Part shown: positions 1-63,309 of the stretch, one piece after another | How positions within the stretch are numbered: position 1 is the first letter of the stretch | How the letters are laid out: the number at the start of each line of letters is the position of its first letter | Assembly: GCA_017513005.1 (NCBI GenBank) | Contig: JAFWDM010000124.1 | Coordinates: forward strand, 1-63,309 | From: Lachnospiraceae bacterium | GTDB lineage: Bacteria; Bacillota; Clostridia; Lachnospirales; Lachnospiraceae | Length of the DNA: 63,309 nt | Reading direction: 5' to 3' | Notes under the pieces: generated by a model | The model's database searches: none | Told to the model about the DNA's origin: nothing | Seen by the model: the letters and a program-made list of their open reading frames with translations, nothing else | Translations under genes and position numbers: made by a program

Positions 1-243
1 GCCCGGGCTGCCGGCGCCTGTCCCGGCTGCCGGGCCCCCGGCCGCGCTGCCTCCGGCTGCGCTGCTGCCGCCGCCCTGAATATGCCCCTGCAGATCATGG
101 AGGGCATCGGCTGCCGCCCCTGCCGCACTGCCGGTCACGTCCCGCAGCGATGCATTCAGCTTTGAAAAATCCCCGCTGCCGACCGCTTCATTTACGGCCT
201 CCATGATGTCACTGCCGACGTCATATATGTTCTTTTTATCCAT
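1..243 (-). CDS. N-terminal part of an XpaC-like (5-bromo-4-chloroindolyl phosphate hydrolysis family) protein, cut by window edge
   Basis: Reading the minus strand from an ATG at 243 gives an open frame of 81 codons that runs off the left edge. It begins MDKKNIYDVGSDIMEAVNEA and continues into an Ala/Gly/Ser/Pro-rich low-complexity linker. An amphipathic N-terminus of the type 'D-I-x-x-A-V-x-x-A-V-x-S-G-D-F' followed by a glycine-rich linker is what I recall from XpaC-family membrane proteins of Clostridia, but the conserved C-terminal domain lies outside the window, so the family assignment is tentative. An upstream AAGGAATAAAAATG context supports the start. Confidence 0.45.
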   Translation of the reverse strand, partial: MDKKNIYDVGSDIMEAVNEAVGSGDFSKLNASLRDVTGSAAGAAADALHDLQGHIQGGGSSAAGGSAAGGPAAGTGAGSPG

Positions 244-393
244 TTTTATTCCTTCAGGTTCTTTACTGCCTGTACTCCACACATTCGCATTCCCGGAGCA
301 GGCTCCGTTTTTGCGCCCACTCCGCTCGCTGTTTTGTCCACACACATTATACAGCATCGGTTGGTAAAAATACACTCTCTATCCTCGAAGATG

Positions 394-423
394 TTGCATG
401 TTTGCATCCCGGAATATTATAAT
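394..423 (+). promoter_or_regulatory. Candidate sigma-A promoter for the HicB-like gene
   Basis: A perfect TATAAT at 418-423 is preceded 18 bases earlier by TTGCAT (394-399), which matches the -35 consensus at four of six positions. The start of transcription would fall about 25 bases before the GGAGG ribosome site of the next gene. Confidence 0.5.
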
Positions 424-456
424 AGGAAGCACTAAATCATACAGGAGGTATACAAC

Positions 457-732
457 ATGCAGTTTATTTATCCCGCAGTTTTCAGCAAGAGAGAAGACGG
501 TGGTTATCACGGGTATTTTCCGGATCTGGATCAGTGCTTTGCAGAGGGCGACACGCTGGACGAGGCGCTCACGGATGCGATCGAGGCCGCACGGACCTGG
601 ATCCAGGTGGAGCTTGAGGATACTTTTGAGCTCCCTGCCGTCTCCCATCCGGATGATATCATCCTGCAGGAGGGGGACATTCTCCGGAATATCGCTGTCA
701 CGATCCGGCTGTTTGACGGCTGGGATGAGTAA
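457..732 (+). CDS. HicB-like antitoxin-family protein (orphan)
   Basis: A 91-aa protein with the HicB partial RNase H-fold signature: an N-terminal strand, then Y-x-G-Y-F-P-D-L-D-Q-C (about residues 17-27), then the G-D-T-L-D-E-A-L-x-D-A-I-E-A helix (31-44). A strong AGGAGGTATACAAC ribosome site precedes the ATG. HicB proteins usually neutralise the small HicA mRNA interferase, but neither flank has room for, or shows, a hicA gene: upstream is 213 bases of promoter and downstream a MATE exporter begins 28 bases later. There is no C-terminal ribbon-helix-helix domain, so autoregulation by this protein is unlikely. It is probably a solitary HicB-fold protein of unknown partner. Confidence 0.75.
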   Translation: MQFIYPAVFSKREDGGYHGYFPDLDQCFAEGDTLDEALTDAIEAARTWIQVELEDTFELPAVSHPDDIILQEGDILRNIAVTIRLFDGWDE

Positions 733-760
733 GACCCGGGATGAGTGAAGATAGAGACAC

Positions 761-2116
761 ATGCAGCAGAATATGACGGCCGGACCGATCCTTCCGGTCA
801 TCCTCCGGTTTACGCTTCCGCTTTTTGCAGGCAATATTTTCCAGCAGTTTTATAACATGGCTGACACGATCATCGTAGGCCGTTGTCTGGGTGCGCAGGC
901 GCTCGCCGCCGTTGGCGCGACCAGCACGGTCTCTTTTTTGCTGCTCGGATTTGCGATGGGCCTTGCGACGGGCTTCGCTGTCCTGACCGCCCAGACCTTC
1001 GGGGCCAAGGATGAAAGGGGTGTAAGGATCAGTGTGGCCAACGGGTTCATGCTGACCCTTCTGTTCTCGGTGCTTCTGACGGCAGCCGGCCTCGCTGGTG
1101 TCCCGCGGCTTCTGGTCCTCATGCGGACTCCCGCCGATATCCTGCCGGACGCGCAGCTCTATATGCGCATCATCTGCCAGGGCCTCGCCGCCTCCATGTT
1201 TTACAACCTTTTTTCCGCCTTCCTGCGGGCAGTCGGCAACAGCCGGGCCCCGCTGTTTTTTCTGATCTTTTCCTCCTGCCTAAATATCCTGCTGGACTTC
1301 CTTTTTATCATCCGGTTCGGTATGGGCGTGGACGGCGCCGCGTTCGCCACGGTCCTGTCGCAGGGACTTTCCGCTGTGCTCTGCCTCCTCTATATCGGAG
1401 CCCGTGTCCGTGTACTGGTACCCGCGCGGGAACACTGGGGGATCCATCCGGAAGAGACCGCACACCAGCTGCGCATGGGCATCCCGATGGCGCTGCAGTT
1501 TGCCGTCACCGCTTCGGGCACGGTCATGGAGCAGGCCGCGATCAACCAGTTCGGCTCCGTCGCCGTCGCCGCCTTCACGGCTGCCTGGCGGATCCAGAAT
1601 ATCCTGACCCAGGGCATGGTCGCCATGGGGCAGACCATGGCCACCTTCTGCGGCCAGAACTTCGGCAGCAGAAACCTCGCCCGCATCCGCGAGGGCGTGC
1701 GCACCGCCGTCAGGATCGAGATCCTGTATTCCGCTGCCGCCGGGATCGCCTCGATTATATTCCTGCCCCTGTTCATGCGCCTGTTTTTCTCCGGGGATAC
1801 GGATCTCGCTGCGCTCATGCCCTGGGCAAGGACCTACACCGTCCTGTGCGCGGTATTTTTCATTCCCCTCAGTTTCATCTTCCTCTTCCGCAACGCCATG
1901 CAGGGGTGCAGCTACTCCTTCCTCCCCCTGATGGGCGGCGTCATCGAGATGGCTGCCCGCACCCTCTGCGCCGCCGCCGGCATCTATGCGCACAGCTATC
2001 TGCTCTCCGCGGGCTGTGACGGCGCCGCCTGGATCACGGCAGGCCTGTTTACCCTCTTTGCCTACCGGTATATGATGCGGCAGCTGGAGGAAAAGCAACG
2101 GTTTTCCGAACTCTGA
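761..2116 (+). CDS. MATE family multidrug/cation exporter
   Basis: A 451-aa integral membrane protein with about twelve hydrophobic segments in two repeated halves. The opening L-P-L-F-A-G-N-I-F-Q-Q-F-Y-N-M-A-D (about 17-34) followed by IIVGR is typical of the VmrA/NorM-like branch of MATE proteins, which exchange Na+ or H+ for cationic drugs at the cytoplasmic membrane. The second half repeats the pattern near residues 240-300 (G-I-P-M-A-L-Q-F ... N-Q-F-G). The start follows the HicB-like gene by 28 bases with only a weak ribosome site, so the two may be cotranscribed. The natural substrate cannot be read from the sequence. Confidence 0.9.
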   Translation: MQQNMTAGPILPVILRFTLPLFAGNIFQQFYNMADTIIVGRCLGAQALAAVGATSTVSFLLLGFAMGLATGFAVLTAQTFGAKDERGVRISVANGFMLTLLFSVLLTAAGLAGVPRLLVLMRTPADILPDAQLYMRIICQGLAASMFYNLFSAFLRAVGNSRAPLFFLIFSSCLNILLDFLFIIRFGMGVDGAAFATVLSQGLSAVLCLLYIGARVRVLVPAREHWGIHPEETAHQLRMGIPMALQFAVTASGTVMEQAAINQFGSVAVAAFTAAWRIQNILTQGMVAMGQTMATFCGQNFGSRNLARIREGVRTAVRIEILYSAAAGIASIIFLPLFMRLFFSGDTDLAALMPWARTYTVLCAVFFIPLSFIFLFRNAMQGCSYSFLPLMGGVIEMAARTLCAAAGIYAHSYLLSAGCDGAAWITAGLFTLFAYRYMMRQLEEKQRFSEL

Positions 2117-2119
2117 TCC

Positions 2120-2214
2120 TTATCACTTGACGGTTTATCACTTGGCGGTTTATCACTTGATGTAAAAAAAAACACAGAGAGTGGAGGGGAAAGATCTTTT
2201 ACCACTTGGTGGTA
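2120..2214. repeat. 15-bp tandem repeat (three units) plus a nearby short palindrome
   Basis: Directly after the MATE stop codon, three 15-bp units of TTATCACTTGRCGGT lie in tandem at 2120-2164. A related unit at 2200-2214 forms a perfect hairpin, TACCAC-TTG-GTGGTA. The function is unknown; it may be a degenerate operator or a local repeat expansion. Confidence 0.7.
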
Positions 2215-2275
2215 AGACCAATAGTGATCGCACGGATCGTTTCGCGCTGTACTCTCCCACGATCCTCTTACGAAA

Positions 2276-2304
2276 ACAGCCTGCGGCACACTGCCGCAGG
2301 CTGT
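2276..2304. terminator. Bidirectional terminator-like hairpin between convergent genes
   Basis: A perfect 13-bp stem (ACAGCCTGCGGCA / TGCCGCAGGCTGT) with a 3-base loop sits between the convergent MATE exporter and the DUF805 gene. The downstream T run is short on the plus strand (GGTTCTTT) and is TTTTCG on the minus strand. Confidence 0.6.
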
Positions 2305-2427
2305 CGGTTCTTTATTGCGCAAGGCCCGCAGGCGGGTCCTGCCTTTTTTTACTTCACAGGATATCTGCCTGCCTCGATGCACTTCGATCGCGCACAGGTG
2401 AGGTGAGGCGGGCCGTGCGCTTTTTAC

Positions 2428-3210
2428 TTACTTCACGGGATATTTCGGGCTCATGCCGTACTGGTTTTCTCCAGGAGCGCTGTCCCTGATTTCAAAAGCG
2501 ATCAGAATCAGTGACCCCGCGATCGGGATCAGGTTCAACAGGTACCACAGGCCGCTCTTGCCGATGTCATGCATGCGCCTCCAGAACACTGCCATGCTGG
2601 GAAGGAGAATGGCCAGCGAAAAGAGTCCCTGGATCTTGTTCGGGCCGCCGCCCTCCGGTACACCCAGGAGCATGTTGCCGACCCAGCCCAGCACCAGATT
2701 GACCACGAAGACAAACAGGGTAAAGTACCAGAACTCACTCCTGCGCGCCCGTCCGCTGAAGGTCACATACTTGGAAAAGCAGGTCGATACGGCTTCCATG
2801 AAATTCATGCCCGGAACGGGATCGGCATAATCCACAGTGCCCGCCCCACCTGCAGCCCCGTACTCTGCGCCGGGCGCAGTCTGACCGCCTGCAGTCTGGC
2901 TGTCTGCATAGGAGGGTGAATCGTCTTGTCCATAGGTATACGTGCCCTGCGTATCATACTGGGGCTGGCCGAACGGATCAGACGCCTGTCCCTGCTGAAC
3001 CGGTTCAGACAGCTCCGGGACAAATGACTCTGTCTCCTGGATCTGGCCTGGCTCATTCTGGCCGGAACCACTCTGGAAGGACCCGCTGCTGCCGCCGGCT
3101 TCCTGCCCGTAGGAGCCTGCCGTCGGCGGCTGCATCTGCGGCGCCCCGCAGTTGGTGCAGAACCTGACATTGTCTTTCAACTCCATACCGCAATTCACAC
3201 AATGTGCCAT
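2428..3210 (-). CDS. Zinc-ribbon / DUF805 membrane protein
   Basis: A 260-aa protein in three parts. Residues 4-22 are a zinc ribbon with C4-x2-C7 and C18-x2-C21. Residues about 25-130 are a Gln/Gly/Ser/Pro-rich disordered linker. From about residue 133 the DUF805 domain begins (YVTFSGRARRSEFWYF motif) with three to four membrane helices and the W-R-R-M-H-D-I-G-K-S-G-L-W signature near 210. DUF805 proteins are inner-membrane proteins of unknown function. A good ribosome site (AAAGGAGC) precedes the ATG. The gene lies downstream of malic enzyme on the same strand, separated by a 156-base spacer that contains a 12-bp inverted repeat. Confidence 0.85.
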   Translation of the reverse strand: MAHCVNCGMELKDNVRFCTNCGAPQMQPPTAGSYGQEAGGSSGSFQSGSGQNEPGQIQETESFVPELSEPVQQGQASDPFGQPQYDTQGTYTYGQDDSPSYADSQTAGGQTAPGAEYGAAGGAGTVDYADPVPGMNFMEAVSTCFSKYVTFSGRARRSEFWYFTLFVFVVNLVLGWVGNMLLGVPEGGGPNKIQGLFSLAILLPSMAVFWRRMHDIGKSGLWYLLNLIPIAGSLILIAFEIRDSAPGENQYGMSPKYPVK

Positions 3211-3230
3211 GATTCGCTGCTCCTTTCCTC

Positions 3231-3272
3231 AGGAACTGCAGCGAAAAATCTGAACGTTTTGCTGCAGTTCCT
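3231..3272 (-). promoter_or_regulatory. Inverted repeat in the leader of the DUF805 gene
   Basis: AGGAACTGCAGC at 3231-3242 and its exact complement GCTGCAGTTCCT at 3261-3272 form a 12-bp stem with an 18-base loop. In the minus-strand RNA the 3' arm ends only a few bases before the GGAAAGGAGC ribosome site of the DUF805 gene, so the hairpin could end malic-enzyme transcripts or modulate translation of the next gene. No T run follows, which argues against a simple terminator. Confidence 0.45.
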
Positions 3273-3366
3273 TATCCGCGTCTGTTTTGTCCGCTTTGAT
3301 CGCTTTGTTTCTACTGTGTCTTACACCTGCTCTCGCCTTATTCCTGCTCTGGTCCTGATCCTGCTC

Positions 3367-4566
3367 TCAATCCTGCAGATATACCGGCAGCTCCTTTGCC
3401 CGCGCGACACCGCTGTCGATCGCCGCCTGCGCGACAGCCTTTGCCACGACATCCTTGACGCGCCTGTCCACTGCCGCAGGGAGGATGTATTCCGCATTCA
3501 GCTCCTCGTCGGTGACCATCCCGGCGATCGCTTTTGCCGCCGCGATCTTCATCGCGTCGTTGATGTCGGATGCAAGGACATCAAGTGCGCCGCGGAATAT
3601 CCCCGGGAAGCACAGGACGTTGTTGACCTGGTTGGGGAAATCGGATCTGCCTGTGGAAACCACAGCCGCACCTGCCGCCTTTGCCTCTTCCGGAAGGATC
3701 TCCGGCTCCGGATTGGCACATGCGAAAATGACGGGGTCTTTTGCCATGGACCTCACCATGTCCCCGGTCAATACACCGGGTCCGGAGACACCGATGAAGA
3801 CATCCGCGCCCTTGATGACGTCCGCGAGAGAACCTTTTTCCCGGGCTGCGTTCGTGATCTTTGCCATCTCCTCCTTGATCGGGTTCAGGCCGTCCCGGCC
3901 CTCATAGATCGCGCCCTGCCGGTCGGTCATGATGACGTTCTTTAATCCCATGGCCATCAGAAGGCGGATGATGGCGATCCCGGCAGCGCCTGCGCCGGAA
4001 GTCACGATCTTCACATCCTCCATTTTCTTGCCGACGATCTTCAGAGCATTCATCATGCCTGCGAGCATGATGACCGCCGTCCCGTGCTGGTCATCGTGGA
4101 AGATCGGAATATCGCATTTTTCCTTCAGCTGCTTCTCGATCTCAAAGCACCTGGGTGCGGAGATGTCCTCCAGATTGATCCCGCCGAAGGATCCGGCAAG
4201 GAGGGCCACCGTCTGGACGATCGTATCGACATCCTTGGAACGAATGCAAAGCGGAAAGGCATCGACATCCCCGAACGCTTTGAGCAATACACACTTTCCC
4301 TCCATGACCGGCATACCCGCCTCGGGACCGATATCCCCCAGTCCCAGGATCGCAGTCCCGTCTGTCACGACAGCGACCGTGTTCCAGCGCCGTGTATACT
4401 CATAGGATTTGCTCACATCCTTCTGGATCTCCAGACAGGGCGCTGCCACGCCCGGCGTATAAGCAAGGCTCAGGTCCTCCGCCGTCTCGACGTTCGCCCG
4501 CAGCCCGGTCTCGATCTTCCCTCTCCACTCTCTGTGCTTCTCCAGTGCGGCTTTCGTATAATCCAT
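3367..4566 (-). CDS. Malic enzyme (NAD(P)-dependent, oxaloacetate-decarboxylating, short bacterial form)
   Basis: A 399-aa cytoplasmic enzyme converting malate to pyruvate and CO2 with reduction of NAD(P)+. Visible landmarks are the AYTPGVAAPCLEI motif with the catalytic Tyr36, Lys91 in MEGKCVLLKAFGDVDAFPL, the metal-binding DDQHGT at 158-163, and the dinucleotide-binding GAGAAG at 191-196. Its length matches the short malic enzymes of Bacillus (YtsJ-like) rather than the long MaeB-phosphotransacetylase fusions. The ribosome site AAAAGGAGAATG is optimal. It is probably monocistronic or weakly linked to the downstream DUF805 gene. Confidence 0.95.
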   Translation of the reverse strand: MDYTKAALEKHREWRGKIETGLRANVETAEDLSLAYTPGVAAPCLEIQKDVSKSYEYTRRWNTVAVVTDGTAILGLGDIGPEAGMPVMEGKCVLLKAFGDVDAFPLCIRSKDVDTIVQTVALLAGSFGGINLEDISAPRCFEIEKQLKEKCDIPIFHDDQHGTAVIMLAGMMNALKIVGKKMEDVKIVTSGAGAAGIAIIRLLMAMGLKNVIMTDRQGAIYEGRDGLNPIKEEMAKITNAAREKGSLADVIKGADVFIGVSGPGVLTGDMVRSMAKDPVIFACANPEPEILPEEAKAAGAAVVSTGRSDFPNQVNNVLCFPGIFRGALDVLASDINDAMKIAAAKAIAGMVTDEELNAEYILPAAVDRRVKDVVAKAVAQAAIDSGVARAKELPVYLQD

Positions 4567-4838
4567 TCATTCTCCTTTTAACTTTGTTGCCATGACCGCT
4601 TTATCCTACCTGTTTTTGTGACCGGTTTTCCCCGGGCGGGCAGCTTCCATCTACATCCGGATGCCCGCCTGCGTCCCGTCACGATTTCCGCCCCTGAAGC
4701 AGGCAGCCCCTGCTCATGTGGAAGCAGCCCCCACCCGCGCGAAGCAGTCCGCTTTCACGGAAACGGCATTATTGTACAGAGAATATCCCCCCTGTGCAAG
4801 CAAAAATTCACCGGCAGGAAGCACTTGGTATCCATATG
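4567..4838. other. Intergenic region between malic enzyme and the first family A repeat
   Basis: No credible gene is seen in these 272 bases. The stretch carries the malic enzyme ribosome site at its left edge; I could not identify a convincing -35/-10 pair. Confidence 0.5.
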
Positions 4839-4911
4839 TTACAGTACAGATCCACCTGAAGCCTCGAGGGGGTTTTCGCGGCTTTTCGCGAAAAACCCGA
4901 GTTGAACGGCG
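4839..4911 (+). repeat. Dispersed repeat family A, copy 1
   Basis: Begins TTACAGTACAGATCC, has the palindromic core CCTCGAGG, then a hairpin whose arms are GGTTTTCGCG and CGCGAAAAACC, and ends GAGTTGAACGGC. The same arrangement recurs at 50361-50434 and 62927-63003, so this is a dispersed intergenic element. It sits just after the stop codon of the thioesterase gene (minus strand). Confidence 0.85.
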
Positions 4912-4933
4912 CACGCCGCATGACAGCTCCGGA

Positions 4934-5473
4934 TCAGAAGCCCACGTTTTTCCTGGACGACCTGTATTCTCTGCGCAGCAGCGCGCCGTCCCAGCGCGCC
5001 ATCTCCGAAACCGAGTTCACCTCCAGCCCGTACGGGATCTTTACGGGCTTTCCGTCCGGGTCGATCGCGACATACGTCAGAAAGGCCCGGTTCATCGCAC
5101 GTCTGTATCCGTCGCTGTCCTCCACATAGGAGTCCACGCGCACCTCACAGGAAGTAGAGCCGACATAGGTCATCCTCGCGATCAGCACCACGATATCTCC
5201 CAGATAAGCTCCCCTCTTGAATGTCAGGTTGTCGATAGAAGCCGTCGTCATGCGCATCCCCGTGTGCCGCATAGCGCAGGCGCCCGCAGCCACATCGATC
5301 CAGGAAACGAGCTGCCCTCCAAACAGTCTTCCGGAATCGTTGATGCTGTCATACAGCACGACATGCGTGCACTCTGTCTGGGAAAACTCTACGTCCTTCT
5401 TGGGACGGGGATCATTTTTTCCATAATCGGTTCCCGTGTGTCCAAGGCCAATACTCAAATCGTCCAAACCCAT
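4934..5473 (-). CDS. Acyl-CoA thioesterase (hotdog fold, YciA/BACH type)
   Basis: A 179-aa hotdog-fold protein. The segment SINDSGRLFGGQLVSWID with A-A-G-A-C-A-M-R-H is the classic acyl-CoA hydrolase core (N/D-x-x-G-x-x-x-G-G-x-x-x-x-x-x-D), and V-D-S-Y-V-E-D follows in the second half. It would hydrolyse medium or long acyl-CoAs in the cytoplasm. I chose the ATG at 5473 because it has the ribosome site AGAAAGGGAG seven bases upstream; the frame stays open to 5668 but that extension has no conserved content. A promoter with TTGTCT and TAAAAT lies about 100 bases upstream. Confidence 0.85.
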   Translation of the reverse strand: MGLDDLSIGLGHTGTDYGKNDPRPKKDVEFSQTECTHVVLYDSINDSGRLFGGQLVSWIDVAAGACAMRHTGMRMTTASIDNLTFKRGAYLGDIVVLIARMTYVGSTSCEVRVDSYVEDSDGYRRAMNRAFLTYVAIDPDGKPVKIPYGLEVNSVSEMARWDGALLRREYRSSRKNVGF

Positions 5474-5571
5474 TTCATACTCCCTTTCTGTTACTAACTC
5501 TGCAAAAAGCTCTGTAAAACAGGCCCTTCCGCCTGTCGGTACCATATCGATCATGCCGTTTTTCAGTCCCC

Positions 5572-5600
5572 ATTTTAACATGATGTCTGTTTGTAGACAA
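5572..5600 (-). promoter_or_regulatory. Candidate sigma-A promoter for the thioesterase gene
   Basis: On the minus strand, TTGTCT (5595-5600) and TAAAAT (5572-5577) are separated by exactly 17 bases. Transcription would begin near 5565, giving a leader of about 90 bases. This placement supports the internal start codon at 5473. Confidence 0.55.
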
Positions 5601-5739
5601 TTAGTGATTAGGGGCGGCACAGGGACCTTGAAATCCCACAGGCTTCTGCAAAGCATCCTGCCCGGCATGCGCCGGAACTGTTTTCAGTTTATTCCTAAAT
5701 AAAATTGATAACTTGATGAAATTTTGGAAAAATGGTTAT

Positions 5740-5768
5740 TTGTTGAACCCTTCTGTCTATTGTATAGT
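5740..5768 (+). promoter_or_regulatory. Candidate promoter for larA
   Basis: TTGTTG (5740-5745), a 17-base spacer and TATAGT (5763-5768) give a plausible sigma-A promoter. It would produce a leader of about 200 bases before larA. Confidence 0.45.
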
Positions 5769-5816
5769 GAAATCGGGAATTACAAGTTTGCTTTCGTGGA
5801 ATACAGAAAAATACAG

Positions 5817-5881
5817 GCAGCAGAATCTGCAAAACGCAGGCACATCCGGATCTGGACAGACACCCGGATGGTGTGTTTTTT
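5817..5881 (+). promoter_or_regulatory. Possible attenuator/riboswitch-like leader of larA
   Basis: Within the larA leader, CACATCCGG (5841-5849) pairs with CCGGATGGTGTG (5864-5875, small bulge) and is followed at once by six T residues, the shape of an intrinsic terminator. Just upstream, GCAG (5817-5820), CTGC (5827-5830) and GCAG (5836-5839) can form two mutually exclusive small hairpins. A terminator between promoter and start codon suggests conditional read-through. I do not recognise a known riboswitch class. Confidence 0.4.
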
Positions 5882-5972
5882 GTACCCTTTATCCGGATAC
5901 GGGATCACTGTCCGGAGGGAGTGCTTTGTGTACGCTGCCTGTGTATTTTTGTATTTCCACACAGGAGGAAAA

Positions 5973-7250
5973 ATGAAGACAGTAGAATTTTTTTACGGAC
6001 ACACCACGTACAGTCTGGAAGTGCCGGACGATACGCCGGTCCTGGAAAGCAGGGTCAGCGACCTCAAAAGCGGTCGGCCCGGAAGTGAGATCGTGCGGGA
6101 AGCGATGGAGCATCCCATCGGCAGCCCCCGTCTTTCGGTACTCGCCCGCGGGAAAAAGGACTGCGTGATCATCATCAGCGACCACACGCGCCCGGTCCCC
6201 AGCAAGGACATCCTGCCCAACATGGTCAGAGAACTGCGGGAAGGAAATCCGGAGATCGAGATCAGCTTTCTCGTCGCCACCGGTTTCCACCGCGGCACGA
6301 CGCCGGAGGAACTGATCGACAAGCTCGGCAAGGAGTTCTATGAAGAATTCAAGGACCATATCATCATCCATGACGCCCATAACCCCTCTACGAATGTCAA
6401 GGTCGGCGTCCTGCCCTCCGGTCCCGACTGCATCATCGACAAAGCTGCGATCAACACCTCCCTGCTGCTGGCGGAGGGATTTATCGAGCCCCACTTTTTC
6501 GCCGGCTACTCCGGCGGCCGCAAGAGCATCCTGCCCGGCGTGGCGGACGTCGTCACGGTAATGGGCAACCACTGTTCCAAGTTCATCGACCACCCCAACG
6601 TCCGCACCGGCAGCGTTGACGGCAATCCGATGCACGAAGACATGGTCGCTGCCGCCAGAATGGCAAAGCTCACCTATATCGTCAACGTGATCATCGACGA
6701 GGAGAAAAAGACCGTTGCCGCCTTTGCCGGCCAGTTCGAGGCTGCCCACCGCAAGGGCTGTGAATTCATCTCGCAGTATGTGTCTGTCAAGGCCGTACCT
6801 GCCGACATCGTCATCACCACAAACGGCGGCTATCCCCTGGACCAGAACGCCTACCAGTCCCCCAAGGGCATGTGCGCGGCGGAAGTCTGTGCCAACAAGG
6901 GCGGTGTGATCATCATGCTCGCCTCCTGCTCGGACGGCACCGGCGGAGACGGCTTCTACCACCTGATCGCGGACGAACCCGACCTGGAGACCGCCTATCA
7001 GAAATTTCTCGCGACTCCGCAGGAAAAAACGGCGCCCGACCAGTGGTGCTCCCAGACTCTCGCCCGCATCGCGCGCAAATTCAAGGTCATTTTCGTCGCA
7101 GACCCCGAACAGCAGGCCATGATCGAAGGCCTCAAGCTCACCTACGCTCCCGACCTGCAGACCGCCTACCGCATGGCCCGGCAGATCAAGGGAGAGGACG
7201 CCACCCTCACCTGTATCCCGAACGGGATCTCCGTGGTCGTCACAGACTGA
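5973..7250 (+). CDS. larA: Nickel-dependent lactate racemase LarA (or LarA-like 2-hydroxyacid racemase)
   Basis: A 425-aa protein matching LarA across its length. The N-terminal half has SDHTRPVPSKD (69-79) and G-F-H106-R-G-T; the catalytic centre shows H174 (IEPHFFAGYS), K184 (GGRKSILPG) and H200 (MGNH), the same numbers as the His174, Lys184 and His200 that hold the nickel-pincer nucleotide cofactor in Lactobacillus plantarum LarA. The enzyme interconverts D- and L-lactate or a related 2-hydroxyacid. I chose the ATG at 5973 because it follows an ideal ACAGGAGGAAAA site; the frame is open upstream to 5724 but covers the leader. The cofactor genes larB, larC and larE are not in this window, so the pincer must be made elsewhere or the protein has another substrate. 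Confidence 0.9.
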   Translation: MKTVEFFYGHTTYSLEVPDDTPVLESRVSDLKSGRPGSEIVREAMEHPIGSPRLSVLARGKKDCVIIISDHTRPVPSKDILPNMVRELREGNPEIEISFLVATGFHRGTTPEELIDKLGKEFYEEFKDHIIIHDAHNPSTNVKVGVLPSGPDCIIDKAAINTSLLLAEGFIEPHFFAGYSGGRKSILPGVADVVTVMGNHCSKFIDHPNVRTGSVDGNPMHEDMVAAARMAKLTYIVNVIIDEEKKTVAAFAGQFEAAHRKGCEFISQYVSVKAVPADIVITTNGGYPLDQNAYQSPKGMCAAEVCANKGGVIIMLASCSDGTGGDGFYHLIADEPDLETAYQKFLATPQEKTAPDQWCSQTLARIARKFKVIFVADPEQQAMIEGLKLTYAPDLQTAYRMARQIKGEDATLTCIPNGISVVVTD

Positions 7251-7312
7251 AAAGTTTTCTGAAGATCCCCATGCAAAAGGGATACTCCTGAAAAGAAGAT
7301 ACTCCTGAAAAA

Positions 7313-7357
7313 AAAGGGGCGCCGTGTCAGCAAAACAAAGCTCTACGGCGCCCCTTT
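7313..7357. terminator. Bidirectional terminator between larA and the PHP gene
   Basis: A 13-bp perfect stem (AAAGGGGCGCCGT / ACGGCGCCCCTTT) with a 19-base loop. On the minus strand it is followed by eight T residues, so it strongly ends the PHP gene transcript; on the plus strand the arm ends in TTTCATTT and can end larA. Confidence 0.85.
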
Positions 7358-7370
7358 CATTTATGTTTTT

Positions 7371-8306
7371 TCAGCCGGATCTCCACAGGCACCCTGCAGA
7401 CGCCTGTTTTACCGCTTCCAGAAATGTCCGCATGCGGTCCGGGAGAACCGCAGCTCCTCCCGGACCGTCCAGGCCGGTCTCTCCCAGATTCACCGTCTTG
7501 TTTGCTCCGTGGTAGTCGCTGCCTGCCGTGATATAGAGATCGTAGCGCTCCGCAAGCGCCAGCAGTTCCTCCCGGATCTCCGGGGTAAAGCGGGAATAGT
7601 ACACCTCCAGCCCCTGCAGGCCGAACCCTTTCAGTTTACAGATCCGCTGTTCCAGCTCCTCCCCCCGGATGTTCTGGTCGCCGTCCCCGAAAGCCGGGTG
7701 CGCCAGCACCGGGATCCCCCCGCTTCCCAGGATCCCCTCTATGGCCTCCTCCGGCTTCACATATTTCCCCTTGTAGTGGTGCCGGTTGAGATATTCCCTG
7801 ATCGCTTCATCCTTTGACCTGGCGTACCCGCACTGCACCATCAGGTTTCCGATATGGGGCTTTCCCGGATTGTCCATGGACCGCAGGTGCTCCTTGTCTT
7901 TCTCCGGAAAAACAAATCCGAACTCCTCCTTCAGGAAAACCAGTCTGGCCTCGAGTTTCTGCATGCGGTAGCTGTGCCCCAGTTCCACGACCCTCCTGAT
8001 CGGTCCGGAATCAGGATCAAATCCGTAGCCCAGAATATGATATTTTTCCTCCCGATCCGGACACCGCCGGTTCTTCCTGCAGGAGAACTCCACACCCGTG
8101 ATAAAAAGGGGATCCCCCGGCCCGAGCAGACCGCGGATGATCCCGCATCCCCTGATGGCATCATGATCCGTCACGGAAAAAAGGCCGATCCCCGCCTTCC
8201 TTACCTTCTCAAGAATCTCCTCCGGTGTGTCTGTACCGTCGGAAGCGGTCGTATGCATATGCAGGTCGATCCTGTCCGGCCTGCCTGAGAAATCCCGCAG
8301 ATCCAT
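7371..8306 (-). CDS. PHP-domain phosphoesterase (YciV/nucleoside 3',5'-bisphosphate phosphatase-like)
   Basis: A 311-aa metal-dependent phosphoesterase. The PHP metal motifs are visible in order: DLHMHTTASDGTDTPEE (about 14-30), SVTDHDAIRG (about 44-53), GVEFSC, LAHPAFGDGD (about 203-212) and TAGSDYHGANK near 264. Relatives hydrolyse phosphate from 3',5'-nucleoside bisphosphates or degrade short RNA 5' ends. The ATG follows GAAGGGGGAAAA. It converges on larA and shares its terminator. The exact substrate cannot be read. Confidence 0.85.
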   Translation of the reverse strand: MDLRDFSGRPDRIDLHMHTTASDGTDTPEEILEKVRKAGIGLFSVTDHDAIRGCGIIRGLLGPGDPLFITGVEFSCRKNRRCPDREEKYHILGYGFDPDSGPIRRVVELGHSYRMQKLEARLVFLKEEFGFVFPEKDKEHLRSMDNPGKPHIGNLMVQCGYARSKDEAIREYLNRHHYKGKYVKPEEAIEGILGSGGIPVLAHPAFGDGDQNIRGEELEQRICKLKGFGLQGLEVYYSRFTPEIREELLALAERYDLYITAGSDYHGANKTVNLGETGLDGPGGAAVLPDRMRTFLEAVKQASAGCLWRSG

Positions 8307-8534
8307 ATTTTCCCCCTTCTATCCCGGAAACTCTTCCCTGACAGCATCTTTTTGATCCTGCCAGCCGCTTTTCTTCCATTATTGTACCACGCCGTCTTGC
8401 CGCCTGGCAGCCAGTCTGCTATAATCGCATTCCGGCACGCAGGCGCTGTCAAGCATTGTTCTGTACATCCCGCCTGTCTTTCTCCCGACCGCTTTGTCAG
8501 AAAGCCTCGCTGCAGCAGCATTTATGCGCCGGTT

Positions 8535-8562
8535 TTGTCACAGTACCTCTACAGCATAACAT
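8535..8562 (+). promoter_or_regulatory. Candidate promoter placed almost on top of the second MATE start codon
   Basis: TTGTCA (8535-8540), 16 bases, TAACAT (8557-8562). The predicted transcription start is about a dozen bases before the ATG at 8581, and no Shine-Dalgarno sequence is present, so the mRNA would be nearly leaderless. Confidence 0.4.
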
Positions 8563-8580
8563 TTATACAGCATTACAGTC

Positions 8581-10020
8581 ATGAACGCATTACATAAAAA
8601 GGATCCGATCAATAATCCGATTACGGAGGGAGTCATCTGGAAGCAGATCCTCCTCTTCTTTTTTCCCCTGCTTCTGAGCTCCTTTTTCCAGCAGCTCTAC
8701 AACACGGCTGACGCGGTGATCGTAGGACAGGCCGCGGGCAAGGAGGCGCTCTCCGCCGTTGCGGGATCCGCAGGCTCCGTGCTGAGCATCTTTCTGTTTT
8801 TCTACACAGGCTTTGCCTCTGGCGCTGCCGTACTGGCGGCGCAGTTTTTTGGTGCAAAAAAATACAGTGCCCTGCGGGACACTGTGCGCCTGTCGCTCAT
8901 CCTCTCTGCGATCCTCGGACTTCTGGGGCTCATGATCTGCTTCTTTCTGGCGGGACCCATCCTGCGCGCCATGGGCGCTCCGGCAGAGACCATGGATGCC
9001 TCCTTCCACTACCTGCGTATCATTGCCCTCGGCATGGTTGCCAGTTCCCTCTATAATATGGGAGCAGCAGTGCTGCGCGCCCTCGGCGACGTCCGCAGTC
9101 CGCTTTATATCCTGATCGGCACCTGCCTTGCCAATATCGCCCTGGATCTTGCCTTCGTGGCAGTCCTCAAAATGGGAGCTCCCGGCGCAGCACTTGCCAC
9201 CGCCCTCTGCCAGCTGCTCAGTATGGCAGCCGTTCTCATCTGCCTGCGCCGCACCCTCCGCCTGCTGTCTGCCGCGGCCCCGGCCGGTCCCGGTTTCCGG
9301 GAACAGCCGGCTCTCTCTGATCCCATTACCGCAAAGCACAGGCGCAGATCCCGTTCCGACCCCCGGGATCTTTGTCACCGGATCCTGCGCGTCGGCCTGC
9401 CGCTGGGTCTCGCCGAGGTCATGTATACTTTTGCAAACCTCATTCTCATGGCTGTCGTGAACGGCTTCGGGACAGACACTGTCGCCGCTTACGGCGCCTA
9501 TGGCAGGATCGACGCCATCTTCTGGATGATCGTCGGCTCCTTCGGCATCGCGATCACCACCTTCGTCGGCCAGAACATCGGCGCCGGAAAACGGGACCGC
9601 GTCTTCCAATGCATCCGGGACTGCTCCGTGATGATGTTCCTCGTTCTGGGCATCGTCATCGCCATCCTGTATATCTTCAGCCCCGCTTTCCTACGCCTCT
9701 TCACCACTGACGCGGAGGTCCTCCGGATCGGCGTGGGCATGATGCATTTTCTCATGCCCTTCTATTTTCTGTATATTCCCATTGAGATCCTGTTTTCCGC
9801 CCTTCGCGGAATGGGAGACTCGCTGATCCCTACGATCATCACCTTTTTCGGTGTCTGTATCCTGCGCTCCGCCTGGGGACTGTTTGCTGTCCCCCTGCAT
9901 CACACTCCCAATATGGTACTCGCCGGATTTCCCGTCACCTGGATCGTCACCTCCGTCGCCTTTTTCTTCTATTTCCGCTGGTACGTGCGGCACCACATGC
10001 CTGCTGCCGATCCCGTGTGA
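8581..10020 (+). CDS. MATE family efflux transporter (second copy, not a recent duplicate)
   Basis: A 479-aa protein with about twelve membrane segments. The opening FFFPLLLSSFFQQLYNTADAVIVGQ matches MATE transporters, and the middle carries a longer basic cytoplasmic loop (about 235-265) than the first exporter in the window. The two MATE proteins share family motifs but differ throughout, so they are paralogues of old divergence. No ribosome site is visible before the ATG. The last codons (D-P-V-stop) lie inside a short repeat that recurs twice downstream. Confidence 0.88.
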   Translation: MNALHKKDPINNPITEGVIWKQILLFFFPLLLSSFFQQLYNTADAVIVGQAAGKEALSAVAGSAGSVLSIFLFFYTGFASGAAVLAAQFFGAKKYSALRDTVRLSLILSAILGLLGLMICFFLAGPILRAMGAPAETMDASFHYLRIIALGMVASSLYNMGAAVLRALGDVRSPLYILIGTCLANIALDLAFVAVLKMGAPGAALATALCQLLSMAAVLICLRRTLRLLSAAAPAGPGFREQPALSDPITAKHRRRSRSDPRDLCHRILRVGLPLGLAEVMYTFANLILMAVVNGFGTDTVAAYGAYGRIDAIFWMIVGSFGIAITTFVGQNIGAGKRDRVFQCIRDCSVMMFLVLGIVIAILYIFSPAFLRLFTTDAEVLRIGVGMMHFLMPFYFLYIPIEILFSALRGMGDSLIPTIITFFGVCILRSAWGLFAVPLHHTPNMVLAGFPVTWIVTSVAFFFYFRWYVRHHMPAADPV

Positions 10021-10139
10021 ACCCGGATCCTTTTCGACTCAAAAGCCCCGGGCGGAACTTTGCACGGTCGATCCCGTGTGAGCCCGAATCCTTTTCCTGT
10101 TGTCATCAGACCGATCCCATGTGTACCCGGATCCTTTTC
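10008..10139. repeat. Three copies of a 28-bp direct repeat spanning two convergent gene ends
   Basis: Units beginning CGATCCCRTGTG and ending CCGGATCCTTTTC (or close) start at 10008, 10069 and 10112. The first covers the last codons of the MATE gene, the last covers the final codons of fruK on the other strand, and the middle one is intergenic. Confidence 0.75.
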
Positions 10140-11069
10140 CGCAGGGCTTCCATCTCCTGCCGGGCCGCCAGTTCCGTGGATGCGGCACTTGCGCTGCCCG
10201 CCGCCAGGCCTGTCAGAAAGGCAGACTCATAATCTCCGTCCGACTCCAGGTACCCGGCAAGGAAGCCGGCGACCATGGAATCCCCCGCTCCGACAGTATT
10301 CACCACCCTGATCCCGGGTGCTCCGGCACAGAGCACCTTCCCGGTCTCCGTGACAAGAACCGCTCCCCGCTCTCCCATGGAGACCAGAACATTGCGCGCA
10401 CCCTCCCGCTGCAGCATCTCTGCGTAAGGGATGACCTCCTCCTGTTTCTCCAGATGAACGCCAAAGATTCCTTCCAGCTCCTCCTGATTGGGCTTGATCA
10501 GAAAAGGATGATACTTCAGGGCATTCGTCAGCAGATGCCCCTCTGCATCCACGACAGCGCGGATTCCCCTGCCGTCAAGCCGGATGTCCGGCCGCCCCTC
10601 CGGCCGGTCGGCAGCTGCCGCCAGGATCCGTTCGTACATATCCTCCGGCAGCGTATTCGGGATGCTTCCGGAGATCACGAGGATGTCTCCCGCCTGCAGC
10701 CGCTCCAGTTTTTTTTTCCAGCTTCGCGATATCCCCGGGAGTGATCTTCGGTTCCTGGCCGTTGATGGCAGTCTCCCCGTTGGAGATCATCTTCAGGTTG
10801 ATACGGGAAAAGCCTTCCCGGACATGGATAAAATCCGTCCTGCAGCCGGATTCCCGAAGACGCTTTTCGATCTCTCTTCCCGTGAATCCCGCCAGAAATC
10901 CCAGTGCCACGCTCTCATGCCCCAGATTGGAGAGAACCATGGATACATTCAGCCCCTTTCCGCCGGGAACCACCTTCTCCGCCGCCGTCCGGTTGATCTC
11001 TCCCACCCGGAAATGGTCCACTTCAACGATATAATCCACCGAAGGACTGAATGTCAGTGTATAAATCAT
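10106..11069 (-). pseudogene. fruK: 1-phosphofructokinase (FruK/PfkB family), split by a +1 A in an A9 run
   Basis: Two overlapping minus-strand frames together make one PfkB sugar kinase. The first (from the ATG at 11069, ribosome site AAAGGGG) has MIYTLTFSPSVDYIVEV and the substrate motif PGGKGLNVS; the second, in another frame, carries ISGSIPNTLPEDMY, KPNQEEL and the catalytic GAGDSMVAGFLAG near the C-terminus. They join at nine T residues at 10709-10717 (A9 in the mRNA); eight would restore a normal protein of about 320 aa. The function would be phosphorylation of fructose 1-phosphate (or tagatose 6-phosphate) by ATP. Possible explanations are a sequencing or assembly error, a real inactivating indel, phase variation, or correction by RNA polymerase slippage. 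It follows the XRE regulator by 20 bases. Confidence 0.85.
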
Positions 11070-11089
11070 CTGCTGTCCCCTTTCCCTTC

Positions 11090-12079
11090 TCACCTGCCCC
11101 GGACAAGTGCTTTCATGATCTCCCTGTAGGCCGCAAACGGGACTCCGGCGACAGGCCAGACGATCCAGGTAAATTCCCAGCGCCCGGTCACAAAGCTCCA
11201 GCCCAGGTACACAGCTGTCGCGACTGCCCAGTATACCCCGTCAAACCTTCCGGCCTTTTTATTGATCCTGCTATAGTCGCCTTCCTCCAGCAGCCTGTCG
11301 AAGCCGCCCTGTCTGATGCTGGTCAGGACGATCATTTTTACACCGGTTGCGCACATGACCAGCATGCCCCCGACCCCGAGGACGGGAAGTGCATCCGTAT
11401 TGTTCGTGTATCTGGTGAGACTGATCATCAGCATAGGAACGGCTGCGATGATACAGAGCATGATGCCGATGATCAGCAGCCGGCTGTGCCGCTCCGCATA
11501 GGCGTCCCGCCGCTCTCTGACCATCCCGTCCACGCCGTACTCCGTGTCGATATTGAGCTTCTCGAGATACTCATATCTGCTGCCGCGCAGCCCCTCGCGT
11601 ATAAACATCCCGACCGCGGCCGCGATCATGATGAGCAGGACGACAGTCCCGGCAATTTCGGCGTGTACCTCACCCATCGGGATCAGTTCCGCTTCGGCCA
11701 GTCCGCCCAGTATGACCACTGCCACCGGCGCGAGAATGCACAGCATCACCCCCGTCGATATCCTCCGGGCTGCTCTCTCATTGTGGGAAAGAAAGGCATT
11801 TGCCTCCTCCATGGAGACCTGCCGCACCGTTTCCTCCAGTCCGCTGTCCACCGGAGCGGTCTCCGCTGCCGGGACAGCCTCGATCTCATCCTTCATCAGG
11901 TAATCCGTGGTCACCCCGAACACCTCGGAGAGCTGGAGGATCTTTTTCATATCAGGCACTGCCTGCGCACTTTCCCATTTGGAGACTGACTGTCTCGACA
12001 CCCCCAGCAGGTTCGCGAGTTCTTCCTGCGACCAGCCGTTCTTTTTTCTGTTCTCAATGATCTTATCCGCCAGGATCAT
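11090..12079 (-). CDS. Membrane-anchored XRE-family transcriptional regulator
   Basis: A 329-aa protein whose residues 5-60 form a Cro/CI helix-turn-helix (NGWSQEELANLLGVSRQSVSKWESAQAVPDM). The rest carries about five hydrophobic segments (near 110-130, 145-165, 215-235, 245-265, 285-315), so the DNA-binding domain is tethered to the membrane, an arrangement common in Firmicutes. The ribosome site is GGAGGTATACAT. It is the first gene of a likely two-gene unit with fruK. A candidate operator, CAACCGG ... CCGGTTG (12184-12190 and 12211-12217), lies upstream. Confidence 0.85.
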   Translation of the reverse strand: MILADKIIENRKKNGWSQEELANLLGVSRQSVSKWESAQAVPDMKKILQLSEVFGVTTDYLMKDEIEAVPAAETAPVDSGLEETVRQVSMEEANAFLSHNERAARRISTGVMLCILAPVAVVILGGLAEAELIPMGEVHAEIAGTVVLLIMIAAAVGMFIREGLRGSRYEYLEKLNIDTEYGVDGMVRERRDAYAERHSRLLIIGIMLCIIAAVPMLMISLTRYTNNTDALPVLGVGGMLVMCATGVKMIVLTSIRQGGFDRLLEEGDYSRINKKAGRFDGVYWAVATAVYLGWSFVTGRWEFTWIVWPVAGVPFAAYREIMKALVRGR

Positions 12080-12305
12080 ATGTATACCTCCTATCCCTTC
12101 CAGTCATGCGGCAGCAGTTCCTGTGTGTGATCCGGCTGCCCGTTTCTGCCTGAAATATACACTTTTGATCGGGTGCCTGCTACCAACCGGACTTTTCAAT
12201 GTGTCAACTGCCGGTTGCAATTGCTCTCAGGAAGCATTTTTTCATCTATACACACCTATATAGTCACAACCGGTCTGTAAAATCAATCCCCGGGGGAAAA
12301 GCTTT
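12080..12305. other. Divergent regulatory region between the XRE regulator and helD
   Basis: AT-richer than its surroundings. It contains the inverted pair CAACCGG (12184-12190) / CCGGTTG (12211-12217), with a further CAACCGG near 12270, which could be operator half-sites for the XRE protein. No gene is seen. Confidence 0.45.
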
Positions 12306-12335
12306 TTGGACAATCTTCCTGATCGCAGTTATAAT
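12306..12335 (+). promoter_or_regulatory. Sigma-A promoter for helD
   Basis: TTGGAC (12306-12311), 18-base spacer, perfect TATAAT (12330-12335). Transcripts would pass through the whole family B repeat before reaching the helD start at 12611. Confidence 0.65.
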
Positions 12336-12422
12336 ACAATCTATAAATAAGGTACAGGCACAGGGATTCTCTTTTTACCGATCCCGATCAGCAGATGCGC
12401 AGAAGGATCAATGACGGAGCGC

Positions 12423-12522
12423 TTATTCTTCATCGCGGGATTGTACCCACGATGAAGCGAGTTTCCCTTTTTGCGCGCGTATCCCACGACTGAAGTCACG
12501 GGTATTGCGCGATGAAGAATAA
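12423..12522 (+). repeat. Dispersed repeat family B, copy 1 (100 bp with 15-bp perfect terminal inverted repeats)
   Basis: TTATTCTTCATCGCG at 12423-12437 is repeated inverted at 12508-12522. Inside are a second inverted CTTCATCG (with the first arm) and a sub-terminal hairpin CCCACGACT / AGTCACGGG. It lies in the leader of helD. Related copies are at 34710-34806, 43472-43571 and 63071-63172, with a half copy at 35848-35893. Confidence 0.88.
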
Positions 12523-12540
12523 AAGATCAGAGAGACCAAA

Positions 12541-12598
12541 AATCACGAAGATAAAAAATAGAAAGATAAAAATTAGAAAGATAAAAAATCAGAAAGGC
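12541..12598 (+). repeat. A-rich tandem repeat in the helD leader
   Basis: Three degenerate units of about 16-17 bases (AGAAAGATAAAAA) lie immediately before the helD ribosome site. They keep an open frame upstream of helD, encoding only Lys/Ile/Arg repeats, which is why I do not count that frame as protein. Confidence 0.6.
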
Positions 12599-12610
12599 GG
12601 GACAGAAAGA

Positions 12611-14758
12611 ATGCAGAACGATGTTTTCCAGCGGGAGCAGGAACACCTCTCCGACACCTGGGACCGGCTGAGCAAAATGGAGAAGGATCTCGAAAGCAGG
12701 ATCGGCTCCATCGCGGAGAAGGCCGCAGAGGAGAAGCGTGACATCCGGGAAAACCTGTCCCTGAACTTTGACGGGGACTCGGATTCCATGGAGACCTATA
12801 TCGAGTTCGAGGTCATGAATCATGCCATCGACCACTACAATATCGAGCGGGACTCTGCCATCGAAAAACTCGGGCGAATCAGACGCCTGCTGAAGGCCCC
12901 CTATTTTGCAAAGGTCCGGCTCCGCTATGCGCCTGACGAGGAGCCGGAGGAGTACTATATCGGCAGTGCCGGTATCTCGGAAAACGCACTGGAGCCGCTG
13001 GTCATTGACTGGCGCTCTCCGGTCGCCGAGACCTACTACAATCAGGAGAACGGCCGCACCTTTTATCATGTGGACGGCAGAAGGATCGAGGTCGAACTTC
13101 TGCTGCGCAGGCAGTTTGAATTAAGCGAAAACCGCCTGCACGCCTTTTTCGATACGCAGATCGCCCTGTCGGACCCTCTCCTCATCCACTCGCTCACCCG
13201 GCAGCGGACAGACAAGATGCAGGCCATCACGGCGACGATTCAGAAGGAGCAGAATGCGGTCGTGCGCCATGAAAATGTCCCTGTGCTGCTCGTGGGCGGC
13301 ATCGCGGGGAGCGGCAAGACCAGTGTCCTTTTACAGCGCATCGCCTGGCTGTTTTACCGGCAGCGGGATACGCTCCGGCCCGATGAGGTCGTACTGATGA
13401 CGCTCAACCCGATCTTTCGCCGCTATATCGACCAGGTCCTGCCGGATATGGGGGAGATGAACCCCGTTTCCCTGACCTGGGGGGATTTTCTGTCCATGGC
13501 GGGGGTCCCCGGAAAACTTCTTTCCGGCCAGAGCGGCGGCGTCAGGACCACGGCCCGGTCCCTGAAAAAGATCGAAGAGCAGCTTCCCACCCTGACACTG
13601 GAGCCGGAGGACCTCTGCCCCGTCCGGCAGAAAAACCTGCAGATCCTGTCCGCCGGCAGGATCGCAGCTGTCCTGGCTTCGCATGAAAACATCCCCACCG
13701 GGGAACGCCTCATCCAGATTTCCATCGATGAATTAAAGGAGATCGCAAAAGGAGAGATCCGGCGCAGGGAGCGTGACGAGGAACGGGAAGGATATGGTGC
13801 GGGAGAGCCGTCTGCCATCCGCGCAGGAGAACCGTCTGCGGGCACCGCAGGGGACCGGCCCGCCGGACGTGCGGAGGACAACCGCATCAGGAGCCAGTAC
13901 GGCGGCGCTTTCTATGCCATCAATACCTGCCAGTGGCTCAATATCAGCCGCATCGGCTGCCGCCTTTTGGGCAAAAAGAGACTGACCTCCCTCGAATGGC
14001 TCTATCTCAAGATGCTTCTGACCGGCCAGAGAGACCTCCGGACCCGCTATGTCATGGTCGATGAAGTGCAGGACTACACACCCGCCCAGCTCATGGTGCT
14101 CCAAAGATACTATCCCAGGGCCAGATTCATGCTGCTCGGCGATGAATTCCAGGCGATCCGCGAAGGAACGGCCGCCTTTGAACAGATCCACGGACTCTTT
14201 AACAGCGAAGTCACTGAGCTCTCCCTCACGACCAGCTATCGGTCCTCCCCGGAGATCACAGCCCTGTTTTCCGCCCTGCTGCCCCCGGAGAAACAGATCC
14301 TCGTTTCCTCCGTTCAGCCTGCCGGTAACGCACCGGTCATCCGGGCCTTCCCCGGCCATGACGACTATGCCGGTGCCCTTTTCCGGGCTGTAAAAAACTC
14401 CATGCAGGAGGATGGCCTCACCGCCGTCATCTGTGCAGGCGCCAGACATATGGAGCGGACTGCCTCCCTGCTCAAAAACTGCTTCCATGAAGCCGGGGAA
14501 GCCGGAGACTGCCCCGTTCCCGCACTTCACGCAGGCGATCAGCTCCCTGAAAAAGGCGTCTTCCTCATCCCGCTGGCACACGCCAAGGGACTGGAATTTG
14601 ACGGCGTTATTCTCCCGGATGCGGACAAAGACACCTATCCGGATACGCCGCTTTCGCGCCACCGCCTCTACACAGCGCTCTCCCGGGCTACCCACCGGCT
14701 GACCATCCTGGCACAGGGCAGTCTCTCAGAGCTTCTGCCGGAGGCGGCAAAACCGTGA
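12611..14758 (+). CDS. helD: HelD-type UvrD-like ATPase (RNA polymerase recycling/rescue)
   Basis: A 715-aa protein. The N-terminal 120 residues are a charged coiled coil, followed by the superfamily 1 ATPase core with Walker A GGIAGSGKTS (about 228-238), motif II VDEVQDYTPAQ (about 480), motif III LLGDEFQAI, a motif V-like LAHAKGLEFDGVILPD and motif VI YTALSRATHRLTIL. HelD proteins in Firmicutes use an N-terminal coiled coil to prise RNA polymerase from DNA. A polar insertion (about 390-425, repeated A-G-E-P-S-A) separates the domains. I chose the ATG at 12611, preceded by AAAGGCGGG, over the in-frame ATG at 12512 because the extension is pure repeat sequence. Confidence 0.85.
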   Translation: MQNDVFQREQEHLSDTWDRLSKMEKDLESRIGSIAEKAAEEKRDIRENLSLNFDGDSDSMETYIEFEVMNHAIDHYNIERDSAIEKLGRIRRLLKAPYFAKVRLRYAPDEEPEEYYIGSAGISENALEPLVIDWRSPVAETYYNQENGRTFYHVDGRRIEVELLLRRQFELSENRLHAFFDTQIALSDPLLIHSLTRQRTDKMQAITATIQKEQNAVVRHENVPVLLVGGIAGSGKTSVLLQRIAWLFYRQRDTLRPDEVVLMTLNPIFRRYIDQVLPDMGEMNPVSLTWGDFLSMAGVPGKLLSGQSGGVRTTARSLKKIEEQLPTLTLEPEDLCPVRQKNLQILSAGRIAAVLASHENIPTGERLIQISIDELKEIAKGEIRRRERDEEREGYGAGEPSAIRAGEPSAGTAGDRPAGRAEDNRIRSQYGGAFYAINTCQWLNISRIGCRLLGKKRLTSLEWLYLKMLLTGQRDLRTRYVMVDEVQDYTPAQLMVLQRYYPRARFMLLGDEFQAIREGTAAFEQIHGLFNSEVTELSLTTSYRSSPEITALFSALLPPEKQILVSSVQPAGNAPVIRAFPGHDDYAGALFRAVKNSMQEDGLTAVICAGARHMERTASLLKNCFHEAGEAGDCPVPALHAGDQLPEKGVFLIPLAHAKGLEFDGVILPDADKDTYPDTPLSRHRLYTALSRATHRLTILAQGSLSELLPEAAKP

Positions 14759-14920
14759 CGGCTGCCCCTTCTCAAGTGGTCAGGAAAAGAATTTCCGTGA
14801 CAACGCCTCCTTCTCAAGCGGCCGGAGGATCGGAATCCGTGACAGTTGTTCTTTTGCAAATGACCGGAGGTTGGGATCCGTGACAGCTCCTCTTTCGCAG
14901 CTCAACAGGAAAAGGATAGC
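14753..14920. repeat. Degenerate 42-bp tandem repeat (about four units) after helD
   Basis: CCGTGAC recurs at 14753, 14795, 14837 and 14878, each followed by a C/T-rich half and then a purine-rich GGAGG-type segment. The first unit contains the helD stop codon. The array fills the gap between helD and mnmA. Confidence 0.75.
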
Positions 14921-14946
14921 CGGTTTCGACAAAAAAGGATTTATAT

Positions 14947-16035
14947 ATGAACAAGCGAGTGCTCGTAGGGCTGTCCGGAGGTGTGGACAGTGCCGTTGCA
15001 GCATATCTGCTGCAGAGAGATGGATATGAAGTATGCGGCGTGACGCTCCGCACCTGGGATGCCGGTGACGGCACGGAGAGCCGCTGCTGTGAGATCGATG
15101 ACGCAAGGGCCGTGGCCTGGAAGCTGGGGATTCGCTACTACACCCTGAACTGCATCGAGGATTTTTCCAGGGAAGTCGTCGATCCTTTTGTGGATGATTA
15201 TCTGCATGGCCTGACGCCGAATCCATGTGTCATCTGCAATCGCACGATGAAGTGGGAAAAAATGCTCTATGCTGCAAAAGTCATGGAGGCAGACTGGATC
15301 GCGACCGGCCACTATGCACATGTGGTACAGCTGCCGAACGGTCGATATACAGCTAAAAAGGCTCTTCATGCCGCCAAAGACCAGACCTATATGCTCTACC
15401 GGCTCACACAGGAGCAGCTGGCACGGACCCTCATGCCGCTGGGAGACCTGACAAAAGAGGAGGTCCGCAGGATCGCCGCCGAGGCCGGCCTTCCTGTAGC
15501 CGGAAAAGCGGATTCACAGGAGATCTGTTTTGTGACTGACGGACACTATGCCGACTTTATAGCAGCTTATGTGCGACAAAAAGGCAGAAGGGACTGGACA
15601 GTGCCCGGTTCCGGCTTTTTTGTTGATGAAGCCGGGAACCGCCTCGGCCGCCACAAGGGCATCACGCACTACACAGTGGGGCAGCGCAAAGGCCTGGGGA
15701 TCGCCCTCGGGCATCCGGTCTATGTCAAGGAGATTCGTGCCGGCTCCAATGAAGTCGTTCTCTCCGATGAGCCCGCTCTGTTTACAGACACGGTCGAGTG
15801 CCGGGATGTCAATTTCCTCTCCGTTCCCGGCATGGAGCCGGGACAGACTCTCCGGGCCAGATCAAAAATCCGCTACCATCACGCGGCAGCGGATTCTGTG
15901 CTTTGTATGCTGGAGGACGGGCGTGTCCGCATCCTCTTTGACAGCCCTGTCCGGGCGGCAGCCCCGGGGCAGTCTGCCGTTTTCTATGATGACGACGGAT
16001 GTGTCATCGGCGGCGGGATCATCAGCAGAACATAG
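14947..16035 (+). CDS. mnmA: tRNA-specific 2-thiouridylase MnmA
   Basis: A 362-aa enzyme that thiolates U34 of tRNA Lys, Glu and Gln. The PP-loop SGGVDS is at 10-15; the catalytic cysteine pair is represented by C97 in the PNPCVICN motif (equivalent to the LCN cysteine of E. coli MnmA) and the C in DSQEICFV near 190. The GQRKGLGIA motif near 248 is also diagnostic. The start is ATG at 14947; the ribosome site is AAAAAAGGATTTATAT. It converges on the next gene with only 27 bases between stops. Confidence 0.95.
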   Translation: MNKRVLVGLSGGVDSAVAAYLLQRDGYEVCGVTLRTWDAGDGTESRCCEIDDARAVAWKLGIRYYTLNCIEDFSREVVDPFVDDYLHGLTPNPCVICNRTMKWEKMLYAAKVMEADWIATGHYAHVVQLPNGRYTAKKALHAAKDQTYMLYRLTQEQLARTLMPLGDLTKEEVRRIAAEAGLPVAGKADSQEICFVTDGHYADFIAAYVRQKGRRDWTVPGSGFFVDEAGNRLGRHKGITHYTVGQRKGLGIALGHPVYVKEIRAGSNEVVLSDEPALFTDTVECRDVNFLSVPGMEPGQTLRARSKIRYHHAAADSVLCMLEDGRVRILFDSPVRAAAPGQSAVFYDDDGCVIGGGIISRT

Positions 16036-16062
16036 CTGTTCGGCACAAGTGATCCGCTGCGG

Positions 16063-17343
16063 TTATTCCACTTTCAGCAAAGCCTGTCGGACTGCTTCGA
16101 TCAGAGCCTGCTGCTGGTCCACCTCCAAATATCTGGATGCACGGATCACACAGGTCCCCTCCACGGCGTGGGCGCCGGGATCCATCACGCTCCCGGAAAA
16201 GAAGGCAAGATATTTGTCGCGCGCGTCCGCCTCCTCCTTCGTGGCGTAGACCTCCACAGCACCGCCCCCGTCTGTTCCTGCCGCGACGACATCGTAGCGT
16301 CCCTCCTCTTCCGGAGAAGGCTCTGCGGAAGCCGCCGCTGCAGTCGCCGATGTGGCAGCTGTTCCGGCGGAGACTCCTGCGGGAGCCGTAGTTGTGGTTG
16401 TCACTTCTGCTTCGGAAGCCGTTTCTGAAGAGGCTGCTGCATCCCTTTCTCCCGGCGCAGACGCAGCGGCAGTTTTCCCGGTACCGGCGGAGTCAGCTTC
16501 TTCAGCAGCAACGGAAGCAGATTCTCCGGAGCTGCCGCCAGATCCTGCCCCTTCATCTGCTTCTTCAGGAGCACTTTCCGACTCTGCCGGCCCGTCATCG
16601 CTGCCCTCTTCCTCCGGCATGACCTCTGCCGGGAGCAGGTTCAGATCGATCCGCTCATCCAGAAAATAGACACACCCCAGATAGCCTCCCGTTTTCCCGA
16701 GAAGGCCGTTCGGGTCGTTTTTTTCGGATACAGCCGCTGTCTGCATGACCGTCTCCAGTCCCCTGACCCGCTCGCGCACAAAAGCGTCGGCAGGAGCCGT
16801 GACATTGGCCAGCCTGCGCACACTGTCCTCATACACCTTTTGTGCCTTCTGCACAGCATCGATCCTGTCTGTAAAATCCGGGACCTCCGGAAGCGGGGGA
16901 ATCTTTTCCATAGCTTCCCCGACTGCTGCTTCCGCCGCTTCCGCTTCCAGCTTTTCCGCCTCCAGCTCCTTCCTGTTAAAGCTGCCGGACATCTCCATTT
17001 CAGCAAACGGATCCAGCCGGGCGGGCACATCGGCCAGGGCCTTCTCCGCCTTTTTCATCTCCTCCTGCAGCATGTCCAGCGTATCCGGCTCATAAGCCTC
17101 TTTCCCCTGTGCGATGACCGAACCTGCCTGATCCAGCACTTCCTGCAGCCGTGCATTCTCCGCAGCGATTCCTGCAGCCGCCTCATTGTAGGGGCCTATT
17201 TTTTCGCTGTACTCCTGCACCGCGGCATTATAGGCGGAAACGGCCTCTGCGGCAGCACTCCTTGCGCTCCAGACCATAAACCCGAAAACAGCCAGCACTG
17301 CGGCAGCCGCCACAGCCAGCGCCCCGACGATCTTTTTTTTCAT
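16063..17343 (-). CDS. Membrane-anchored coiled-coil protein with a long Ala/Ser/Thr/Glu-rich linker (unknown function)
   Basis: A 426-aa protein. Residues 2-25 (KKKIVGALAVAAAAVLAVFGFMVW) are an N-terminal membrane anchor or signal. Residues about 30-190 are alpha-helical with heptad-like Ala/Glu/Leu pattern. Residues about 225-345 are low-complexity Ala/Ser/Glu/Thr with a run of six threonines. The C-terminal 75 residues look folded (A-V-E-V-Y-A-T-K-E-E-A-D-A-R-D-K-Y) and resemble a small domain in which a per-day or protein-derived score is converted to an ordered strand, but I do not recognise a family. I chose the ATG at 17343 with the GGGGGG ribosome site. It probably faces outward from the cell membrane. 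Confidence 0.6.
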   Translation of the reverse strand: MKKKIVGALAVAAAAVLAVFGFMVWSARSAAAEAVSAYNAAVQEYSEKIGPYNEAAAGIAAENARLQEVLDQAGSVIAQGKEAYEPDTLDMLQEEMKKAEKALADVPARLDPFAEMEMSGSFNRKELEAEKLEAEAAEAAVGEAMEKIPPLPEVPDFTDRIDAVQKAQKVYEDSVRRLANVTAPADAFVRERVRGLETVMQTAAVSEKNDPNGLLGKTGGYLGCVYFLDERIDLNLLPAEVMPEEEGSDDGPAESESAPEEADEGAGSGGSSGESASVAAEEADSAGTGKTAAASAPGERDAAASSETASEAEVTTTTTAPAGVSAGTAATSATAAAASAEPSPEEEGRYDVVAAGTDGGGAVEVYATKEEADARDKYLAFFSGSVMDPGAHAVEGTCVIRASRYLEVDQQQALIEAVRQALLKVE

Positions 17344-17502
17344 AGGAATCGAACCCCCCTGAAAATCTGCAGATCCCATACCTGCAGCAGGTTATTGTAT
17401 TTTCTATACCCGGTCTGCGACCTTGTCTGTTTCTAAGATTATCCGTTATAATAAGTCGATGCCCGCTCCTGTATCCATCATGTGAGCCCATACACGGAGG
17501 TT

Positions 17503-17520
17503 ATGAAACACAGCTTATGA
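17503..17520 (+). CDS. Possible 5-codon leader peptide overlapping the next start codon
   Basis: The strong ACGGAGG site is placed five bases before an ATG at 17503 that encodes only MKHSL before a TGA; that stop overlaps the ATG (ATGA) of the beta-helix gene. Translation of the larger gene may therefore depend on reinitiation. Alternatively this ATG is ignored. Confidence 0.3.
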   Translation: MKHSL

Positions 17521-18872
17521 AATATAAGATGAAGAATAAGAGCAAAACACGTATCGGTTTCCCCCGCAGGTGCCGGAAGCCTGTTCAAAAGGCCACTCTG
17601 TCCCTGTGCCTTTTTCTGCTCATGGCAATAGTTTCCGCCGCCCCGGGGACACAGGATGCGCAGGGATTCCCCGGCGCTTCTCCCTTCTCCATCCGGGCAC
17701 ATGCTTCCGTTCCCTGGCATCATGAGTACCGTCTGCGGGGAGATGAAGCATTTCAGGAACATGCCCGGCAGATCATCGAGACCGGCATCACAGCACCCTG
17801 TCCACAGGGCGAGGTATATTATGCCGGACCATCGGACGATGTACAGGGAATCATCAACAGTCTGGCTCCCGGCGATACGCTGTATCTGCGCGGCGGCGTC
17901 TACAGCCGCAAGATCCGCCTGTACGGCGGCGTGCAGGGCCGGCCGGACGCCTATATCACCATAGCGGCCATGCCGGGAGAGGACGTTATTTTTGACGGTT
18001 CCGGAATGAACGGGCATGACCAGGACCAGGACGGTCCCTCCATGTTCTGGCTCTACGGCTGCGGGTATGTACAGCTGTCCGGTTTTGAGGTCCGCGACGC
18101 CCACGGCCGCGATGCGAGCGCGATCCTGCTCGAGCCGGGCACGCACCATGTGGTTGTGAGCGACCTTTATATTCACAATATCACAACGCCCAGCCCCAAA
18201 AGCGACGGGCACTGTGCCAACGCGATCCTGGTCATGGGCCGCAGCGGCAGTACGATCTCGAACGTACTGCTCTTCCGCAACTCCATCGAGAACTGCGAGA
18301 CAGGCTGGTCCGAGGCCATCTCCGTCGCCGCAAACGCAACGGACGTCAATATCGTAGGCAACCGTCTCCATGACACCGGCAATATCGCGATCTGCTTCGC
18401 CGGAAATTACGGGAGTGCGCCCTCCGGTGTCGATTACCCCCGCGGCGGCCTTGTCTTCGGCAATATCGTGACCGACTGCCATTGTGTCTATGACACGGGC
18501 TTTGCCCTGTACGCCGACGGCGCCCAGGATGTGGATTTTGTCAGCAACTACGTCAAAAGCTGTGACGGCGGTGTCGAAGCCGGCGCCGAACAGGGCGGCC
18601 ACGGCACCAGGGATATACTGATCGCGAACAATCTCCTCACGGACTGTGCGGAGGCAGCTGTCGGGATCGGCACTCCCGGCGGGGGAGGCCATGTCAGCGA
18701 TGTCACTGTATACGGAAACCGATACCGGCATGTCGGATGGCTGAGCGGCGGAGCCTCCATCCTGCGGTTCGGTTCAAGCGGCGTTAACACCTACGACAAC
18801 AGTTATCTTGACGACGACGGCGGGATGAGCCTTCCCTATTTCCCGAGAATCGAGAATCCAGGACTGCACTGA
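17517..18872 (+). CDS. Secreted right-handed parallel beta-helix protein (polysaccharide lyase/pectate-lyase-like fold)
   Basis: A 451-aa protein. A long basic N-region then a hydrophobic stretch (about 24-42, ATLSLCLFLLMAIVSA) gives a signal peptide. From about residue 90 the sequence shows pectate-lyase/parallel beta-helix repeats: GDTLYLRGGVYSRKIRLYGG, ITIAAMPGEDVIFDGSG, VQLSGFEVRDAHG, VVVSDLYIHNI, VNIVGNRLHDTGNIAI, VDFVSNYVKSCDGG, DILIANNLLTD, VTVYGNRYRHV. Such proteins bind or cleave polysaccharides outside the cell; the catalytic residues cannot be fixed from the sequence. It is followed by an esterase 13 bases later, suggesting joint action on a decorated glycan. Confidence 0.8.
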   Translation: MKYKMKNKSKTRIGFPRRCRKPVQKATLSLCLFLLMAIVSAAPGTQDAQGFPGASPFSIRAHASVPWHHEYRLRGDEAFQEHARQIIETGITAPCPQGEVYYAGPSDDVQGIINSLAPGDTLYLRGGVYSRKIRLYGGVQGRPDAYITIAAMPGEDVIFDGSGMNGHDQDQDGPSMFWLYGCGYVQLSGFEVRDAHGRDASAILLEPGTHHVVVSDLYIHNITTPSPKSDGHCANAILVMGRSGSTISNVLLFRNSIENCETGWSEAISVAANATDVNIVGNRLHDTGNIAICFAGNYGSAPSGVDYPRGGLVFGNIVTDCHCVYDTGFALYADGAQDVDFVSNYVKSCDGGVEAGAEQGGHGTRDILIANNLLTDCAEAAVGIGTPGGGGHVSDVTVYGNRYRHVGWLSGGASILRFGSSGVNTYDNSYLDDDGGMSLPYFPRIENPGLH

Positions 18873-18885
18873 GGAGAAAAGAGCA

Positions 18886-19656
18886 ATGATTATCAAGCGA
18901 GAAGTACACTTCACCCCGGCGAACCAGACGCGCCGGCTTCATATCTATCTGCCCGAGAGTTATTCCAGCGGTCATGAGCTCTATCCTGTCATGTACTTTT
19001 TCGACGGCCACAACCTGTTTGAAGATGAGGAAGCGACTTTCGGCAAGAGCTGGGGGCTGAAGGAATATCTGGACAACTGGCGCAAGGATATGATCATCGT
19101 CGGGATCGAGTGCGGCCACGAAGGGAATGAACGCCTGGTGGAATATTGTCCCTATACGATCCAGGGCAGGTTCTGGGGCGGCACCCTGAACGGGAGCGGC
19201 CATAAGACGCTGCAGTGGATGGTCTCAGAGCTGAAGCCCAGGATCGACACAGAATACCGCACCTGGCCCCATCGGGAGGCCACCGGGATCGGAGGCTCCA
19301 GCATGGGAGGTCTGATGGCTCTGTGCGGGGCAGTCTGTTACAACGACTGGTTTTCGAAGGCTGCGTGTGTATCCAGTGCCATCTTTCCCTGTATGGCTGC
19401 AATCCGCCGGGATATCCGCAAAAGCAATATCCAGGAGGATACGAGGATCTACCTCTCTTTCGGAACAGAGGAGGCCTTCCATCCGCATCCCACTGATCCC
19501 ATGCAGAGCCGCACAGCACTGCAGAACCTGACTGTACAGGAGGATCTGCGAAAGCGGCATGTCATGACAGACCTCTGCTGCCAGATCGGCGGACACCACA
19601 GCGAAGCCAGCTGGGAAAAACAGATTCCCCGTTTCATGGAATTTCTGTGGTTCTGA
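18886..19656 (+). CDS. Alpha/beta-hydrolase esterase (esterase D / feruloyl esterase-like)
   Basis: A 256-aa alpha/beta hydrolase. The nucleophile elbow is G-G-S-S-M-G-G near residue 138, with the oxyanion motif YFFDGHNLF near 42 and a C-terminal histidine in GGHHSEASWEKQ that fits the catalytic triad. There is no signal peptide, so it acts in the cytoplasm. The ribosome site GAGGAGAAAAGAGC sits before the ATG. It is 13 bases after the beta-helix gene and very likely cotranscribed with it. Confidence 0.85.
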   Translation: MIIKREVHFTPANQTRRLHIYLPESYSSGHELYPVMYFFDGHNLFEDEEATFGKSWGLKEYLDNWRKDMIIVGIECGHEGNERLVEYCPYTIQGRFWGGTLNGSGHKTLQWMVSELKPRIDTEYRTWPHREATGIGGSSMGGLMALCGAVCYNDWFSKAACVSSAIFPCMAAIRRDIRKSNIQEDTRIYLSFGTEEAFHPHPTDPMQSRTALQNLTVQEDLRKRHVMTDLCCQIGGHHSEASWEKQIPRFMEFLWF

Positions 19657-19686
19657 AGTATGCCGGCTATTCCCGCAGGGAACCAC

Positions 19687-20619
19687 TCACGCCAGCAAAA
19701 GGCTCCAGAGAAAAATCGTCGGGATCGAACACAAGGTGGAAAGAATGACCATGCGCGTCGCGAAATCCGGCGCGCATTCATATTTGGAGGAAAGCATGCT
19801 GGTCGTCGCTGCCGCCGGCATAGCCGCAAGCAGGACGGAGAGCCGCGGGGGAAGCCCGGAGACGATTCCTGCCCTGAACAAAAGGTACAGAACCGCTCCG
19901 ATCACGCCCGGCAGAAGAAGGAGCCGCTCGATGGTGTAACGAAGAACCGTCGCATCCACGAGCGTCGCCAGATCGATCTCCGCGAGAATCATCCCTATGA
20001 CCATCATGGAGAGTGCGGTATTGCACCTGCCCACCGTCTGCAGCAGGGACAGAACAGGAGCCGGCACGATCGAGACCCCGCCGAAAATCTCTGCAAGCAT
20101 GATAACTACGCCAGCCATGCAGGCTATGACGCAGGGATGTGTCGCCACCTTTTTCAGCGTCGTCTTCAGGTCAGACTGTCCGCTGAAGATCGCGATCCCG
20201 GTCGACCACATCATCATGCGGACAGGGAGCAGATAAACGCTGGCCAGCATCAGTCCCATCGGTCCGTATACACCCTCCGCAATGGGATTTCCCAGGAATC
20301 CGGCATTGGAGACCAGGATTCCGTATGTCAGGCATTTCTTTTTCTTTTCCTCTGTATTTCTGTAAGCCAGCGCCGCATAGAGCAGATAGAAGGCTTCGAT
20401 CACAGCAGAGATCAGGAAGGTCTGGATACAATCGTGGAGCGCTGTCTCCGGAAGGTCCTGCACAAAAGACGTGACGATATTGCAGGGGAGCACCACATTG
20501 ATCACCAGGTCCGTAATATTTTTCTGCCCCTCCCTGCTGACCATGCCCTTCCGGCGGGTAAATACCCCCAGACCGATCAGGGCAAAAATAATGAACTGCA
20601 GCTGCAACATAGCAAGCAT
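19687..20619 (-). CDS. AEC (auxin efflux carrier) family transporter
   Basis: A 310-aa integral membrane protein with about ten hydrophobic segments. The hallmark V-L-P-C-N-I-V-T near 44 and the G-F-L-G-N-P-I-A-E-G motif in the N-terminal half place it in the AEC family, whose bacterial members export or import carboxylates such as malate or malonate. It is the last gene of a minus-strand group (HIT, asparagine synthetase, AEC). The start follows a GAGGT site. Confidence 0.85.
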   Translation of the reverse strand: MLAMLQLQFIIFALIGLGVFTRRKGMVSREGQKNITDLVINVVLPCNIVTSFVQDLPETALHDCIQTFLISAVIEAFYLLYAALAYRNTEEKKKKCLTYGILVSNAGFLGNPIAEGVYGPMGLMLASVYLLPVRMMMWSTGIAIFSGQSDLKTTLKKVATHPCVIACMAGVVIMLAEIFGGVSIVPAPVLSLLQTVGRCNTALSMMVIGMILAEIDLATLVDATVLRYTIERLLLLPGVIGAVLYLLFRAGIVSGLPPRLSVLLAAMPAAATTSMLSSKYECAPDFATRMVILSTLCSIPTIFLWSLLLA

Positions 20620-20686
20620 ATCTCAGACCTCTACATCACGCATATACCCCGGAACAAGGTCCCATACCCCTACATACTGCAGTACA

Positions 20687-22240
20687 TTAACCGAAATACT
20701 CGTCATACCACACCAGGAAGGTATAGATCGTCCAGATCTTTCTCCACAGGTCGGAGTTGCCGCCTGTATACTCTTCGTAGATCGCCTGCAGCTCCTCCAG
20801 CCGGAAAAATTTTGCCGCGCTGTCTCCGGCCAGACGCCGGCGTACATCGCCATTATAGCGCTCATCCGCCAGCCAGATCCGGATCGGTACGATAAACCCG
20901 AGCTTTTTCCGGAAGGCGATCTCCTCCGGAAGCACCTTCGCCGCAGCCGTGCGGAACGCCACCTTGTTCTGCTCTTCATCCACTTTGAAGCGGGACGGCA
21001 TCCTGGAAGCGATATCAAAGATCCTGCGGTCCGTCAGGGGCATGCGGATCTCCAGCCCGGCGGCAGTACTCATCTTATCCACGTTCAGATAGATGTCCCC
21101 TTCCAGCCAGATCTGAATGTCCACGTCGGACATCTTTGCCAGCGGGTCCAAACCCTCGGTCTCTTCATAGATTCCCTTTACGAGGTTGATCGGCAGGTTT
21201 GCGGGGTCGTAGCGAAGAAGGATCTTCTCCTTCTCGTCCTCCTTCATGATATTTGTATTGCCGACATAGAAGTTTTTCAGGTTCTCTCCGTAGCGGGGCG
21301 CATTGCGGTACATATTATATCCGCCGAAAAATTCATCGGCCCCCTCTCCGGAATAGCACAGCTTCGTGTGCTTTGCCGTTTCCCTGCAGGCAATGGCAAA
21401 GGCGATCGCCGAGGCATCGCCGAGCGGCTGCTCCATATTCTTCATGACATAGGGAACGATGGCAAAATACTCCTCCGGTGTGATCCTGCAGCGGCTGTTT
21501 CCCCGCCCCAGGATCTGTGCCGTTTCCTTCGCCAGCCCGGACTCATCAAACCGCGCCTCATCGTAGCCGCAGGAATCCGTCATCTGCACATCCGACACAG
21601 CCAGCACGTAGGAGGAATCCACGCCTCCGGAAAGGAAGGAATCCGCCTCCTCTCCGTCTTCCTTCACCTCCGGCATGATCGCCAGAAGCGTGTCGTGGAT
21701 CTCATCCGCCCAGTCCTCGAGCGTGCGGCTCTCATCAGGTGAAAAGGAAGGTGTAAAATAGCGGTGGATGGAAACATCCCCTGCGCCCTTCCCGGTCCCT
21801 GCCGGCTTCCAGACCAGCCACCTGCCGGGCATCAGCTTTTTGATTCCCCGAAAGAAGGTGTCTTCCCCGGCCGCATAGGTGAGGCTCAGATAGATCTGGA
21901 GCATATCCTCATTCAGCTCCTTTTTATATCCCGGCTGCTCCAGGATGTCCCGGATCATCGTCCCGTACAGGAACTTCCCCTCCTGCGTCAGACAATAATA
22001 AAAAGGTTTTGTCCCGAACGGATCCCGCAGGCAGAAAAGCTCCTGCCGCTCTTCATCCCACAATGCGAAGGCAAACATCCCATGCAGATGCAGCCCCATA
22101 TCGCGGCCCCACATCGCATAGGCGCGCTGCAAAAGGAGCGGCTCACGCTCCTCCCTGCTCATGCGCACGTCCACATCCAGCTCATTGCAGAGCGCCCGCC
22201 AGTTTCTGATATGTCCACGATAGGTACGTATTTCTGTCAT
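20687..22240 (-). CDS. Asparagine synthetase B-family protein lacking the glutaminase cysteine
   Basis: A 517-aa protein. The C-terminal synthetase domain is complete, with the ATP pyrophosphatase motif SGGVDSS (about residue 204) and the downstream GEGADEFFGGYNMY motif. The N-terminal glutaminase domain is short: it starts MTEIRTYRGHIRNW and lacks the M-C-G opening whose Cys1 is the glutamine nucleophile, although the middle of that domain (HGMFAFALWD, DPFGTKPFYY) is kept. It probably makes asparagine from ammonia, or amidates another substrate. The ribosome site is GGAAAGGAAACT. Proteins of this shortened form are common in Lachnospiraceae as I recall. Confidence 0.85.
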   Translation of the reverse strand: MTEIRTYRGHIRNWRALCNELDVDVRMSREEREPLLLQRAYAMWGRDMGLHLHGMFAFALWDEERQELFCLRDPFGTKPFYYCLTQEGKFLYGTMIRDILEQPGYKKELNEDMLQIYLSLTYAAGEDTFFRGIKKLMPGRWLVWKPAGTGKGAGDVSIHRYFTPSFSPDESRTLEDWADEIHDTLLAIMPEVKEDGEEADSFLSGGVDSSYVLAVSDVQMTDSCGYDEARFDESGLAKETAQILGRGNSRCRITPEEYFAIVPYVMKNMEQPLGDASAIAFAIACRETAKHTKLCYSGEGADEFFGGYNMYRNAPRYGENLKNFYVGNTNIMKEDEKEKILLRYDPANLPINLVKGIYEETEGLDPLAKMSDVDIQIWLEGDIYLNVDKMSTAAGLEIRMPLTDRRIFDIASRMPSRFKVDEEQNKVAFRTAAAKVLPEEIAFRKKLGFIVPIRIWLADERYNGDVRRRLAGDSAAKFFRLEELQAIYEEYTGGNSDLWRKIWTIYTFLVWYDEYFG

Positions 22241-22334
22241 AGTTTCCTTTCCAAACAGCTTTTCCGCATGACCGGCCGGGTCCGTTTCTCCGGATGCTCC
22301 TCGACCGGTCTGTTCTGCTTAGCCTTTTCTTCTC

Positions 22335-22742
22335 TCAGCGCAGTGTCTCCGCGACCGCATCCAGCTCCTGGTCCGAAGCCTTTCCGGGCTTCCACAGGAT
22401 GTGCTGTCCGTCGCCTTTGTACCGGGGGATCACATGGAGATGAAAGTGGGAAACTGTCTGCCCGGCTGCTTCCCCGTTGTTCTGCACAAGGTTCGCACCA
22501 TCCGTATGCAGCCTCTCACGCATACGCACTGCCATCTGCTGCCCGATCTCAAAAGCGCCTGCCGCCAGGTCCGCGGGGATCTCATAAATATCCGCAAAGT
22601 GCTCCTTCGGCAGTACCAGGGCATGCCCCTTTGTCGCAGGCCCCAGATCCAGGATCACACGGAATTTTTCATCCTCGTACAATGTTCTGGACGGAATCTC
22701 TCCGTTGGCGATTTTACAGAAAATGCAATTCGGGTCTTTCAT
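22335..22742 (-). CDS. HIT-family nucleotide-binding hydrolase (HinT-like)
   Basis: A 135-aa protein with the HIT motif H-F-H-L-H-V near 98-103 and the zinc-like C-x2-C N-terminus (PNCIFCKIANGEIPS). HIT proteins hydrolyse adenosine phosphoramidates. I chose the ATG at 22742: the GGAGG site is only two bases before the upstream ATG at 22748 but eight before this one. It precedes the asparagine synthetase gene on the same strand. Confidence 0.9.
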   Translation of the reverse strand: MKDPNCIFCKIANGEIPSRTLYEDEKFRVILDLGPATKGHALVLPKEHFADIYEIPADLAAGAFEIGQQMAVRMRERLHTDGANLVQNNGEAAGQTVSHFHLHVIPRYKGDGQHILWKPGKASDQELDAVAETLR

Positions 22743-22801
22743 GTTCATACCTCCACATAATACTTAACAGCGCCTGATTGGAAGCCGGTTTTCACACCTT
22801 C

Positions 22802-23392
22802 TCACACATAATCCGCGATGCGGATCCCGAAACCGGGATAGATTGCCGCAGGTATCTTCTCCTCAAAAAAATAATCCCTGGTCTCATCCCCGTTCATAAA
22901 ATCATAGACGCGCACGACGCGTTTTGCCGGGTCAACGATCCAGTAGGAGCGTACGCCCGTTTCCCTGTATTTCATGAGCTTGATAAAATAGTCCCGCTCA
23001 ATGCTGCTTCCGGAAACGACTTCGATCACCCAATCCGGTGCGCCCTCGCACCCTCTGTCCGAAAGCTTTTCCGGGTCACAGATGACAGAGATATCCGGTT
23101 CCACATACGTATCGCCGCTGTTCGTCATGTCCGCGCCAGTGTCTTCCGTTTTCTTTCCTGCTCCCGGAAAAACAGCAAACGGGGCAACATATACCTCACA
23201 CCTTCCTCCAGCCGTCTCGATATACTGATTAATAAAGGACGAAATCTGTGTAACGATCCGCTGGTGGATCCTGGAAGGCGGAGCCATGTCATAGATCACC
23301 CCGTTGATCAGTTCTGCCCGTTTACCGTCCGGAAGCGCATAGATTTCCTCAATCGTATGTCGATTCTCATTCTTTTCATTAGGCAAGGGCAT
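22802..23392 (-). CDS. Uma2-family (DUF820) putative restriction endonuclease
   Basis: A 196-aa protein with the Uma2/DUF820 PD-(D/E)xK-type core: PDGKRAELINGVIYDM, then Y-V-E-P-D-I-S-V-I-C-D and D-W-V-I-E-V-V-S, and the ending Y-W-I-V-D-P-A-K-R-V-V-R-V-Y. The nuclease activity of the family is largely predicted. There is no adjacent methylase or partner. I chose the ATG at 23392 with the AAAGGTGGAAT site; the upstream frame to 23437 lacks a ribosome site. Confidence 0.8.
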   Translation of the reverse strand: MPLPNEKNENRHTIEEIYALPDGKRAELINGVIYDMAPPSRIHQRIVTQISSFINQYIETAGGRCEVYVAPFAVFPGAGKKTEDTGADMTNSGDTYVEPDISVICDPEKLSDRGCEGAPDWVIEVVSGSSIERDYFIKLMKYRETGVRSYWIVDPAKRVVRVYDFMNGDETRDYFFEEKIPAAIYPGFGIRIADYV

Positions 23393-23584
23393 ATTCCACC
23401 TTTCTTTCCTGGTAACGGGAGCCATCACTGTCATCACAGTATACAGATCTGATTTTCGTAAAGTGAAGGACAGGATACCGCCTCCCGCATAACCATCATC
23501 TTACCATCGGCATAAAACCGCGTCAACCGCGGCAGGACACCTGAAAAGGCTTTGTCTGACAGCACATTCCGGTTCAGGCCTGCC

Positions 23585-23638
23585 TGAACCGGAACGCGGC
23601 GCGCGCCGTTCAACTCCGGTTTTCAGCGAAAAACAAAT
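23585..23638 (-). repeat. Partial dispersed repeat family A (reverse) overlapping the FHA gene end
   Basis: On the minus strand, GTTTTTCGCTGAAAACC-GGAGTTGAACGGCGC follows the family A 3' half, with an internal deletion. The TGA stop codon of the FHA gene lies inside it, so this copy may have set the end of the reading frame. Confidence 0.5.
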
Positions 23639-25167
23639 TCCATGCTCCCCAGCCGCAGATGGTCGCCCTGCTGCAGGATACGGGTCTCATTGGGCTGCAG
23701 ACGCTCTCCGTTCAGCCAGGTCCCATTGGTGCTGTTGAGGTCCCGCACAGTTATCCTTCCCTCCCTGTCTGTGGAGAACTTTGCGTGCATGCGGCTGATG
23801 CTCGCATCTTCCAGCACCTGGTCCACGTAGTCTTGCATTTTCCCTACGACACAGGGCAGCCTGCTCAACCTGATCTGTTCCCCCCTGCAGGCACCAAGGC
23901 CATACAGGGCAGCCTGCCGCCCCGGATCTGCTCCGAGAAGGGTCGTCTCCCCCAGTCTGTCCGACCACCCTCCGGATCCGCTGATCGCATCCGCCTGCAT
24001 AAAGCCGGACCATCCCGGTTCTTTCAGGAAGGATCCGTCTGCCGGATCTTCATATCCGCCCCACAGCTCCGGCACGGTCTCCGGCCCGCTGTATTCATAC
24101 TTGTCCGTTCCATCCTCCTGCCCGGATCTCTGACCGCGCCTGCGCACCAGATACACGACAAGCAGGAGTATCCCGCATACAGAAACAACAGCCCCGATCG
24201 CTCTGCTCAGGATAACAGCTGTCTCATCCAGGTCCAGCAAAAAGCCGCCCGTAAGCAGGGCGGCGCCTCCTGCCGCCATCACGATTGCAGCCGGCAGGGC
24301 GCTTCGCCCCGTTCTCCTGTCTGTTCCGTTCCCGTCCTCTTTCCCGCCGCCGGGAAGCTGCCGGGGCGCCTCGCCGGAGCCTTCCTCTTTCCCGCTCCTG
24401 TACAGCCGGGATCCCGTGCCGGCCTCTTTGTTCCGATTCTTGAAAACGTTCCCATCCATGTGCAAGTCCGCCCGGCTGGCCAAAATCTCCCCTGTCCCCC
24501 CTGCACCGGGATACGTGTCCCTTTCCAGGCTGCTGCCGGTCAGTCTGTGTTCAGGCAGGTTCCAGTCCCCCGGCTGCCCGGCAGAGCGGACGAAAGAAGG
24601 TTCTGCCTTTTTCCGCAAATGTTCCATCCCCGGCTCCTCCAGCATTTGGATCTGCAGTCGAAATCCGGGTTTTTCCGCCATCATGCAGAGTCTGTATACG
24701 AGAGCTGCCGCGCTCTTATCCTTTCCATCCACCCGGTCCGCCAGGAACAGGAACAGAGACGCCCAGTCCGCCTCCCTCTCCTCTCCCGGATAATAGGCAA
24801 AGCTGTACTCCTGCTCCCGGAAATCCGCATAGATACAGGCAGGATCCAGGATCAGACGGTTAACATCCAGCAGATACTCCGTGAGGATATCCTCCATCCG
24901 CAGCAGGTCTCTGAGGAGTTTCTCCAGGTCTGTCCCGCGGACCTGCCGACGGTCAAACAGATCCGCCAGGCTCTGCCGGGATGTGATGTCATAGTACAGG
25001 TATTCCTGATTGTCAATGCTCCGGCGGCTGCAGGTCAAAAGGCCATGGATCTGGTTTGCCGCCAGCATCCTGTACTGATAATTCTCCCCGCAGGCAGGCG
25101 GACATTGCAGAACCATATAATTGCAGACCCCGTCCCTGTAAAAAGTGATCCCCTTGTTTTCTTCCAT
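23623..25167 (-). CDS. DUF6382 / FHA-domain membrane protein of the Tad locus
   Basis: A 514-aa protein. Residues 1-190 match the DUF6382 region seen with Firmicutes pilus loci (LLTCSRRSIDNQEYLYYDITSRQSLADLF). A proline/glycine/charged linker (about 195-290) leads to two membrane helices (about 297-318 and 325-347). The C-terminal 90 residues form an FHA phosphothreonine-binding domain (G near 428, SISRMHAKF, DLNSTNGTWLNG, L-x-x-G-D-x-L-x-L-G). It is probably a cytoplasmic sensor of phosphorylated partners for pilus assembly, distal in the Tad operon. The ribosome site is AAAGGGGAGACAGAG. Confidence 0.8.
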   Translation of the reverse strand: MEENKGITFYRDGVCNYMVLQCPPACGENYQYRMLAANQIHGLLTCSRRSIDNQEYLYYDITSRQSLADLFDRRQVRGTDLEKLLRDLLRMEDILTEYLLDVNRLILDPACIYADFREQEYSFAYYPGEEREADWASLFLFLADRVDGKDKSAAALVYRLCMMAEKPGFRLQIQMLEEPGMEHLRKKAEPSFVRSAGQPGDWNLPEHRLTGSSLERDTYPGAGGTGEILASRADLHMDGNVFKNRNKEAGTGSRLYRSGKEEGSGEAPRQLPGGGKEDGNGTDRRTGRSALPAAIVMAAGGAALLTGGFLLDLDETAVILSRAIGAVVSVCGILLLVVYLVRRRGQRSGQEDGTDKYEYSGPETVPELWGGYEDPADGSFLKEPGWSGFMQADAISGSGGWSDRLGETTLLGADPGRQAALYGLGACRGEQIRLSRLPCVVGKMQDYVDQVLEDASISRMHAKFSTDREGRITVRDLNSTNGTWLNGERLQPNETRILQQGDHLRLGSMEFVFR

Positions 25168-25345
25168 CTCTGTCTCCCCTTTTCAAGATTCGCTCGCGAG
25201 TCTTGCGCGCCAGATGCGGGCTGCCCCTAAGGGCAACACCCTCCGCACATGTGAAGCATGTGCTGCCGCTTCCGTGCGCATCCGGCATACCTTCGGTTTG
25301 CTTCGGAGCGTTTATTCTCCGGAACAGGGCACCCGGGTCCTGCTC
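25168..25345. other. Spacer with decayed repeats between tadE and the FHA gene
   Basis: The 178 bases contain an inverted TCGCTCGCGAG, a fragment CGGAGCGTTTATTCT of the left flank of family B and several inverted short G/C tracts. No gene was found. Confidence 0.45.
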
Positions 25346-25417
25346 TGCATGCTGCTCTGTCTGCTCCCCTGCATGCTGCTCTGCATGCTCCCCTGCATGC
25401 TACTCTGCCTGCTCTCC
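25346..25417. repeat. 24-bp tandem repeat (three units) at the end of tadE
   Basis: Units starting TGCATGCTGCTCTG at 25346, 25370 and 25394. The third unit includes the TadE stop codon at 25400-25402, so the repeat lies at the 3' end of the gene. Confidence 0.85.
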
Positions 25418-25879
25418 TGCAGCCGACACCCTGGCTGCCAGATACAGAAGCCGTCTTACCCTGCGAAAATCCTTTGGAGGATCGGTTTTTTTCGCCCTTT
25501 CCTCCACAGCTAGATTCCATCTGCGCTGTCCGTCAAAAAAATCAAGGCCGAAGACCGGCACTGTCATAAATGCATTCCCACTCACCCGGACGCTCGAGCC
25601 TGCGGAAGCCTCTGTCTCCAGACCTGCAAGCATAAAGAGCCTGCCGCCGATCTGCCCGTATACCGCACTGCTCCCCGCCCTTTCGGCACTGCCCTTTTCT
25701 ATGCTCTGGCGGTAGCTCAAAAGATAGAGGTCCTGCGCCAATATACATCTGTCATACAGGTAAAAAGACAGATAGATGATCATCACGATCATGCACAGGA
25801 CGACCGGCATGACGAGTGCGGCCTCCACTGTGAAATAGGCTTCAGGTCCCGGTCGTTTTCTCCTTCCGCTTTGCTTCAT
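25400..25879 (-). CDS. TadE-like pilus assembly protein
   Basis: A 159-aa protein with the TadE/pilin-like N-terminus: a short basic leader, then E-A-Y-F-T-V-E-A-A-L-V-M-P-V-V-L and a long hydrophobic helix (about residues 18-45). Such minor pseudopilins are processed by the prepilin peptidase before the E and insert in the inner membrane. The ribosome site is GTGAGGTGCAGAC. It lies between the second prepilin peptidase and the FHA gene. Confidence 0.8.
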   Translation of the reverse strand: MKQSGRRKRPGPEAYFTVEAALVMPVVLCMIVMIIYLSFYLYDRCILAQDLYLLSYRQSIEKGSAERAGSSAVYGQIGGRLFMLAGLETEASAGSSVRVSGNAFMTVPVFGLDFFDGQRRWNLAVEERAKKTDPPKDFRRVRRLLYLAARVSAAGEQAE

Positions 25880-25937
25880 GTCTGCACCTCACGCACCTGC
25901 ATCACTCCCGATAGATCCGGCTTTTTTCGGGCTGCTT

Positions 25938-26423
25938 TCAGCTTCCCGGAACACCCGCACCACTCACAAAAAAGCCCGCCCAAACCACGGCCGCGAAGGC
26001 CAGAAAGGGCAGCCTGGTCTTTCTGGTGACCTTCCGTACTGCCAGCAGGATCATGCTGCAGGCGGAAGCCAGAAGCAAAGCCCCCATCATGACCAGCAGC
26101 GTCCCCCTGCCTCCCAGCACGGCGCCCAGTATCATAAAACAGATCCCGTCTCCCGTCCCTGCCCACTCTTTTGCGGCACATGCCAGGACCAGCAAAAGGG
26201 CTCCCGGCACGACGGCTGCCAGGCATCGCAGGGGATCAGAAAGACCGCGTATGCATAGACAGAGATCAATCCCCAGCGCAATACTGCCTGAAACCAGCAG
26301 GAAGACGATACTGATCTTCCTGCTTCGGAGATCCTGCAGTCCGCATGCCCCCAGAAAAAGGCCTGAGAGCAGCTGACGAAGTGTATCCGTTTCCGTAAGT
26401 GTCAGGATCAGTCTGTTCATCAT
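25938..26423 (-). CDS. A24 prepilin peptidase (second copy in the locus)
   Basis: A 161-aa membrane protein with the A24 aspartyl protease pair: D-L-R-S-R-K-I in the first cytoplasmic loop (about residue 31-37) and the G-x-G-D of AGTGDGICF (about 86-94). About five hydrophobic segments. It would cleave Flp and TadE-type prepilins. A GGAGGAGG site precedes two consecutive ATGs; the second (26420) is better spaced. The locus also has a first peptidase at 34885-35316, so cleavage may be divided between substrates. Confidence 0.82.
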   Translation of the reverse strand: MMNRLILTLTETDTLRQLLSGLFLGACGLQDLRSRKISIVFLLVSGSIALGIDLCLCIRGLSDPLRCLAAVVPGALLLVLACAAKEWAGTGDGICFMILGAVLGGRGTLLVMMGALLLASACSMILLAVRKVTRKTRLPFLAFAAVVWAGFFVSGAGVPGS

Positions 26424-26496
26424 CCTCCTCCGTACTCATCCGTATTCTTTCTTCTGCATCCTTTGGAAGGGGTTCTCAACATGCGAACTATGCACT

Positions 26497-26517
26497 TTAT
26501 CCACAGAGTTATCCACA
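26497..26517 (+). promoter_or_regulatory. Two perfect DnaA boxes in tandem
   Basis: TTATCCACA occurs at 26497-26505 and again at 26509-26517, three bases apart in the same orientation, in the gap between two Tad genes. DnaA 9-mers of this exact form are rare by chance. A near-identical pair is at 35485-35505. Confidence 0.7.
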
Positions 26518-26550
26518 AAACACAGGGAGATTGTCCAAAAATGCTTCTCT

Positions 26551-27471
26551 CTATTCATGTGTATGGCGCAGTCCGCATTTCGGGCAGGGCCGCAGATGTG
26601 CGGAGGCGTCCTCTACAGTCTCTTCATGGGTAGTGCGCAAAAGCCTGGAACAGGACCGCGTGCTGTGGTATCTGTTCCCGTCCGGAGTGATATAGACCGT
26701 CCCGTCTGGTGACGGGTGGCAATACTCGCAGGGGTGATAGATCGATCCGTCATTGGCCCGCAGGTGCCCCAGCGCGGATGCATCCGTCTCCCGGATATCC
26801 GGACGCAGGTAGACGCAGTCCGGATCTGTGTGGTAGACGACACCGTTCTCTGCGACGATCACTCTGTCATCGGAAGGGTCCCCGGAACTGCTGCCCGACT
26901 CCGTCCCTGTGCCGCTCCCGATCTCATATCCGGTCCATGCATGTCCATAGTAGGTGCTCCGCATGGAGAAGTCCGGCCCGTTCAAAACGGGAATAAAAGG
27001 CCTGGTCCTGTAATCCGCGTGGATCTCCACGATGTCATCCCCGGAGAGGATCTTTGACTGCAGATAGGAGATCCCGCCGCTGCCCCCGCGCAGACAGGTG
27101 CTGTTCATATAGTCACTGCCCAGGTGATTTCTCACCTCCCCCGACACAAAAGCCAGAGACAGGATGTCTCCTGCAGCCTGCGGTATTTCTATCCCTCCTG
27201 TCTCTGCTCCGTCCCCGCTGCCCACAGCCCCGCCTGCCGCATACTCCCGGTACCATGCATATTCACAGATCCTGTCCCCGGTCTGCTGAAGCGCCGCCGT
27301 GATACGGCTCTGCAGCCGTATCACATCCAGAAGAAAGAGGACATTCATGAGAAAAAAAAGGAATAAAGGCAGGACGAGAGCCGCTTCTACAGTCATGCTG
27401 GCTTCCAGTGCGCGGTCTCTGTTTAATTCCCCTCCGTTCAATCCCTTTCCGTTCAATCCCCTTCTGTCCAT
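26551..27471 (-). CDS. TadE-like protein with two C-terminal Cys/His repeats
   Basis: A 306-aa protein. After 25 Gly/Asn/Arg-rich residues a TadE-type segment begins (A-S-M-T-V-E-A-A-L-V-L-P, about 24-35) with a hydrophobic helix. The C-terminal half has two copies of a C-x-Y-L / H-P-C-x-x-C type unit: YHTDPDCVYLRP ... YHPCEYC near 214-253, and YHSTRSCSRLL ... LRPCPKCG near 267-300. This Y-H-x(5)-C-x-x-L ... C-x-x-C unit is the small Ada-like metal-binding module seen on some secreted nucleases and competence proteins. Its role at the pilus is unknown. Its start overlaps the preceding 82-aa gene by 19 bases and is preceded by AGAGGAGAGGG. Confidence 0.75.
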   Translation of the reverse strand: MDRRGLNGKGLNGGELNRDRALEASMTVEAALVLPLFLFFLMNVLFLLDVIRLQSRITAALQQTGDRICEYAWYREYAAGGAVGSGDGAETGGIEIPQAAGDILSLAFVSGEVRNHLGSDYMNSTCLRGGSGGISYLQSKILSGDDIVEIHADYRTRPFIPVLNGPDFSMRSTYYGHAWTGYEIGSGTGTESGSSSGDPSDDRVIVAENGVVYHTDPDCVYLRPDIRETDASALGHLRANDGSIYHPCEYCHPSPDGTVYITPDGNRYHSTRSCSRLLRTTHEETVEDASAHLRPCPKCGLRHTHE

Positions 27472-27701
27472 GCCCTCTCCCTCTCCTCTTTGATGTTCCG
27501 CAGACCGGAACTAGTACGGTAAAAACGATGCCTTCCCGGGCCCCGCACACTTTGGACGATCACTCCACAGCCTGCAGAGATGATCATCCTGTATATGTTT
27601 GCAGAGGCCTTGCAGTATCCGGAGACCTTCTGCCCGGAGAGACTGGTTTTGGTTTTCCCCGGCTCATGCGGATCGATAAAACGATCGATCCGGAAAGGCA
27701 T
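27453..27701 (-). CDS. Hypothetical small protein within the Tad operon
   Basis: An 82-aa frame that exactly fills the gap between the DUF5702 gene (stop 16 bases upstream) and the TadE-like gene (19-base overlap). It has an ACAGGAAG site before its ATG. The sequence has no membrane helix over its whole length, one short hydrophobic patch (I-I-S-A-G-C-G-V-I-V) and many basic residues. I do not recognise it; the tight packing is the main support. Confidence 0.5.
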   Translation of the reverse strand: MPFRIDRFIDPHEPGKTKTSLSGQKVSGYCKASANIYRMIISAGCGVIVQSVRGPGRHRFYRTSSGLRNIKEERERAWTEGD

Positions 27702-27716
27702 CGTTTCTTCCTGTCT

Positions 27717-29276
27717 TCAGTCATATCCTTCGGATTTCGTAAGCGTAAACGAATATCCGTACCTGCTCTTTACAGTGGCCGTCATGGAAAAAGCGTCCAG
27801 GCACCAGTCCATGCGAAACTGTGCATTTCCCTCTGTGAGCCGGATATCCATCTCCATCACGTCCATCGTACGCAGGCTCTTGACAGAACTTCCTTCCAGA
27901 TACAGAAGTGCCTGCAGGTAGTCCGTGTACAGAAGCCCTCTGCCGCTGCTGCCCGCCCGGATCGACGTTCCGGGTGTCAGGATCCCTAAAAGAGGTGTAC
28001 GCCAGGTATCAGAGGTCTTCCATAAGGGGACCCTGCCTCCGTCGAAGAGCGTCCGCAGATCCTGTACAGACTCCAGATACGCCCAGGCAAATAAGAGTAC
28101 TGTCTTGAAAACATCCTTCAGTTCAGGGTTGAGCAGCACCAGAGACAATAGTGCAGCCAGGGCTTCTGCCTGCCCCGCACGAGCGGAATCCGTAAACAGA
28201 TAGGCACAGTTTGCCGCTTCCCTGATCAGCAGAAGCTTTTGGGCGACTTTCTCCAGATTCCCGGAATCTGTCTCTTTCCCGGACAGAATATACTCAAGCT
28301 GGTAGCGCAGCTTTCCTTTTTCCAGAGGTTTTGTATAACAGCCGCACTTTTCACCCAGATAGAGGTCAAACAGAACCTCATCCGCCCGGGGATAGCCGTG
28401 GGAATTTGCAGGCTGCAGAGAGGAACCGTAATGGATCCCCCGTTCTGAGAGAACGTTGTTCCCCCTGGATGCCCCCGAGATCCCGGACAGGTCTCCGAAA
28501 ACCTGCCGCAGGATCGGCAGGCGCCGGAAGCGGTCCATCTCCTCGATCGCTTTCTGCGCTGTGTCATCTCCTTCCTCTTCCGCCGCCTGCCTCTCCTGAG
28601 GAGTATGCTCTTCCCGGGCCTCTTCCTTTGCCCGCCGAATCTCTTCACGCAGCGTCTCCCTGGCTTCCTGCCGCTGCTCCTCCCATACCGAGCCATCCTC
28701 CAGAAGGCCCTGCCAGGTATCTATATCCGTGAGAAGATCCGCGACGATATTTCCTGCAGGATCCGCCGCCATATAGGCATAGACCTGCTCCCGCAGGGCA
28801 CGGGCGCCCCCGTCCGCGGCAAACCGTGTCCCGTCTACAGACAGACTTTCCAGTCCTGCACCCGTAAAATCTCCGTTCAGCCCGAACGCACCGGCAGACT
28901 GTGTGACAAGATTTTTCTGCATATACGTCTGCAGGTGCTGCTGTAAATGATCCACAGATGCGCTGCCGGTTCCGTAGGAGGCATCGATAAAGTACAGGTC
29001 ATACTGGCGCAGCAGTTCCCGATGGAACTCTCCCAACACCGAGCGGACAGCGATATTGCAGGCACATTCTGTCTTCATCCGGATCGCGTTGATCCTGGCT
29101 CCCTCCACGAGCATCAGGATCAGAGACAGGAGGATAGTGACAGACAAAGTCAGAAAGACCGTCAGGTACCCGTCCATGCCGCAATGTCCCGACCCGGAGA
29201 GCAGGGCACCCGCATTTTTATATACCGCCTCTGTCCGGCTCCTCCTTTTTCCTGTCTTCCTGACCTTCTCTGCCAT
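27717..29276 (-). CDS. DUF5702 protein (TadG-like) of the Tad locus
   Basis: A 519-aa protein anchored by one N-terminal helix (about 35-60, GYLTVFLTLSVTILLSLILMLVEGAR) with the rest outside. The GYLTVF...EGARINAIRMKTECACNIAVRSVLGEFHRELLRQYDLYFID stretch is characteristic of DUF5702 in Firmicutes pilus loci. A coiled-coil segment (about 200-250) is rich in Arg and Glu. I chose the ATG at 29276 with GGAGAAG upstream; the frame is open to 29342 without a better site. It likely serves in pilus assembly or adhesion. Confidence 0.78.
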   Translation of the reverse strand: MAEKVRKTGKRRSRTEAVYKNAGALLSGSGHCGMDGYLTVFLTLSVTILLSLILMLVEGARINAIRMKTECACNIAVRSVLGEFHRELLRQYDLYFIDASYGTGSASVDHLQQHLQTYMQKNLVTQSAGAFGLNGDFTGAGLESLSVDGTRFAADGGARALREQVYAYMAADPAGNIVADLLTDIDTWQGLLEDGSVWEEQRQEARETLREEIRRAKEEAREEHTPQERQAAEEEGDDTAQKAIEEMDRFRRLPILRQVFGDLSGISGASRGNNVLSERGIHYGSSLQPANSHGYPRADEVLFDLYLGEKCGCYTKPLEKGKLRYQLEYILSGKETDSGNLEKVAQKLLLIREAANCAYLFTDSARAGQAEALAALLSLVLLNPELKDVFKTVLLFAWAYLESVQDLRTLFDGGRVPLWKTSDTWRTPLLGILTPGTSIRAGSSGRGLLYTDYLQALLYLEGSSVKSLRTMDVMEMDIRLTEGNAQFRMDWCLDAFSMTATVKSRYGYSFTLTKSEGYD

Positions 29277-29331
29277 ACTATCTTCTCCGAATATCCCGAT
29301 CATTGAATGCCCCGACCATTGACGCTTCTCA

Positions 29332-29365
29332 CACATGTTCACACGCCGCGGCGTGTGAACATGTG
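29332..29365 (-). terminator. 34-bp perfect palindrome after the Flp pilin gene
   Basis: CACATGTTCACACGCCG (29332-29348) followed by its exact complement gives a 17-bp stem with no loop. In the minus-strand mRNA it lies about 45 bases after the Flp stop and before the DUF5702 gene. No T run follows, so it looks more like an mRNA-stabilising or partial termination hairpin that raises the pilin:downstream ratio. Confidence 0.65.
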
Positions 29366-29411
29366 CTTAGGATCTGTTCTCCCGCCGGCAGTCCTGCCCC
29401 TTAAATGTCCA

Positions 29412-29642
29412 TCAGAGACACAAGATCTTCCTGCAGACGCAGGCGATGCCTTGTCCATCTGCTGCAGAACCGATGATCTTATTGCTGTCTGTTGTGATCT
29501 TTTTGAAAATCTTCGTCACCAGGTCATTGATCTGTTTTTTAAAGACGATGACCAGCCCGATCAGGACCACAATGATCAGGATGATCTCCACAGTCCCCAT
29601 ACCTGATTCATCCCGCCAGAACTGTTTTACAGCTTCCCTCAT
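29412..29642 (-). CDS. flp: Flp-family type IVb major pilin
   Basis: A 76-aa prepilin. The leader MREAVKQFWRDESG is followed by M-G-T-V-E-I-I-L-I-I-V-V-L-I-G-L-V-I-V-F, so processing would occur after the Gly with Glu at +5, and the hydrophobic helix would form the pilus core. The ribosome site AAAGGAGGGTTAT is optimal. This is the expected product of the Tad machine. A large palindrome follows it in the message. Confidence 0.88.
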   Translation of the reverse strand: MREAVKQFWRDESGMGTVEIILIIVVLIGLVIVFKKQINDLVTKIFKKITTDSNKIIGSAADGQGIACVCRKILCL

Positions 29643-29825
29643 ATAACCCTCCTTTTACTTTTTATCTTCGCGGGGAAGATCCCCGCTTCCATTTGCTTTG
29701 TCTTCTCGACCCTTTGCTGACTCTTTCCCTCCTTTCACCGGTCTTCCTCGTCCTGCAGCCGGCTCTCCCGATCTTGCTGCCGATTCTCCTCGCCGCTGCG
29801 TCAGATCTCCCGGCCCTGCCGCCGT

Positions 29826-31409
29826 TCACATCGAAAAACTGAAATATGCCGGAACGATAATGATGAGCATCGTGATCCCGAGCATGATCATCATAGGCAG
29901 CAGGAGCTTTGTACCGGCTTCTTCTCCCAGTTCCCGCGCCAGATTCTTGCGCTCCTCAAAAGAACTCTGTGCCTCCTCCTGCAGCACCTGCAGCAGGGTG
30001 TCATTTCCTCTGCGGAGGTTCTGGACCAGCAGGCTGCAAAGCTTCGTATACTGCCTCGCGTGGCAGCGCCTGCCAAACCGCATATAGGCCTCCGCCTCAG
30101 GCACCCCGCTGTCCATCTCGTTGCAGACAAGCAGGATCTCCTCATACAGGTACCGCATGCCTGTACCGGCCCGGCGCTTTTTCCGGCGCGTCCCTTTCTC
30201 TTCTCGTTTTTTCCGATAGTCTGCGGCACATTTGTAAAAAACATTGCGGACGCTCATCCCCGCCCCCATATAGAGGACGATCCTGCTGATAAACTGCGGA
30301 TAGTCGATCGCCATCTGCCTGCTGCGCCGGCGGATCCTCTCGTGCAGCCGATAATCCATCACATACCACAGCAGAACAGCTGCCACGGCGCCGAGGACGA
30401 GGACTCCGGCGCTGACATCCTCTGTCTGCTCACTCCATCTGAGTTCTCTTCCGGCTGCAGTCCGGGGAAGCCTGAACAGGTTTTCTTCCGCACTGTCCCT
30501 TTCCGCCGCCGTAAGTGCCTCCCCGATCTCCCCGTGAAGTCTGTCTTCTTCGCTCAGGACCGGGGCCCGGACCGTAAAGGCCATTTTTTTCCGGAATTGA
30601 TATTCACCGTATTCCAGGACCGCTGTCAGTTCCACCTCTTCCGCCTGCGTCTGCGTATATGTATTGTTGAAGATACTGCCGTCCGTATCCAGGACCGCAT
30701 AGCGGCTGCTCTCCCAGCTCAGGGAGAAGGGTTTTGCGTCTGCAGAGGAAGGCATGGACAGCGGCGTGCGGATCTGATCCGGCGCAGGGTTCTCCCCGAG
30801 CAGCGCTTCCGGAAACTGCCGCAGGATCTCCTTTGCGCGTGCATCTGCCTCCGCGCGGGTATACTGTCTCGCGTGAACAGTGATCCCGTAGGTCCCGTAT
30901 TCTTTTTCCCGTTCCGTGTCAGAAGCCGTACCCTCCGGATCCGTTGCGGGGAGCGCCTTCACGGATAATTGCCGGTCAGGGCCTCCCGCAGCAGCCCGTT
31001 CGACCGTTTCTCCCTCCTGCAGGATCCCTGCGCAAAAGGAATGGATATGCAGTCCTCCCGCAAGCAACACCCCGGAAAAGAGCAGAAGCAGAAGCTTCTC
31101 GATCTTGAAGATCTGATAGCAGACTTCCTGGCGCCGTGCTTTCAGGGACGGGTACAGAATGGAAAGGTCATTGCGTACCCCCTCCTCACCGGGTATAAAA
31201 AGATCCTTCCCCGCTCTGCGCCGCATCTGCCGCCTCTTCCGGATCTGCCGGTACAGGAAAACCGCCATCCTGCGCAGAGGCTTCAGGCCGGGAGGATCCC
31301 TTGCAAAGGCCGGGATCTCTTCACCGGCAGACAGTACCGCCAGGAGAAAGATTCCGCTGCACAGTCCTATGTAGAGTCCTGTATACGCATACGCCATACA
31401 TGTATCCAA
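29826..31409 (-). CDS. tadC: TadC-like pilus inner-membrane protein with a large inserted domain
   Basis: A 527-aa protein. The C-terminal 170 residues are a type II secretion F (GspF)-like domain with the A-I-D-Y-P-Q-F-I-S-R-I-V-L-Y-M-G-A-G-M-S segment and a final helix (MLGITMLIIIVPAYF). The N-terminal part has two hydrophobic helices (about 5-27 and 107-127), then about 200 mainly polar residues between about 130 and 335 that would face outward. This is longer than the usual TadC. The start is ATG at 31409. Confidence 0.82.
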   Translation of the reverse strand: MDTCMAYAYTGLYIGLCSGIFLLAVLSAGEEIPAFARDPPGLKPLRRMAVFLYRQIRKRRQMRRRAGKDLFIPGEEGVRNDLSILYPSLKARRQEVCYQIFKIEKLLLLLFSGVLLAGGLHIHSFCAGILQEGETVERAAAGGPDRQLSVKALPATDPEGTASDTEREKEYGTYGITVHARQYTRAEADARAKEILRQFPEALLGENPAPDQIRTPLSMPSSADAKPFSLSWESSRYAVLDTDGSIFNNTYTQTQAEEVELTAVLEYGEYQFRKKMAFTVRAPVLSEEDRLHGEIGEALTAAERDSAEENLFRLPRTAAGRELRWSEQTEDVSAGVLVLGAVAAVLLWYVMDYRLHERIRRRSRQMAIDYPQFISRIVLYMGAGMSVRNVFYKCAADYRKKREEKGTRRKKRRAGTGMRYLYEEILLVCNEMDSGVPEAEAYMRFGRRCHARQYTKLCSLLVQNLRRGNDTLLQVLQEEAQSSFEERKNLARELGEEAGTKLLLPMMIMLGITMLIIIVPAYFSFSM

Positions 31410-31448
31410 ATCGATTCCCTCCTTTGCTCCGGTCTCTGCCGTCCTCTC

Positions 31449-32240
31449 TCAAAGTTCGATCGACATGATCCTGTCTGCGAGCAGCACCGCCGCCAGATAG
31501 GCTGCAAGGCAGGCCGTCATGAAAGCAGCACCCCCCATATTGTGATAGAGTACGTCGAAGAAGCCTTCCGTGGACAAGCCCAGATAAAAGATGATGAAAA
31601 ACGGGACGCCTCCCATGATCCTCTGCTCAAACCGCCTGCTGCTGAGCAGGATATCGATCTCCGTATCGATCTCCATCCTGTCCCGGATGAGTGAAGCTGT
31701 CCTTTCGAGGATCTCCGGGAGGTTTCCCCCGCTTTTGCGCGCGATCGCAAAAACTTCGGCAAATTCACTGATCTCCTCGATCTGCCATCTGCCGGCGAAT
31801 TCCAGAAGCAGCTTTTCCAGGGGAAGCCGGTTTTCAAGACCCTTTTCAATGCGCTCCATCTCCCCTGTGATCATTGCTTTTTCTCCAAACTGAAACTGCA
31901 TCTCTTTTCTGCACTGGGCCAATGCGTTCTCCGGTGAATACCCCGCCTTCAGGGCGGTGATCATCGCCGCGAGCATCTCCCGGAACTGGGCGGACAGTTC
32001 CTTCTTTTCCCGCTCCCGCTTCTCCCGGACACGTCTTTTGTAATACGGGATCAGAAGGGGCAGCAGGATCACCGCAGCCGCGGGAGAATCATAAAAGAGC
32101 CAGGCTGTGATCCCCAGCAGCAGCACGCCTTCCAGAATAAACAGCGGCTCTCCGGGGAGGCGGATCCTTTTGCCGCCTTTTCCCCTGCCGTCTGCGCCCT
32201 TTTTCTTCCCGTCTGTGTTTTTCTTTTTTCCGATCGCCAT
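31449..32240 (-). CDS. tadB: TadB-like pilus inner-membrane protein
   Basis: A 263-aa GspF-family protein. The basic N-terminus (GKKKNTDGKKKGADG) is followed by two helices, then the conserved FREMLAAMITALKAGYSPENAL segment and a final pair of helices. I chose the ATG at 32240 because it has ACAGGAAGACT upstream and lies 28 bases after the cpaF stop; the frame is open to 32435 but overlaps the cpaF end. It forms the inner-membrane platform with TadC. Confidence 0.85.
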   Translation of the reverse strand: MAIGKKKNTDGKKKGADGRGKGGKRIRLPGEPLFILEGVLLLGITAWLFYDSPAAAVILLPLLIPYYKRRVREKREREKKELSAQFREMLAAMITALKAGYSPENALAQCRKEMQFQFGEKAMITGEMERIEKGLENRLPLEKLLLEFAGRWQIEEISEFAEVFAIARKSGGNLPEILERTASLIRDRMEIDTEIDILLSSRRFEQRIMGGVPFFIIFYLGLSTEGFFDVLYHNMGGAAFMTACLAAYLAAVLLADRIMSIEL

Positions 32241-32268
32241 AGTCTTCCTGTCCGCCCCGTATATTCTT

Positions 32269-33504
32269 TCAGGCCCACGGGCACTCCACACCCGCCCGGG
32301 CAAGCTTCTCCCGATCCTGCAGTTCTCCCGTCCTGTCCCACACGCCCCGGATCCTCCCGTCCTTCTCTCCGATCTCCCGGAAGCGGAAAAGGGGTGCCGT
32401 GACGATTTTCCCGTCTCCCATGCCTGTGATCTCACAGATCTCCATAAGCCTTCGGCTGCGGTCTCGCAGACGTCCCAGATGGACGATCAGGTCGATGGCC
32501 GAGGCAAGCTGGCCCCGGATGGCAGGCAGGGGCAGGTCCATCCCCATCAGGATCATGGTCTCCAGACGTGAGAGCATGTCCTGCGCGCTGTTTGCGTGCC
32601 CGGTCGACATGGACCCGTCGTGTCCGGTATTCATAGCCTGGACCATATCGATCGCCTCGCTTCCGCGGACCTCTCCCACGATGATCCGGTCGGGGCGCAT
32701 GCGCAGCGCGGAGCGGATCAGGTCCCGGATGCTGATCGGGCGGCACCCCTCCACGTTGGCATTGCGGGCCTCGAGGCGCACCAGATTTTCTATGTGACGG
32801 ATCTGCAGCTCTGCATTGTCTTCAATCGTGATGATACGCTCGTCCGGGGGAATATAGGCGGAAAGCGCGTTCAGAAAAGTCGTCTTTCCGGATCCTGTCC
32901 CGCCGCTGATAAAAATGTTGTACCCCGCGCGGACCACGCATTCCAGAAATGCGGCGACCTCCTCCGGGACTGATCCGAACTGGAGCAGGTCTTCCATACG
33001 GATCGGTTTGTCCGGAAAGCGCCGGATCGTGACGATCGGACCGTTCAGGGCGACCGGCGGAAGCACTACGTTGACCCGGTCGCCGTTCTCCAGCCGTGCG
33101 TCCACGATAGGCGTCGACTCATTCACGACACGGTTGCAGGCGGATACGATCTGCCGCACCACGTCCTCCAGCTTTTCCATGGACACAAATGCGCGGTCCG
33201 TACGCACCACCTTCCCGTCGCGCTCAATAAAAATATCCTCCGGGCCATTGATCATGATCTCCGTGACTGTCGGATCCTCGATCAGTTCCTGCAGGATATC
33301 CAGCCTCCGGATCGCATTGAACAGCTCCTGCCGCATGCGCTTCATCTCATCCAGATTCAGGTTTCCGGCCCGCTTTGCACGGATGATCCCCTGATCGATC
33401 AGTTCAAGGACTTCCTCATCTTCCACACTACGGGAAAAGTCGATCTCCCGCATGACCGACTCATGGATCCCGTCCCGGACCTGCCCGTATTCCTGCGTCT
33501 GCAT
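32269..33504 (-). CDS. cpaF: CpaF/TadA secretion ATPase
   Basis: A 411-aa type II/IV secretion ATPase that powers pilus assembly. It shows the Walker A G-G-T-G-S-G-K-T-T (about 205-213), the Asp box E-D-N-A-E-L, the HANS-type motif (S-T-G-H-A-N-S) and the bulk of the CpaF N-terminal domain (V-T-E-I-M-I-N-G-P-E-D-I-F-I-E-R-D-G-K). The ribosome site AGAGGAAAGAGGGCGGAG is strong. Downstream TadB and TadC follow within 30 bases. Confidence 0.93.
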   Translation of the reverse strand: MQTQEYGQVRDGIHESVMREIDFSRSVEDEEVLELIDQGIIRAKRAGNLNLDEMKRMRQELFNAIRRLDILQELIEDPTVTEIMINGPEDIFIERDGKVVRTDRAFVSMEKLEDVVRQIVSACNRVVNESTPIVDARLENGDRVNVVLPPVALNGPIVTIRRFPDKPIRMEDLLQFGSVPEEVAAFLECVVRAGYNIFISGGTGSGKTTFLNALSAYIPPDERIITIEDNAELQIRHIENLVRLEARNANVEGCRPISIRDLIRSALRMRPDRIIVGEVRGSEAIDMVQAMNTGHDGSMSTGHANSAQDMLSRLETMILMGMDLPLPAIRGQLASAIDLIVHLGRLRDRSRRLMEICEITGMGDGKIVTAPLFRFREIGEKDGRIRGVWDRTGELQDREKLARAGVECPWA

Positions 33505-33531
33505 TCTCCGCCCTCTTTCCTCTCTGCTTCC

Positions 33532-33600
33532 CTGCCGCTTCCCGTGCTTCCTGCCGCTTCCCTGTGCTTTACTGCCGCTTCCTGCCGCTTCCTGTGCTTC
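33532..33600. repeat. C/T-rich tandem repeat between the CpaE-like gene and cpaF
   Basis: Units of CTGCCGCTTCCYGTGCTTC of 19-21 bases lie at 33532, 33551, 33582 and one partial at 33572, directly before the cpaF start. On the mRNA they are A/G-rich. Confidence 0.6.
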
Positions 33601-33684
33601 CGCCCTCCTCCGTTTTGCGGGTTATGCTCCCCTGTTCGTAAACATACGAAAAAAAACTGCGCGTGCTGCCCGGCTGACGCACTC

Positions 33685-34692
33685 TCAATCCGGCCCCTCC
33701 AGCAGATGTTCCCGTATATAGGCAGCCAGCTCCCCCCTGGTGAGATCCTCTATTCCCCGGGGAAGTTCCCGAAAAAGCGGAAACCGCCAGTGCTGTGTCC
33801 GCATGCGGACATCTTCATAGTCCATCCTCCTGAGAATGTCTTCATACTGCAGGTAACGGGCACGGGAAAAAGTATCGTCCCGCACGATCGTATAGACCCT
33901 GTCGCAATTGCGCAGGATATCCAGAAGTCCGTCTGTATGCTCCGTCAGATCCAGCAGGAGAAACTCATATTCCGTCACTTTTTCGATCGTCCGCAACAGG
34001 CTGCTCCACTGCTCCTTCCGGATCGACCGCAGCTCGACAAAGGACTTCAGAGGAGGCAGGAAATGGAGCCCTCCCACTTCCTCTGTCATCATCTCCAGCT
34101 GCCCCGCCAGTTTTTCCCTGGCACACTCGTTGTAGTAGATCAGATCGCTCACACTTCCCTGAAACTCTCTCTGCAGCATCCGCTCAAATCCTGAAAAGGC
34201 TTCAAAATTCATATACAAAACCTTGTGCTGCCGGGCGAGGATCTGTCCAAGCGTCAGCGTAAAGGTCGTCTGCAGACATCTCGTGACGGGTGTGTAGACC
34301 CCGATCCGCACCATAGGTTTTCCATGCCGCATGGAAACAACGGATTCCTCCCCCGCCGCGCACCTGCTCCGGATGCAGATGACGATATTGGAGATGGACT
34401 GGTACTTGCTGATATTTTCAGGCTCTTCCCCCTGCCACACATCATCTTCACTGAGGAGCAGCAGTTCCGGAAACCCCGCTTCCGCCACGGCCTCACTGTA
34501 CTGCGACTGGGCGATCACCAGGAGAGCTGCCTTTCTCGCCGCCGGATCCTCCAGCAGCTTTTCCGCGCTGGTATATAAACGGATCCCGGCAGGTATCCCC
34601 GTCTCCATGCGCAGATATTCCATCAGACGCGATGCATAGGACAGATCACTGTCACAGATCGCGATCATCTTTCCCGTAGCTGCCGCCGACAT
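33685..34692 (-). CDS. CpaE-like pilus protein without a Walker A motif
   Basis: A 335-aa protein. The first 110 residues resemble a response-regulator-like domain (MIAICDSDLSYASRLMEYLRMETG) and the rest a MinD/CpaE-type fold (LYMNFEAFSGFERMLQREFQGSVSDLIYY, EFLLLDLTEHTDGLLDIL). In CpaE the deviant Walker A (K-G-G-x-G-K-T) sits where this protein has V-R-I-G-V-Y-T-P-V-T-R-C, so ATP binding looks lost. It probably acts as a localisation adaptor for the pilus. The start follows AAAGGGAGGG. It is preceded by the family B repeat. Confidence 0.75.
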   Translation of the reverse strand: MSAAATGKMIAICDSDLSYASRLMEYLRMETGIPAGIRLYTSAEKLLEDPAARKAALLVIAQSQYSEAVAEAGFPELLLLSEDDVWQGEEPENISKYQSISNIVICIRSRCAAGEESVVSMRHGKPMVRIGVYTPVTRCLQTTFTLTLGQILARQHKVLYMNFEAFSGFERMLQREFQGSVSDLIYYNECAREKLAGQLEMMTEEVGGLHFLPPLKSFVELRSIRKEQWSSLLRTIEKVTEYEFLLLDLTEHTDGLLDILRNCDRVYTIVRDDTFSRARYLQYEDILRRMDYEDVRMRTQHWRFPLFRELPRGIEDLTRGELAAYIREHLLEGPD

Positions 34693-34709
34693 TCTGATTC
34701 CCTCCCTTT

Positions 34710-34806
34710 TTATTCTTCATCGCGCTATACCCGTGACTTCAGTCATGGGATACGCACGCCAAAAAGGAAACCCGCTTCATCGTGGGTACAATCCCGTGCT
34801 TTCAAT
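34710..34806 (-). repeat. Dispersed repeat family B, copy 2 (reverse orientation)
   Basis: Reads TTATTCTTCATCGCG at 34710-34724 then CCCGTGACTTCAGTCATGGG and GCTTCATCGTGGGTACAAT, the reverse of copy 1, with the far end decayed (ATCCCGTGCTTTC). It sits between the CpaE-like gene and the prepilin peptidase inside the Tad operon. Confidence 0.8.
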
Positions 34807-34825
34807 ACCATTCCGGCGCTTTCAA

Positions 34826-34909
34826 CAGACATCTCCCGCAGATCAGCAGACACCTGCCGCAGATCAAGATCAATCTGCCGCAGATCAATAGACACCTGCA
34901 AAATGCAGG
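34826..34909. repeat. 21-bp tandem repeat (four units) covering the end of the prepilin peptidase gene
   Basis: Units near CAGACACCTGCCGCAGATCA start at 34826, 34847, 34868 and 34889. The stop codon of the peptidase gene (34885-34887) lies at the junction of units three and four. Confidence 0.75.
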
Positions 34910-35316
34910 AGCACGCTCACAGCGACAGGCACGGCAAAATGCACCGTATGCATCCGCCCCCGCGAGTGCAGAAGCTGCAGCAGACCGATCCCTGCTCCGA
35001 ATACAAAGGCCAATCCGAAGCAGCGCAGGAAAATTTCCGGCTTCAAAAAGGCAGATACTGCAGCAAGAAGCTTGATGTCTCCAGCTCCCAGCCCCCCTGC
35101 CCGGAAAAACGGGTAGAGGAAGACGATCGTAAAGGCCGCGCTGCACATGATGTTCAGGATCCCCTCTGCACCACAGGTCCACGCACAGCTCAGGATCCCG
35201 AGAACGAACCCCGGTACTGTCACAACATTGAAGACCTTCCCGCAATACAGATCTGTCCCCGCACAGACGACCGCCATGCATCCGAGAGCTGCGTTCCTGA
35301 AAAGATCTGCACTCAT
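34885..35316 (-). CDS. A24 prepilin peptidase (TadV/CpaA-like), first gene of the Tad operon
   Basis: A 143-aa membrane protein with G-T-D-L-Y-C-G-K-V-F-N (about 20-30) and G-G-L-G-A-G-D-I-K-L-L (about 74-84) supplying the two catalytic aspartates, and five or six hydrophobic segments. The ribosome site is GGGAGGATAGTAGAT. It is the promoter-proximal gene, with a strong sigma-A promoter 25 bases before its start. Confidence 0.85.
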   Translation of the reverse strand: MSADLFRNAALGCMAVVCAGTDLYCGKVFNVVTVPGFVLGILSCAWTCGAEGILNIMCSAAFTIVFLYPFFRAGGLGAGDIKLLAAVSAFLKPEIFLRCFGLAFVFGAGIGLLQLLHSRGRMHTVHFAVPVAVSVLLHFAGVY

Positions 35317-35340
35317 ATCTACTATCCTCCCTTGCCGACA

Positions 35341-35369
35341 ATTATAATGATCCGCTTATCTGTTTTCAA
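35341..35369 (-). promoter_or_regulatory. Sigma-A promoter of the Tad operon
   Basis: On the minus strand, TTGAAA (35364-35369), a 17-base spacer and TATAAT (35341-35346). A TTTCGTC...GACGAAA inverted repeat lies just upstream and may be an operator. Confidence 0.75.
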
Positions 35370-35424
35370 TACGGTTTTGCGATATTTGTCACTTTCGTCG
35401 TTTTGACGAAAAATGTCGTATTAC

Positions 35425-35505
35425 TTATCCACAAAACCCTGTTTTCCTGATTTACAGGCCCCCTGCACCTGTCAAAACCGGGACTTATCCACAGAGTTAT
35501 GCACA
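35425..35505 (+). promoter_or_regulatory. DnaA-box cluster upstream of the Tad operon and rubredoxin
   Basis: TTATCCACA occurs perfectly at 35425-35433 and 35485-35493, and a one-mismatch copy TTATGCACA follows at 35497-35505 with the same 3-base spacing as the pair at 26497-26517. The cluster lies between the divergent Tad and rubredoxin promoters. Confidence 0.7.
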
Positions 35506-35531
35506 TTTCCTGCCGCCAAAGCAGAAATCCT

Positions 35532-35558
35532 TTGACACGGTATAACTCATTTGATAAT
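35532..35558 (+). promoter_or_regulatory. Candidate promoter for rubredoxin
   Basis: Perfect TTGACA (35532-35537) with GATAAT (35553-35558) at a short 15-base spacer, or a weaker TAATGT at 17. Transcription would give a leader of about 60 bases before the GGAGG site. Confidence 0.5.
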
Positions 35559-35624
35559 GTACAAACAGGTGATTTTTTCCACTTCAGCAATCTATCTTTT
35601 TCATTTACTTTTGGAGGTTTTACA

Positions 35625-35789
35625 ATGGCAAAATTTGTATGTGACGTATGCGGCTATGTTTATGACGAAGATCTCGGCGATCCCGATGCAGGCATCGCTC
35701 CCGGCACAAAATTTGCGGATCTTCCGGATGATTTCGAGTGTCCGATGTGCAGCGTCGGAAAGGATGAGTTCTCGCTCGAAGAGGAATAA
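35625..35789 (+). CDS. Rubredoxin
   Basis: A 54-aa electron carrier with the full Fe-binding pattern C6-x2-C9 (CDVCGYVYD) and C39-x2-C42 ([11 protein letters not shown]). The ribosome site is TTGGAGGTTTTACA. It is monocistronic, with a promoter and a strong terminator. Rubredoxin supplies electrons in anaerobic oxygen and peroxide defence. Confidence 0.97.
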
Positions 35790-35802
35790 TAAAACGGCAT
35801 GC

Positions 35803-35848
35803 AAAAAACCGGCATCTTCTGTCCGATGGCAGAAGATGCCGGTTTTTT
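35803..35848 (+). terminator. Strong terminator after rubredoxin
   Basis: AAAAAACCGGCATCTTCT pairs exactly with AGAAGATGCCGGTTTTTT across a 10-base loop, followed by T residues. Confidence 0.95.
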
Positions 35849-35893
35849 TCTTCATCACGTAATACCCGTGACTTCAGTCGCAGGATACGCGCG
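35848..35893 (-). repeat. Half copy of dispersed repeat family B
   Basis: TTCTTCATCACGTAATACCC and GTGACTTCAGTCGCAGGATAC match the first half of copy 2 and then stop; the rest is replaced by a G/C inverted repeat (AGGACTCGC/GCGAGTCCT). It abuts the rubredoxin terminator. Confidence 0.7.
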
Positions 35894-36011
35894 CAGGACT
35901 CGCGGGCGAGTCCTGCATCTTTATCATACAGTCCCTGTGCCGGTCACCGCCGGCGCGGACAGGGCGGTCTCATCGATATCAAAGGCAGTGGGGAGGACCC
36001 TCAGCGAGTCT

Positions 36012-37331
<1,320 letters not shown>

Positions 37332-37545
37332 TCAAAGCCTCAGCCGGGTCACCCGGGGCCCTGCCGCCTCTATGCAGACCGGCAGGCGCCTGCGGCTCTG
37401 TCCTTCCTCATGGGGTAACTGACACACACCTGCTTCCTGCCGCCTCTGCACTTTTATAAAGCCTTAACTGGAAAGCCGGTCCGCCCATGACTGCTGTCAT
37501 GAGAACAGACCGGTTTTCTCTTTCACAATATTGTTCTCATAGATC

Positions 37546-37773
37546 TCAGGCAGATGCCAGGCCAAGCTCGACGTTGAGATACTTGACGACTTCCTCTGCC
37601 TCCAGGCCGTGTACCATGCAGGCCTCGGTCAGGGATTCCATCTGGGATGAAGGGCAGCCGATGCAGCCCATGCCGCAGTTCATGAGAAGATAGGCAGAAT
37701 CGGGATGCTTGCGAAGGATCTCACCGATGAGCATATCGCCGCTGACAACTTCTTTTTCCATTGTGTTTTCCAT
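37546..37773 (-). CDS. DUF1858 (hybrid-cluster-associated disulphide) protein
   Basis: A 75-aa protein with the DUF1858 pattern L-I-G-E-I-L-R-K-H-P-D-S-A-Y-L-L-M-N-C-G-M-G-C-I-G-C-P near 16-42; the C-x4-C-x2-C cluster is its redox or metal site. The ATG at 37773 is preceded by AGGAGGAATTATT. Relatives often occur beside iron-sulphur or redox genes. The partner protein is not identifiable here. Confidence 0.85.
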   Translation of the reverse strand: MENTMEKEVVSGDMLIGEILRKHPDSAYLLMNCGMGCIGCPSSQMESLTEACMVHGLEAEEVVKYLNVELGLASA

Positions 37774-38007
37774 AATAATTCCTCCTGGATCGCAACGCTT
37801 TACAAACAAAAGCTACACTGTACTTTGTACTTTGCCTTTTCAACCTGATCCGGCAGGCAGCGTCCCGCTATTCCGGGTGCTCTGTACGTCAGCTGCCCTG
37901 CAGCATCTGTCTGCCTGATCCGACAGGCGGCAGCCTGTCTTCCGGTACCTTCCCGGTAAAAAAACATTTTAGCAGTCTCTGTGCGGCTCTGTCAAGAAGC
38001 TCCTTTC

Positions 38008-39345
38008 TCAGATCCCGTTCCCCAGCACGATCAGATAATACAGGTAATAGATTCCTGACACAAGGTGCGCCAGAAGCAGGATCCCGCAAAGGATCCATGC
38101 GAGGATGGAGAGGACTCTCCCGGCGCCCTGACCTCCTCCCGAAAGCGGATTCTTTTCCCTGCCTGTGCCGGACCCCCGAAGAGATCCGAGCCAGCTGCTG
38201 AAATCCCGGATCCCGATGAACCAGACAAAGTACACGGCGAGGATATACCCCCAGTTGAAGTTCCCGTGCCAGAGCCGGGATCCGTTCTCGGCGAGGAGAA
38301 ATTTTTCCGCCATACCGGCTGCAAGCATGATCCACGCGAACAGGGCTGTCCAGTCAAAAGCCCGCCGCACCAGCGTGCAGAGCGCGACGAGAAGCGGAAA
38401 AACGAGGACCAGAAGCGTGGAGAAGGCAATGTTGTCGGTATACAGGCCGGCAACCTTAAAGGGAGCGATCGTGATCCCGGCGGAATCACTGTTGCTGCTG
38501 CCATAGAAGGCCGATAAAAACTGTGCGCCCATCAGACCGACAGAGGGCAGACAGCACAAAAGAAGCTGCAGGGCAAAGAAAAAATTCCGGAACCGGTACA
38601 CGATCAGCCACAGGACCATCAGCACAAAGATCGCGGGATAAAAGACCTGCACGAAGCTGGGTTTGGACAGATTCGAGAGCAGGAGCAGGACAGCGAGCAG
38701 GATCCCCTTCCAGATCCGGAGCCCCTGCCCCCTTCGGAAACCGGCCCTCCGGACCCGGATGCACTCTCCCATCACGAGAATAAAGATCACGAGGCCGATC
38801 GGGCGCACCATAAGGGTCGTCGGGTTGTGCCAGGGGTTCGGCGACCCCTGCCCCAGATAGGGCTTATCATTAAACCAGGGGACATAGACCGCACTCACCA
38901 GGCTCAGCACCAGGGCCGCCAGGGCAGCGCCCGGCACAGAGAGACCGCCGGATGGGAATACTGCGCCCCCTGCCGCGCCGGTCCCCGCAGTGCCGCGTCC
39001 GGAAAAGGACGCAGGCCTGTACAGGAAATGCGCTGCCAGCAGGTATGTGAGCGCGCACAGGCCGCCCGAGACCAGCCCCGCAGCCCTCTCTGCAGAAAAA
39101 CCGCCGACAGACATGGCTGCCCGCACGAGAAGATGCCAGACAGGTTCCGGATGCTCCCGCAGCATCTGAACGGGATCCGACCAGTCCAGTTCCTTGACGA
39201 TATCCACATGGATCCCGTAATCGACCGAGACATAGCTGACCTTGTACGCCGCGTAAAAAACCGCGGCGGCGCCCGCCAGCAACAGGCAGATCCCTGCGAT
39301 GACCGCCAGAGCGCCTTCACTCCTTTTTTCTACTTGTCCCCGCAT
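38008..39345 (-). CDS. Polytopic membrane protein of unknown function
   Basis: A 445-aa protein with about twelve hydrophobic helices; several soluble loops carry conserved-looking polar motifs (WFNDKPYLGQGSPNPWHNPTTLMVRPIG, GLYTDNIAFSTLL, WHGNFNWGYILAVYFVWF). The combination of a large loop with Asp/His near helix ends and a many-helix body recalls GT-C type glycosyltransferases or O-antigen-like assembly proteins, but I could not place it. The start has AAGGAAAAGAAAACA. Confidence 0.6.
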   Translation of the reverse strand: MRGQVEKRSEGALAVIAGICLLLAGAAAVFYAAYKVSYVSVDYGIHVDIVKELDWSDPVQMLREHPEPVWHLLVRAAMSVGGFSAERAAGLVSGGLCALTYLLAAHFLYRPASFSGRGTAGTGAAGGAVFPSGGLSVPGAALAALVLSLVSAVYVPWFNDKPYLGQGSPNPWHNPTTLMVRPIGLVIFILVMGECIRVRRAGFRRGQGLRIWKGILLAVLLLLSNLSKPSFVQVFYPAIFVLMVLWLIVYRFRNFFFALQLLLCCLPSVGLMGAQFLSAFYGSSNSDSAGITIAPFKVAGLYTDNIAFSTLLVLVFPLLVALCTLVRRAFDWTALFAWIMLAAGMAEKFLLAENGSRLWHGNFNWGYILAVYFVWFIGIRDFSSWLGSLRGSGTGREKNPLSGGGQGAGRVLSILAWILCGILLLAHLVSGIYYLYYLIVLGNGI

Positions 39346-39475
39346 TGTTTTCTTTTCCTTTCCTCAAAGAGCCTTCCGGCTGCTTGCAGGAAGACGCGCC
39401 TGCAGAATCCCGAAAAAGCCCTGTCAGCCCGTCTATCTCAGTGGGGAAGACCCCCTTTTCAAAAAAGCGGCGGTA

Positions 39476-39513
39476 TAAAAACTGCGAGCGAATCCTGCAT
39501 ATGCAGACCGCTC
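39476..39513 (-). terminator. Possible terminator after znuB
   Basis: On the minus strand, GAGCG ... CGCTC with an inner CTGCATATGCAG is followed by GCAG and five T residues. The stem contains the znuB stop codon. The stem is imperfect. Confidence 0.4.
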
Positions 39514-40333
39514 AATCCAGCCCTCTCACCTTCGCGATGACCGCATAGAGGAAAAACGCCGCCATATTGCACAGGACGATGCTGGCCCCTGTAGGCGTCG
39601 CGTACAGATAAGAGATCACCAGTCCCAAAACCAGGCAGACCACAGAGACTGCGGCGGAACTGACCATCACGCCGCGGAAAGTCCTGCACAGGCGCATGGA
39701 GGTCATGGCCGGAAACACGACGAGACTGGAGATCAGAAGCGACCCCATCATCCGCATACCGATCACGATGATCAGCGCCGTCAGAAGCGCGATCAGAGAA
39801 TTGTAGGTCCCCGACCGGATCCCGGTCGCCCGGGTGAAGCTCTCATCAAAGGTCACCGCAAAGATCCTGTGGTAAAAGAAGATGAAGAGCAGCAGAACGA
39901 CAACAGATACAATGACCGTGATCCACACATCGTCCCCGGTCATGCTCAGTATACTCCCGAATAAATAATTGTATACATCTGTATTCATACCGGTCGTCAT
40001 GGAGACGACGGTCACACCCAGCGCCAGCGCCCCCGTGGAGATGAGGGCGATCGCGGAATCCCCCTTGACATGGCTGGTCTCCCGCAGGCGCAGCAGCATA
40101 AAGGCCGCCAGCACGACCACGGGGATCGCCACGGCAAGCGGCGCCGCGTTCATGGCCGACGCGACCGCCAGGGCGCCGAACCCCACATGGGAGAGCCCGT
40201 CCCCGATCATGGAGTAGCGCTTGAGCACCAGCGTGACACCCAGAAGCGCTGCACACAGGGCGATCAGAGATCCCACCACCAGGGCCCGCACCATAAAGGG
40301 GTAGGAAAACATTTCAATAATCAGGTAAAACAA
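39512..40333 (-). CDS. znuB: Zinc/manganese ABC transporter permease (ZnuB-like)
   Basis: A 273-aa inner-membrane protein of the ABC-3 family, with eight hydrophobic segments and the conserved D-G-L-S-H-V-G-F-G-A-L segment (about 47-57) and the H-V-K-G-D-S-A-I-A-L-I-S-T-G-A-L stretch (about 90-105). The start is a TTG at 40333 with GAGGAG seven bases upstream. It is the last gene of the Zn uptake operon. Substrate (Zn versus Mn/Fe) is inferred from the histidine-rich ZnuA partner. Confidence 0.88.
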   Translation of the reverse strand: MFYLIIEMFSYPFMVRALVVGSLIALCAALLGVTLVLKRYSMIGDGLSHVGFGALAVASAMNAAPLAVAIPVVVLAAFMLLRLRETSHVKGDSAIALISTGALALGVTVVSMTTGMNTDVYNYLFGSILSMTGDDVWITVIVSVVVLLLFIFFYHRIFAVTFDESFTRATGIRSGTYNSLIALLTALIIVIGMRMMGSLLISSLVVFPAMTSMRLCRTFRGVMVSSAAVSVVCLVLGLVISYLYATPTGASIVLCNMAAFFLYAVIAKVRGLD

Positions 40334-40379
40334 GACAGACTCCTCTTCCGGTTTTTATCCGGTCTTTATTCCGGTTTTT

Positions 40380-41375
40380 TCACAGCAGCATCCACCTCAG
40401 AATCTCCGGATCCGGACCTTTCCCTGTCCGTCCCCCGCCCGGAGCGGATGCCGCCGATCCGGCCGTTTTCTTCCCGGCGGTCCCGCCCGGAGCAGGGGCC
40501 CCCTGTCCGCGCATTCTCCTTCCGGCAGTCCCGCCGGACACAGATGCCTCCATTTTGGATCTTTTCCCGGTACTGACCCGCACCCGGCTCTCTGTCTCCG
40601 TAGGCTCCACACTCTCGCGCGGGGCCGCGCGCCCGATGCGGTTGGGAAACTCATGTTTCCACATCGGCACAGCCCGCTCACCCAGAAAATCGTGATAGAC
40701 GGCGCTGCGGCGGTATTCGTCGCGCGTGCCGAAAAACAGCTGGCCCTCCTGTCCCAGGTGCAGTATATGGGTGGCATTTTTCAGTGAAGCATCGATATCG
40801 TGAGAGACCATGATGACCGTGATCCCGGTCTTTTCATTGATGTGGGCGATCTGCGCATAGAGGCTCCGCGTGGCGACCGGATCCAGGCCGGACACCGGCT
40901 CGTCCAAAAGGATCAGCTTCTGCGCTGCGCACATGGCCCTCGCCAGCAGTACACGCTGCTGCTGCCCGCCGGACAGGTCCCGGTAGCACGTATCCTGCAG
41001 ATCCAGGATCTCCAGCGCCTCCATATTCTCCCTGGCACGGTCTTTTTCCGCACGGGAGTAAAACGGGCGCAGTCCCATCCGGTTGAGGCAGCCGGAGAGG
41101 ACGACCTCCTTTACACTGGCCGGAAAATCCTTCTGGATCTGGGTCTGCTGGGGGAGGTAGCCGATCTCCGTCGCCCGAAGTCCCTCTCCCATTTCCACAT
41201 TCCCGGCAGATGGTTTTTTGAGTCTCAAAAGTCCCTTGATCAGGGTGCTTTTTCCTGCGCCGTTCTCCCCGACGATACACAGATAATCGCCTTCCTCCAC
41301 CGAAAAATTCAGGTTGCTGACTACCGTCACCCCGTCGTAGGCAAAGGAGAGGTTTTCACATTTCAATAAACTCAT
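40380..41375 (-). CDS. znuC: Zinc ABC transporter ATPase (ZnuC-like) with a low-complexity tail
   Basis: A 331-aa protein. Residues 1-230 are a normal ABC ATPase: Walker A GENGAGKST (about 37-45), signature LSGGQQQR (about 141-148), Walker B L-I-L-L-D-E-P (about 160-166), H-loop V-S-H-D. The last 90 residues, after F-F-G-T-R-D-E-Y, are basic/Gly/Ala-rich with repeated S-G-G-T-A-G or P-G-G-T-A-G units; ZnuC proteins usually end before this. I chose the ATG at 41375 (MSLLKCENLSFAYDG); the frame is open upstream to 41474. Confidence 0.85.
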   Translation of the reverse strand: MSLLKCENLSFAYDGVTVVSNLNFSVEEGDYLCIVGENGAGKSTLIKGLLRLKKPSAGNVEMGEGLRATEIGYLPQQTQIQKDFPASVKEVVLSGCLNRMGLRPFYSRAEKDRARENMEALEILDLQDTCYRDLSGGQQQRVLLARAMCAAQKLILLDEPVSGLDPVATRSLYAQIAHINEKTGITVIMVSHDIDASLKNATHILHLGQEGQLFFGTRDEYRRSAVYHDFLGERAVPMWKHEFPNRIGRAAPRESVEPTETESRVRVSTGKRSKMEASVSGGTAGRRMRGQGAPAPGGTAGKKTAGSAASAPGGGRTGKGPDPEILRWMLL

Positions 41376-41495
41376 TGCTATGGTAACATCCAATCTTTTT
41401 ACAGGTGTACGCTCTTTCCACGCATCTGTCCGGTCTATGCGCGGACGAATCAAAATCTGCTGTTTCCGGCGCATGGAACACGGTAAAGGTCCGGT

Positions 41496-42827
41496 CTATG
41501 CCCCCAGTGCGGTCCGCAGCGCCTCCAGGTTCTTCCGCATCAGCGACAGGCAGGTCTCCCCGGACGAGAATTCGTCCCTGGTCACGTTGTGACAGGAGTG
41601 CAGCTGCAGGACCTGCATCTGCGGCACCTGCGTGCCGGCAGTGCCATCGGAATCTTTGGCCGCATTTTTCTTCATTCGCAGCTGCGCCGCCTCACAGACA
41701 GCCTGTGCGATCATTCCATTGGAAAACTCGATCTTAAAAACGACCGGCAGCTTCTCCCCGGCAGCCTTGTCGATCAGAAATGCCACCGTCGCGGCACTCG
41801 GCTCCGATTCGGACGAACACCCGGAAAAAGCCGCGTAACAGGTAAGCCCGAGCTCCTCGGCCAGATAACGAAAAGGAAAGCGGTCTCCGAAGAGGATCGT
41901 TTTCCGGGATGCCGAAGCGGCCATCCTGCGGTATTCTTCATCCAGCTGCACAAACCCGTTCCGATACTCTCCGCCGTTTTCTCTGTACGCCGCCGCGTGA
42001 GAAGGATCCGCCAGGCAGAACTCCTCTGTCAGCTTCTCCAGAAGGGTCACGCAGTTCTCCGGGGAAGTCCAGACATGTTCATCCGGCTCCTCTCCATGCA
42101 CATGGCCTCCCTCGCCTCTGTGTCCGTGCTCTTCGTCCTCTTGTGCAGGGCCGTCTTCTTCGGCGCTGTTTTCCTCCTCGTGCACATGGTCTGCATCCCC
42201 GCTGTCTTCGTCCTCTTGTCCGTGTTCCTCCTCTTCGTGCGCATGGCCGTCGCCATCCGCATCAGGATCCGGCTCCCCGTGACCGTGATCGTGGTCATGA
42301 TCCCCTTTTTCAGGCATCATTTCCTCGAGATCCTCCTCGGCAACAGTGGTCACCAGATCCAGCATCCGCACAGTCCGGGGTCCGTTTTCTCCGAGAGATT
42401 CCAGGATACTTTCCACCCAGACATCATTTTCTCCGCCTGTATAAATAAACAGATCGCTGTTCTGGATCATCTTGACGTCCTGCGGCGTGGGTTCATAGGA
42501 GTGCACCTCCTCGCCCGGTTTCAGGAGCATGGATACATCCGCATTTTCTCCCGCGATATGCCTTGCAAAATCATACTGCGGAAAGATCGTCGTCACGACC
42601 TTCAGGCGGCCCCCCTGCAATGATCCTGCTCCCGTCCCGTCGCGGGAGGATCCTGCTGTTTCTTCCCCGGCTCCGCCCGACAGGCCCCGGGCGGAATCCG
42701 ACCGGCCGGTCTTCCCCGCGCAGCCCGCCAGCAGCAGGACCAGGAGGAACAGGAGGAACAGGAGCGGAAACCGCACCCAGGCGATCCCTCGTTTTTCAAA
42801 GCCCATTCTCATATGTTTCCCGCTCAT
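41496..42827 (-). CDS. znuA: Zinc-binding lipoprotein (ZnuA-like) with a histidine-rich loop
   Basis: A 443-aa solute-binding protein of the cluster A1 (ZnuA/TroA) family. A lipobox L-L-L-A-G-C (about 32-37) follows a hydrophobic signal. The first metal histidine is in G-E-E-V-H-S-Y-E-P-T-P; a histidine/acid-rich loop (H-D-H-D-H-G-H-G-E ... H-A-H-E-E-E-E-H ... H-V-H) spans about 175-255; and the second half has the E-E-P-D-E-H-V-W-T-S-P histidine and a final E-F-S. Such loops collect zinc at the surface. An in-frame ATG at 42812 with a GCGGGAAACAT upstream is an alternative start. Confidence 0.88.
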   Translation of the reverse strand: MSGKHMRMGFEKRGIAWVRFPLLFLLFLLVLLLAGCAGKTGRSDSARGLSGGAGEETAGSSRDGTGAGSLQGGRLKVVTTIFPQYDFARHIAGENADVSMLLKPGEEVHSYEPTPQDVKMIQNSDLFIYTGGENDVWVESILESLGENGPRTVRMLDLVTTVAEEDLEEMMPEKGDHDHDHGHGEPDPDADGDGHAHEEEEHGQEDEDSGDADHVHEEENSAEEDGPAQEDEEHGHRGEGGHVHGEEPDEHVWTSPENCVTLLEKLTEEFCLADPSHAAAYRENGGEYRNGFVQLDEEYRRMAASASRKTILFGDRFPFRYLAEELGLTCYAAFSGCSSESEPSAATVAFLIDKAAGEKLPVVFKIEFSNGMIAQAVCEAAQLRMKKNAAKDSDGTAGTQVPQMQVLQLHSCHNVTRDEFSSGETCLSLMRKNLEALRTALGA

Positions 42828-42880
42828 TTCATTTCGATGTTCTCATTCCATTCCAATATTCTCAGTCCATTTTAACATTC

Positions 42881-43324
42881 TCATTCCATTTCAACATTCT
42901 TCCCGTCCGGCACTCTGCAGTCCCCGCACACACCGTAGAGAACTGTCTGCACATTATCCATGCGGAAGCCGCTCCTCTCCTCCAGGAGCCGCGCCATCTC
43001 CTCGATCTCGCTCCGGTCGATATGCAGGATCCGCCCGCATTTTTCACATTTGCAGTGGACAAAACGGGCATGCCCCTCCTGTGCGCCGATGTATTCAAAA
43101 CAGGCTGCACTGCTGCTGTCCACCAGATATTTGCGCATCTGCCCGTCCGCCACCAGCTGCTCCAGCTGCCGGTAGATCGTTGCGACACCCATTGAGCTCC
43201 CTGACTGCCGGAAATGATCATGGATCTCGTTGACCGTCACATGGTCCCCTTCCCTGTCCCGAAGGTAGGAGATCAGCGCGTCTCTGTTCTTCGACCGGTA
43301 ATGCATTCCACCTTTTACAGCCAT
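42881..43324 (-). CDS. Fur-family metalloregulator (Zur-type candidate)
   Basis: A 147-aa protein with the Fur winged helix (H-V-T-V-N-E-I-H-D-H-F-R ... G-V-A-T-I-Y-R-Q-L) and the zinc-structural pairs C-K-C-E-K-C-G and V-C-G-D-C. I chose the ATG at 43324 with the perfect TATGGAGGAAAA site; the earlier ATG at 43390 falls inside the operator. Because the next three genes are the zinc transporter and the operator covers its own promoter, Zur function is likely, but iron or peroxide sensing cannot be excluded. Confidence 0.85.
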   Translation of the reverse strand: MAVKGGMHYRSKNRDALISYLRDREGDHVTVNEIHDHFRQSGSSMGVATIYRQLEQLVADGQMRKYLVDSSSAACFEYIGAQEGHARFVHCKCEKCGRILHIDRSEIEEMARLLEERSGFRMDNVQTVLYGVCGDCRVPDGKNVEME

Positions 43325-43375
43325 TTTTCCTCCATATGTTGTCCCCAGCCGCAGGACAACGGATTTTTGTTTTTT

Positions 43376-43394
43376 GAAAATGATTCTCATTTTC
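43376..43394. promoter_or_regulatory. Fur/Zur-type operator
   Basis: GAAAATGA-TTC-TCATTTTC is a perfect palindrome of 19 bp, close to the Fur-box class. It lies just downstream of the -10 element of the operon. Confidence 0.8.
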
Positions 43395-43405
43395 CTGCCA
43401 GTTGG

Positions 43406-43433
43406 ATTATACAGATTTCCTCTTACTTGTCAA
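43406..43433 (-). promoter_or_regulatory. Promoter of the fur-znuACB operon
   Basis: On the minus strand, a perfect TTGACA (43428-43433) and a perfect TATAAT (43406-43411) are spaced 16 bases. The TSS near 43399 falls at the operator edge. Confidence 0.85.
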
Positions 43434-43471
43434 TGTCCTATGATGAAAAAAAAGCCGCATCCTCGCGGATC

Positions 43472-43571
43472 GTTTATGCTTCATCGCGAAATTGTACCCA
43501 CGATGAAGCAGGTTCCCTGTTTTGCGCGCATATCTCACGACTGAGGTCACAGACATAGCGCGATGATAAAC
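43472..43571 (+). repeat. Dispersed repeat family B, copy 3
   Basis: 100 bp, from GTTTATGCTTCATCGCG to CGCGATGATAAAC (terminal inverted repeats), with ATTGTACCCACGATGAAGC and TCACGACTGAGGTCACAG inside, in the order of copy 1. It lies between the 69-aa membrane protein gene and the Fur promoter. Confidence 0.85.
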
Positions 43572-43652
43572 AAAAAAAGAGACAGAGAAGCGTCCCTGTC
43601 CCCCTGTCCGCGGATATCTCCTCCGGTCCCGGTCCGCCGGAGCACTGCAGTT

Positions 43653-43862
43653 CTAAGATAAGTCAGACTCATCCTCCCCTTCTGCAGGCTCAGCCATTCT
43701 GTCGTGATACATGCTGATCCGGCTTCGCAGCGTCTCCTCCTCCCGGTCAAAGCGTTTTTTGCGCAAAAACCATGAGACCGCCAGCGCCGCAAGTGCCGCT
43801 AACGGAACTATGTCCAGAAAAATACTGTTAAACGCGATCCATAGATCTTCTGCTGTGTGCAT
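43653..43862 (-). CDS. Small membrane protein (69 aa), end of the ECF operon
   Basis: One central hydrophobic helix (about 16-35, FLDIVPLAALAALAVSWFL) and a charged C-terminal tail. I chose the ATG at 43862, which has GGAGAAAGGC five bases upstream, over a GTG at 43913 that would overlap the preceding gene. It starts 22 bases after the 59-aa gene. Function unknown. Confidence 0.65.
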   Translation of the reverse strand: MHTAEDLWIAFNSIFLDIVPLAALAALAVSWFLRKKRFDREEETLRSRISMYHDRMAEPAEGEDESDLS

Positions 43863-43884
43863 GCCTTTCTCCGCGCCCTCCTGC

Positions 43885-44064
43885 TCAATGGTCTCCGCCG
43901 CTTTCTCCGGCACTCTTTCCGGCAGGCGTATCCTCGTCCTCGGAAAATTCCCGGATCAAATCGCTGCGATACTCCCGGCGCCGGCGTCCGCGCCGCCGCT
44001 CCGCAGCGATCAGCAGGATGACTGACGCGGCTGCAAATATCCACGCCACTAAATCCCCGATCAT
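43885..44064 (-). CDS. Very small membrane protein (59 aa)
   Basis: Reading the minus strand from an ATG at 44064 gives 59 residues: MIGDLVAWIFAAASVILLIA, then an Arg-rich stretch E-R-R-R-G-R-R-R-R-E-Y and an acidic end. The first 20 residues form one membrane helix and the positive run predicts the C-terminus inside. AGAAAGAG precedes the ATG. It is packed between two same-strand genes. Function unknown. Confidence 0.65.
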   Translation of the reverse strand: MIGDLVAWIFAAASVILLIAAERRRGRRRREYRSDLIREFSEDEDTPAGKSAGESGGDH

Positions 44065-44126
44065 CTCTTTCTTCCTCTTTCTGATTTGTTACAGCCCGAT
44101 CCTCTGTGTCCTGTGATCCCGTCCGC

Positions 44127-44594
44127 TCAGAGGATCTCCTTTTGCGCGAGGGCTGCCTCCCGCAGGAGCACGAACAGTCTTTTCTCCCGCCGGTCAAAAT
44201 AGATCGTGTACCCTGCTTCAGCCAAAAGTACGATCCCCATCATGGCAGCGTGGCGGGGTCCCGCCTTCGCAGGCGCCTCAGAGAAATTCGCGAGCGGTAT
44301 CTCTCCGTCCTCAATGATGATCTGGTCGTCGATCGAAAGCTCCTCCACCACTTCAATGGTGAGCCCTCCCTGCGGCGTATCCGCCCCGTCTGCTCCTTCG
44401 CTGTCAGCTTCCATCACGTTGTCTGTGCCGGCAGCCTCCGGGCCGGAAGCCGCTGCGGCCGGCAGCAGAAAACAAGTGCCGGCTGCCCTGTCCGCACAGG
44501 TTTCCGGGATCCCCGCGAGGGACAGCAGGACCACACAGAGCCCGGCTGCCATGCGAAGCAGCCGCCTGCACCCTTTTTTATCTGCACTCCACAC
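44127..44594 (-). CDS. Secreted/membrane-anchored hypothetical protein of the ECF operon
   Basis: A 155-aa protein. After a basic N-terminus there is a hydrophobic signal (RMAAGLCVVLLSLAGIPETCADRA), a Glu/Asp-rich middle (TIEVVEELSIDDQIIIEDGE) and a C-terminal helix (HAAMMGIVLLAEAGYTIYF) with a positive end. I chose a GTG at 44594 with AAAGGAGGAACAGCC before it; the frame is open to 44735 but crosses a large hairpin. No family recognised. Confidence 0.6.
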   Translation of the reverse strand: MWSADKKGCRRLLRMAAGLCVVLLSLAGIPETCADRAAGTCFLLPAAAASGPEAAGTDNVMEADSEGADGADTPQGGLTIEVVEELSIDDQIIIEDGEIPLANFSEAPAKAGPRHAAMMGIVLLAEAGYTIYFDRREKRLFVLLREAALAQKEIL

Positions 44595-44678
44595 GGCTGT
44601 TCCTCCTTTCACGTGCAAATGCCCTATCAGGCAATAAAATCTTTCAGTAAGAAGTTCCATTATTAAGAAAATCCGTAT

Positions 44679-44753
44679 CTGTTCAGCCCCCCGCGCCTCT
44701 GTCAGCCCGGGATTGCAGGTGCATAACACCTGCAATATGGGGGTGCTGAACAG
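44679..44753 (-). promoter_or_regulatory. Nested inverted repeat in the ECF operon
   Basis: CTGTTCAGCCCCC at 44679-44691 pairs with GGGGGTGCTGAACAG (44739-44753, one bulge), and inside it ATTGCAGGTG (44712-44721) pairs with CACCTGCAAT (44727-44736). It lies between the TM protein and the next gene and could end, pause or stabilise the transcript. Confidence 0.55.
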
Positions 44754-44801
44754 TTACGAAGATCCTCTATATAAAAAGACGGTGCGAACTGAGAAAAAGG
44801 G

Positions 44802-45602
44802 TCATCTGTTTTCTCCGACTCTGAGCGCCAGGTGCAGAATATTGCCGATATGGTCAGGGATATAGACATCCATGGTCCGTGACGGATAGGCAAAGACGAT
44901 CAGTCCGGTCTCCGGATCTGTGCGGACCGGCTCTATCTTCTTTTCCGGATCCGCCCCGATTCCGGTAAGAACCGCAGGATCGTCCTCTTCCCCGTCAGAT
45001 GCACCTGCAGAAGCCGGTCCCTCCGGTACCAGTATCCCGTAAGCCCTGTTCAGGTGGACGCCGGTACCCGCATCCTCCACATAGAGATGCACCTCACTGC
45101 CGGTGACCTCACTTCCGGTCAGCACCGGGCACTTGTGATCAACATCCGTGACCTCCACTTTCATAGCCGTATTCTGGCGGTTCATCAGGGCCACTTCGAC
45201 AGTCATCTCGCCGTTTCGGGTCGGCTCGACTGTAAAAGTCCTTGCATCTGCCTCATAGACCGGAAGGCTTTGTCCCTCTACATTTGCGGTCACACGATGC
45301 ACCGGAAGGAGCGACTGCACCTCGATCACATAGACAGGGAGCCTTCGTTCTCCGGCGGCTTCCACGCGCACGGAAAAGTCCGAGTCGATAAAGAGGAAGG
45401 GAAGCAGAAAAAACAGCACCAGCAGCGAGACCAGGATCCCCCGCTGCAGACCGAAGCGCTCCTTCCGGTAGATCGTATATGCGGATAAGGCCTCCATCGG
45501 CACACTGTTCGGCTTCCGGCCGCATTCTTTAAACACGGCGTTCAAAATATCTGTCGCCCGGTCCATGCCCAGTTCGGGAACCGTGTTTTTATTTTCTTTC
45601 AT
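44802..45602 (-). CDS. Single-pass membrane protein, probable anti-sigma factor
   Basis: A 266-aa protein. A 55-residue cytoplasmic N-terminal part (A-T-D-I-L-N-A-V-F-K-E-C-G) is followed by one membrane helix (about 56-75, GILVSLLVLFFLLPFLFI) and an extracellular part of beta-rich repeats (S-V-R-V-E-A-A-G-E-R-R-L-P-V-Y ... M-T-V-E-V-A-L-M-N). It directly follows the ECF sigma gene, the standard place for an anti-sigma factor. The ribosome site is AAAGGAGCACCACAGTC. Confidence 0.65.
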   Translation of the reverse strand: MKENKNTVPELGMDRATDILNAVFKECGRKPNSVPMEALSAYTIYRKERFGLQRGILVSLLVLFFLLPFLFIDSDFSVRVEAAGERRLPVYVIEVQSLLPVHRVTANVEGQSLPVYEADARTFTVEPTRNGEMTVEVALMNRQNTAMKVEVTDVDHKCPVLTGSEVTGSEVHLYVEDAGTGVHLNRAYGILVPEGPASAGASDGEEDDPAVLTGIGADPEKKIEPVRTDPETGLIVFAYPSRTMDVYIPDHIGNILHLALRVGENR

Positions 45603-45630
45603 GACTGTGGTGCTCCTTTGAACGTTACAG

Positions 45631-45649
45631 TTCAGGTGGGTCTGTACTG
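45631..45649 (-). repeat. Fragment of dispersed repeat family A (reverse)
   Basis: TTCAGGTGGGTCTGTACTG is the complement of the family A 5' end CAGTACAGACCCRCCTGAA. Nothing else of the element remains here. Confidence 0.5.
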
Positions 45650-45673
45650 CAGCCTTTGGTCTCTTACGTCCGG

Positions 45674-45737
45674 CAGTTTGGGAGAAATCCAGTTTGGAAG
45701 AAATCCGGTTTGGGAAAAATCAATTTGTAAGAAATTC
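45674..45737. repeat. 16-bp tandem repeat (four units) after the sigma gene
   Basis: Units of CAGTTTGGGAGAAATC start at 45674, 45690, 45706 and 45722 with increasing divergence. The last unit overlaps the sigma stop codon. Confidence 0.8.
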
Positions 45738-46341
45738 AGAAGATCGTCTTCTGCAGATGCTTTTTCCCCGCCCGCAGATATCGTTTCACGGTGCTTCTGC
45801 TGATATTCAGCGTATCTCCGATCTCATCCAGTGTCATGCTCTGGTAATACTTCATCAGGATCACCTGCGACTCCACCAGCGGCAGATTCATAACCTGCCG
45901 GAGGATATATTTCCTGTTGTCCACCGCCAGCACCTCGTCCTCGGGAAGCCCGTATCCGGAATGTGCTTCTGCTCCGGGCAGGTCCTGCGGCGCCCCGCTG
46001 CTGATCTCACGAAGGCGCTTCTCCTGCATCTCGTAACAGACGCGGAAGTTGATCTGGCCCAGCCAGGCGATGAAAAGATCCGGGTTCTGCAGCCTTCCGA
46101 GCCCCCTGAGGGCACGGATAAAAGATTCCTGGAGCGCGTCCTGCGCCAGATGAACATCCTTCAGATATCTGCAGGAATAGGCATACTGTCGCTGATAGGT
46201 CGCAGCATAAAGCTCAGCGAAAGCATTGCTGCTGCCCCGCTGCGCTTTTACGACCAGGTCATTCAGATATGCATAGTCCAGGATTTCCACGCCGCCCCTC
46301 TTTTCTCCGGTCCCCGGATCTGCTTCGTCTTTTTTCTGCAT
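45736..46341 (-). CDS. ECF-type RNA polymerase sigma factor
   Basis: A 201-aa protein with sigma-70 regions 2 (A-F-A-E-L-Y-A-A-T-Y ... L-K-D-V-H-L-A-Q-D-A-L-Q-E-S-F-I-R-A-L) and 4 (L-P-L-V-E-S-Q-V-I-L-M-K-Y-Y-Q-S-M-T-L-D-E-I-G-D-T-L-N-I-S-R-S-T-V-K-R) and no region 3, hence ECF. The first 17 residues are weakly conserved and a GTG at 46290 is a possible later start. It heads the operon with the membrane protein and three small proteins. Confidence 0.9.
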   Translation of the reverse strand: MQKKDEADPGTGEKRGGVEILDYAYLNDLVVKAQRGSSNAFAELYAATYQRQYAYSCRYLKDVHLAQDALQESFIRALRGLGRLQNPDLFIAWLGQINFRVCYEMQEKRLREISSGAPQDLPGAEAHSGYGLPEDEVLAVDNRKYILRQVMNLPLVESQVILMKYYQSMTLDEIGDTLNISRSTVKRYLRAGKKHLQKTIF

Positions 46342-46421
46342 GGCGCTGTCAGGATCCCGGTTGAGACCTCCGGACAGGTGCCTTGTGACAGCCTTCTAAC
46401 ATGGGAATGTTTTTGCGTCCA

Positions 46422-47153
46422 TCACTCTTCTGTCCGTTTGTGGACCTCGTCCTGCGACGCCCTGTGGTCCGAGAGAGCCACCAGCTCCACCAGACTTTTT
46501 ACGCTGCTCTCCTCATCGAACGCAACGCCGACCGCGTAGACGAGGGGGACTTTTCCATCTGTCTCGCGGCGGCCTTCGAGCTGCTCCACTTCCAGAAGAA
46601 AATCGGAGATGATCTCGTGGCTGCAGGAACGGAAGATGGCCAGGAACTTATTTCCGCCGTTGCGGCCGATGAAGCAGTTGGTCGCGCCCTCCGGGGCCCC
46701 CTTGATCCGTGCAGCTTCCGTGAGGATCTCCGAGAACTCCCGGATCGCTTCGTCCCCGCCCTCATGACCGTACTGCTGGTTGATCTGCGTCAGATTGATG
46801 AGGTCCAGCGTGATGCATCCCATCTCCTTGGGCATGCGCCTGTGCAGATACTGGGAGATATAGGCATCACAGCTGTAACGGTTTGCGACACCGGTCAGCG
46901 TATCCGAATAGATTGCCTGGTCCAGGGCCAGATTCTCCCGCTTCAGATCCGTATAGGAACCGAAATCCAGGAACATAAAGACAAAGGACAGGCCCATGAG
47001 GAGCCAGAGGATTCCGCTGAGCAGGCGCACATGCGGGTCGGATGCGATCGTCTGGTACAGTGCGTCATCCCGGAAGATCGTGACCAATGCGATCACTGTC
47101 AACAAAATATAAAGCACCAGCTGTATGGTTTTGATCCACTCAAATCGTTTCAT
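46422..47153 (-). CDS. Membrane protein with a degenerate GGDEF domain
   Basis: A 243-aa protein. Two membrane helices (about 8-30 and 43-65) precede a GGDEF-family domain (D-T-L-T-G-V-A-N-R-Y-S-C-D-A). The active-site motif reads G-G-N-K-F instead of G-G-D/E-E-F, and the I-site is absent. It is therefore unlikely to make c-di-GMP and may bind a nucleotide. The ribosome site is CGGAGAAACAG. It is on the same strand as the sigma gene, 80 bases upstream. Confidence 0.78.
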   Translation of the reverse strand: MKRFEWIKTIQLVLYILLTVIALVTIFRDDALYQTIASDPHVRLLSGILWLLMGLSFVFMFLDFGSYTDLKRENLALDQAIYSDTLTGVANRYSCDAYISQYLHRRMPKEMGCITLDLINLTQINQQYGHEGGDEAIREFSEILTEAARIKGAPEGATNCFIGRNGGNKFLAIFRSCSHEIISDFLLEVEQLEGRRETDGKVPLVYAVGVAFDEESSVKSLVELVALSDHRASQDEVHKRTEE

Positions 47154-47267
47154 AGCTCGCTGTTTCTCCGGCCATCAGATATTCCACCATCAGATAATCC
47201 ATCCGATATGGTTCAACATTTCTCAGGTACTGTTCACGAATCGTCCTTTACTGTTCACGCTCTCCCG

Positions 47268-47846
47268 TTACTCCACCAGCCGGATCCGGCCGCCGCCGAT
47301 CCGCAACAGAAGCCTTCCCTTGATCTGCCGCAGATTCACTTCACCGAATCTGCGCGAATCCATGGAGACCATACGGTTATCTCCCAGGACGAACACATTT
47401 CCCCGGCGCACTTTATAGGGATAGATCACGGCCCCGCTCTCCTCGAGCGTCTCGCCCTGCGCCCATTTGTCGATCAGTTCTTCCCCGTTGACGTATACTC
47501 TTCCGTCCCGCAGGTCCACTTCGTCGCCGCCGACTGCCGCAACTCTTTTTACATAGTAGTCGCCTGAGGGCACCCGGATCGAGATCACGTCCCCGGGCAC
47601 ATATTCCCTCTCCATCCGGAAATAGACGACCAGGTCCCCGTTCTTCAGATGAGGCTCCATGGAATCTCCGCCGACGACAGACAGCCCGATGACAAACCGG
47701 AATATGACAAACAGAACTGCAATGAGAACGATAAAATGGATCGAGTCATGCAGCCAGCCCAGCTTGTATGCATTATATTTTTCCAGCACCCGTCCTTCCG
47801 GGCTCAAACCGCTGCTCCAGCCTCTTTCCATGTCCATTTCCTGCAT
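47268..47846 (-). CDS. lepB: Type I signal peptidase
   Basis: A 192-aa S26 peptidase. Visible: the membrane helix LIAVLFVIFRFVIGL, the Ser motif V-V-G-G-D-S-M-E-P (about 58-66), the Lys general base V-P-S-G-D-Y-Y-V-K-R-V (about 93-103) and the box E G-D-N-R-M-V-S-M-D-S-R (about 156-166). It starts 2 bases after the stop of the AAA/CYTH gene and its ribosome site lies in that gene's end, so translation is coupled. Confidence 0.9.
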   Translation of the reverse strand: MQEMDMERGWSSGLSPEGRVLEKYNAYKLGWLHDSIHFIVLIAVLFVIFRFVIGLSVVGGDSMEPHLKNGDLVVYFRMEREYVPGDVISIRVPSGDYYVKRVAAVGGDEVDLRDGRVYVNGEELIDKWAQGETLEESGAVIYPYKVRRGNVFVLGDNRMVSMDSRRFGEVNLRQIKGRLLLRIGGGRIRLVE

Positions 47847-47848
47847 TT

Positions 47849-48949
47849 TCAGCTCTCCGGGCCGCGGTCCGCAAGCGCCGCTATTTCATACCGGGGATCC
47901 TCCGTCACGTCCCGGAGCGCCCTGACAAAAGGAGGGATCTGCACGGGCTCCCCCTCTTCCCGGAGCGATACCTCCAGGAGAGCCAGCCCCTTCCGGAAGG
48001 GGTACAGGTCGATCGCAAAATACTGTCCTTCCCGGGCCAGGCAGTAGCGTGTCTTCCGGATCAGGCGCTTTTGGGGATCCGCATTGGAGAGGAACTGCCC
48101 ATACTCTCGCTCCGTCAGGCGCCCCTCTGCCTCGAGGCGTTTTTTTCCGCCCGCCAGCCTCTTTCTCGTGAGATAGAACATCTCACCGCTCTCGCTCACG
48201 CGTCTGCGGATCCGGATCTCCTCCTCCGGCGCGGACCGCAGATAGACCTGCTCGATCTCTTCGCGGTGGCAGCCCGGAATGTTCTCCAGAACGGCGGGAT
48301 CCGGATACTCCAGCAGATACCGGCGCCGGATCTCATAGGGCACAGGCTCTCCCAGAAAGGCCGCGATCTCCGCGACCAGATGGTCCATCTTATCCTCGAA
48401 TCCGTTGAGGTTCTCGATGATCCTGAAATACGGATGCTTCGACCAGGCAGCGATCACACGGTCATCCAATGCCGCCGCCTGGGCCGGATCCTCATCCCGG
48501 ACGGCATTTGTCTCCGCTCCGTAGTAGATCAGGGCGTTTTTGGCCGTCGTCTCGAGATGGAAGACTGCGTCATAGCCTGCAAGCAGCTCCTCCTCCGTCA
48601 CGCCGAGCACCCTGAGTGCCTGGTCAAACTCCTCGTCTGTCATATAGGCGCGGTTGTCCAGAAAGCCTCTGTCGCAGACGATCAGGACCTTTGCCTCTGC
48701 AGCTTCGATATCCCTCGCAGCGCTCTCGAAGATCTTCTCCTTTTCAAACTGGAGCTTCATCTGGAAAATCTGGTAGGCCAGGGACGAGGAACAGCGCGCG
48801 GGGGTGATCCCGGCTGTCTTCATCTCCGTCGCGGGCTCCGTCAGAAAAAGAAGGAGGTAGCCCATCGCTTCAAACGCCTTCTGGATCCAGCTCATACCGG
48901 TCGTCTTGCCCGCACATGGACCGCCTGTAATAACGATTTTCCTGATCAC
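47849..48949 (-). CDS. AAA (NadR/Ttd14-like) ATPase fused to a CYTH domain
   Basis: A 366-aa protein. Residues 1-190 are a P-loop NTPase with G-G-P-C-A-G-K-T-T (about 8-16) of the AAA_28 type. The C-terminal part (E-I-R-R-R-Y-L-L-E-Y-P, Q-V-Y-L-R-S, I-R-I-R-R-R-V-S-E-S, K-R-L-I-R-K-T-R-Y, E-V-S-L-R-E) is a CYTH-type triphosphate tunnel domain. A GTG at 48949 follows the AGGAGGAGACGG site. Similar fusions are known from many anaerobes but have no agreed function. It is translationally coupled to lepB. Confidence 0.8.
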   Translation of the reverse strand: MIRKIVITGGPCAGKTTGMSWIQKAFEAMGYLLLFLTEPATEMKTAGITPARCSSSLAYQIFQMKLQFEKEKIFESAARDIEAAEAKVLIVCDRGFLDNRAYMTDEEFDQALRVLGVTEEELLAGYDAVFHLETTAKNALIYYGAETNAVRDEDPAQAAALDDRVIAAWSKHPYFRIIENLNGFEDKMDHLVAEIAAFLGEPVPYEIRRRYLLEYPDPAVLENIPGCHREEIEQVYLRSAPEEEIRIRRRVSESGEMFYLTRKRLAGGKKRLEAEGRLTEREYGQFLSNADPQKRLIRKTRYCLAREGQYFAIDLYPFRKGLALLEVSLREEGEPVQIPPFVRALRDVTEDPRYEIAALADRGPES

Positions 48950-49175
48950 CCGTCTCCTCCTGTTTCCTCACACGCCCCTGCCATCCCGGAAACCATATAT
49001 AGGAAATTGTATCATTTCATCCCTGCTGCGTAAACCGTCACGGAGGGGATTTCCCCCTCCGGGTACCGGTTAAGGGGTACCGGCTGCCGCTCGGGCCGGT
49101 TCGAAACCGGAGATGAGAGGAGGGTCTGCGCAGCAGCACGGTCAACTCGCTTCCTGCCGGAACATAAAAGATAAA
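48950..49175. other. Structured intergenic region upstream of the AAA/CYTH gene
   Basis: Contains an inverted GGAGGGG / CCCCTCC (near 49040-49060), a repeated GGTACCGG and a CCGGTTTCGAACCGG-type palindrome. No gene seen; it is the promoter side of the AAA/CYTH-lepB unit. Confidence 0.4.
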
Positions 49176-49219
49176 AAGGATGGTTTGCTGATCCATCGGC
49201 GGATCAGCAAACCATCCTT
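49176..49219 (-). terminator. Terminator of cysK
   Basis: On the minus strand, a perfect 19-bp stem (AAGGATGGTTTGCTGATCC and complement) with a 6-base loop is followed by TTTTTATCTTTT. Confidence 0.92.
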
Positions 49220-49285
49220 CCTGTTTCATCCTCTATGCCTGCACACGGTTTCCCGTCTGCCCTCCCCGTGCCCCGCAGGCCGGGT

Positions 49286-50215
49286 TTATTCTCCAAACAG
49301 CGGTGTGGAGAAATATCTCTCCGCCGTGTCGGGCAGGACTGTCACGACCGTCTTCCCCTCCCCGAGTTTTGCAGCCAGCTTCAGCGCGGCCGCCACATTC
49401 GTACCGGAGGAGATCCCGACCATCAGGCCCTCCTCTCTGGCGAGGCGTTTGGATGTCTCGATCGCCTCGGAATCCGTCGTGATGCAGATCTCATCATATA
49501 TCTCGCGGTTCAGGATATCCGGAAGGATACCGTCCCCGATACCCATCTGCAGGTGCGTCCCGATCGTACCGCCCGCCAGGATCGCCGCATTTTCAGGCTC
49601 CACCGCCCAGATCTCGATGTCCGGATTGTGGTCCTTCAGGACCTCTCCGATGCCTGTCAGGGTGCCTCCGGTCCCGATGCCGCTGCAGAAACCATGGATC
49701 GGTCCGCCCACCTGGTCCAGGATCTCCTGCGCCGTGAAATTCTTCTGGGCCATCGTGTTGTTGGGATTAGAGAACTGCTGCGGGACGAAGACCTTGGGAT
49801 TCTTTTTCTGCAGCCGCAGCGCTGTCTGCAGGCACTCGTCTATGCAGGCACCGATATCGCCCGCGTCATGGATCAGCTGCACCTCTGCACCGTAGTGGCG
49901 CACGAACTTTGCGCGCTCCTCGCTGACGGAATCCGGCATGATGATGATCGTCCGGTATCCCTTGACAGCCCCAACCAGTGCAAGGCCGATCCCCTGGTTG
50001 CCGCTTGTCGGCTCGACGATGATCGAGTCCGGGCCGATCAGACCGTCCTTCTCCGCCTGTTCGATCATGTTAAGTGCTGTTCTCGTCTTGATGGATCCGC
50101 CTACGTTCAGGCCTTCCACCTTGACTAGGATCCTCGCGCTTCCAGGCGCCGGCATGCGCCTGAGCTCCACCATGGGTGTGTTGCCGACTGCTTCCAGAAT
50201 ATTATGATAAATCAC
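49286..50215 (-). CDS. cysK: Cysteine synthase (O-acetylserine sulphhydrylase)
   Basis: A 309-aa PLP enzyme. The PLP lysine is in G-G-S-I-K-T-R-T-A (about 40-48), the substrate loop in E-P-T-S-G-N-Q-G-I-G (about 68-77), the phosphate loop in G-I-G-T-G-G-T-L-T-G. A GTG at 50215 with GAAAGGG upstream begins the gene, and the leader is a long inverted repeat. It makes L-cysteine from O-acetylserine and sulphide. Confidence 0.95.
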   Translation of the reverse strand: MIYHNILEAVGNTPMVELRRMPAPGSARILVKVEGLNVGGSIKTRTALNMIEQAEKDGLIGPDSIIVEPTSGNQGIGLALVGAVKGYRTIIIMPDSVSEERAKFVRHYGAEVQLIHDAGDIGACIDECLQTALRLQKKNPKVFVPQQFSNPNNTMAQKNFTAQEILDQVGGPIHGFCSGIGTGGTLTGIGEVLKDHNPDIEIWAVEPENAAILAGGTIGTHLQMGIGDGILPDILNREIYDEICITTDSEAIETSKRLAREEGLMVGISSGTNVAAALKLAAKLGEGKTVVTVLPDTAERYFSTPLFGE

Positions 50216-50226
50216 TGTGTTTCCCT

Positions 50227-50308
50227 TTCTAAATGATAATCAGCCCTTTTCGTTCATTGTGCCGGACTGCCTTCCGGCACGCATACTTTACAAGAATATC
50301 ATTTAGAA
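50227..50308 (-). promoter_or_regulatory. Structured leader of cysK
   Basis: TTCTAAATGATA (50227-50238) and its exact complement (50297-50308) close a long stem around an inner hairpin, GTGCCGGA / TCCGGCAC (50259-50280). The ribosome site GAAAGGG follows the outer 3' arm, partly inside it. This is the shape of a translation-controlling leader. I do not recognise a known riboswitch. Confidence 0.5.
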
Positions 50309-50360
50309 GGGACTTGTGCAAGCAGGACATTCTGCCTATCTGACTGCTAGGTGTTTTGCC

Positions 50361-50434
50361 GTTACAGTACAGACCCGCCTGAAGCCTCGAGGTGTTTTTC
50401 GCGGCTTTTTCGCGAAAAACCCGAGTGGAACGGC
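50361..50434 (+). repeat. Dispersed repeat family A, copy 2
   Basis: GTTACAGTACAGACCCGCCT, CCTCGAGG, GTTTTTCGCG / CGCGAAAAAC hairpin, GAGTGGAACGGC, in the same order as copy 1. It begins GCCGTT and ends AACGGC, so it has short terminal inverted repeats. Confidence 0.88.
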
Positions 50435-50472
50435 AGGAGCACATTTGCCCTCACCTTTACCCGGTCCGGGAT

Positions 50473-51819
50473 TCACAGATTCGCATCCACAAGCCCGATC
50501 CTGCTCTCCTGGATCTTTCTGTAGAGGGTGGACCGGTTGATGCCCAGGACCTCCGCCGCCTTTTTGACAGACCCCATCTGCCGGATCGTCTTTTCGATCA
50601 GTATATGGTCGACCATCTTATAGGCTTCGTCCAGCGTGACAAATCCGTCAAACTCCAGGCTTGTCTTCCGCAGGCTGCTCTGCACGGCGTCGATACTTGT
50701 CGCCAGCCGGAAATCCTCCGCGGTCAGCTCCTCCCTGTCCGCGGAGATCACGAGCCTCTCCATGATATTGCGGAGCTCGCGCACGTTTCCCGGCCATGTG
50801 CCGGTGCGGATCATCTCGCGCACTTCCTTCGTCAGGACCGTATACTTCATATAGCGCTTATTGAAGTAGTCAATAAAGGACTCTGCGAGGAGCTCCGCAT
50901 CCTCCCCCCGCTGGCGCAGGGGCGGGATCTGGATCGGAAAAACGCAGAGCCGGTAATACAGATCCTGCCTGAAATAATTCTCATCGTGCAGCTGCGCAAG
51001 CGTCAGGTTGGTGGCGGAGATATACCGCACATCCAGATCGATCTCCCGGACGCCTCCCACCCGCATCAGCTTGTTTTCCTGGATGACGCGCAGCAGCTTC
51101 GTCTGCAGGTATTTGGGCATCGTCCCGATCTCGTCCAGAAAGACCGTTCCGCCGTTCGCCGCCTCCAGCAGTCCCTTTTTGCCGCCCTTGCGCGCGCCGG
51201 TAAAGGCGCCGTCCTCGTAACCGAAAAGCTCCGTCTCCATAAGTTCGCCCGGGATCGCGCCGCAGTTGATAGCGATGCAGGGCTTATCCGCCCGCCTGCT
51301 GTTTTTATAGATCGCCCGTGCCACGACCTCCTTTCCCGTGCCCGATTCCCCGGTGATCATGACCGGCACCTCCGTGCCCGCCGCCTGCAGGATCTGCCTG
51401 CGGATCCGCCTGACCGCCTCACTTCTGCCGATCAGTTCTTCATCCGCCGTCCTCTCCAGATGTTCCACATGGCCGTTGTACATCCGGATGAGATAGCTCA
51501 TATCCCGCCCCGTGAGGACCCCGCCCGTGAAATTCCCCTGTTCGTCATACGTGGGCTTTCCCGTATACGAGATCAGTCTGCCGTTGGTATACAGCACATT
51601 GTTGAAGACCGTCTCACGCCGCTGGATCATCTCTTCGATCGTCAGGATCCCCTCCGTATAGTTCTCCTGCTTCAGGAACCTGACATTTTTCCCTATCATC
51701 TCTTCTCTGGAGACAGGCAGCCAGTCATCGATCTTCGCATTTCCCATCGTGATGGTTCCCGATGCGTCAAAAACCAGCACGATCTCATCCACCATATCTA
51801 TCAGATTCTGGATATCCAT
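50473..51819 (-). CDS. Sigma-54-dependent transcriptional activator (PAS-AAA-Fis type)
   Basis: A 448-aa bacterial enhancer-binding protein. Residues 1-115 are a PAS domain (D-E-I-V-L-V-F-D-A-S-G-T-I-T, G-K-P-T-Y-D-E-Q-G-N). The AAA domain from about 133 has Walker A GESGTGKE, the sigma-54 contacting GAFTGA and Walker B G-T-V-F-L-D-E-I-G. The C-terminal Fis helix-turn-helix reads V-L-G-I-N-R-S-T-L-Y-R-K-I. Its upstream neighbour, a CoA-transferase, carries a sigma-54 promoter and rpoN lies 10 kb further. Confidence 0.93.
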   Translation of the reverse strand: MDIQNLIDMVDEIVLVFDASGTITMGNAKIDDWLPVSREEMIGKNVRFLKQENYTEGILTIEEMIQRRETVFNNVLYTNGRLISYTGKPTYDEQGNFTGGVLTGRDMSYLIRMYNGHVEHLERTADEELIGRSEAVRRIRRQILQAAGTEVPVMITGESGTGKEVVARAIYKNSRRADKPCIAINCGAIPGELMETELFGYEDGAFTGARKGGKKGLLEAANGGTVFLDEIGTMPKYLQTKLLRVIQENKLMRVGGVREIDLDVRYISATNLTLAQLHDENYFRQDLYYRLCVFPIQIPPLRQRGEDAELLAESFIDYFNKRYMKYTVLTKEVREMIRTGTWPGNVRELRNIMERLVISADREELTAEDFRLATSIDAVQSSLRKTSLEFDGFVTLDEAYKMVDHILIEKTIRQMGSVKKAAEVLGINRSTLYRKIQESRIGLVDANL

Positions 51820-52187
51820 ATTCCTGTCCTCGACTTAAAGTGATCCATTCCAAGGTTCCGTTAAAATTCAAGACCCGCTTCCGGATCCCCTGACGGGGGA
51901 CCGTGACGATCCCCCGCTGCAGCACATACGGGGCCTATGACGATCTCCCCTGCTGCCGCACATATGCGGATCCCGTGTCCGTCATACCGGAAAGTGCACG
52001 GCGCAATGCAGCATCCTTTCCCCCTGAAAAATCCCCGAAGGATCTGCATGCGCCGGCACCACCCTGCCCGCCGTCTCCGGACCAATGCCCGGCAGTTTTC
52101 CCGTCATATCCGCCCTGTCCGGACAGCCGCCTGTTCCAGAGCGCCCCGGGCCGGTCTTTTCCACCGGCCGGGACGCCCCCGGCAGCC
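51820..52187. other. Gap with short direct repeats between the CoA-transferase and the activator
   Basis: Two related units of about 34 bases (TGACGATCCCCCGCTGC... and TGACGATCTCCCCTGCTGC...) at 51904 and 51938, plus other CCGTGAC/CCGGATCC fragments. No gene seen; a 74-aa frame here only translates the repeats. Confidence 0.5.
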
Positions 52188-53414
52188 TCAGCCGACCTCT
52201 TCCACCAGTGCGCCGGATGCCTTCAGCGCATCGATCTTCCAGTCAGCATACCCGAGACTTCTCAGGATCTCCCTGGTATCCTCTCCCTTCATGGGAGCCC
52301 GGCCCCTGCCGCTCTCCTCAGGAATAGAGGGGCGCTCCGTAAAGAAGATCGGCGTGCGGACATAGTAGAGGTTTTTCCCGTCCCGCTGCTGTTTTTTGAA
52401 AATATAGTCGTTTGCCCATGCCTGCTCATCCCGGACGACTTCCTCCGCTGTCTGGACGATCTCGAAGGGGATGTCCGCCTCGGTCAGGCGCTCATTCCAC
52501 TCCTCCAGTCCTCTGGCCGCAAAAACGGGTTCAAGCTCCGCGACCATGACCTCGATGTTCCGGAGCATCGCCTCATAGGTATTGAACCGCTCGTCCGTCA
52601 GCAGAAAGTCCGCGTCGAGCGCCTTTGCCAGGCGGGGGAGCTGAGTATAATCCAGCATAGCCAGCTGCAGGAACCTGCCTTCTTTAGTCCTGTAGGTCGT
52701 CGCGACGGCGCTGTTTGTGTGCTTTCTGGAGGCCGGCAGTTCATTGCCGTACTCGACGGCGCCCATCATCCAGCTGATCCCGTAGATCGCGGTGTCGTAC
52801 AGACTCACTGTCACCCGTTCGCCCTCCCCGGTCCTGCTCTGGTTGTACAGCGCCGCCAGGATGCCTGCCGTCAGCGCCAGGCCGGCATAATTGTCGCCGA
52901 ACCCCGAGACGGGGACGGCCGGAGAGGTCCCCTTCTCCATCACGGAACTGGCGACCCCGCCCCTGGAGAAAAATGCCGTGTAGTCGAAGCCGGGCTTATC
53001 CTTCAGCGGTCCCTTCTCCCCGTAGCCCAGGATCGAGGCATGGATCAGCCTCGGGAATTCCTTATGCAGGGTCTCGTAGTCCAGTCCCATTTTTTTCAGG
53101 GCCTGGACCCGGTTGTTCGTCAGGAAAATATCCGCTGTAGCCAGAAGTTTTTTCAGGATCTCCATTGCCTCGGGATTCTTCAGGTTGAGGCAGAGTCCCT
53201 TTTTCAGAAAGTTCATCACATCATAGCCTGTGTAATATCCCTCCTCCTCATAGGCAGGATAATTACAGCTGACGGAAAAGGGCTTGAACCCGTCGCCTCT
53301 CGGCGGCTCGATCTTGATGACCTCCGCCCCCATCCCGGCCAGGATCCGCCCGGCGGAGGGTGCCGCGATAAATGTGGTCAGGTCTACTACTCTTACTCCT
53401 TCCAGTTGTGCCAT
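52188..53414 (-). CDS. Family III CoA-transferase (CaiB/BaiF type)
   Basis: A 408-aa enzyme. It opens with L-E-G-V-R-V-V-D-L-T-T-F-I-A-A-P and carries the CoA-binding pattern G-M-G-A-E-V-I-K-I-E-P-P-R-G-D and a centre of K-P-G-F-D-Y-T-A-F-F-S-R-G-G with the family's catalytic Asp in F-D. It moves CoA between carboxylic acids; the substrate is not readable. I chose the ATG at 53414 (AAAGGAG at 9 bases) over 53519, because the sigma-54 promoter ends at 53503 and the upstream part would lie before transcription. Confidence 0.9.
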   Translation of the reverse strand: MAQLEGVRVVDLTTFIAAPSAGRILAGMGAEVIKIEPPRGDGFKPFSVSCNYPAYEEEGYYTGYDVMNFLKKGLCLNLKNPEAMEILKKLLATADIFLTNNRVQALKKMGLDYETLHKEFPRLIHASILGYGEKGPLKDKPGFDYTAFFSRGGVASSVMEKGTSPAVPVSGFGDNYAGLALTAGILAALYNQSRTGEGERVTVSLYDTAIYGISWMMGAVEYGNELPASRKHTNSAVATTYRTKEGRFLQLAMLDYTQLPRLAKALDADFLLTDERFNTYEAMLRNIEVMVAELEPVFAARGLEEWNERLTEADIPFEIVQTAEEVVRDEQAWANDYIFKKQQRDGKNLYYVRTPIFFTERPSIPEESGRGRAPMKGEDTREILRSLGYADWKIDALKASGALVEEVG

Positions 53415-53502
53415 ATCGTTCATCTCCTTTTCAACTTTTTGCTGTCCCGGCGTATACCGCCCGGAACAGAACCACCTGTAACAAACGCACAGCTGATTTA
53501 AC

Positions 53503-53519
53503 AGCAACTTTCGTGCCAA
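53503..53519 (-). promoter_or_regulatory. Sigma-54 promoter of the CoA-transferase gene
   Basis: On the minus strand, TTGGCAC (53513-53519) then GAAAG and TTGCT (53503-53507), so GG and GC are separated by exactly ten bases, the sigma-54 standard. The start of transcription would be near 53492. Confidence 0.9.
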
Positions 53520-53674
53520 ACTGTCGAAAAGGAAAAAATGCCGTATTTATGCCCCCTTCCGGGCCGGACTTCCTCCGCGGGCGTCCCGAAAATGCATCCG
53601 GTGTCGCATTTACAGGACAGAGGCGGCCGGGCATGCAGCAACCCACTCCATCCTCATGTTGGAGCAGGTCCCAG

Positions 53675-53718
53675 GCCCTTTCACCCACGGCAAGCATGCT
53701 TGCCGTGGGTGAAAGGGC
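53675..53718. promoter_or_regulatory. 44-bp perfect palindrome between the CoA-transferase and pgi
   Basis: GCCCTTTCACCCACGGCAAG, CATG, and the exact complement. Its centre is about 180 bases before the -24 element, a normal distance for an activator-binding site, and about 85 bases before the pgi -35. A plus-strand terminator is possible (GGGCTTTT) but nothing converges on it. Confidence 0.6.
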
Positions 53719-53780
53719 TTTTGACCCTGCTATCTATTCATATAAAATCATATAAAAAAGCCTCGTCAGTGCCGAAAAAC

Positions 53781-53810
53781 TGGACAATATACACAAGAAT
53801 ACTCTATAAT
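53781..53810 (+). promoter_or_regulatory. Sigma-A promoter of pgi
   Basis: TGGACA (53781-53786), 18 bases, perfect TATAAT (53805-53810). Confidence 0.75.
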
Positions 53811-53932
53811 TATCTTTACATGTTTTTCATGCGGTAAACATTTTGATGTTTTATCGTCATGATCAGCGGCAGGACCTGATCATAAAATCATTAATCATTT
53901 CACACCCTTATAGATAAAGGAGGATTTTCAGA

Positions 53933-55516
53933 ATGATCGACTGGAAAAACCTTGACAAACTGGCTGCCTATGACAAATTTCTCGCTCTGAAAGGCAGAGT
54001 GAATCTCGCGGAAGCCATGAGCGGCGAAAACGGCGCTGTCCGCGTCGCAAAATACAGTGTTCCCATGGCCTGCGGAATGAAATACAATTTCGCGGCAAAG
54101 GCTGTCGACGACGACGTGCTCTCTGTCCTGGCGGACCTGGCAAAGGAGCAGCAGCTGATCGCCAAGTATCAGGAACTGCTGGACGGTGCCATGGTCAACA
54201 CCGGTGAGAAGCGCCTGGTTCTCCATCAACTCTGCCGCGGTCAGCTGGGCAAAGATGTCCTGGCGGACGGCGTGAACAAGCGCGATTTCTATGTGTCCCA
54301 GCAGAATAAGGTCGCAGCCTTCGCGAACAAAGTGCACGCGGGCGAGATCACAAACGCGGACGGTGAGAAATTCACCACGGTCGTCCAGATCGGCATCGGC
54401 GGCAGTGACCTGGGTCCCCGCGCGGTCTACATCGCGCTCGAAAACTGGGCGAGACAGAACGATACGCTGAAGATGGAGGCGCGTTTTATCAGCAACGTCG
54501 ACCCCGACGATGCGGCGGCGGTCCTGAAGTCCGTCGATATCCCCCACTCCCTCTTCATCGTCGTCTCCAAGTCCGGGACGACCCTGGAGACCCTGACCAA
54601 CGAGTCCTTCGTCAGGAACGCGCTCCGCGAAGCCGGCGTGGATCCCTCCAAGCACATGCTGGCCGTTACCAGCGAGACCTCCCCCATGGCATCCAGTACC
54701 GATTACCTGGCAGCCTTCTTCATGGATGATTACATCGGCGGCCGCTACTCCGCCTCCTCCTGCGTGGGCGGCGCGGTCCTCTCCCTCGCCTTCGGGCCGG
54801 ATATCTTCGCGCGCTTCCTCAACGGCGCCGCAGAAACCGACAAGGCATCCCTGAACCCCGACATCATGCAGAACGCCGCTCTGCTCGACGCCCTGATCGG
54901 CGTCTACGAGCGCAACGTCCTGGGCTATATGTGCACCGCTGTCCTGCCCTATTCACAGGCACTCAGCCGCTTCCCGGCCCACCTGCAGCAGCTCGACATG
55001 GAGTCCAACGGCAAGACCGTCAACCGCTTCGGCGAACCCGTCAGCTACCTGACCGGACCCGTCCTCTTCGGTGAGCCTGGCACCAACGGCCAGCACTCCT
55101 TCTACCAGCTCCTGCACCAGGGTGCAAACATCGTCCCCATGCAGTTCATAGGTTTCAAGAACAGCCAGATCGGCATGGACATCGACATCCAGGGCAGCAC
55201 CAGCCAGAAAAAGCTCTGCGCGAACGTCGTCGCCCAGATCATGGCTTTTGCCTGCGGCAAAGAAGACGAAGATCCCAACAAGGCTTTCGCCGGCAGCCGT
55301 CCCTCCAGTATCATCATCGCCGACCAGCTCAACCCCGAGAGCCTGGGCGCCCTGCTCGCCCACTTCGAGAACAAGGTCATGTTCCAGGGCTTTCTCTGGA
55401 ACGTTAACAGCTTCGATCAGGAAGGCGTCCAGCTCGGCAAGCTTCTCGCCAAACGGGTCCTGGCCCACGAGACGGACGGCGGCCTGAAGGCACTCGCCGA
55501 CCTCTTTGAAATCTGA
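53933..55516 (+). CDS. pgi: Glucose-6-phosphate isomerase
   Basis: A 527-aa enzyme of glycolysis interconverting glucose 6-phosphate and fructose 6-phosphate. It shows G-G-S-D-L-G-P, the S-K-S-G-T-T-L-E-T-L substrate loop (about 204-213), G-E-P-G-T-N-G-Q-H-S-F and the C-terminal K-V-M-F-Q-G-F-L-W-N-V-N-S-F-D-Q-x-G-V-Q-L-G-K signature. The ribosome site is TAAAGGAGGATTTTC. The promoter is 150 bases upstream. Confidence 0.97.
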   Translation: MIDWKNLDKLAAYDKFLALKGRVNLAEAMSGENGAVRVAKYSVPMACGMKYNFAAKAVDDDVLSVLADLAKEQQLIAKYQELLDGAMVNTGEKRLVLHQLCRGQLGKDVLADGVNKRDFYVSQQNKVAAFANKVHAGEITNADGEKFTTVVQIGIGGSDLGPRAVYIALENWARQNDTLKMEARFISNVDPDDAAAVLKSVDIPHSLFIVVSKSGTTLETLTNESFVRNALREAGVDPSKHMLAVTSETSPMASSTDYLAAFFMDDYIGGRYSASSCVGGAVLSLAFGPDIFARFLNGAAETDKASLNPDIMQNAALLDALIGVYERNVLGYMCTAVLPYSQALSRFPAHLQQLDMESNGKTVNRFGEPVSYLTGPVLFGEPGTNGQHSFYQLLHQGANIVPMQFIGFKNSQIGMDIDIQGSTSQKKLCANVVAQIMAFACGKEDEDPNKAFAGSRPSSIIIADQLNPESLGALLAHFENKVMFQGFLWNVNSFDQEGVQLGKLLAKRVLAHETDGGLKALADLFEI

Positions 55517-55551
55517 TCGATCCGGGATATCTGAATGATCCGGGCCTGCCC

Positions 55552-55635
55552 CCGGGGGACACCCCCGGCGACATGCAGGACGAAACGGCAGACTGTGTCT
55601 GAAAACCCTGCACCGGGGGACAGTCCCCGGTGCAG
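55552..55635. other. Two hairpins after pgi
   Basis: CCGGGGG-ACA-CCCCCGG (55552-55568) and CTGCACCGGGG / CCCCGGTGCAG (55608-55635) stand between the pgi stop and its terminator; three consecutive hairpins in the 3' region are unusual. Confidence 0.55.
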
Positions 55636-55641
55636 CACATA

Positions 55642-55689
55642 AGACAAAAACCCGCAGGGTCTGTATACGATCCTGCGGGCTTTTTGTCT
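55642..55689. terminator. Bidirectional terminator between pgi and the isochorismatase gene
   Basis: AGACAAAAACCCGCAGG pairs with CCTGCGGG-C-TTTTTGTCT. The T tract on the plus strand and the A tract on the minus strand make it active both ways. Confidence 0.92.
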
Positions 55690-55722
55690 CATCCTGTATC
55701 CTGTATCGCTGTCCTCGCGATC

Positions 55723-56274
55723 TTATTTCACGATCTTGGAGATCGCCCGGAATTTCGGGTTTTTGGAATCGAGAGTAAGCTCAAAGAGGAGTGCCTCTGC
55801 CGTCGTGAGGAGGATTCCCTCCTGCATGGCGCGCTTGAGTGCCATCTTCAGATCGGATTTTTTGCGGGAAGCGATGGCATCCGTCACAAGCACAGGCTGG
55901 AAGCCCAGCTCCTTGAGGTCGATGCAGGTCTGAAGCACACAGACATGTGCCTCGGTGCCGCACACGATCACGTTCTTATATCCTTTTTCCTTATTCTCCG
56001 TCAGGGCGCCGAGAATGCCTTCATCCTTTGCGCAGCTGAACGTGCTCTTGTCATAGTATTTATCCGTCCCTGCCGCCTCGAAGACTGCCGGTACGCTCAT
56101 GCCGAGCCCCTTCGTATACTGCTGGGAGATCACCATAGGGATCTCCAGTTCACGGAGACCGTTGATCATCATCAGCGCACGCTCCTCGCAGTCCCTGCGG
56201 TTAAACATGGCGGGAAGCAGCTTCTCCTGCAGGTCGACGATCATGCACTGTGTATTTTCGGGTAAAAGTCGCAT
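55723..56274 (-). CDS. Isochorismatase-family hydrolase
   Basis: A 183-aa hydrolase. It shows the D-L-Q (about 14) and K (S-K-x-T-F-S-C) positions and the catalytic C in C-G-T-E-A-H-V-C-V (about 103-111), typical of the cysteine hydrolase fold (YcaC/nicotinamidase group). I chose the ATG at 56274 with the TTCGGAAAGGAG site. A strong sigma-A promoter lies 65 bases upstream. Substrate unknown. Confidence 0.85.
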   Translation of the reverse strand: MRLLPENTQCMIVDLQEKLLPAMFNRRDCEERALMMINGLRELEIPMVISQQYTKGLGMSVPAVFEAAGTDKYYDKSTFSCAKDEGILGALTENKEKGYKNVIVCGTEAHVCVLQTCIDLKELGFQPVLVTDAIASRKKSDLKMALKRAMQEGILLTTAEALLFELTLDSKNPKFRAISKIVK

Positions 56275-56336
56275 CTGTATTCTCCTTTCCGAATCCTGAT
56301 GAAAATTGAATTCTGTCATATCCGTCGCTCTTTATT

Positions 56337-56365
56337 ATCATAGGGTATTGTCTAATTTCTGTCAA
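56337..56365 (-). promoter_or_regulatory. Sigma-A promoter of the isochorismatase gene
   Basis: Minus strand: perfect TTGACA (56360-56365), 17 bases, TATGAT (56337-56342). Confidence 0.75.
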
Positions 56366-56498
56366 TTGATTCAAAATGCCGCATTGCCTGTTTTTCCATG
56401 CCTTTTCCTGCATCCGGGGCTTCGCCGTTCCTTTTTCATGTCCCCCTGTGCATCAGGACTGGTGACTGTTTCCCTTCTCCCTTTGACACCACGTCCCC

Positions 56499-59400
56499 TC
56501 AGGCATCACTCTTCCCTGCCGCCTCCCGGGCGCCGATCAGGCTCTCAAGGGTCTCATACAGGTTCTCCGGCTCGACGGGCTTTGACAGGTGGGCATTGAG
56601 CCCCGCCTGGAGGCTGCGCTGGACATCCTCATCGAAGGCGTTGGCCGTCAGCGCGATGATGGGGATCTCCTTTGCGTCTGCGTGGTCCTCCATCGCGCGG
56701 ATGGCCCCGGCGGCTGTCAGACCGTCCATCTCCGGCATGCGCATGTCCATGAGAACCGCGTCATAGTATCCTGCGGGATGCGCGGCGAACATGTCAACTG
56801 CGATCCTGCCGTTTATGGCGTGTTCCACTTCTGTCTCCCGCACATTCAACAGCATGATGATGATCTCGGCATTGATCTGGACGTCCTCTGCCAGCAGGAT
56901 CCTGCGTCCCTTCAGATCCGCCCTGGGAGCCGGGCCCTCCGATGACGCCCGTCTGCGCTTCAGTGCCCTGTGGAATTCCTCCAGGACGCTCGCCGCAAAC
57001 AGAGGTTTGGCGATAAAGCTGTCGACGCCGGCCTGTGCCGCCTCCTCCTGGATCTCATCCCATCGGTAAGCCGTCAGGATAATGATCGCGGATTCGTCGC
57101 CTGTGACCTCCCGGATCCTGCGTGTCGTCTCGATCCCGTCCATCTGCGGCATCTGCCAGTCGACGAGGACCAGGTTGTAGGGTGTTCTCCGCGCATGATG
57201 CAGCTGCACCATTTCAACAGCTTCTTCACCGGATGCGGCGGTCTCCGCATTGATCCCGACCTTCCCCAGGACCAGCTTCGCATGCTCACAGGCGATCGGA
57301 TCATCGTCTACGACCAGTACATTCATCTCGTGGGGCGGGATCTCCAGTCCATCGTCATCCGCATCCTGTACATCGCAGTCCAGGAGCGTAACGGTCACGG
57401 TAAAAGTCGAGCCTTTCCCCTTTTCGCTCTCCACTTCGATCTTCCCATTCATCAGATCGACGATATTCTTTGTGATCGCCATCCCGAGGCCTGTGCTCCC
57501 GTACTTGTTGGTCGAGGACGAATCCTCCTGGCTGAAGGCATCGAAAATCCGCGGCAAAAAGTCCCTGTCCATCCCGATGCCGGTATCCCGGATCCGGAAG
57601 CGGAGCGTGGAACGGTTGTCAAACCTCGCTGTACATTCCACAGTAAATTCGACCTCTCCGCCCTCCGGCGTGAATTTCACTGCGTTGCTGAGGATGTTGA
57701 TCATGATCTGCCGCAGCTTCATGTCGTCCCCGATATAGTGATCGTCCACATGCCCGATGATCCGGCACTTATACTCCAGCCCCTTGTCGCGACACTGCCC
57801 GCTGACCATGGTGTTCACATGCTCCAGGAGGCCTGCGAGGGAAAACTCCTCGTTCTTGATCGTCATCCGTCCGGACTCGATCCGGCTCATATCCAGGATA
57901 TCATTGATGATATTCAAAAGGTGCTGCGCACTGCTGCCGATCTTCCGCAGATGCTCCCGCGTATTGTCGGAAAGTCCCGGATCGTTCAGAGCTATGCTGT
58001 CCAGACCGATGATGGCGTTCATCGGCGTGCGGATCTCATGGCTCATATTGGACAAAAAGGCGGTTTTTGCCCGGTTTGCCTCATTCGCAGCCGTCAATGC
58101 GTCACTGAGGGCCTGGTTCTTTGCCAGCGCCTCGTGCATCTCCTCATCGATGTCCGTAAATCCGACCCCCACCTGATGCACGGTATAATCCTCCCGGTCT
58201 TCCGCCATCCGCACGCCCGCCATGCGTAGCATCTCATAGGACTCCTGCCCCGCGCGCCGAACCAGATACCGGATCGTAAGGATCTTTTCCTTTCCCAGGC
58301 CTGCACGCACGGAAGCCGGCTCTACGAACTGCAGGAAAGCATCCCGGTAATTGTCCGCGACGTACCGCTGTGCATAGTCCCGGAATGCCGCAAGGTAGGC
58401 AAAGCGCTCTCCCTCCCGGCGGGCGCTCTCGATCCTTCCGTCCGCCCGTATGCATTCCGCCTCATCCGTGTCGAGATTGACGTAATAGACGCTTCGGTAA
58501 TCGGACGCCATCGCCGTGATCATGTTGTCCAGCTGGGTCCTCTTCCTTTCCTGCTCCAGAAGCCGCTCCTGCAGTGCGAGCCGCTGCTCCATCTCCTGCT
58601 GTCTGGCACGGTTCTCCGCATCCGCCGTCTCCTTTTCCAGCTGCAGCCGGGATGACCTGCGCATCTGCGAAAACAGGATGAGGAACATCCCGGACAGGAC
58701 TGCGACCGTCAGGATCAGCTGCAGGATGCTCCGCCGCATGATCCCGACGGAAATAGAACTGATCTGCCCATCGATGACGCTCTCCCGGATCAGATAGGTG
58801 AGCATCCAGTCCACCCCCTCCACCGGGACATAGAAGAGGTTCTCCTGGATCCCGTTGTAAGTGAAGGAGACAAGCCCCTCCCTGCCCCGGGCAAAGTCCG
58901 AAGTGATCTGCTCTACTGTGAACCCGTCCTCCATATCCGCATGCCGCAGGGCCTCCAGCAGGTTGTCCTCACTGGCCAGGCCGCCAAGGACCAGGTTGGT
59001 CAGCGCGACACCGTCGCTGGTATAAATATTACAGAAAGTGGACCCGTTGACATCCGACTGCATGGAGACGCCTTCCAGCATCCTGTCCATACCGATCTCC
59101 ACAAAGCATACCGTAAAGGTCTTCTCCTCAAACCGGACCGGTTCCTCCAGCGGCACGGCAATGACCACCTTCTTCTCTGCGCCGGAAGGATCCCGGACGG
59201 AGATCTGCGGCTCCGTGAGACTGTTGTAATCGATCCGGTAGGCCCCGGTATCCTCCTCTACCCCCGTGGAGGTGTAGATCCTTCCCTTTGTATCCACAAA
59301 AGCGAACTTCTCCAGACCGAAGAGCTGCTTCATCCGCGCCTGATACGCCTGCAGATGTGCCGGATCCTGCAGTTCCTCCACATCCATCAGTCCGACCGCC

Positions 59401-59624
59401 GTGTAGATGTTGTTGATCGTGCTCCTGAGATTATAGGCTACGACCTGCTCCCGCCGGCCTGCCAGCTCATCCAGATAGAACAGACTGACCGAATGGACCG
59501 CTTCCTGTGTTGAAGTGCGCGCACTCTGCCCCGACCAGATCGTACCCAGAATCAGGATCGACGCGATCAGCACACTGCCGATCGCAATCAGCCATCTCAG
59601 ATCGCCCTTTCTGTACAGTTCCAT
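56499..59624 (-). CDS. Hybrid sensor histidine kinase with two receiver domains
   Basis: A 1041-aa protein. Two membrane helices (about 11-33 and 300-322) enclose a periplasmic-type sensor domain. A coiled-coil helix and a poorly conserved PAS-like part (about 330-540) lead to the kinase: HisKA with N-M-S-H-E-I-R-T-P-M-N-A (about 530-540), N box, G-x-G motifs (R-D-T-G-I-G-M, G-S-T-G-L-G-M-A-I). Two receivers follow, the first with V-V-D-D-D and D in L-V-D-W-Q-M-P, the second with L-L-A-E-D and D in L-M-D-M-R-M-P. It is on the same strand as a SpoIIE-type phosphatase and rpoN, 42 bases after the phosphatase. Confidence 0.93.
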   Translation of the reverse strand: MELYRKGDLRWLIAIGSVLIASILILGTIWSGQSARTSTQEAVHSVSLFYLDELAGRREQVVAYNLRSTINNIYTAVGLMDVEELQDPAHLQAYQARMKQLFGLEKFAFVDTKGRIYTSTGVEEDTGAYRIDYNSLTEPQISVRDPSGAEKKVVIAVPLEEPVRFEEKTFTVCFVEIGMDRMLEGVSMQSDVNGSTFCNIYTSDGVALTNLVLGGLASEDNLLEALRHADMEDGFTVEQITSDFARGREGLVSFTYNGIQENLFYVPVEGVDWMLTYLIRESVIDGQISSISVGIMRRSILQLILTVAVLSGMFLILFSQMRRSSRLQLEKETADAENRARQQEMEQRLALQERLLEQERKRTQLDNMITAMASDYRSVYYVNLDTDEAECIRADGRIESARREGERFAYLAAFRDYAQRYVADNYRDAFLQFVEPASVRAGLGKEKILTIRYLVRRAGQESYEMLRMAGVRMAEDREDYTVHQVGVGFTDIDEEMHEALAKNQALSDALTAANEANRAKTAFLSNMSHEIRTPMNAIIGLDSIALNDPGLSDNTREHLRKIGSSAQHLLNIINDILDMSRIESGRMTIKNEEFSLAGLLEHVNTMVSGQCRDKGLEYKCRIIGHVDDHYIGDDMKLRQIMINILSNAVKFTPEGGEVEFTVECTARFDNRSTLRFRIRDTGIGMDRDFLPRIFDAFSQEDSSSTNKYGSTGLGMAITKNIVDLMNGKIEVESEKGKGSTFTVTVTLLDCDVQDADDDGLEIPPHEMNVLVVDDDPIACEHAKLVLGKVGINAETAASGEEAVEMVQLHHARRTPYNLVLVDWQMPQMDGIETTRRIREVTGDESAIIILTAYRWDEIQEEAAQAGVDSFIAKPLFAASVLEEFHRALKRRRASSEGPAPRADLKGRRILLAEDVQINAEIIIMLLNVRETEVEHAINGRIAVDMFAAHPAGYYDAVLMDMRMPEMDGLTAAGAIRAMEDHADAKEIPIIALTANAFDEDVQRSLQAGLNAHLSKPVEPENLYETLESLIGAREAAGKSDA

Positions 59625-59666
59625 TTCCAGCCCTCCGTTAAGTCCTTTCCGAATCAGTTTTCAGAC

Positions 59667-61304
59667 TTATGATACTGAAGAACCGCCTTTCCATTCAAAG
59701 CACAGCATCGTCAGATCGTCAAACTGCGGCGCGTCGCCGACAAATGCATTCACGCTCCTGTGAATGCTGTCCAGGATCTCCGCAGGTGTTTTCTCCCGGT
59801 TCTCATTCAGGGCATCCACCATTCTGCCCAGTGTGTACATTTTCTCGTTATTATCCGTCGCTTCAGGGACGCCGTCCGTATACAGGAACAGCTTGTCCCC
59901 TTTTTCCAGTTCTATCTCAAAGTCCCGGTACTGTATCCCCTCCATGACGCCGACGACAAAGCCGTGCTTCGTCTTAAACAACTCAAAGCCTCCGCCTGCG
60001 CGGCAGACCGCGGCATCCTCGTGCCCGGCGTTCGCCGCCCTGATCCTTCCTGTGGACAGTTCGATGATCCCCAGCCAGAGGGTGACAAACATATCCGCTT
60101 CGTTGTGTTCGCAGATCCTGCTGTTGACAAACGTCAGGATCTCCCCGGGCGTCCCGCCCATAAGGGTCCTGTCGCTGATCAGGATATTGGTCACCATCAT
60201 GAAAAGTGCCGCGGGCACGCCCTTGCCGGAGACATCACCGATGACGACCGCCAGATGATCTTCGTCGAGCAGATAGAAATTGTAGAAATCGCCGCCGACC
60301 TCTCTGGCAGGCGTCATGGACGCATAGATGTCAAAATCCCTTCTCTCCGGAAAGGCAGGGAAATGGTTGGGAAGAGAGTTGTCCTGGATCGTCCTTGCAA
60401 AGGACAGCTCCGCGCCGATCCGCTCCTTTTCTGCCGTGACCGTCGTCAGGTTTTCCATATAATCCACCATTTCTGTCTCCATGGTGTCGATGGAACCGGC
60501 GAGGCTGGAGATCTCGACGAACTGACTGATCCTCCCCAGCGGTTCCCCCTTCGTGTTCTCCCTCGAAAAACGGGTCGCCTCATCAGAGGCTCTGCGGATC
60601 GGTTCGACAAATTGTCTCTTTATGTAGGAGGCAGCCGCCAGGGCCGCAAACAGACACAGAAAAACAGTAGAGACACAGACATTGACCAGATACGGCCGTC
60701 TCGCGTCATAGAGTTCCCGGATCGGTCTCTGTACACAGAGGATCGCCGCCACGTCCCCTGCACTGTTCATGACCGGAACCATTGTCGTGATATGGGGGTG
60801 AATGCCGTCTCCCGGATTCGTGCGGTACACTGTGGCGTAGGGAACCTCTTTTTCGTACAGCATCTCATACTTCTGCCGGTATTCGTCATTCGTCGTATCC
60901 CGCCTGTGTCCGATCTCCCACTCCCTGTAGCTTGTATTGTCCACCGCATTGTTGACCAGATTGAAGATGGAGACAAATCTCCCGTAATCACTCCTGTCGA
61001 CCTGTATGACATAGACCAGAGATACGTGGATCCTCTTGCAGTAGCCCTCCAGATACCCTTTGGACAGCTGGTACTCCTCCTGCTCCTTCCCCGCAAGATA
61101 CGCATCCAGATGATCGCCGTTGATCAGGGTCGTCGCCGTATCCGCGATATGCCAGGTAGTCGTGGAATATTCTTTTTTAAACGCATCTGTAAAACTCATA
61201 AATCCAAGTACGCTGACGATCACGCTCAATATAACCAGCAGAAAAATAATGGCGCCTATTATATTGACAGCCATACTGGATTTCAGTCTGTTCAGAAACT
61301 TCAT
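59667..61304 (-). CDS. Membrane SpoIIE/RsbU-type PP2C phosphatase with extracellular sensor
   Basis: A 545-aa protein. Two membrane helices (about 15-35 and 225-247) flank an extracellular sensor domain; a HAMP-like linker then leads to the PP2C domain with metal aspartates in R-E-V-G-G-D-F-Y-N (about 355), V-V-I-G-D-V-S-G-K-G-V-P-A-A-L and D-D-L-T-M-L. Such phosphatases act on anti-sigma antagonists or other Ser/Thr phosphoproteins. The ribosome site is GAAGGGATATACTTC. It precedes the hybrid kinase gene. Confidence 0.9.
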   Translation of the reverse strand: MKFLNRLKSSMAVNIIGAIIFLLVILSVIVSVLGFMSFTDAFKKEYSTTTWHIADTATTLINGDHLDAYLAGKEQEEYQLSKGYLEGYCKRIHVSLVYVIQVDRSDYGRFVSIFNLVNNAVDNTSYREWEIGHRRDTTNDEYRQKYEMLYEKEVPYATVYRTNPGDGIHPHITTMVPVMNSAGDVAAILCVQRPIRELYDARRPYLVNVCVSTVFLCLFAALAAASYIKRQFVEPIRRASDEATRFSRENTKGEPLGRISQFVEISSLAGSIDTMETEMVDYMENLTTVTAEKERIGAELSFARTIQDNSLPNHFPAFPERRDFDIYASMTPAREVGGDFYNFYLLDEDHLAVVIGDVSGKGVPAALFMMVTNILISDRTLMGGTPGEILTFVNSRICEHNEADMFVTLWLGIIELSTGRIRAANAGHEDAAVCRAGGGFELFKTKHGFVVGVMEGIQYRDFEIELEKGDKLFLYTDGVPEATDNNEKMYTLGRMVDALNENREKTPAEILDSIHRSVNAFVGDAPQFDDLTMLCFEWKGGSSVS

Positions 61305-61444
61305 GAAGTATATCCCTTCAAGTATATCCCTTCGTGCCTCCCCCCGGAAAACAGAAGCCGTTCAAAAGACCGCTGCGAGGATCCTTTCTGACTTTGATTG
61401 TACCATTGATCCGCCCTTCTGTCTGTATGGAACCTGTAACCATT

Positions 61445-62773
61445 TTACAGACAGGCGCGCAGGCGGGAGTCCGGGATTCCCATCTGCTGACGGTATTTTG
61501 CGACCGTGCGCCGGGAAATACGCATCCCTTCCTCCTTGAGGATCTTCGCGATCCTGTCGTCGCTCAGCGGCCTGGCGCGGTCCTCCTCCCTGACGATCTC
61601 TCCGATCCTCTTTCTCACGACATCCGCGGAAGCATCCGTCTTTTCAGACGCGGCGCCGGAAAAAAGATCCCGCAGCAGGACCGGCTGCCTGTACTGCAGA
61701 TACTTGTTCCTGACCGCCCGGCTGACCGTGGAGGTACTGATCTCCAGCTCCTCCGCGACTTTGTCCATCGTCATCGGCCGCAGTTCTTTTCCGTTCAGAA
61801 AATAGTCCGCCTGTTCGTCGAGGATCGTCTCGACGATCCTGATGATCGTCGAGCGCCTGCGCTCGACTGAATTCACGATGAGGCGGGCCCGCTCCAGCTT
61901 CCCCCTGAAGTACTCCCGCAGTTCGGGATCGGAAGCAGTCTGCATCATGTGGATATAGTAATCGTTGAATTTATACTCCCCCATCCAGCTGTCATTGAGC
62001 GTGACGACCCATTTGTCATTTTCACGCCGGGCCAGAATGTCCGGTACTATGTACTCCGTCCCCTCCTTCTGTGTATTCATGAGGGGGCGCGGGTTCAGCG
62101 CAGCGATCTTCCGGATGCAGGAGCGGCATTTTGCCGTCGAGATCCCGAGGGCGCGGGTGACTGTGCTCAGATTACCGCGGAGAAGATCCGGCAGATAGTC
62201 CCTTATGACGCTTCGAAGGACGTCGTCCTCCTCGCCCGCCGTCTCCAGCTGCCTGAGGAGGCACTCGGAAATATCCTCTGAAAAAACACCTGCCGGCTCG
62301 AGCTTTCGCAGGTCTGACAGGCATTTCCGTACCATTTCCTCCGGACAGCCATAGGCCCCGGCGATCTCCGCAGGTTCGTAAGGAAAAAATCCCCTGTCGT
62401 CCAGACACTCGATCAGATAGTCGATCAGGTCCCACTCCTGCTGCGTATAGCTCCGGATATTCAGCTGCCCTTTGATCTGCTCACGAAGCGGGGACGGCTC
62501 TCTGGCCCGGATATCTCCCCTGCGGTCCGCATCCTCATCCTCCCATTGGATATAGTGATCCCTGTAGGAGCTGGCATTCTCATAATGCCCTTCCAGCGAA
62601 TCCACGATCTCCGACTGGCGATCCCTCCGGCACTCCAGAAGGGGATTCTGCATATATTCCTCGCTCAGGAATTCATCCAGTTCCTGATTGGTAAATGCCA
62701 GGATCTGCAGGGACTGCCGCTGGTCGACGGACAGAATCTGCTGCTGGCTCTGGGAGATATTCTGCTGCAGCAT
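61445..62773 (-). CDS. rpoN: RNA polymerase sigma-54 factor
   Basis: A 442-aa RpoN. The N-terminal Gln-rich activator region (QQNISQSQQQILS) is followed by the core-binding domain and the DNA-binding domain with the RpoN box (S-R-R-T-V-A-K-Y-R, residues about 424-432) and a helix-turn-helix (V-A-E-E-L-E-I-S-T-S-T-V-S-R). It supplies the sigma for the CoA-transferase promoter. The ribosome site is GAGAGGTCCCT. Confidence 0.96.
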   Translation of the reverse strand: MLQQNISQSQQQILSVDQRQSLQILAFTNQELDEFLSEEYMQNPLLECRRDRQSEIVDSLEGHYENASSYRDHYIQWEDEDADRRGDIRAREPSPLREQIKGQLNIRSYTQQEWDLIDYLIECLDDRGFFPYEPAEIAGAYGCPEEMVRKCLSDLRKLEPAGVFSEDISECLLRQLETAGEEDDVLRSVIRDYLPDLLRGNLSTVTRALGISTAKCRSCIRKIAALNPRPLMNTQKEGTEYIVPDILARRENDKWVVTLNDSWMGEYKFNDYYIHMMQTASDPELREYFRGKLERARLIVNSVERRRSTIIRIVETILDEQADYFLNGKELRPMTMDKVAEELEISTSTVSRAVRNKYLQYRQPVLLRDLFSGAASEKTDASADVVRKRIGEIVREEDRARPLSDDRIAKILKEEGMRISRRTVAKYRQQMGIPDSRLRACL

Positions 62774-62926
62774 AGGGACCTCTCTACTTGGTCTTCACTC
62801 TCATAAAACAGTTTTTCCGCATCTGCCTGCATTTTCGGCAACACTCTGTTTGACCCGTTGCATTCATTTTTGCGGAAAGTTGAATCTTCCATTCATTTTA
62901 TCACTGCCCTGCTCTTTTGTACAATG
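62774..62926. other. Spacer upstream of rpoN
   Basis: This is the promoter side of rpoN on the minus strand. Several T-rich blocks are present; I saw no confident sigma-A pair. Confidence 0.35.
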
Positions 62927-63003
62927 CCCGTTACTGTAAAGCCCCGCCGGAAACCTCGAGGCGGTTTTCGCGGTTTTTCTCGAAAAACCCAAGTGGAACG
63001 GCG
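62927..63003 (+). repeat. Dispersed repeat family A, copy 3
   Basis: CCCGTTACTGTAAAG, CCTCGAGG, GGTTTTCGCGG hairpin (arms with one change, CTCGAAAAACC) and AAGTGGAACGGC, in the same order as copies 1 and 2. Confidence 0.85.
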
Positions 63004-63070
63004 ATGACAAACCTGCAGCGCAGGTTTATTCCACCTGTCGCCTCCGCAGCCCCCGGGATTGCTGCGGAGC

Positions 63071-63172
63071 GTTTATTCTTCATCGCAAGATCATACCCGC
63101 GATAAAGCCGGTTTCCCTTTTACGCGCGAATCCCGCGAGCGTTATGAAGTTACGGATACTGCGCGGTGAATA
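63071..63172 (+). repeat. Dispersed repeat family B, copy 4, interrupted at its right end by intron-like sequence
   Basis: GTTTATTCTTCATCGC at 63071, ATCATACCCGCGATAAAG, GTTTCCC, then ACTGCGCGGTGAATAG, in the order of copy 1. The right terminal repeat is reduced to GCGCGGTGAATA and runs into the sequence I assign to a group II intron. Confidence 0.8.
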
Positions 63173-63309
63173 GGGTAGAGGGGAGCCGAACGGCTCCGCC
63201 CCTCCCATTGCACCGGACGTACGGTTCGCGTATCCGGCGCTACATCAACTGTAAATCAATATCGGATTTTATTGAGATAGTATGCAAGGGGGTCAACAAG
63301 TCCCGGATA
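63173..63309 (-). mobile_element. 3' end of a group II intron (domains V and VI), truncated by the window
   Basis: On the minus strand, at 63241-63210 the RNA would read AGCGCCGGAUACGCGAACCG then UACGUCCGGUGC, which folds as domain V: an AGC at the start, an 8-bp lower stem, a 2-base CG bulge and a 4-bp upper stem. It is followed by a G/C-rich hairpin (GGAGGGG...CCCCUC) and a CUACCCUAU end, as in domain VI. The order and shape match bacterial group II introns, but I did not fold it by computer. The 5' part would lie beyond the right edge. Confidence 0.6.
63256..63309 (-). CDS. C-terminal fragment of a putative intron-encoded protein
   Basis: The minus strand reads 17 codons from the window edge (YPGLVDPLAYYLNKIRY) to a TGA at 63256-63258, 15 bases before domain V. 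The fragment is too short to identify; its place just before domain V fits an intron-encoded reverse transcriptase. Confidence 0.3.
   Translation of the reverse strand, partial: YPGLVDPLAYYLNKIRY

Follow-up and report, generated by a model that had tools for sequence, protein, structure and literature searches.

In C. difficile, the hadAIBC-acdB-etfBA operon is predicted to be controlled by LeuR, itself predicted to be a sigma-54 activator of leucine reduction, according to the accessible part of PMC6615313. The accessible part of PMC7438776 names LeuR as CD0402 and describes hadA as strongly down in a C. difficile sigL mutant. PMC6615313, again in its accessible part, gives TGT-N10-12-ACA sites for 15 activator groups, with LeuR placed among the groups that have other motifs. 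The other described system relevant here is Clostridiales-1 (RF01699), considered probably an RNA and probably not cis-regulatory in the accessible part of Weinberg et al. 2010 (PMC2864571).

The window (i.e. the whole 63,309-nucleotide stretch of Lachnospiraceae DNA analysed here) contains a locus that resembles the first of these systems and, next to it, a sequence that resembles the second. Our best explanation, which we hold to be quite likely, is that a LeuR/HadA-like sigma-54 module lies beside an unrelated, truncated Clostridiales-1 element, of which a conspicuous palindrome is a part. The features of the locus are as follows.

50473..51819, minus strand: PAS-AAA-Fis sigma-54 activator, LeuR-like (domains, GAFTGA, best matches adjoining hadA, tree)
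52188..53414, minus strand: family III CoA-transferase, HadA-related (PF02515, 293 bits; identity to HadA proteins; tree)
53503..53519, minus strand: -24/-12 (sigma-54) promoter TTGGCACGAAAGTTGCT (consensus match; counterparts in loci L013 and L014)
53590..53619, no strand assigned: candidate activator binding region with overlapping dyads (dyads partly common to L013 and L014)
53621..53735, minus strand: truncated Clostridiales-1 (RF01699) element (45.0 bits; BLAST match to the copy in genome G076)
53675..53718, no strand assigned: 44-bp perfect palindrome, most likely the long hairpin of the Clostridiales-1 element
53933..55516, plus strand: pgi, divergent neighbour (NCBIfam PRK14095, 779 bits against a cut-off of 703)
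61445..62773, minus strand: rpoN, encoding sigma-54 (three sigma-54 domains)

The palindrome, the -24/-12 site and the genes named in the first-pass annotation are all real, and their coordinates are correct. The same annotation placed rpoN 10 kb away; the gene is indeed present, with all three sigma-54 domains, and its distance from the CoA-transferase start is 8 kb. The open frame of the CoA-transferase begins at TTG 53519, a codon we rejected as the start because it sits within the promoter. The likely start is ATG 53414, which is preceded by AGGAG and agrees with both the promoter and the homologues; the -24/-12 site lies 105 bp ahead of it. The activator gene starts 368 bp past the CoA-transferase stop codon, on the same strand. 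On the other side, pgi has a sigma-70-like promoter of its own at 53781-53810 (a promoter-like site scoring 11 of 12), and an intrinsic terminator was rejected, as no terminator-like site with a T-run was found at 53300-54100.

The site TTGGCACGAAAGTTGCT (53519-53503, minus strand) agrees with the sigma-54 consensus at each of its specified positions. The pattern TGGCACN5TTGCW has one zero-mismatch match in the window, and three matches when up to one mismatch is allowed, compared to 1.85 expected. When the 518-bp intergenic stretch was dinucleotide-shuffled 5000 times, an exact match to a wider -24/-12 consensus arose on the minus strand, the only one considered, in three of the shuffles. Genome-wide, this wider consensus is not enriched, with four matches versus two for a reversed control pattern. 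Hence, the site alone is unconvincing, and the case for it rests on its place and its conservation.

To assess conservation, we searched 61 genomes for the CoA-transferase: the window's own, 36 others of the genus and 24 of the order. Matches with E at most 1e-100 were seen in three of these, namely the window's own genome and two of the same genus, G009 and G028, apparently the source of loci L013 and L014. The module of CoA-transferase plus activator is thus present in 3 of the 37 genus genomes searched. In both L013 and L014, the same activator follows the CoA-transferase on the same strand, with identities of 87% and 73%, and of 85% and 75%, to the window's proteins. Counterparts of the -24/-12 site, GTGGCACGGTTTTTGCT and TTGGCACGCTTTTTGCT, lie 69 and 70 bp ahead of the start in L013 and L014, the former being off consensus at its first base; only these two orthologous loci served for the promoter and upstream comparison. 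The combination of sigma-54, activator and CoA-transferase proposed earlier for this locus is thus supported by its conservation in two same-genus loci, and also by the kinship of the activator described below. The link that the first-pass annotation drew between the palindrome and pgi fared less well, as pgi is not adjacent to the CoA-transferase in either L013 or L014. L013 carries a further -24/-12 site, TTGGCACGTTTTTTGCT, between the CoA-transferase and the activator, ahead of the latter (4102-4722), as well as a TGTC-N10-AACA near-dyad in the same stretch, suggesting, from these motifs, that the activator may be under separate sigma-54 control in that genome.

The enzyme belongs to CoA-transferase family III, as previously proposed (PF02515, 293 bits); it reaches no NCBIfam equivalog cut-off. 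Searching with it yielded 36 loci. In 17 of these, the protein is 46-50% identical and is encoded at hadA of a had operon or beside a HadA-type activator. Another 14, besides L013 and L014, are 62-68% identical, and three are 33-39% identical. In a tree of 29 rows, the window enzyme falls within the 62-68% group, which is sister to the HadA group. Three members of the 62-68% group (L017, L022 and L038) adjoin hadBC, hadI or acdB genes. In the window, no dehydratase, activase or acyl-CoA dehydrogenase gene adjoins the CoA-transferase or the activator. The genome has three HGD-D matches, including a tandem pair on contig C23 that shares 37% and 42% identity with HadB and HadC. A gene for a LarA-type racemase lies 1.2 kb downstream of this pair (L061, G000 C23 9554-10834), and no consensus -24/-12 match was found on contig C23. 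A second LarA-type lactate racemase homologue is encoded in the window itself (5814-7250, plus strand).

The neighbouring regulator was described in the first-pass annotation as a PAS-AAA-Fis activator, and its domains bear this out: Sigma54_activat scores 217 bits, the translation of the AAA domain includes GAFTGA, and the Fis-type HTH scores 38 bits. The PAS scores are weak, with PAS_4 above its cut-off at 25.0 bits and PAS_9 and PAS just below theirs. PF00158 has six matches in the genome, of which two are strong (the window's and one on contig C95) and the other four score 29-36 bits. Kinship between the two strong ones was considered and rejected, since the tree places the C95 protein apart. 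The latter, the genome's sole other strong sigma-54 activator (L062, G000 C95, 1-2436), is divergent to a partly visible gene whose visible part matches the MFE-2 hydratase N-terminal domain, and a consensus -24/-12 site lies between the pair.

We also searched for the activator in six genomes, counting hits at E at most 1e-60. Three of these genomes have hadA operons (C. difficile, C. tagluense and isolate INTA.CYC.035), with 15, 10 and 4 hits, respectively, and in all three the best match adjoins hadA, as judged by sequence overlap with the hadA loci. In C. difficile, the hadA-adjacent activator, which we took for LeuR by its position, scores 428 bits, compared to 266 bits for the next match. 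In a tree of 22 activators, which lacks the C. difficile row and two others (L136-L138), the window protein, its two same-genus counterparts and four HadA-adjacent activators form a group with support of 100/99. From sequence comparison, then, we can establish the gene content, promoter, conservation and kinship of the module. We regard it as LeuR/HadA-like, without adjoining dehydratase genes, and as a sound but fairly ordinary sigma-54 switch.

Two overlapping dyads are found between the promoter and the palindrome: TGC-N10-GCA within 53590-53611 and TGTC-N10-GACA at 53602-53619. The latter occurs 82, 94 and 195 bp upstream of the -24 element in the window, L013 and L014, respectively. In shuffled sequence, it arose at rates of 0.25%, 0.43% and 0.55% in the three regions and in all three at once in 0 of 4000 rounds, figures that are flattering because the dyads were chosen after looking. 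The TGC-N10-GCA dyad is also present in L014 and is absent from L013. TGCA-N-TGCA dyads were seen 86-188 bp ahead of the -24 element in all six hadA loci examined, a loose pattern without a chance control. TGTC-N10-GACA belongs to the TGT/ACA type, in which the spacer is 10-12 bp, and this is not the motif class given for LeuR in the accessible part of PMC6615313. On the strength of these motifs, 53590-53619 is the likelier candidate for the activator binding region, ahead of the palindrome, with neither dyad preferred over the other.

Taken together, the observations suggest the following scheme. The PAS-AAA-Fis activator would bind a dyad at about 53590-53619 and loop to sigma-54 RNA polymerase at 53519-53503. 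This would switch on the HadA-type CoA-transferase, in response to a presumed inducer, and the enzyme may then load CoA onto a 2-hydroxy acid, its putative substrate. Dehydratase genes elsewhere, on contig C23, could supply the next step. Upstream, the palindrome would be the long hairpin of a truncated Clostridiales-1 element located between the CoA-transferase and pgi, with arms made exactly complementary at a later time, probably by template switching (i.e. homogenisation of an inverted repeat).

The palindrome (53675-53718) consists of two 22-bp arms with no loop, as first reported, and is the longest perfect inverted repeat in a scan of the window with loops of 0-8. It extends imperfectly to 53663-53731, and the region 53640-53760, folded as RNA, gives -57.9 kcal/mol (z -8.8). 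Further perfect inverted repeats in the window, with arms of 17-19 bp, lie at 35803-35848 (whose ends carry runs of A and T, as in a bidirectional terminator), 49176-49219 and 29332-29365 (overlapping the start of an open frame).

No known RNA family was found in the window at Rfam gathering level, and the link to RF01699 emerged solely through full-length relatives and a permissive scan. Positions 53735-53621 (minus strand) match RF01699 with 45.0 bits (E 8.4e-9), under the gathering score of 48, and for this reason we call the element a remnant rather than a member. The alignment shows a complete head and long hairpin, with hardly anything left of hairpins two and three. A second match in the window, at 2225-2390 (minus strand), scores 34.3 bits, likewise below the gathering score. 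MicroRNA names returned by the permissive scan were far below their own gathering scores, and we attribute them to chance similarity with a perfect hairpin. The arm GCAGGGTCAAAAGCCC is found elsewhere, and readings of the repeat as having MITE-like ends or as a shared mRNA leader were dropped after Rfam named the longer copies; a strict arm pattern, which proved too strict, recovered two copies only, both in the window's own genome.

We then examined the distribution of the element. When a 76-bp stretch around the palindrome was used as a BLAST query, three of the 62 genus genomes, among them that of the window, proved to have related sequence. One match, G076:C17:46020-46094 (E 9.8e-9), is a full RF01699 copy of 127.5 bits. 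A covariance model built from four copies had matches in 12 of the 62 genomes, with up to 13 in one. Of eight loci scanned with Rfam, seven carry RF01699 above the gathering score (six at 94-137 bits), and the eighth, L099, reaches 27.3 bits. Across the genus, RF01699 matches occur in at least 31 of 62 genomes (27 above the cut-off), with up to 36 copies in one, counts that are lower bounds because stricter filters were used. None was found in 14 control genomes. The window's own genome has seven matches, five of them below the cut-off, which indicates that decay of RF01699 is common there. In three aligned relatives, the hairpin arms are imperfect, the longest perfect arms being 6-8 bp versus 22 bp in the window. 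Most likely, then, the palindrome is a decayed Clostridiales-1 copy and not an enhancer.

The first-pass annotation had read the palindrome as the activator's enhancer, and one could add that such a site was perhaps taken over from an inserted element. The geometry is favourable: the palindrome lies 156-199 bp upstream of the -24 element, within the 100-250 bp of most UAS sites in the accessible part of PMC6615313, a range that excludes the nearer dyad at 53602-53619 (82 bp), and its arms are perfect. However, when the same palindrome was sought ahead of the relatives' CoA-transferase genes, it was absent from the orthologous promoters of both L013 and L014, where RF01699 likewise has no match upstream of the CoA-transferase (the sole match in the scan of these loci, of 28 bits and cut by the L013 contig edge, is more than 2.7 kb away). 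Homologous copies, belonging to the dispersed Clostridiales-1 family, are located at unrelated genes. Moreover, the 22-bp arms are unlike the TGT-N10-12-ACA sites of the 15 activator groups, as given in that part of the paper, and the palindrome contains neither of the nearer, partly shared dyads. These data make an enhancer role very improbable. It is tempting to take so large and perfect a palindrome near a sigma-54 promoter for a control site, and here that reading gives way to one of a probable repeat remnant. Only slightly better are the prospects that the remnant still functions as a Clostridiales-1 RNA, with its transcript coming from the minus strand. Its head and long hairpin are intact, Rfam files RF01699 as an sRNA gene, and the accessible description of the family (PMC2864571) favours an RNA; yet the loss of most of the second and third hairpins, the score below gathering and the sub-threshold state of most matches in this genome make it unlikely.

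A more serious alternative concerns the module itself, which could be sigma-54 controlled and yet encode a CoA-transferase that acts on an acid other than a 2-hydroxy acid, such that the kinship with LeuR would be one of the regulator only. The window enzyme belongs to the sister group of HadA, many members of that group have no had genes nearby, and in the window the failure to reach an NCBIfam equivalog cut-off goes along with a lack of had genes alongside. The sister-group loci that do adjoin hadBC, hadI or acdB argue the other way, as does the fact that the window activator is closest to HadA-adjacent activators. On balance, we consider this alternative rather unlikely, and continue to favour a LeuR/HadA-like module next to an unrelated element.

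The placement of full-length Clostridiales-1 copies provides a further line of inquiry. Twenty of the 36 copies in genome G015 were fetched and compared with co-directional frames of 100 codons or more, a copy being counted if it started within 20 nt of the stop codon. Thirteen of the 20 copies start near such a stop codon, compared to 8.1% of random places. We extended the analysis, with a limit of 12 nt, to 60 copies (L155-L214) from eight same-genus genomes, taken from the top of the RF01699 genus list. The 5' end lies at a co-directional stop in 29 of the 60, a count that covers one genus, includes related copies from the same genome and probably some spurious frames, versus 3.4% at random places outside the element; for the other end on the other strand, the count is 8 of 60. 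The effect is strongest in G015 (13/20) and weak in G010 (3/11) and G008 (2/8). Ten frames, chosen for recognisable ends, were identified by NCBIfam. Six are accounted for by argS, ychF and groEL, each found in two genomes, and four by single instances of gyrB, pheS, hypE and a gene for PRPP synthetase. Every one ends within three positions of the family profile end, and hence these stops are natural. The window's own genome supplied three of these ten frames (L128, L129 and L131). In addition, the closing stem runs outward a mean of 3.6 pairs further than the Rfam model, compared to 1.15 when flanks are swapped between copies.

These observations raise the possibility, which we put forward tentatively and at somewhat less than even chances, that Clostridiales-1 in this genus is a gene-end element. 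Many copies would start on stop codons, those of housekeeping genes included, with the closing stem pairing into the gene end, and the element would either act on mRNA 3' ends or spread by targeting them; the palindrome in the window would then be a stray, decayed copy that ended up between pgi and a sigma-54 promoter. In enterobacteria, some mobile repeats are known to overlap with reading frames (PMC2759123, accessible part), and such placement thus has a precedent. Among papers judged by title and the start of the abstract, we found none devoted to the function or placement of Clostridiales-1/RF01699. For a described RNA family of unknown function, a testable, non-random placement at stop codons, essential genes included, may outweigh the module in importance.

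How, then, does the locus compare with the known systems? The element shares its head, long hairpin and spacing with Clostridiales-1 RNA (RF01699), and differs from it in its truncated second and third hairpins and a score below 48. PrdR, the proline reductase activator, has the same domain order as the window activator and is its best NCBIfam match, but the score of 357.7 bits to NF041552 is under half of the 795-bit cut-off and the window locus has no prd genes, and we rejected this identity. With respect to LeuR of C. difficile, the window activator is 45% identical and shorter (448 versus about 548 amino acids), and the candidate dyads differ. The CoA-transferase is only 50% identical to C. 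difficile HadA and falls in the sister group, and hadI, hadB, hadC, acdB and etfBA, which accompany hadA in C. difficile, are absent from its side in the window. What is added, then, is a stripped-down LeuR/HadA-like module, in which the CoA-transferase and activator stand apart from dehydratase genes. Its likeness to the LeuR, sigma-54 and hadAIBC-acdB-etfBA system, as described in the accessible parts of PMC6615313 and PMC7438776, lies in a HadA-related CoA-transferase, a -24/-12 promoter and a LeuR-like PAS-AAA-Fis activator nearby.
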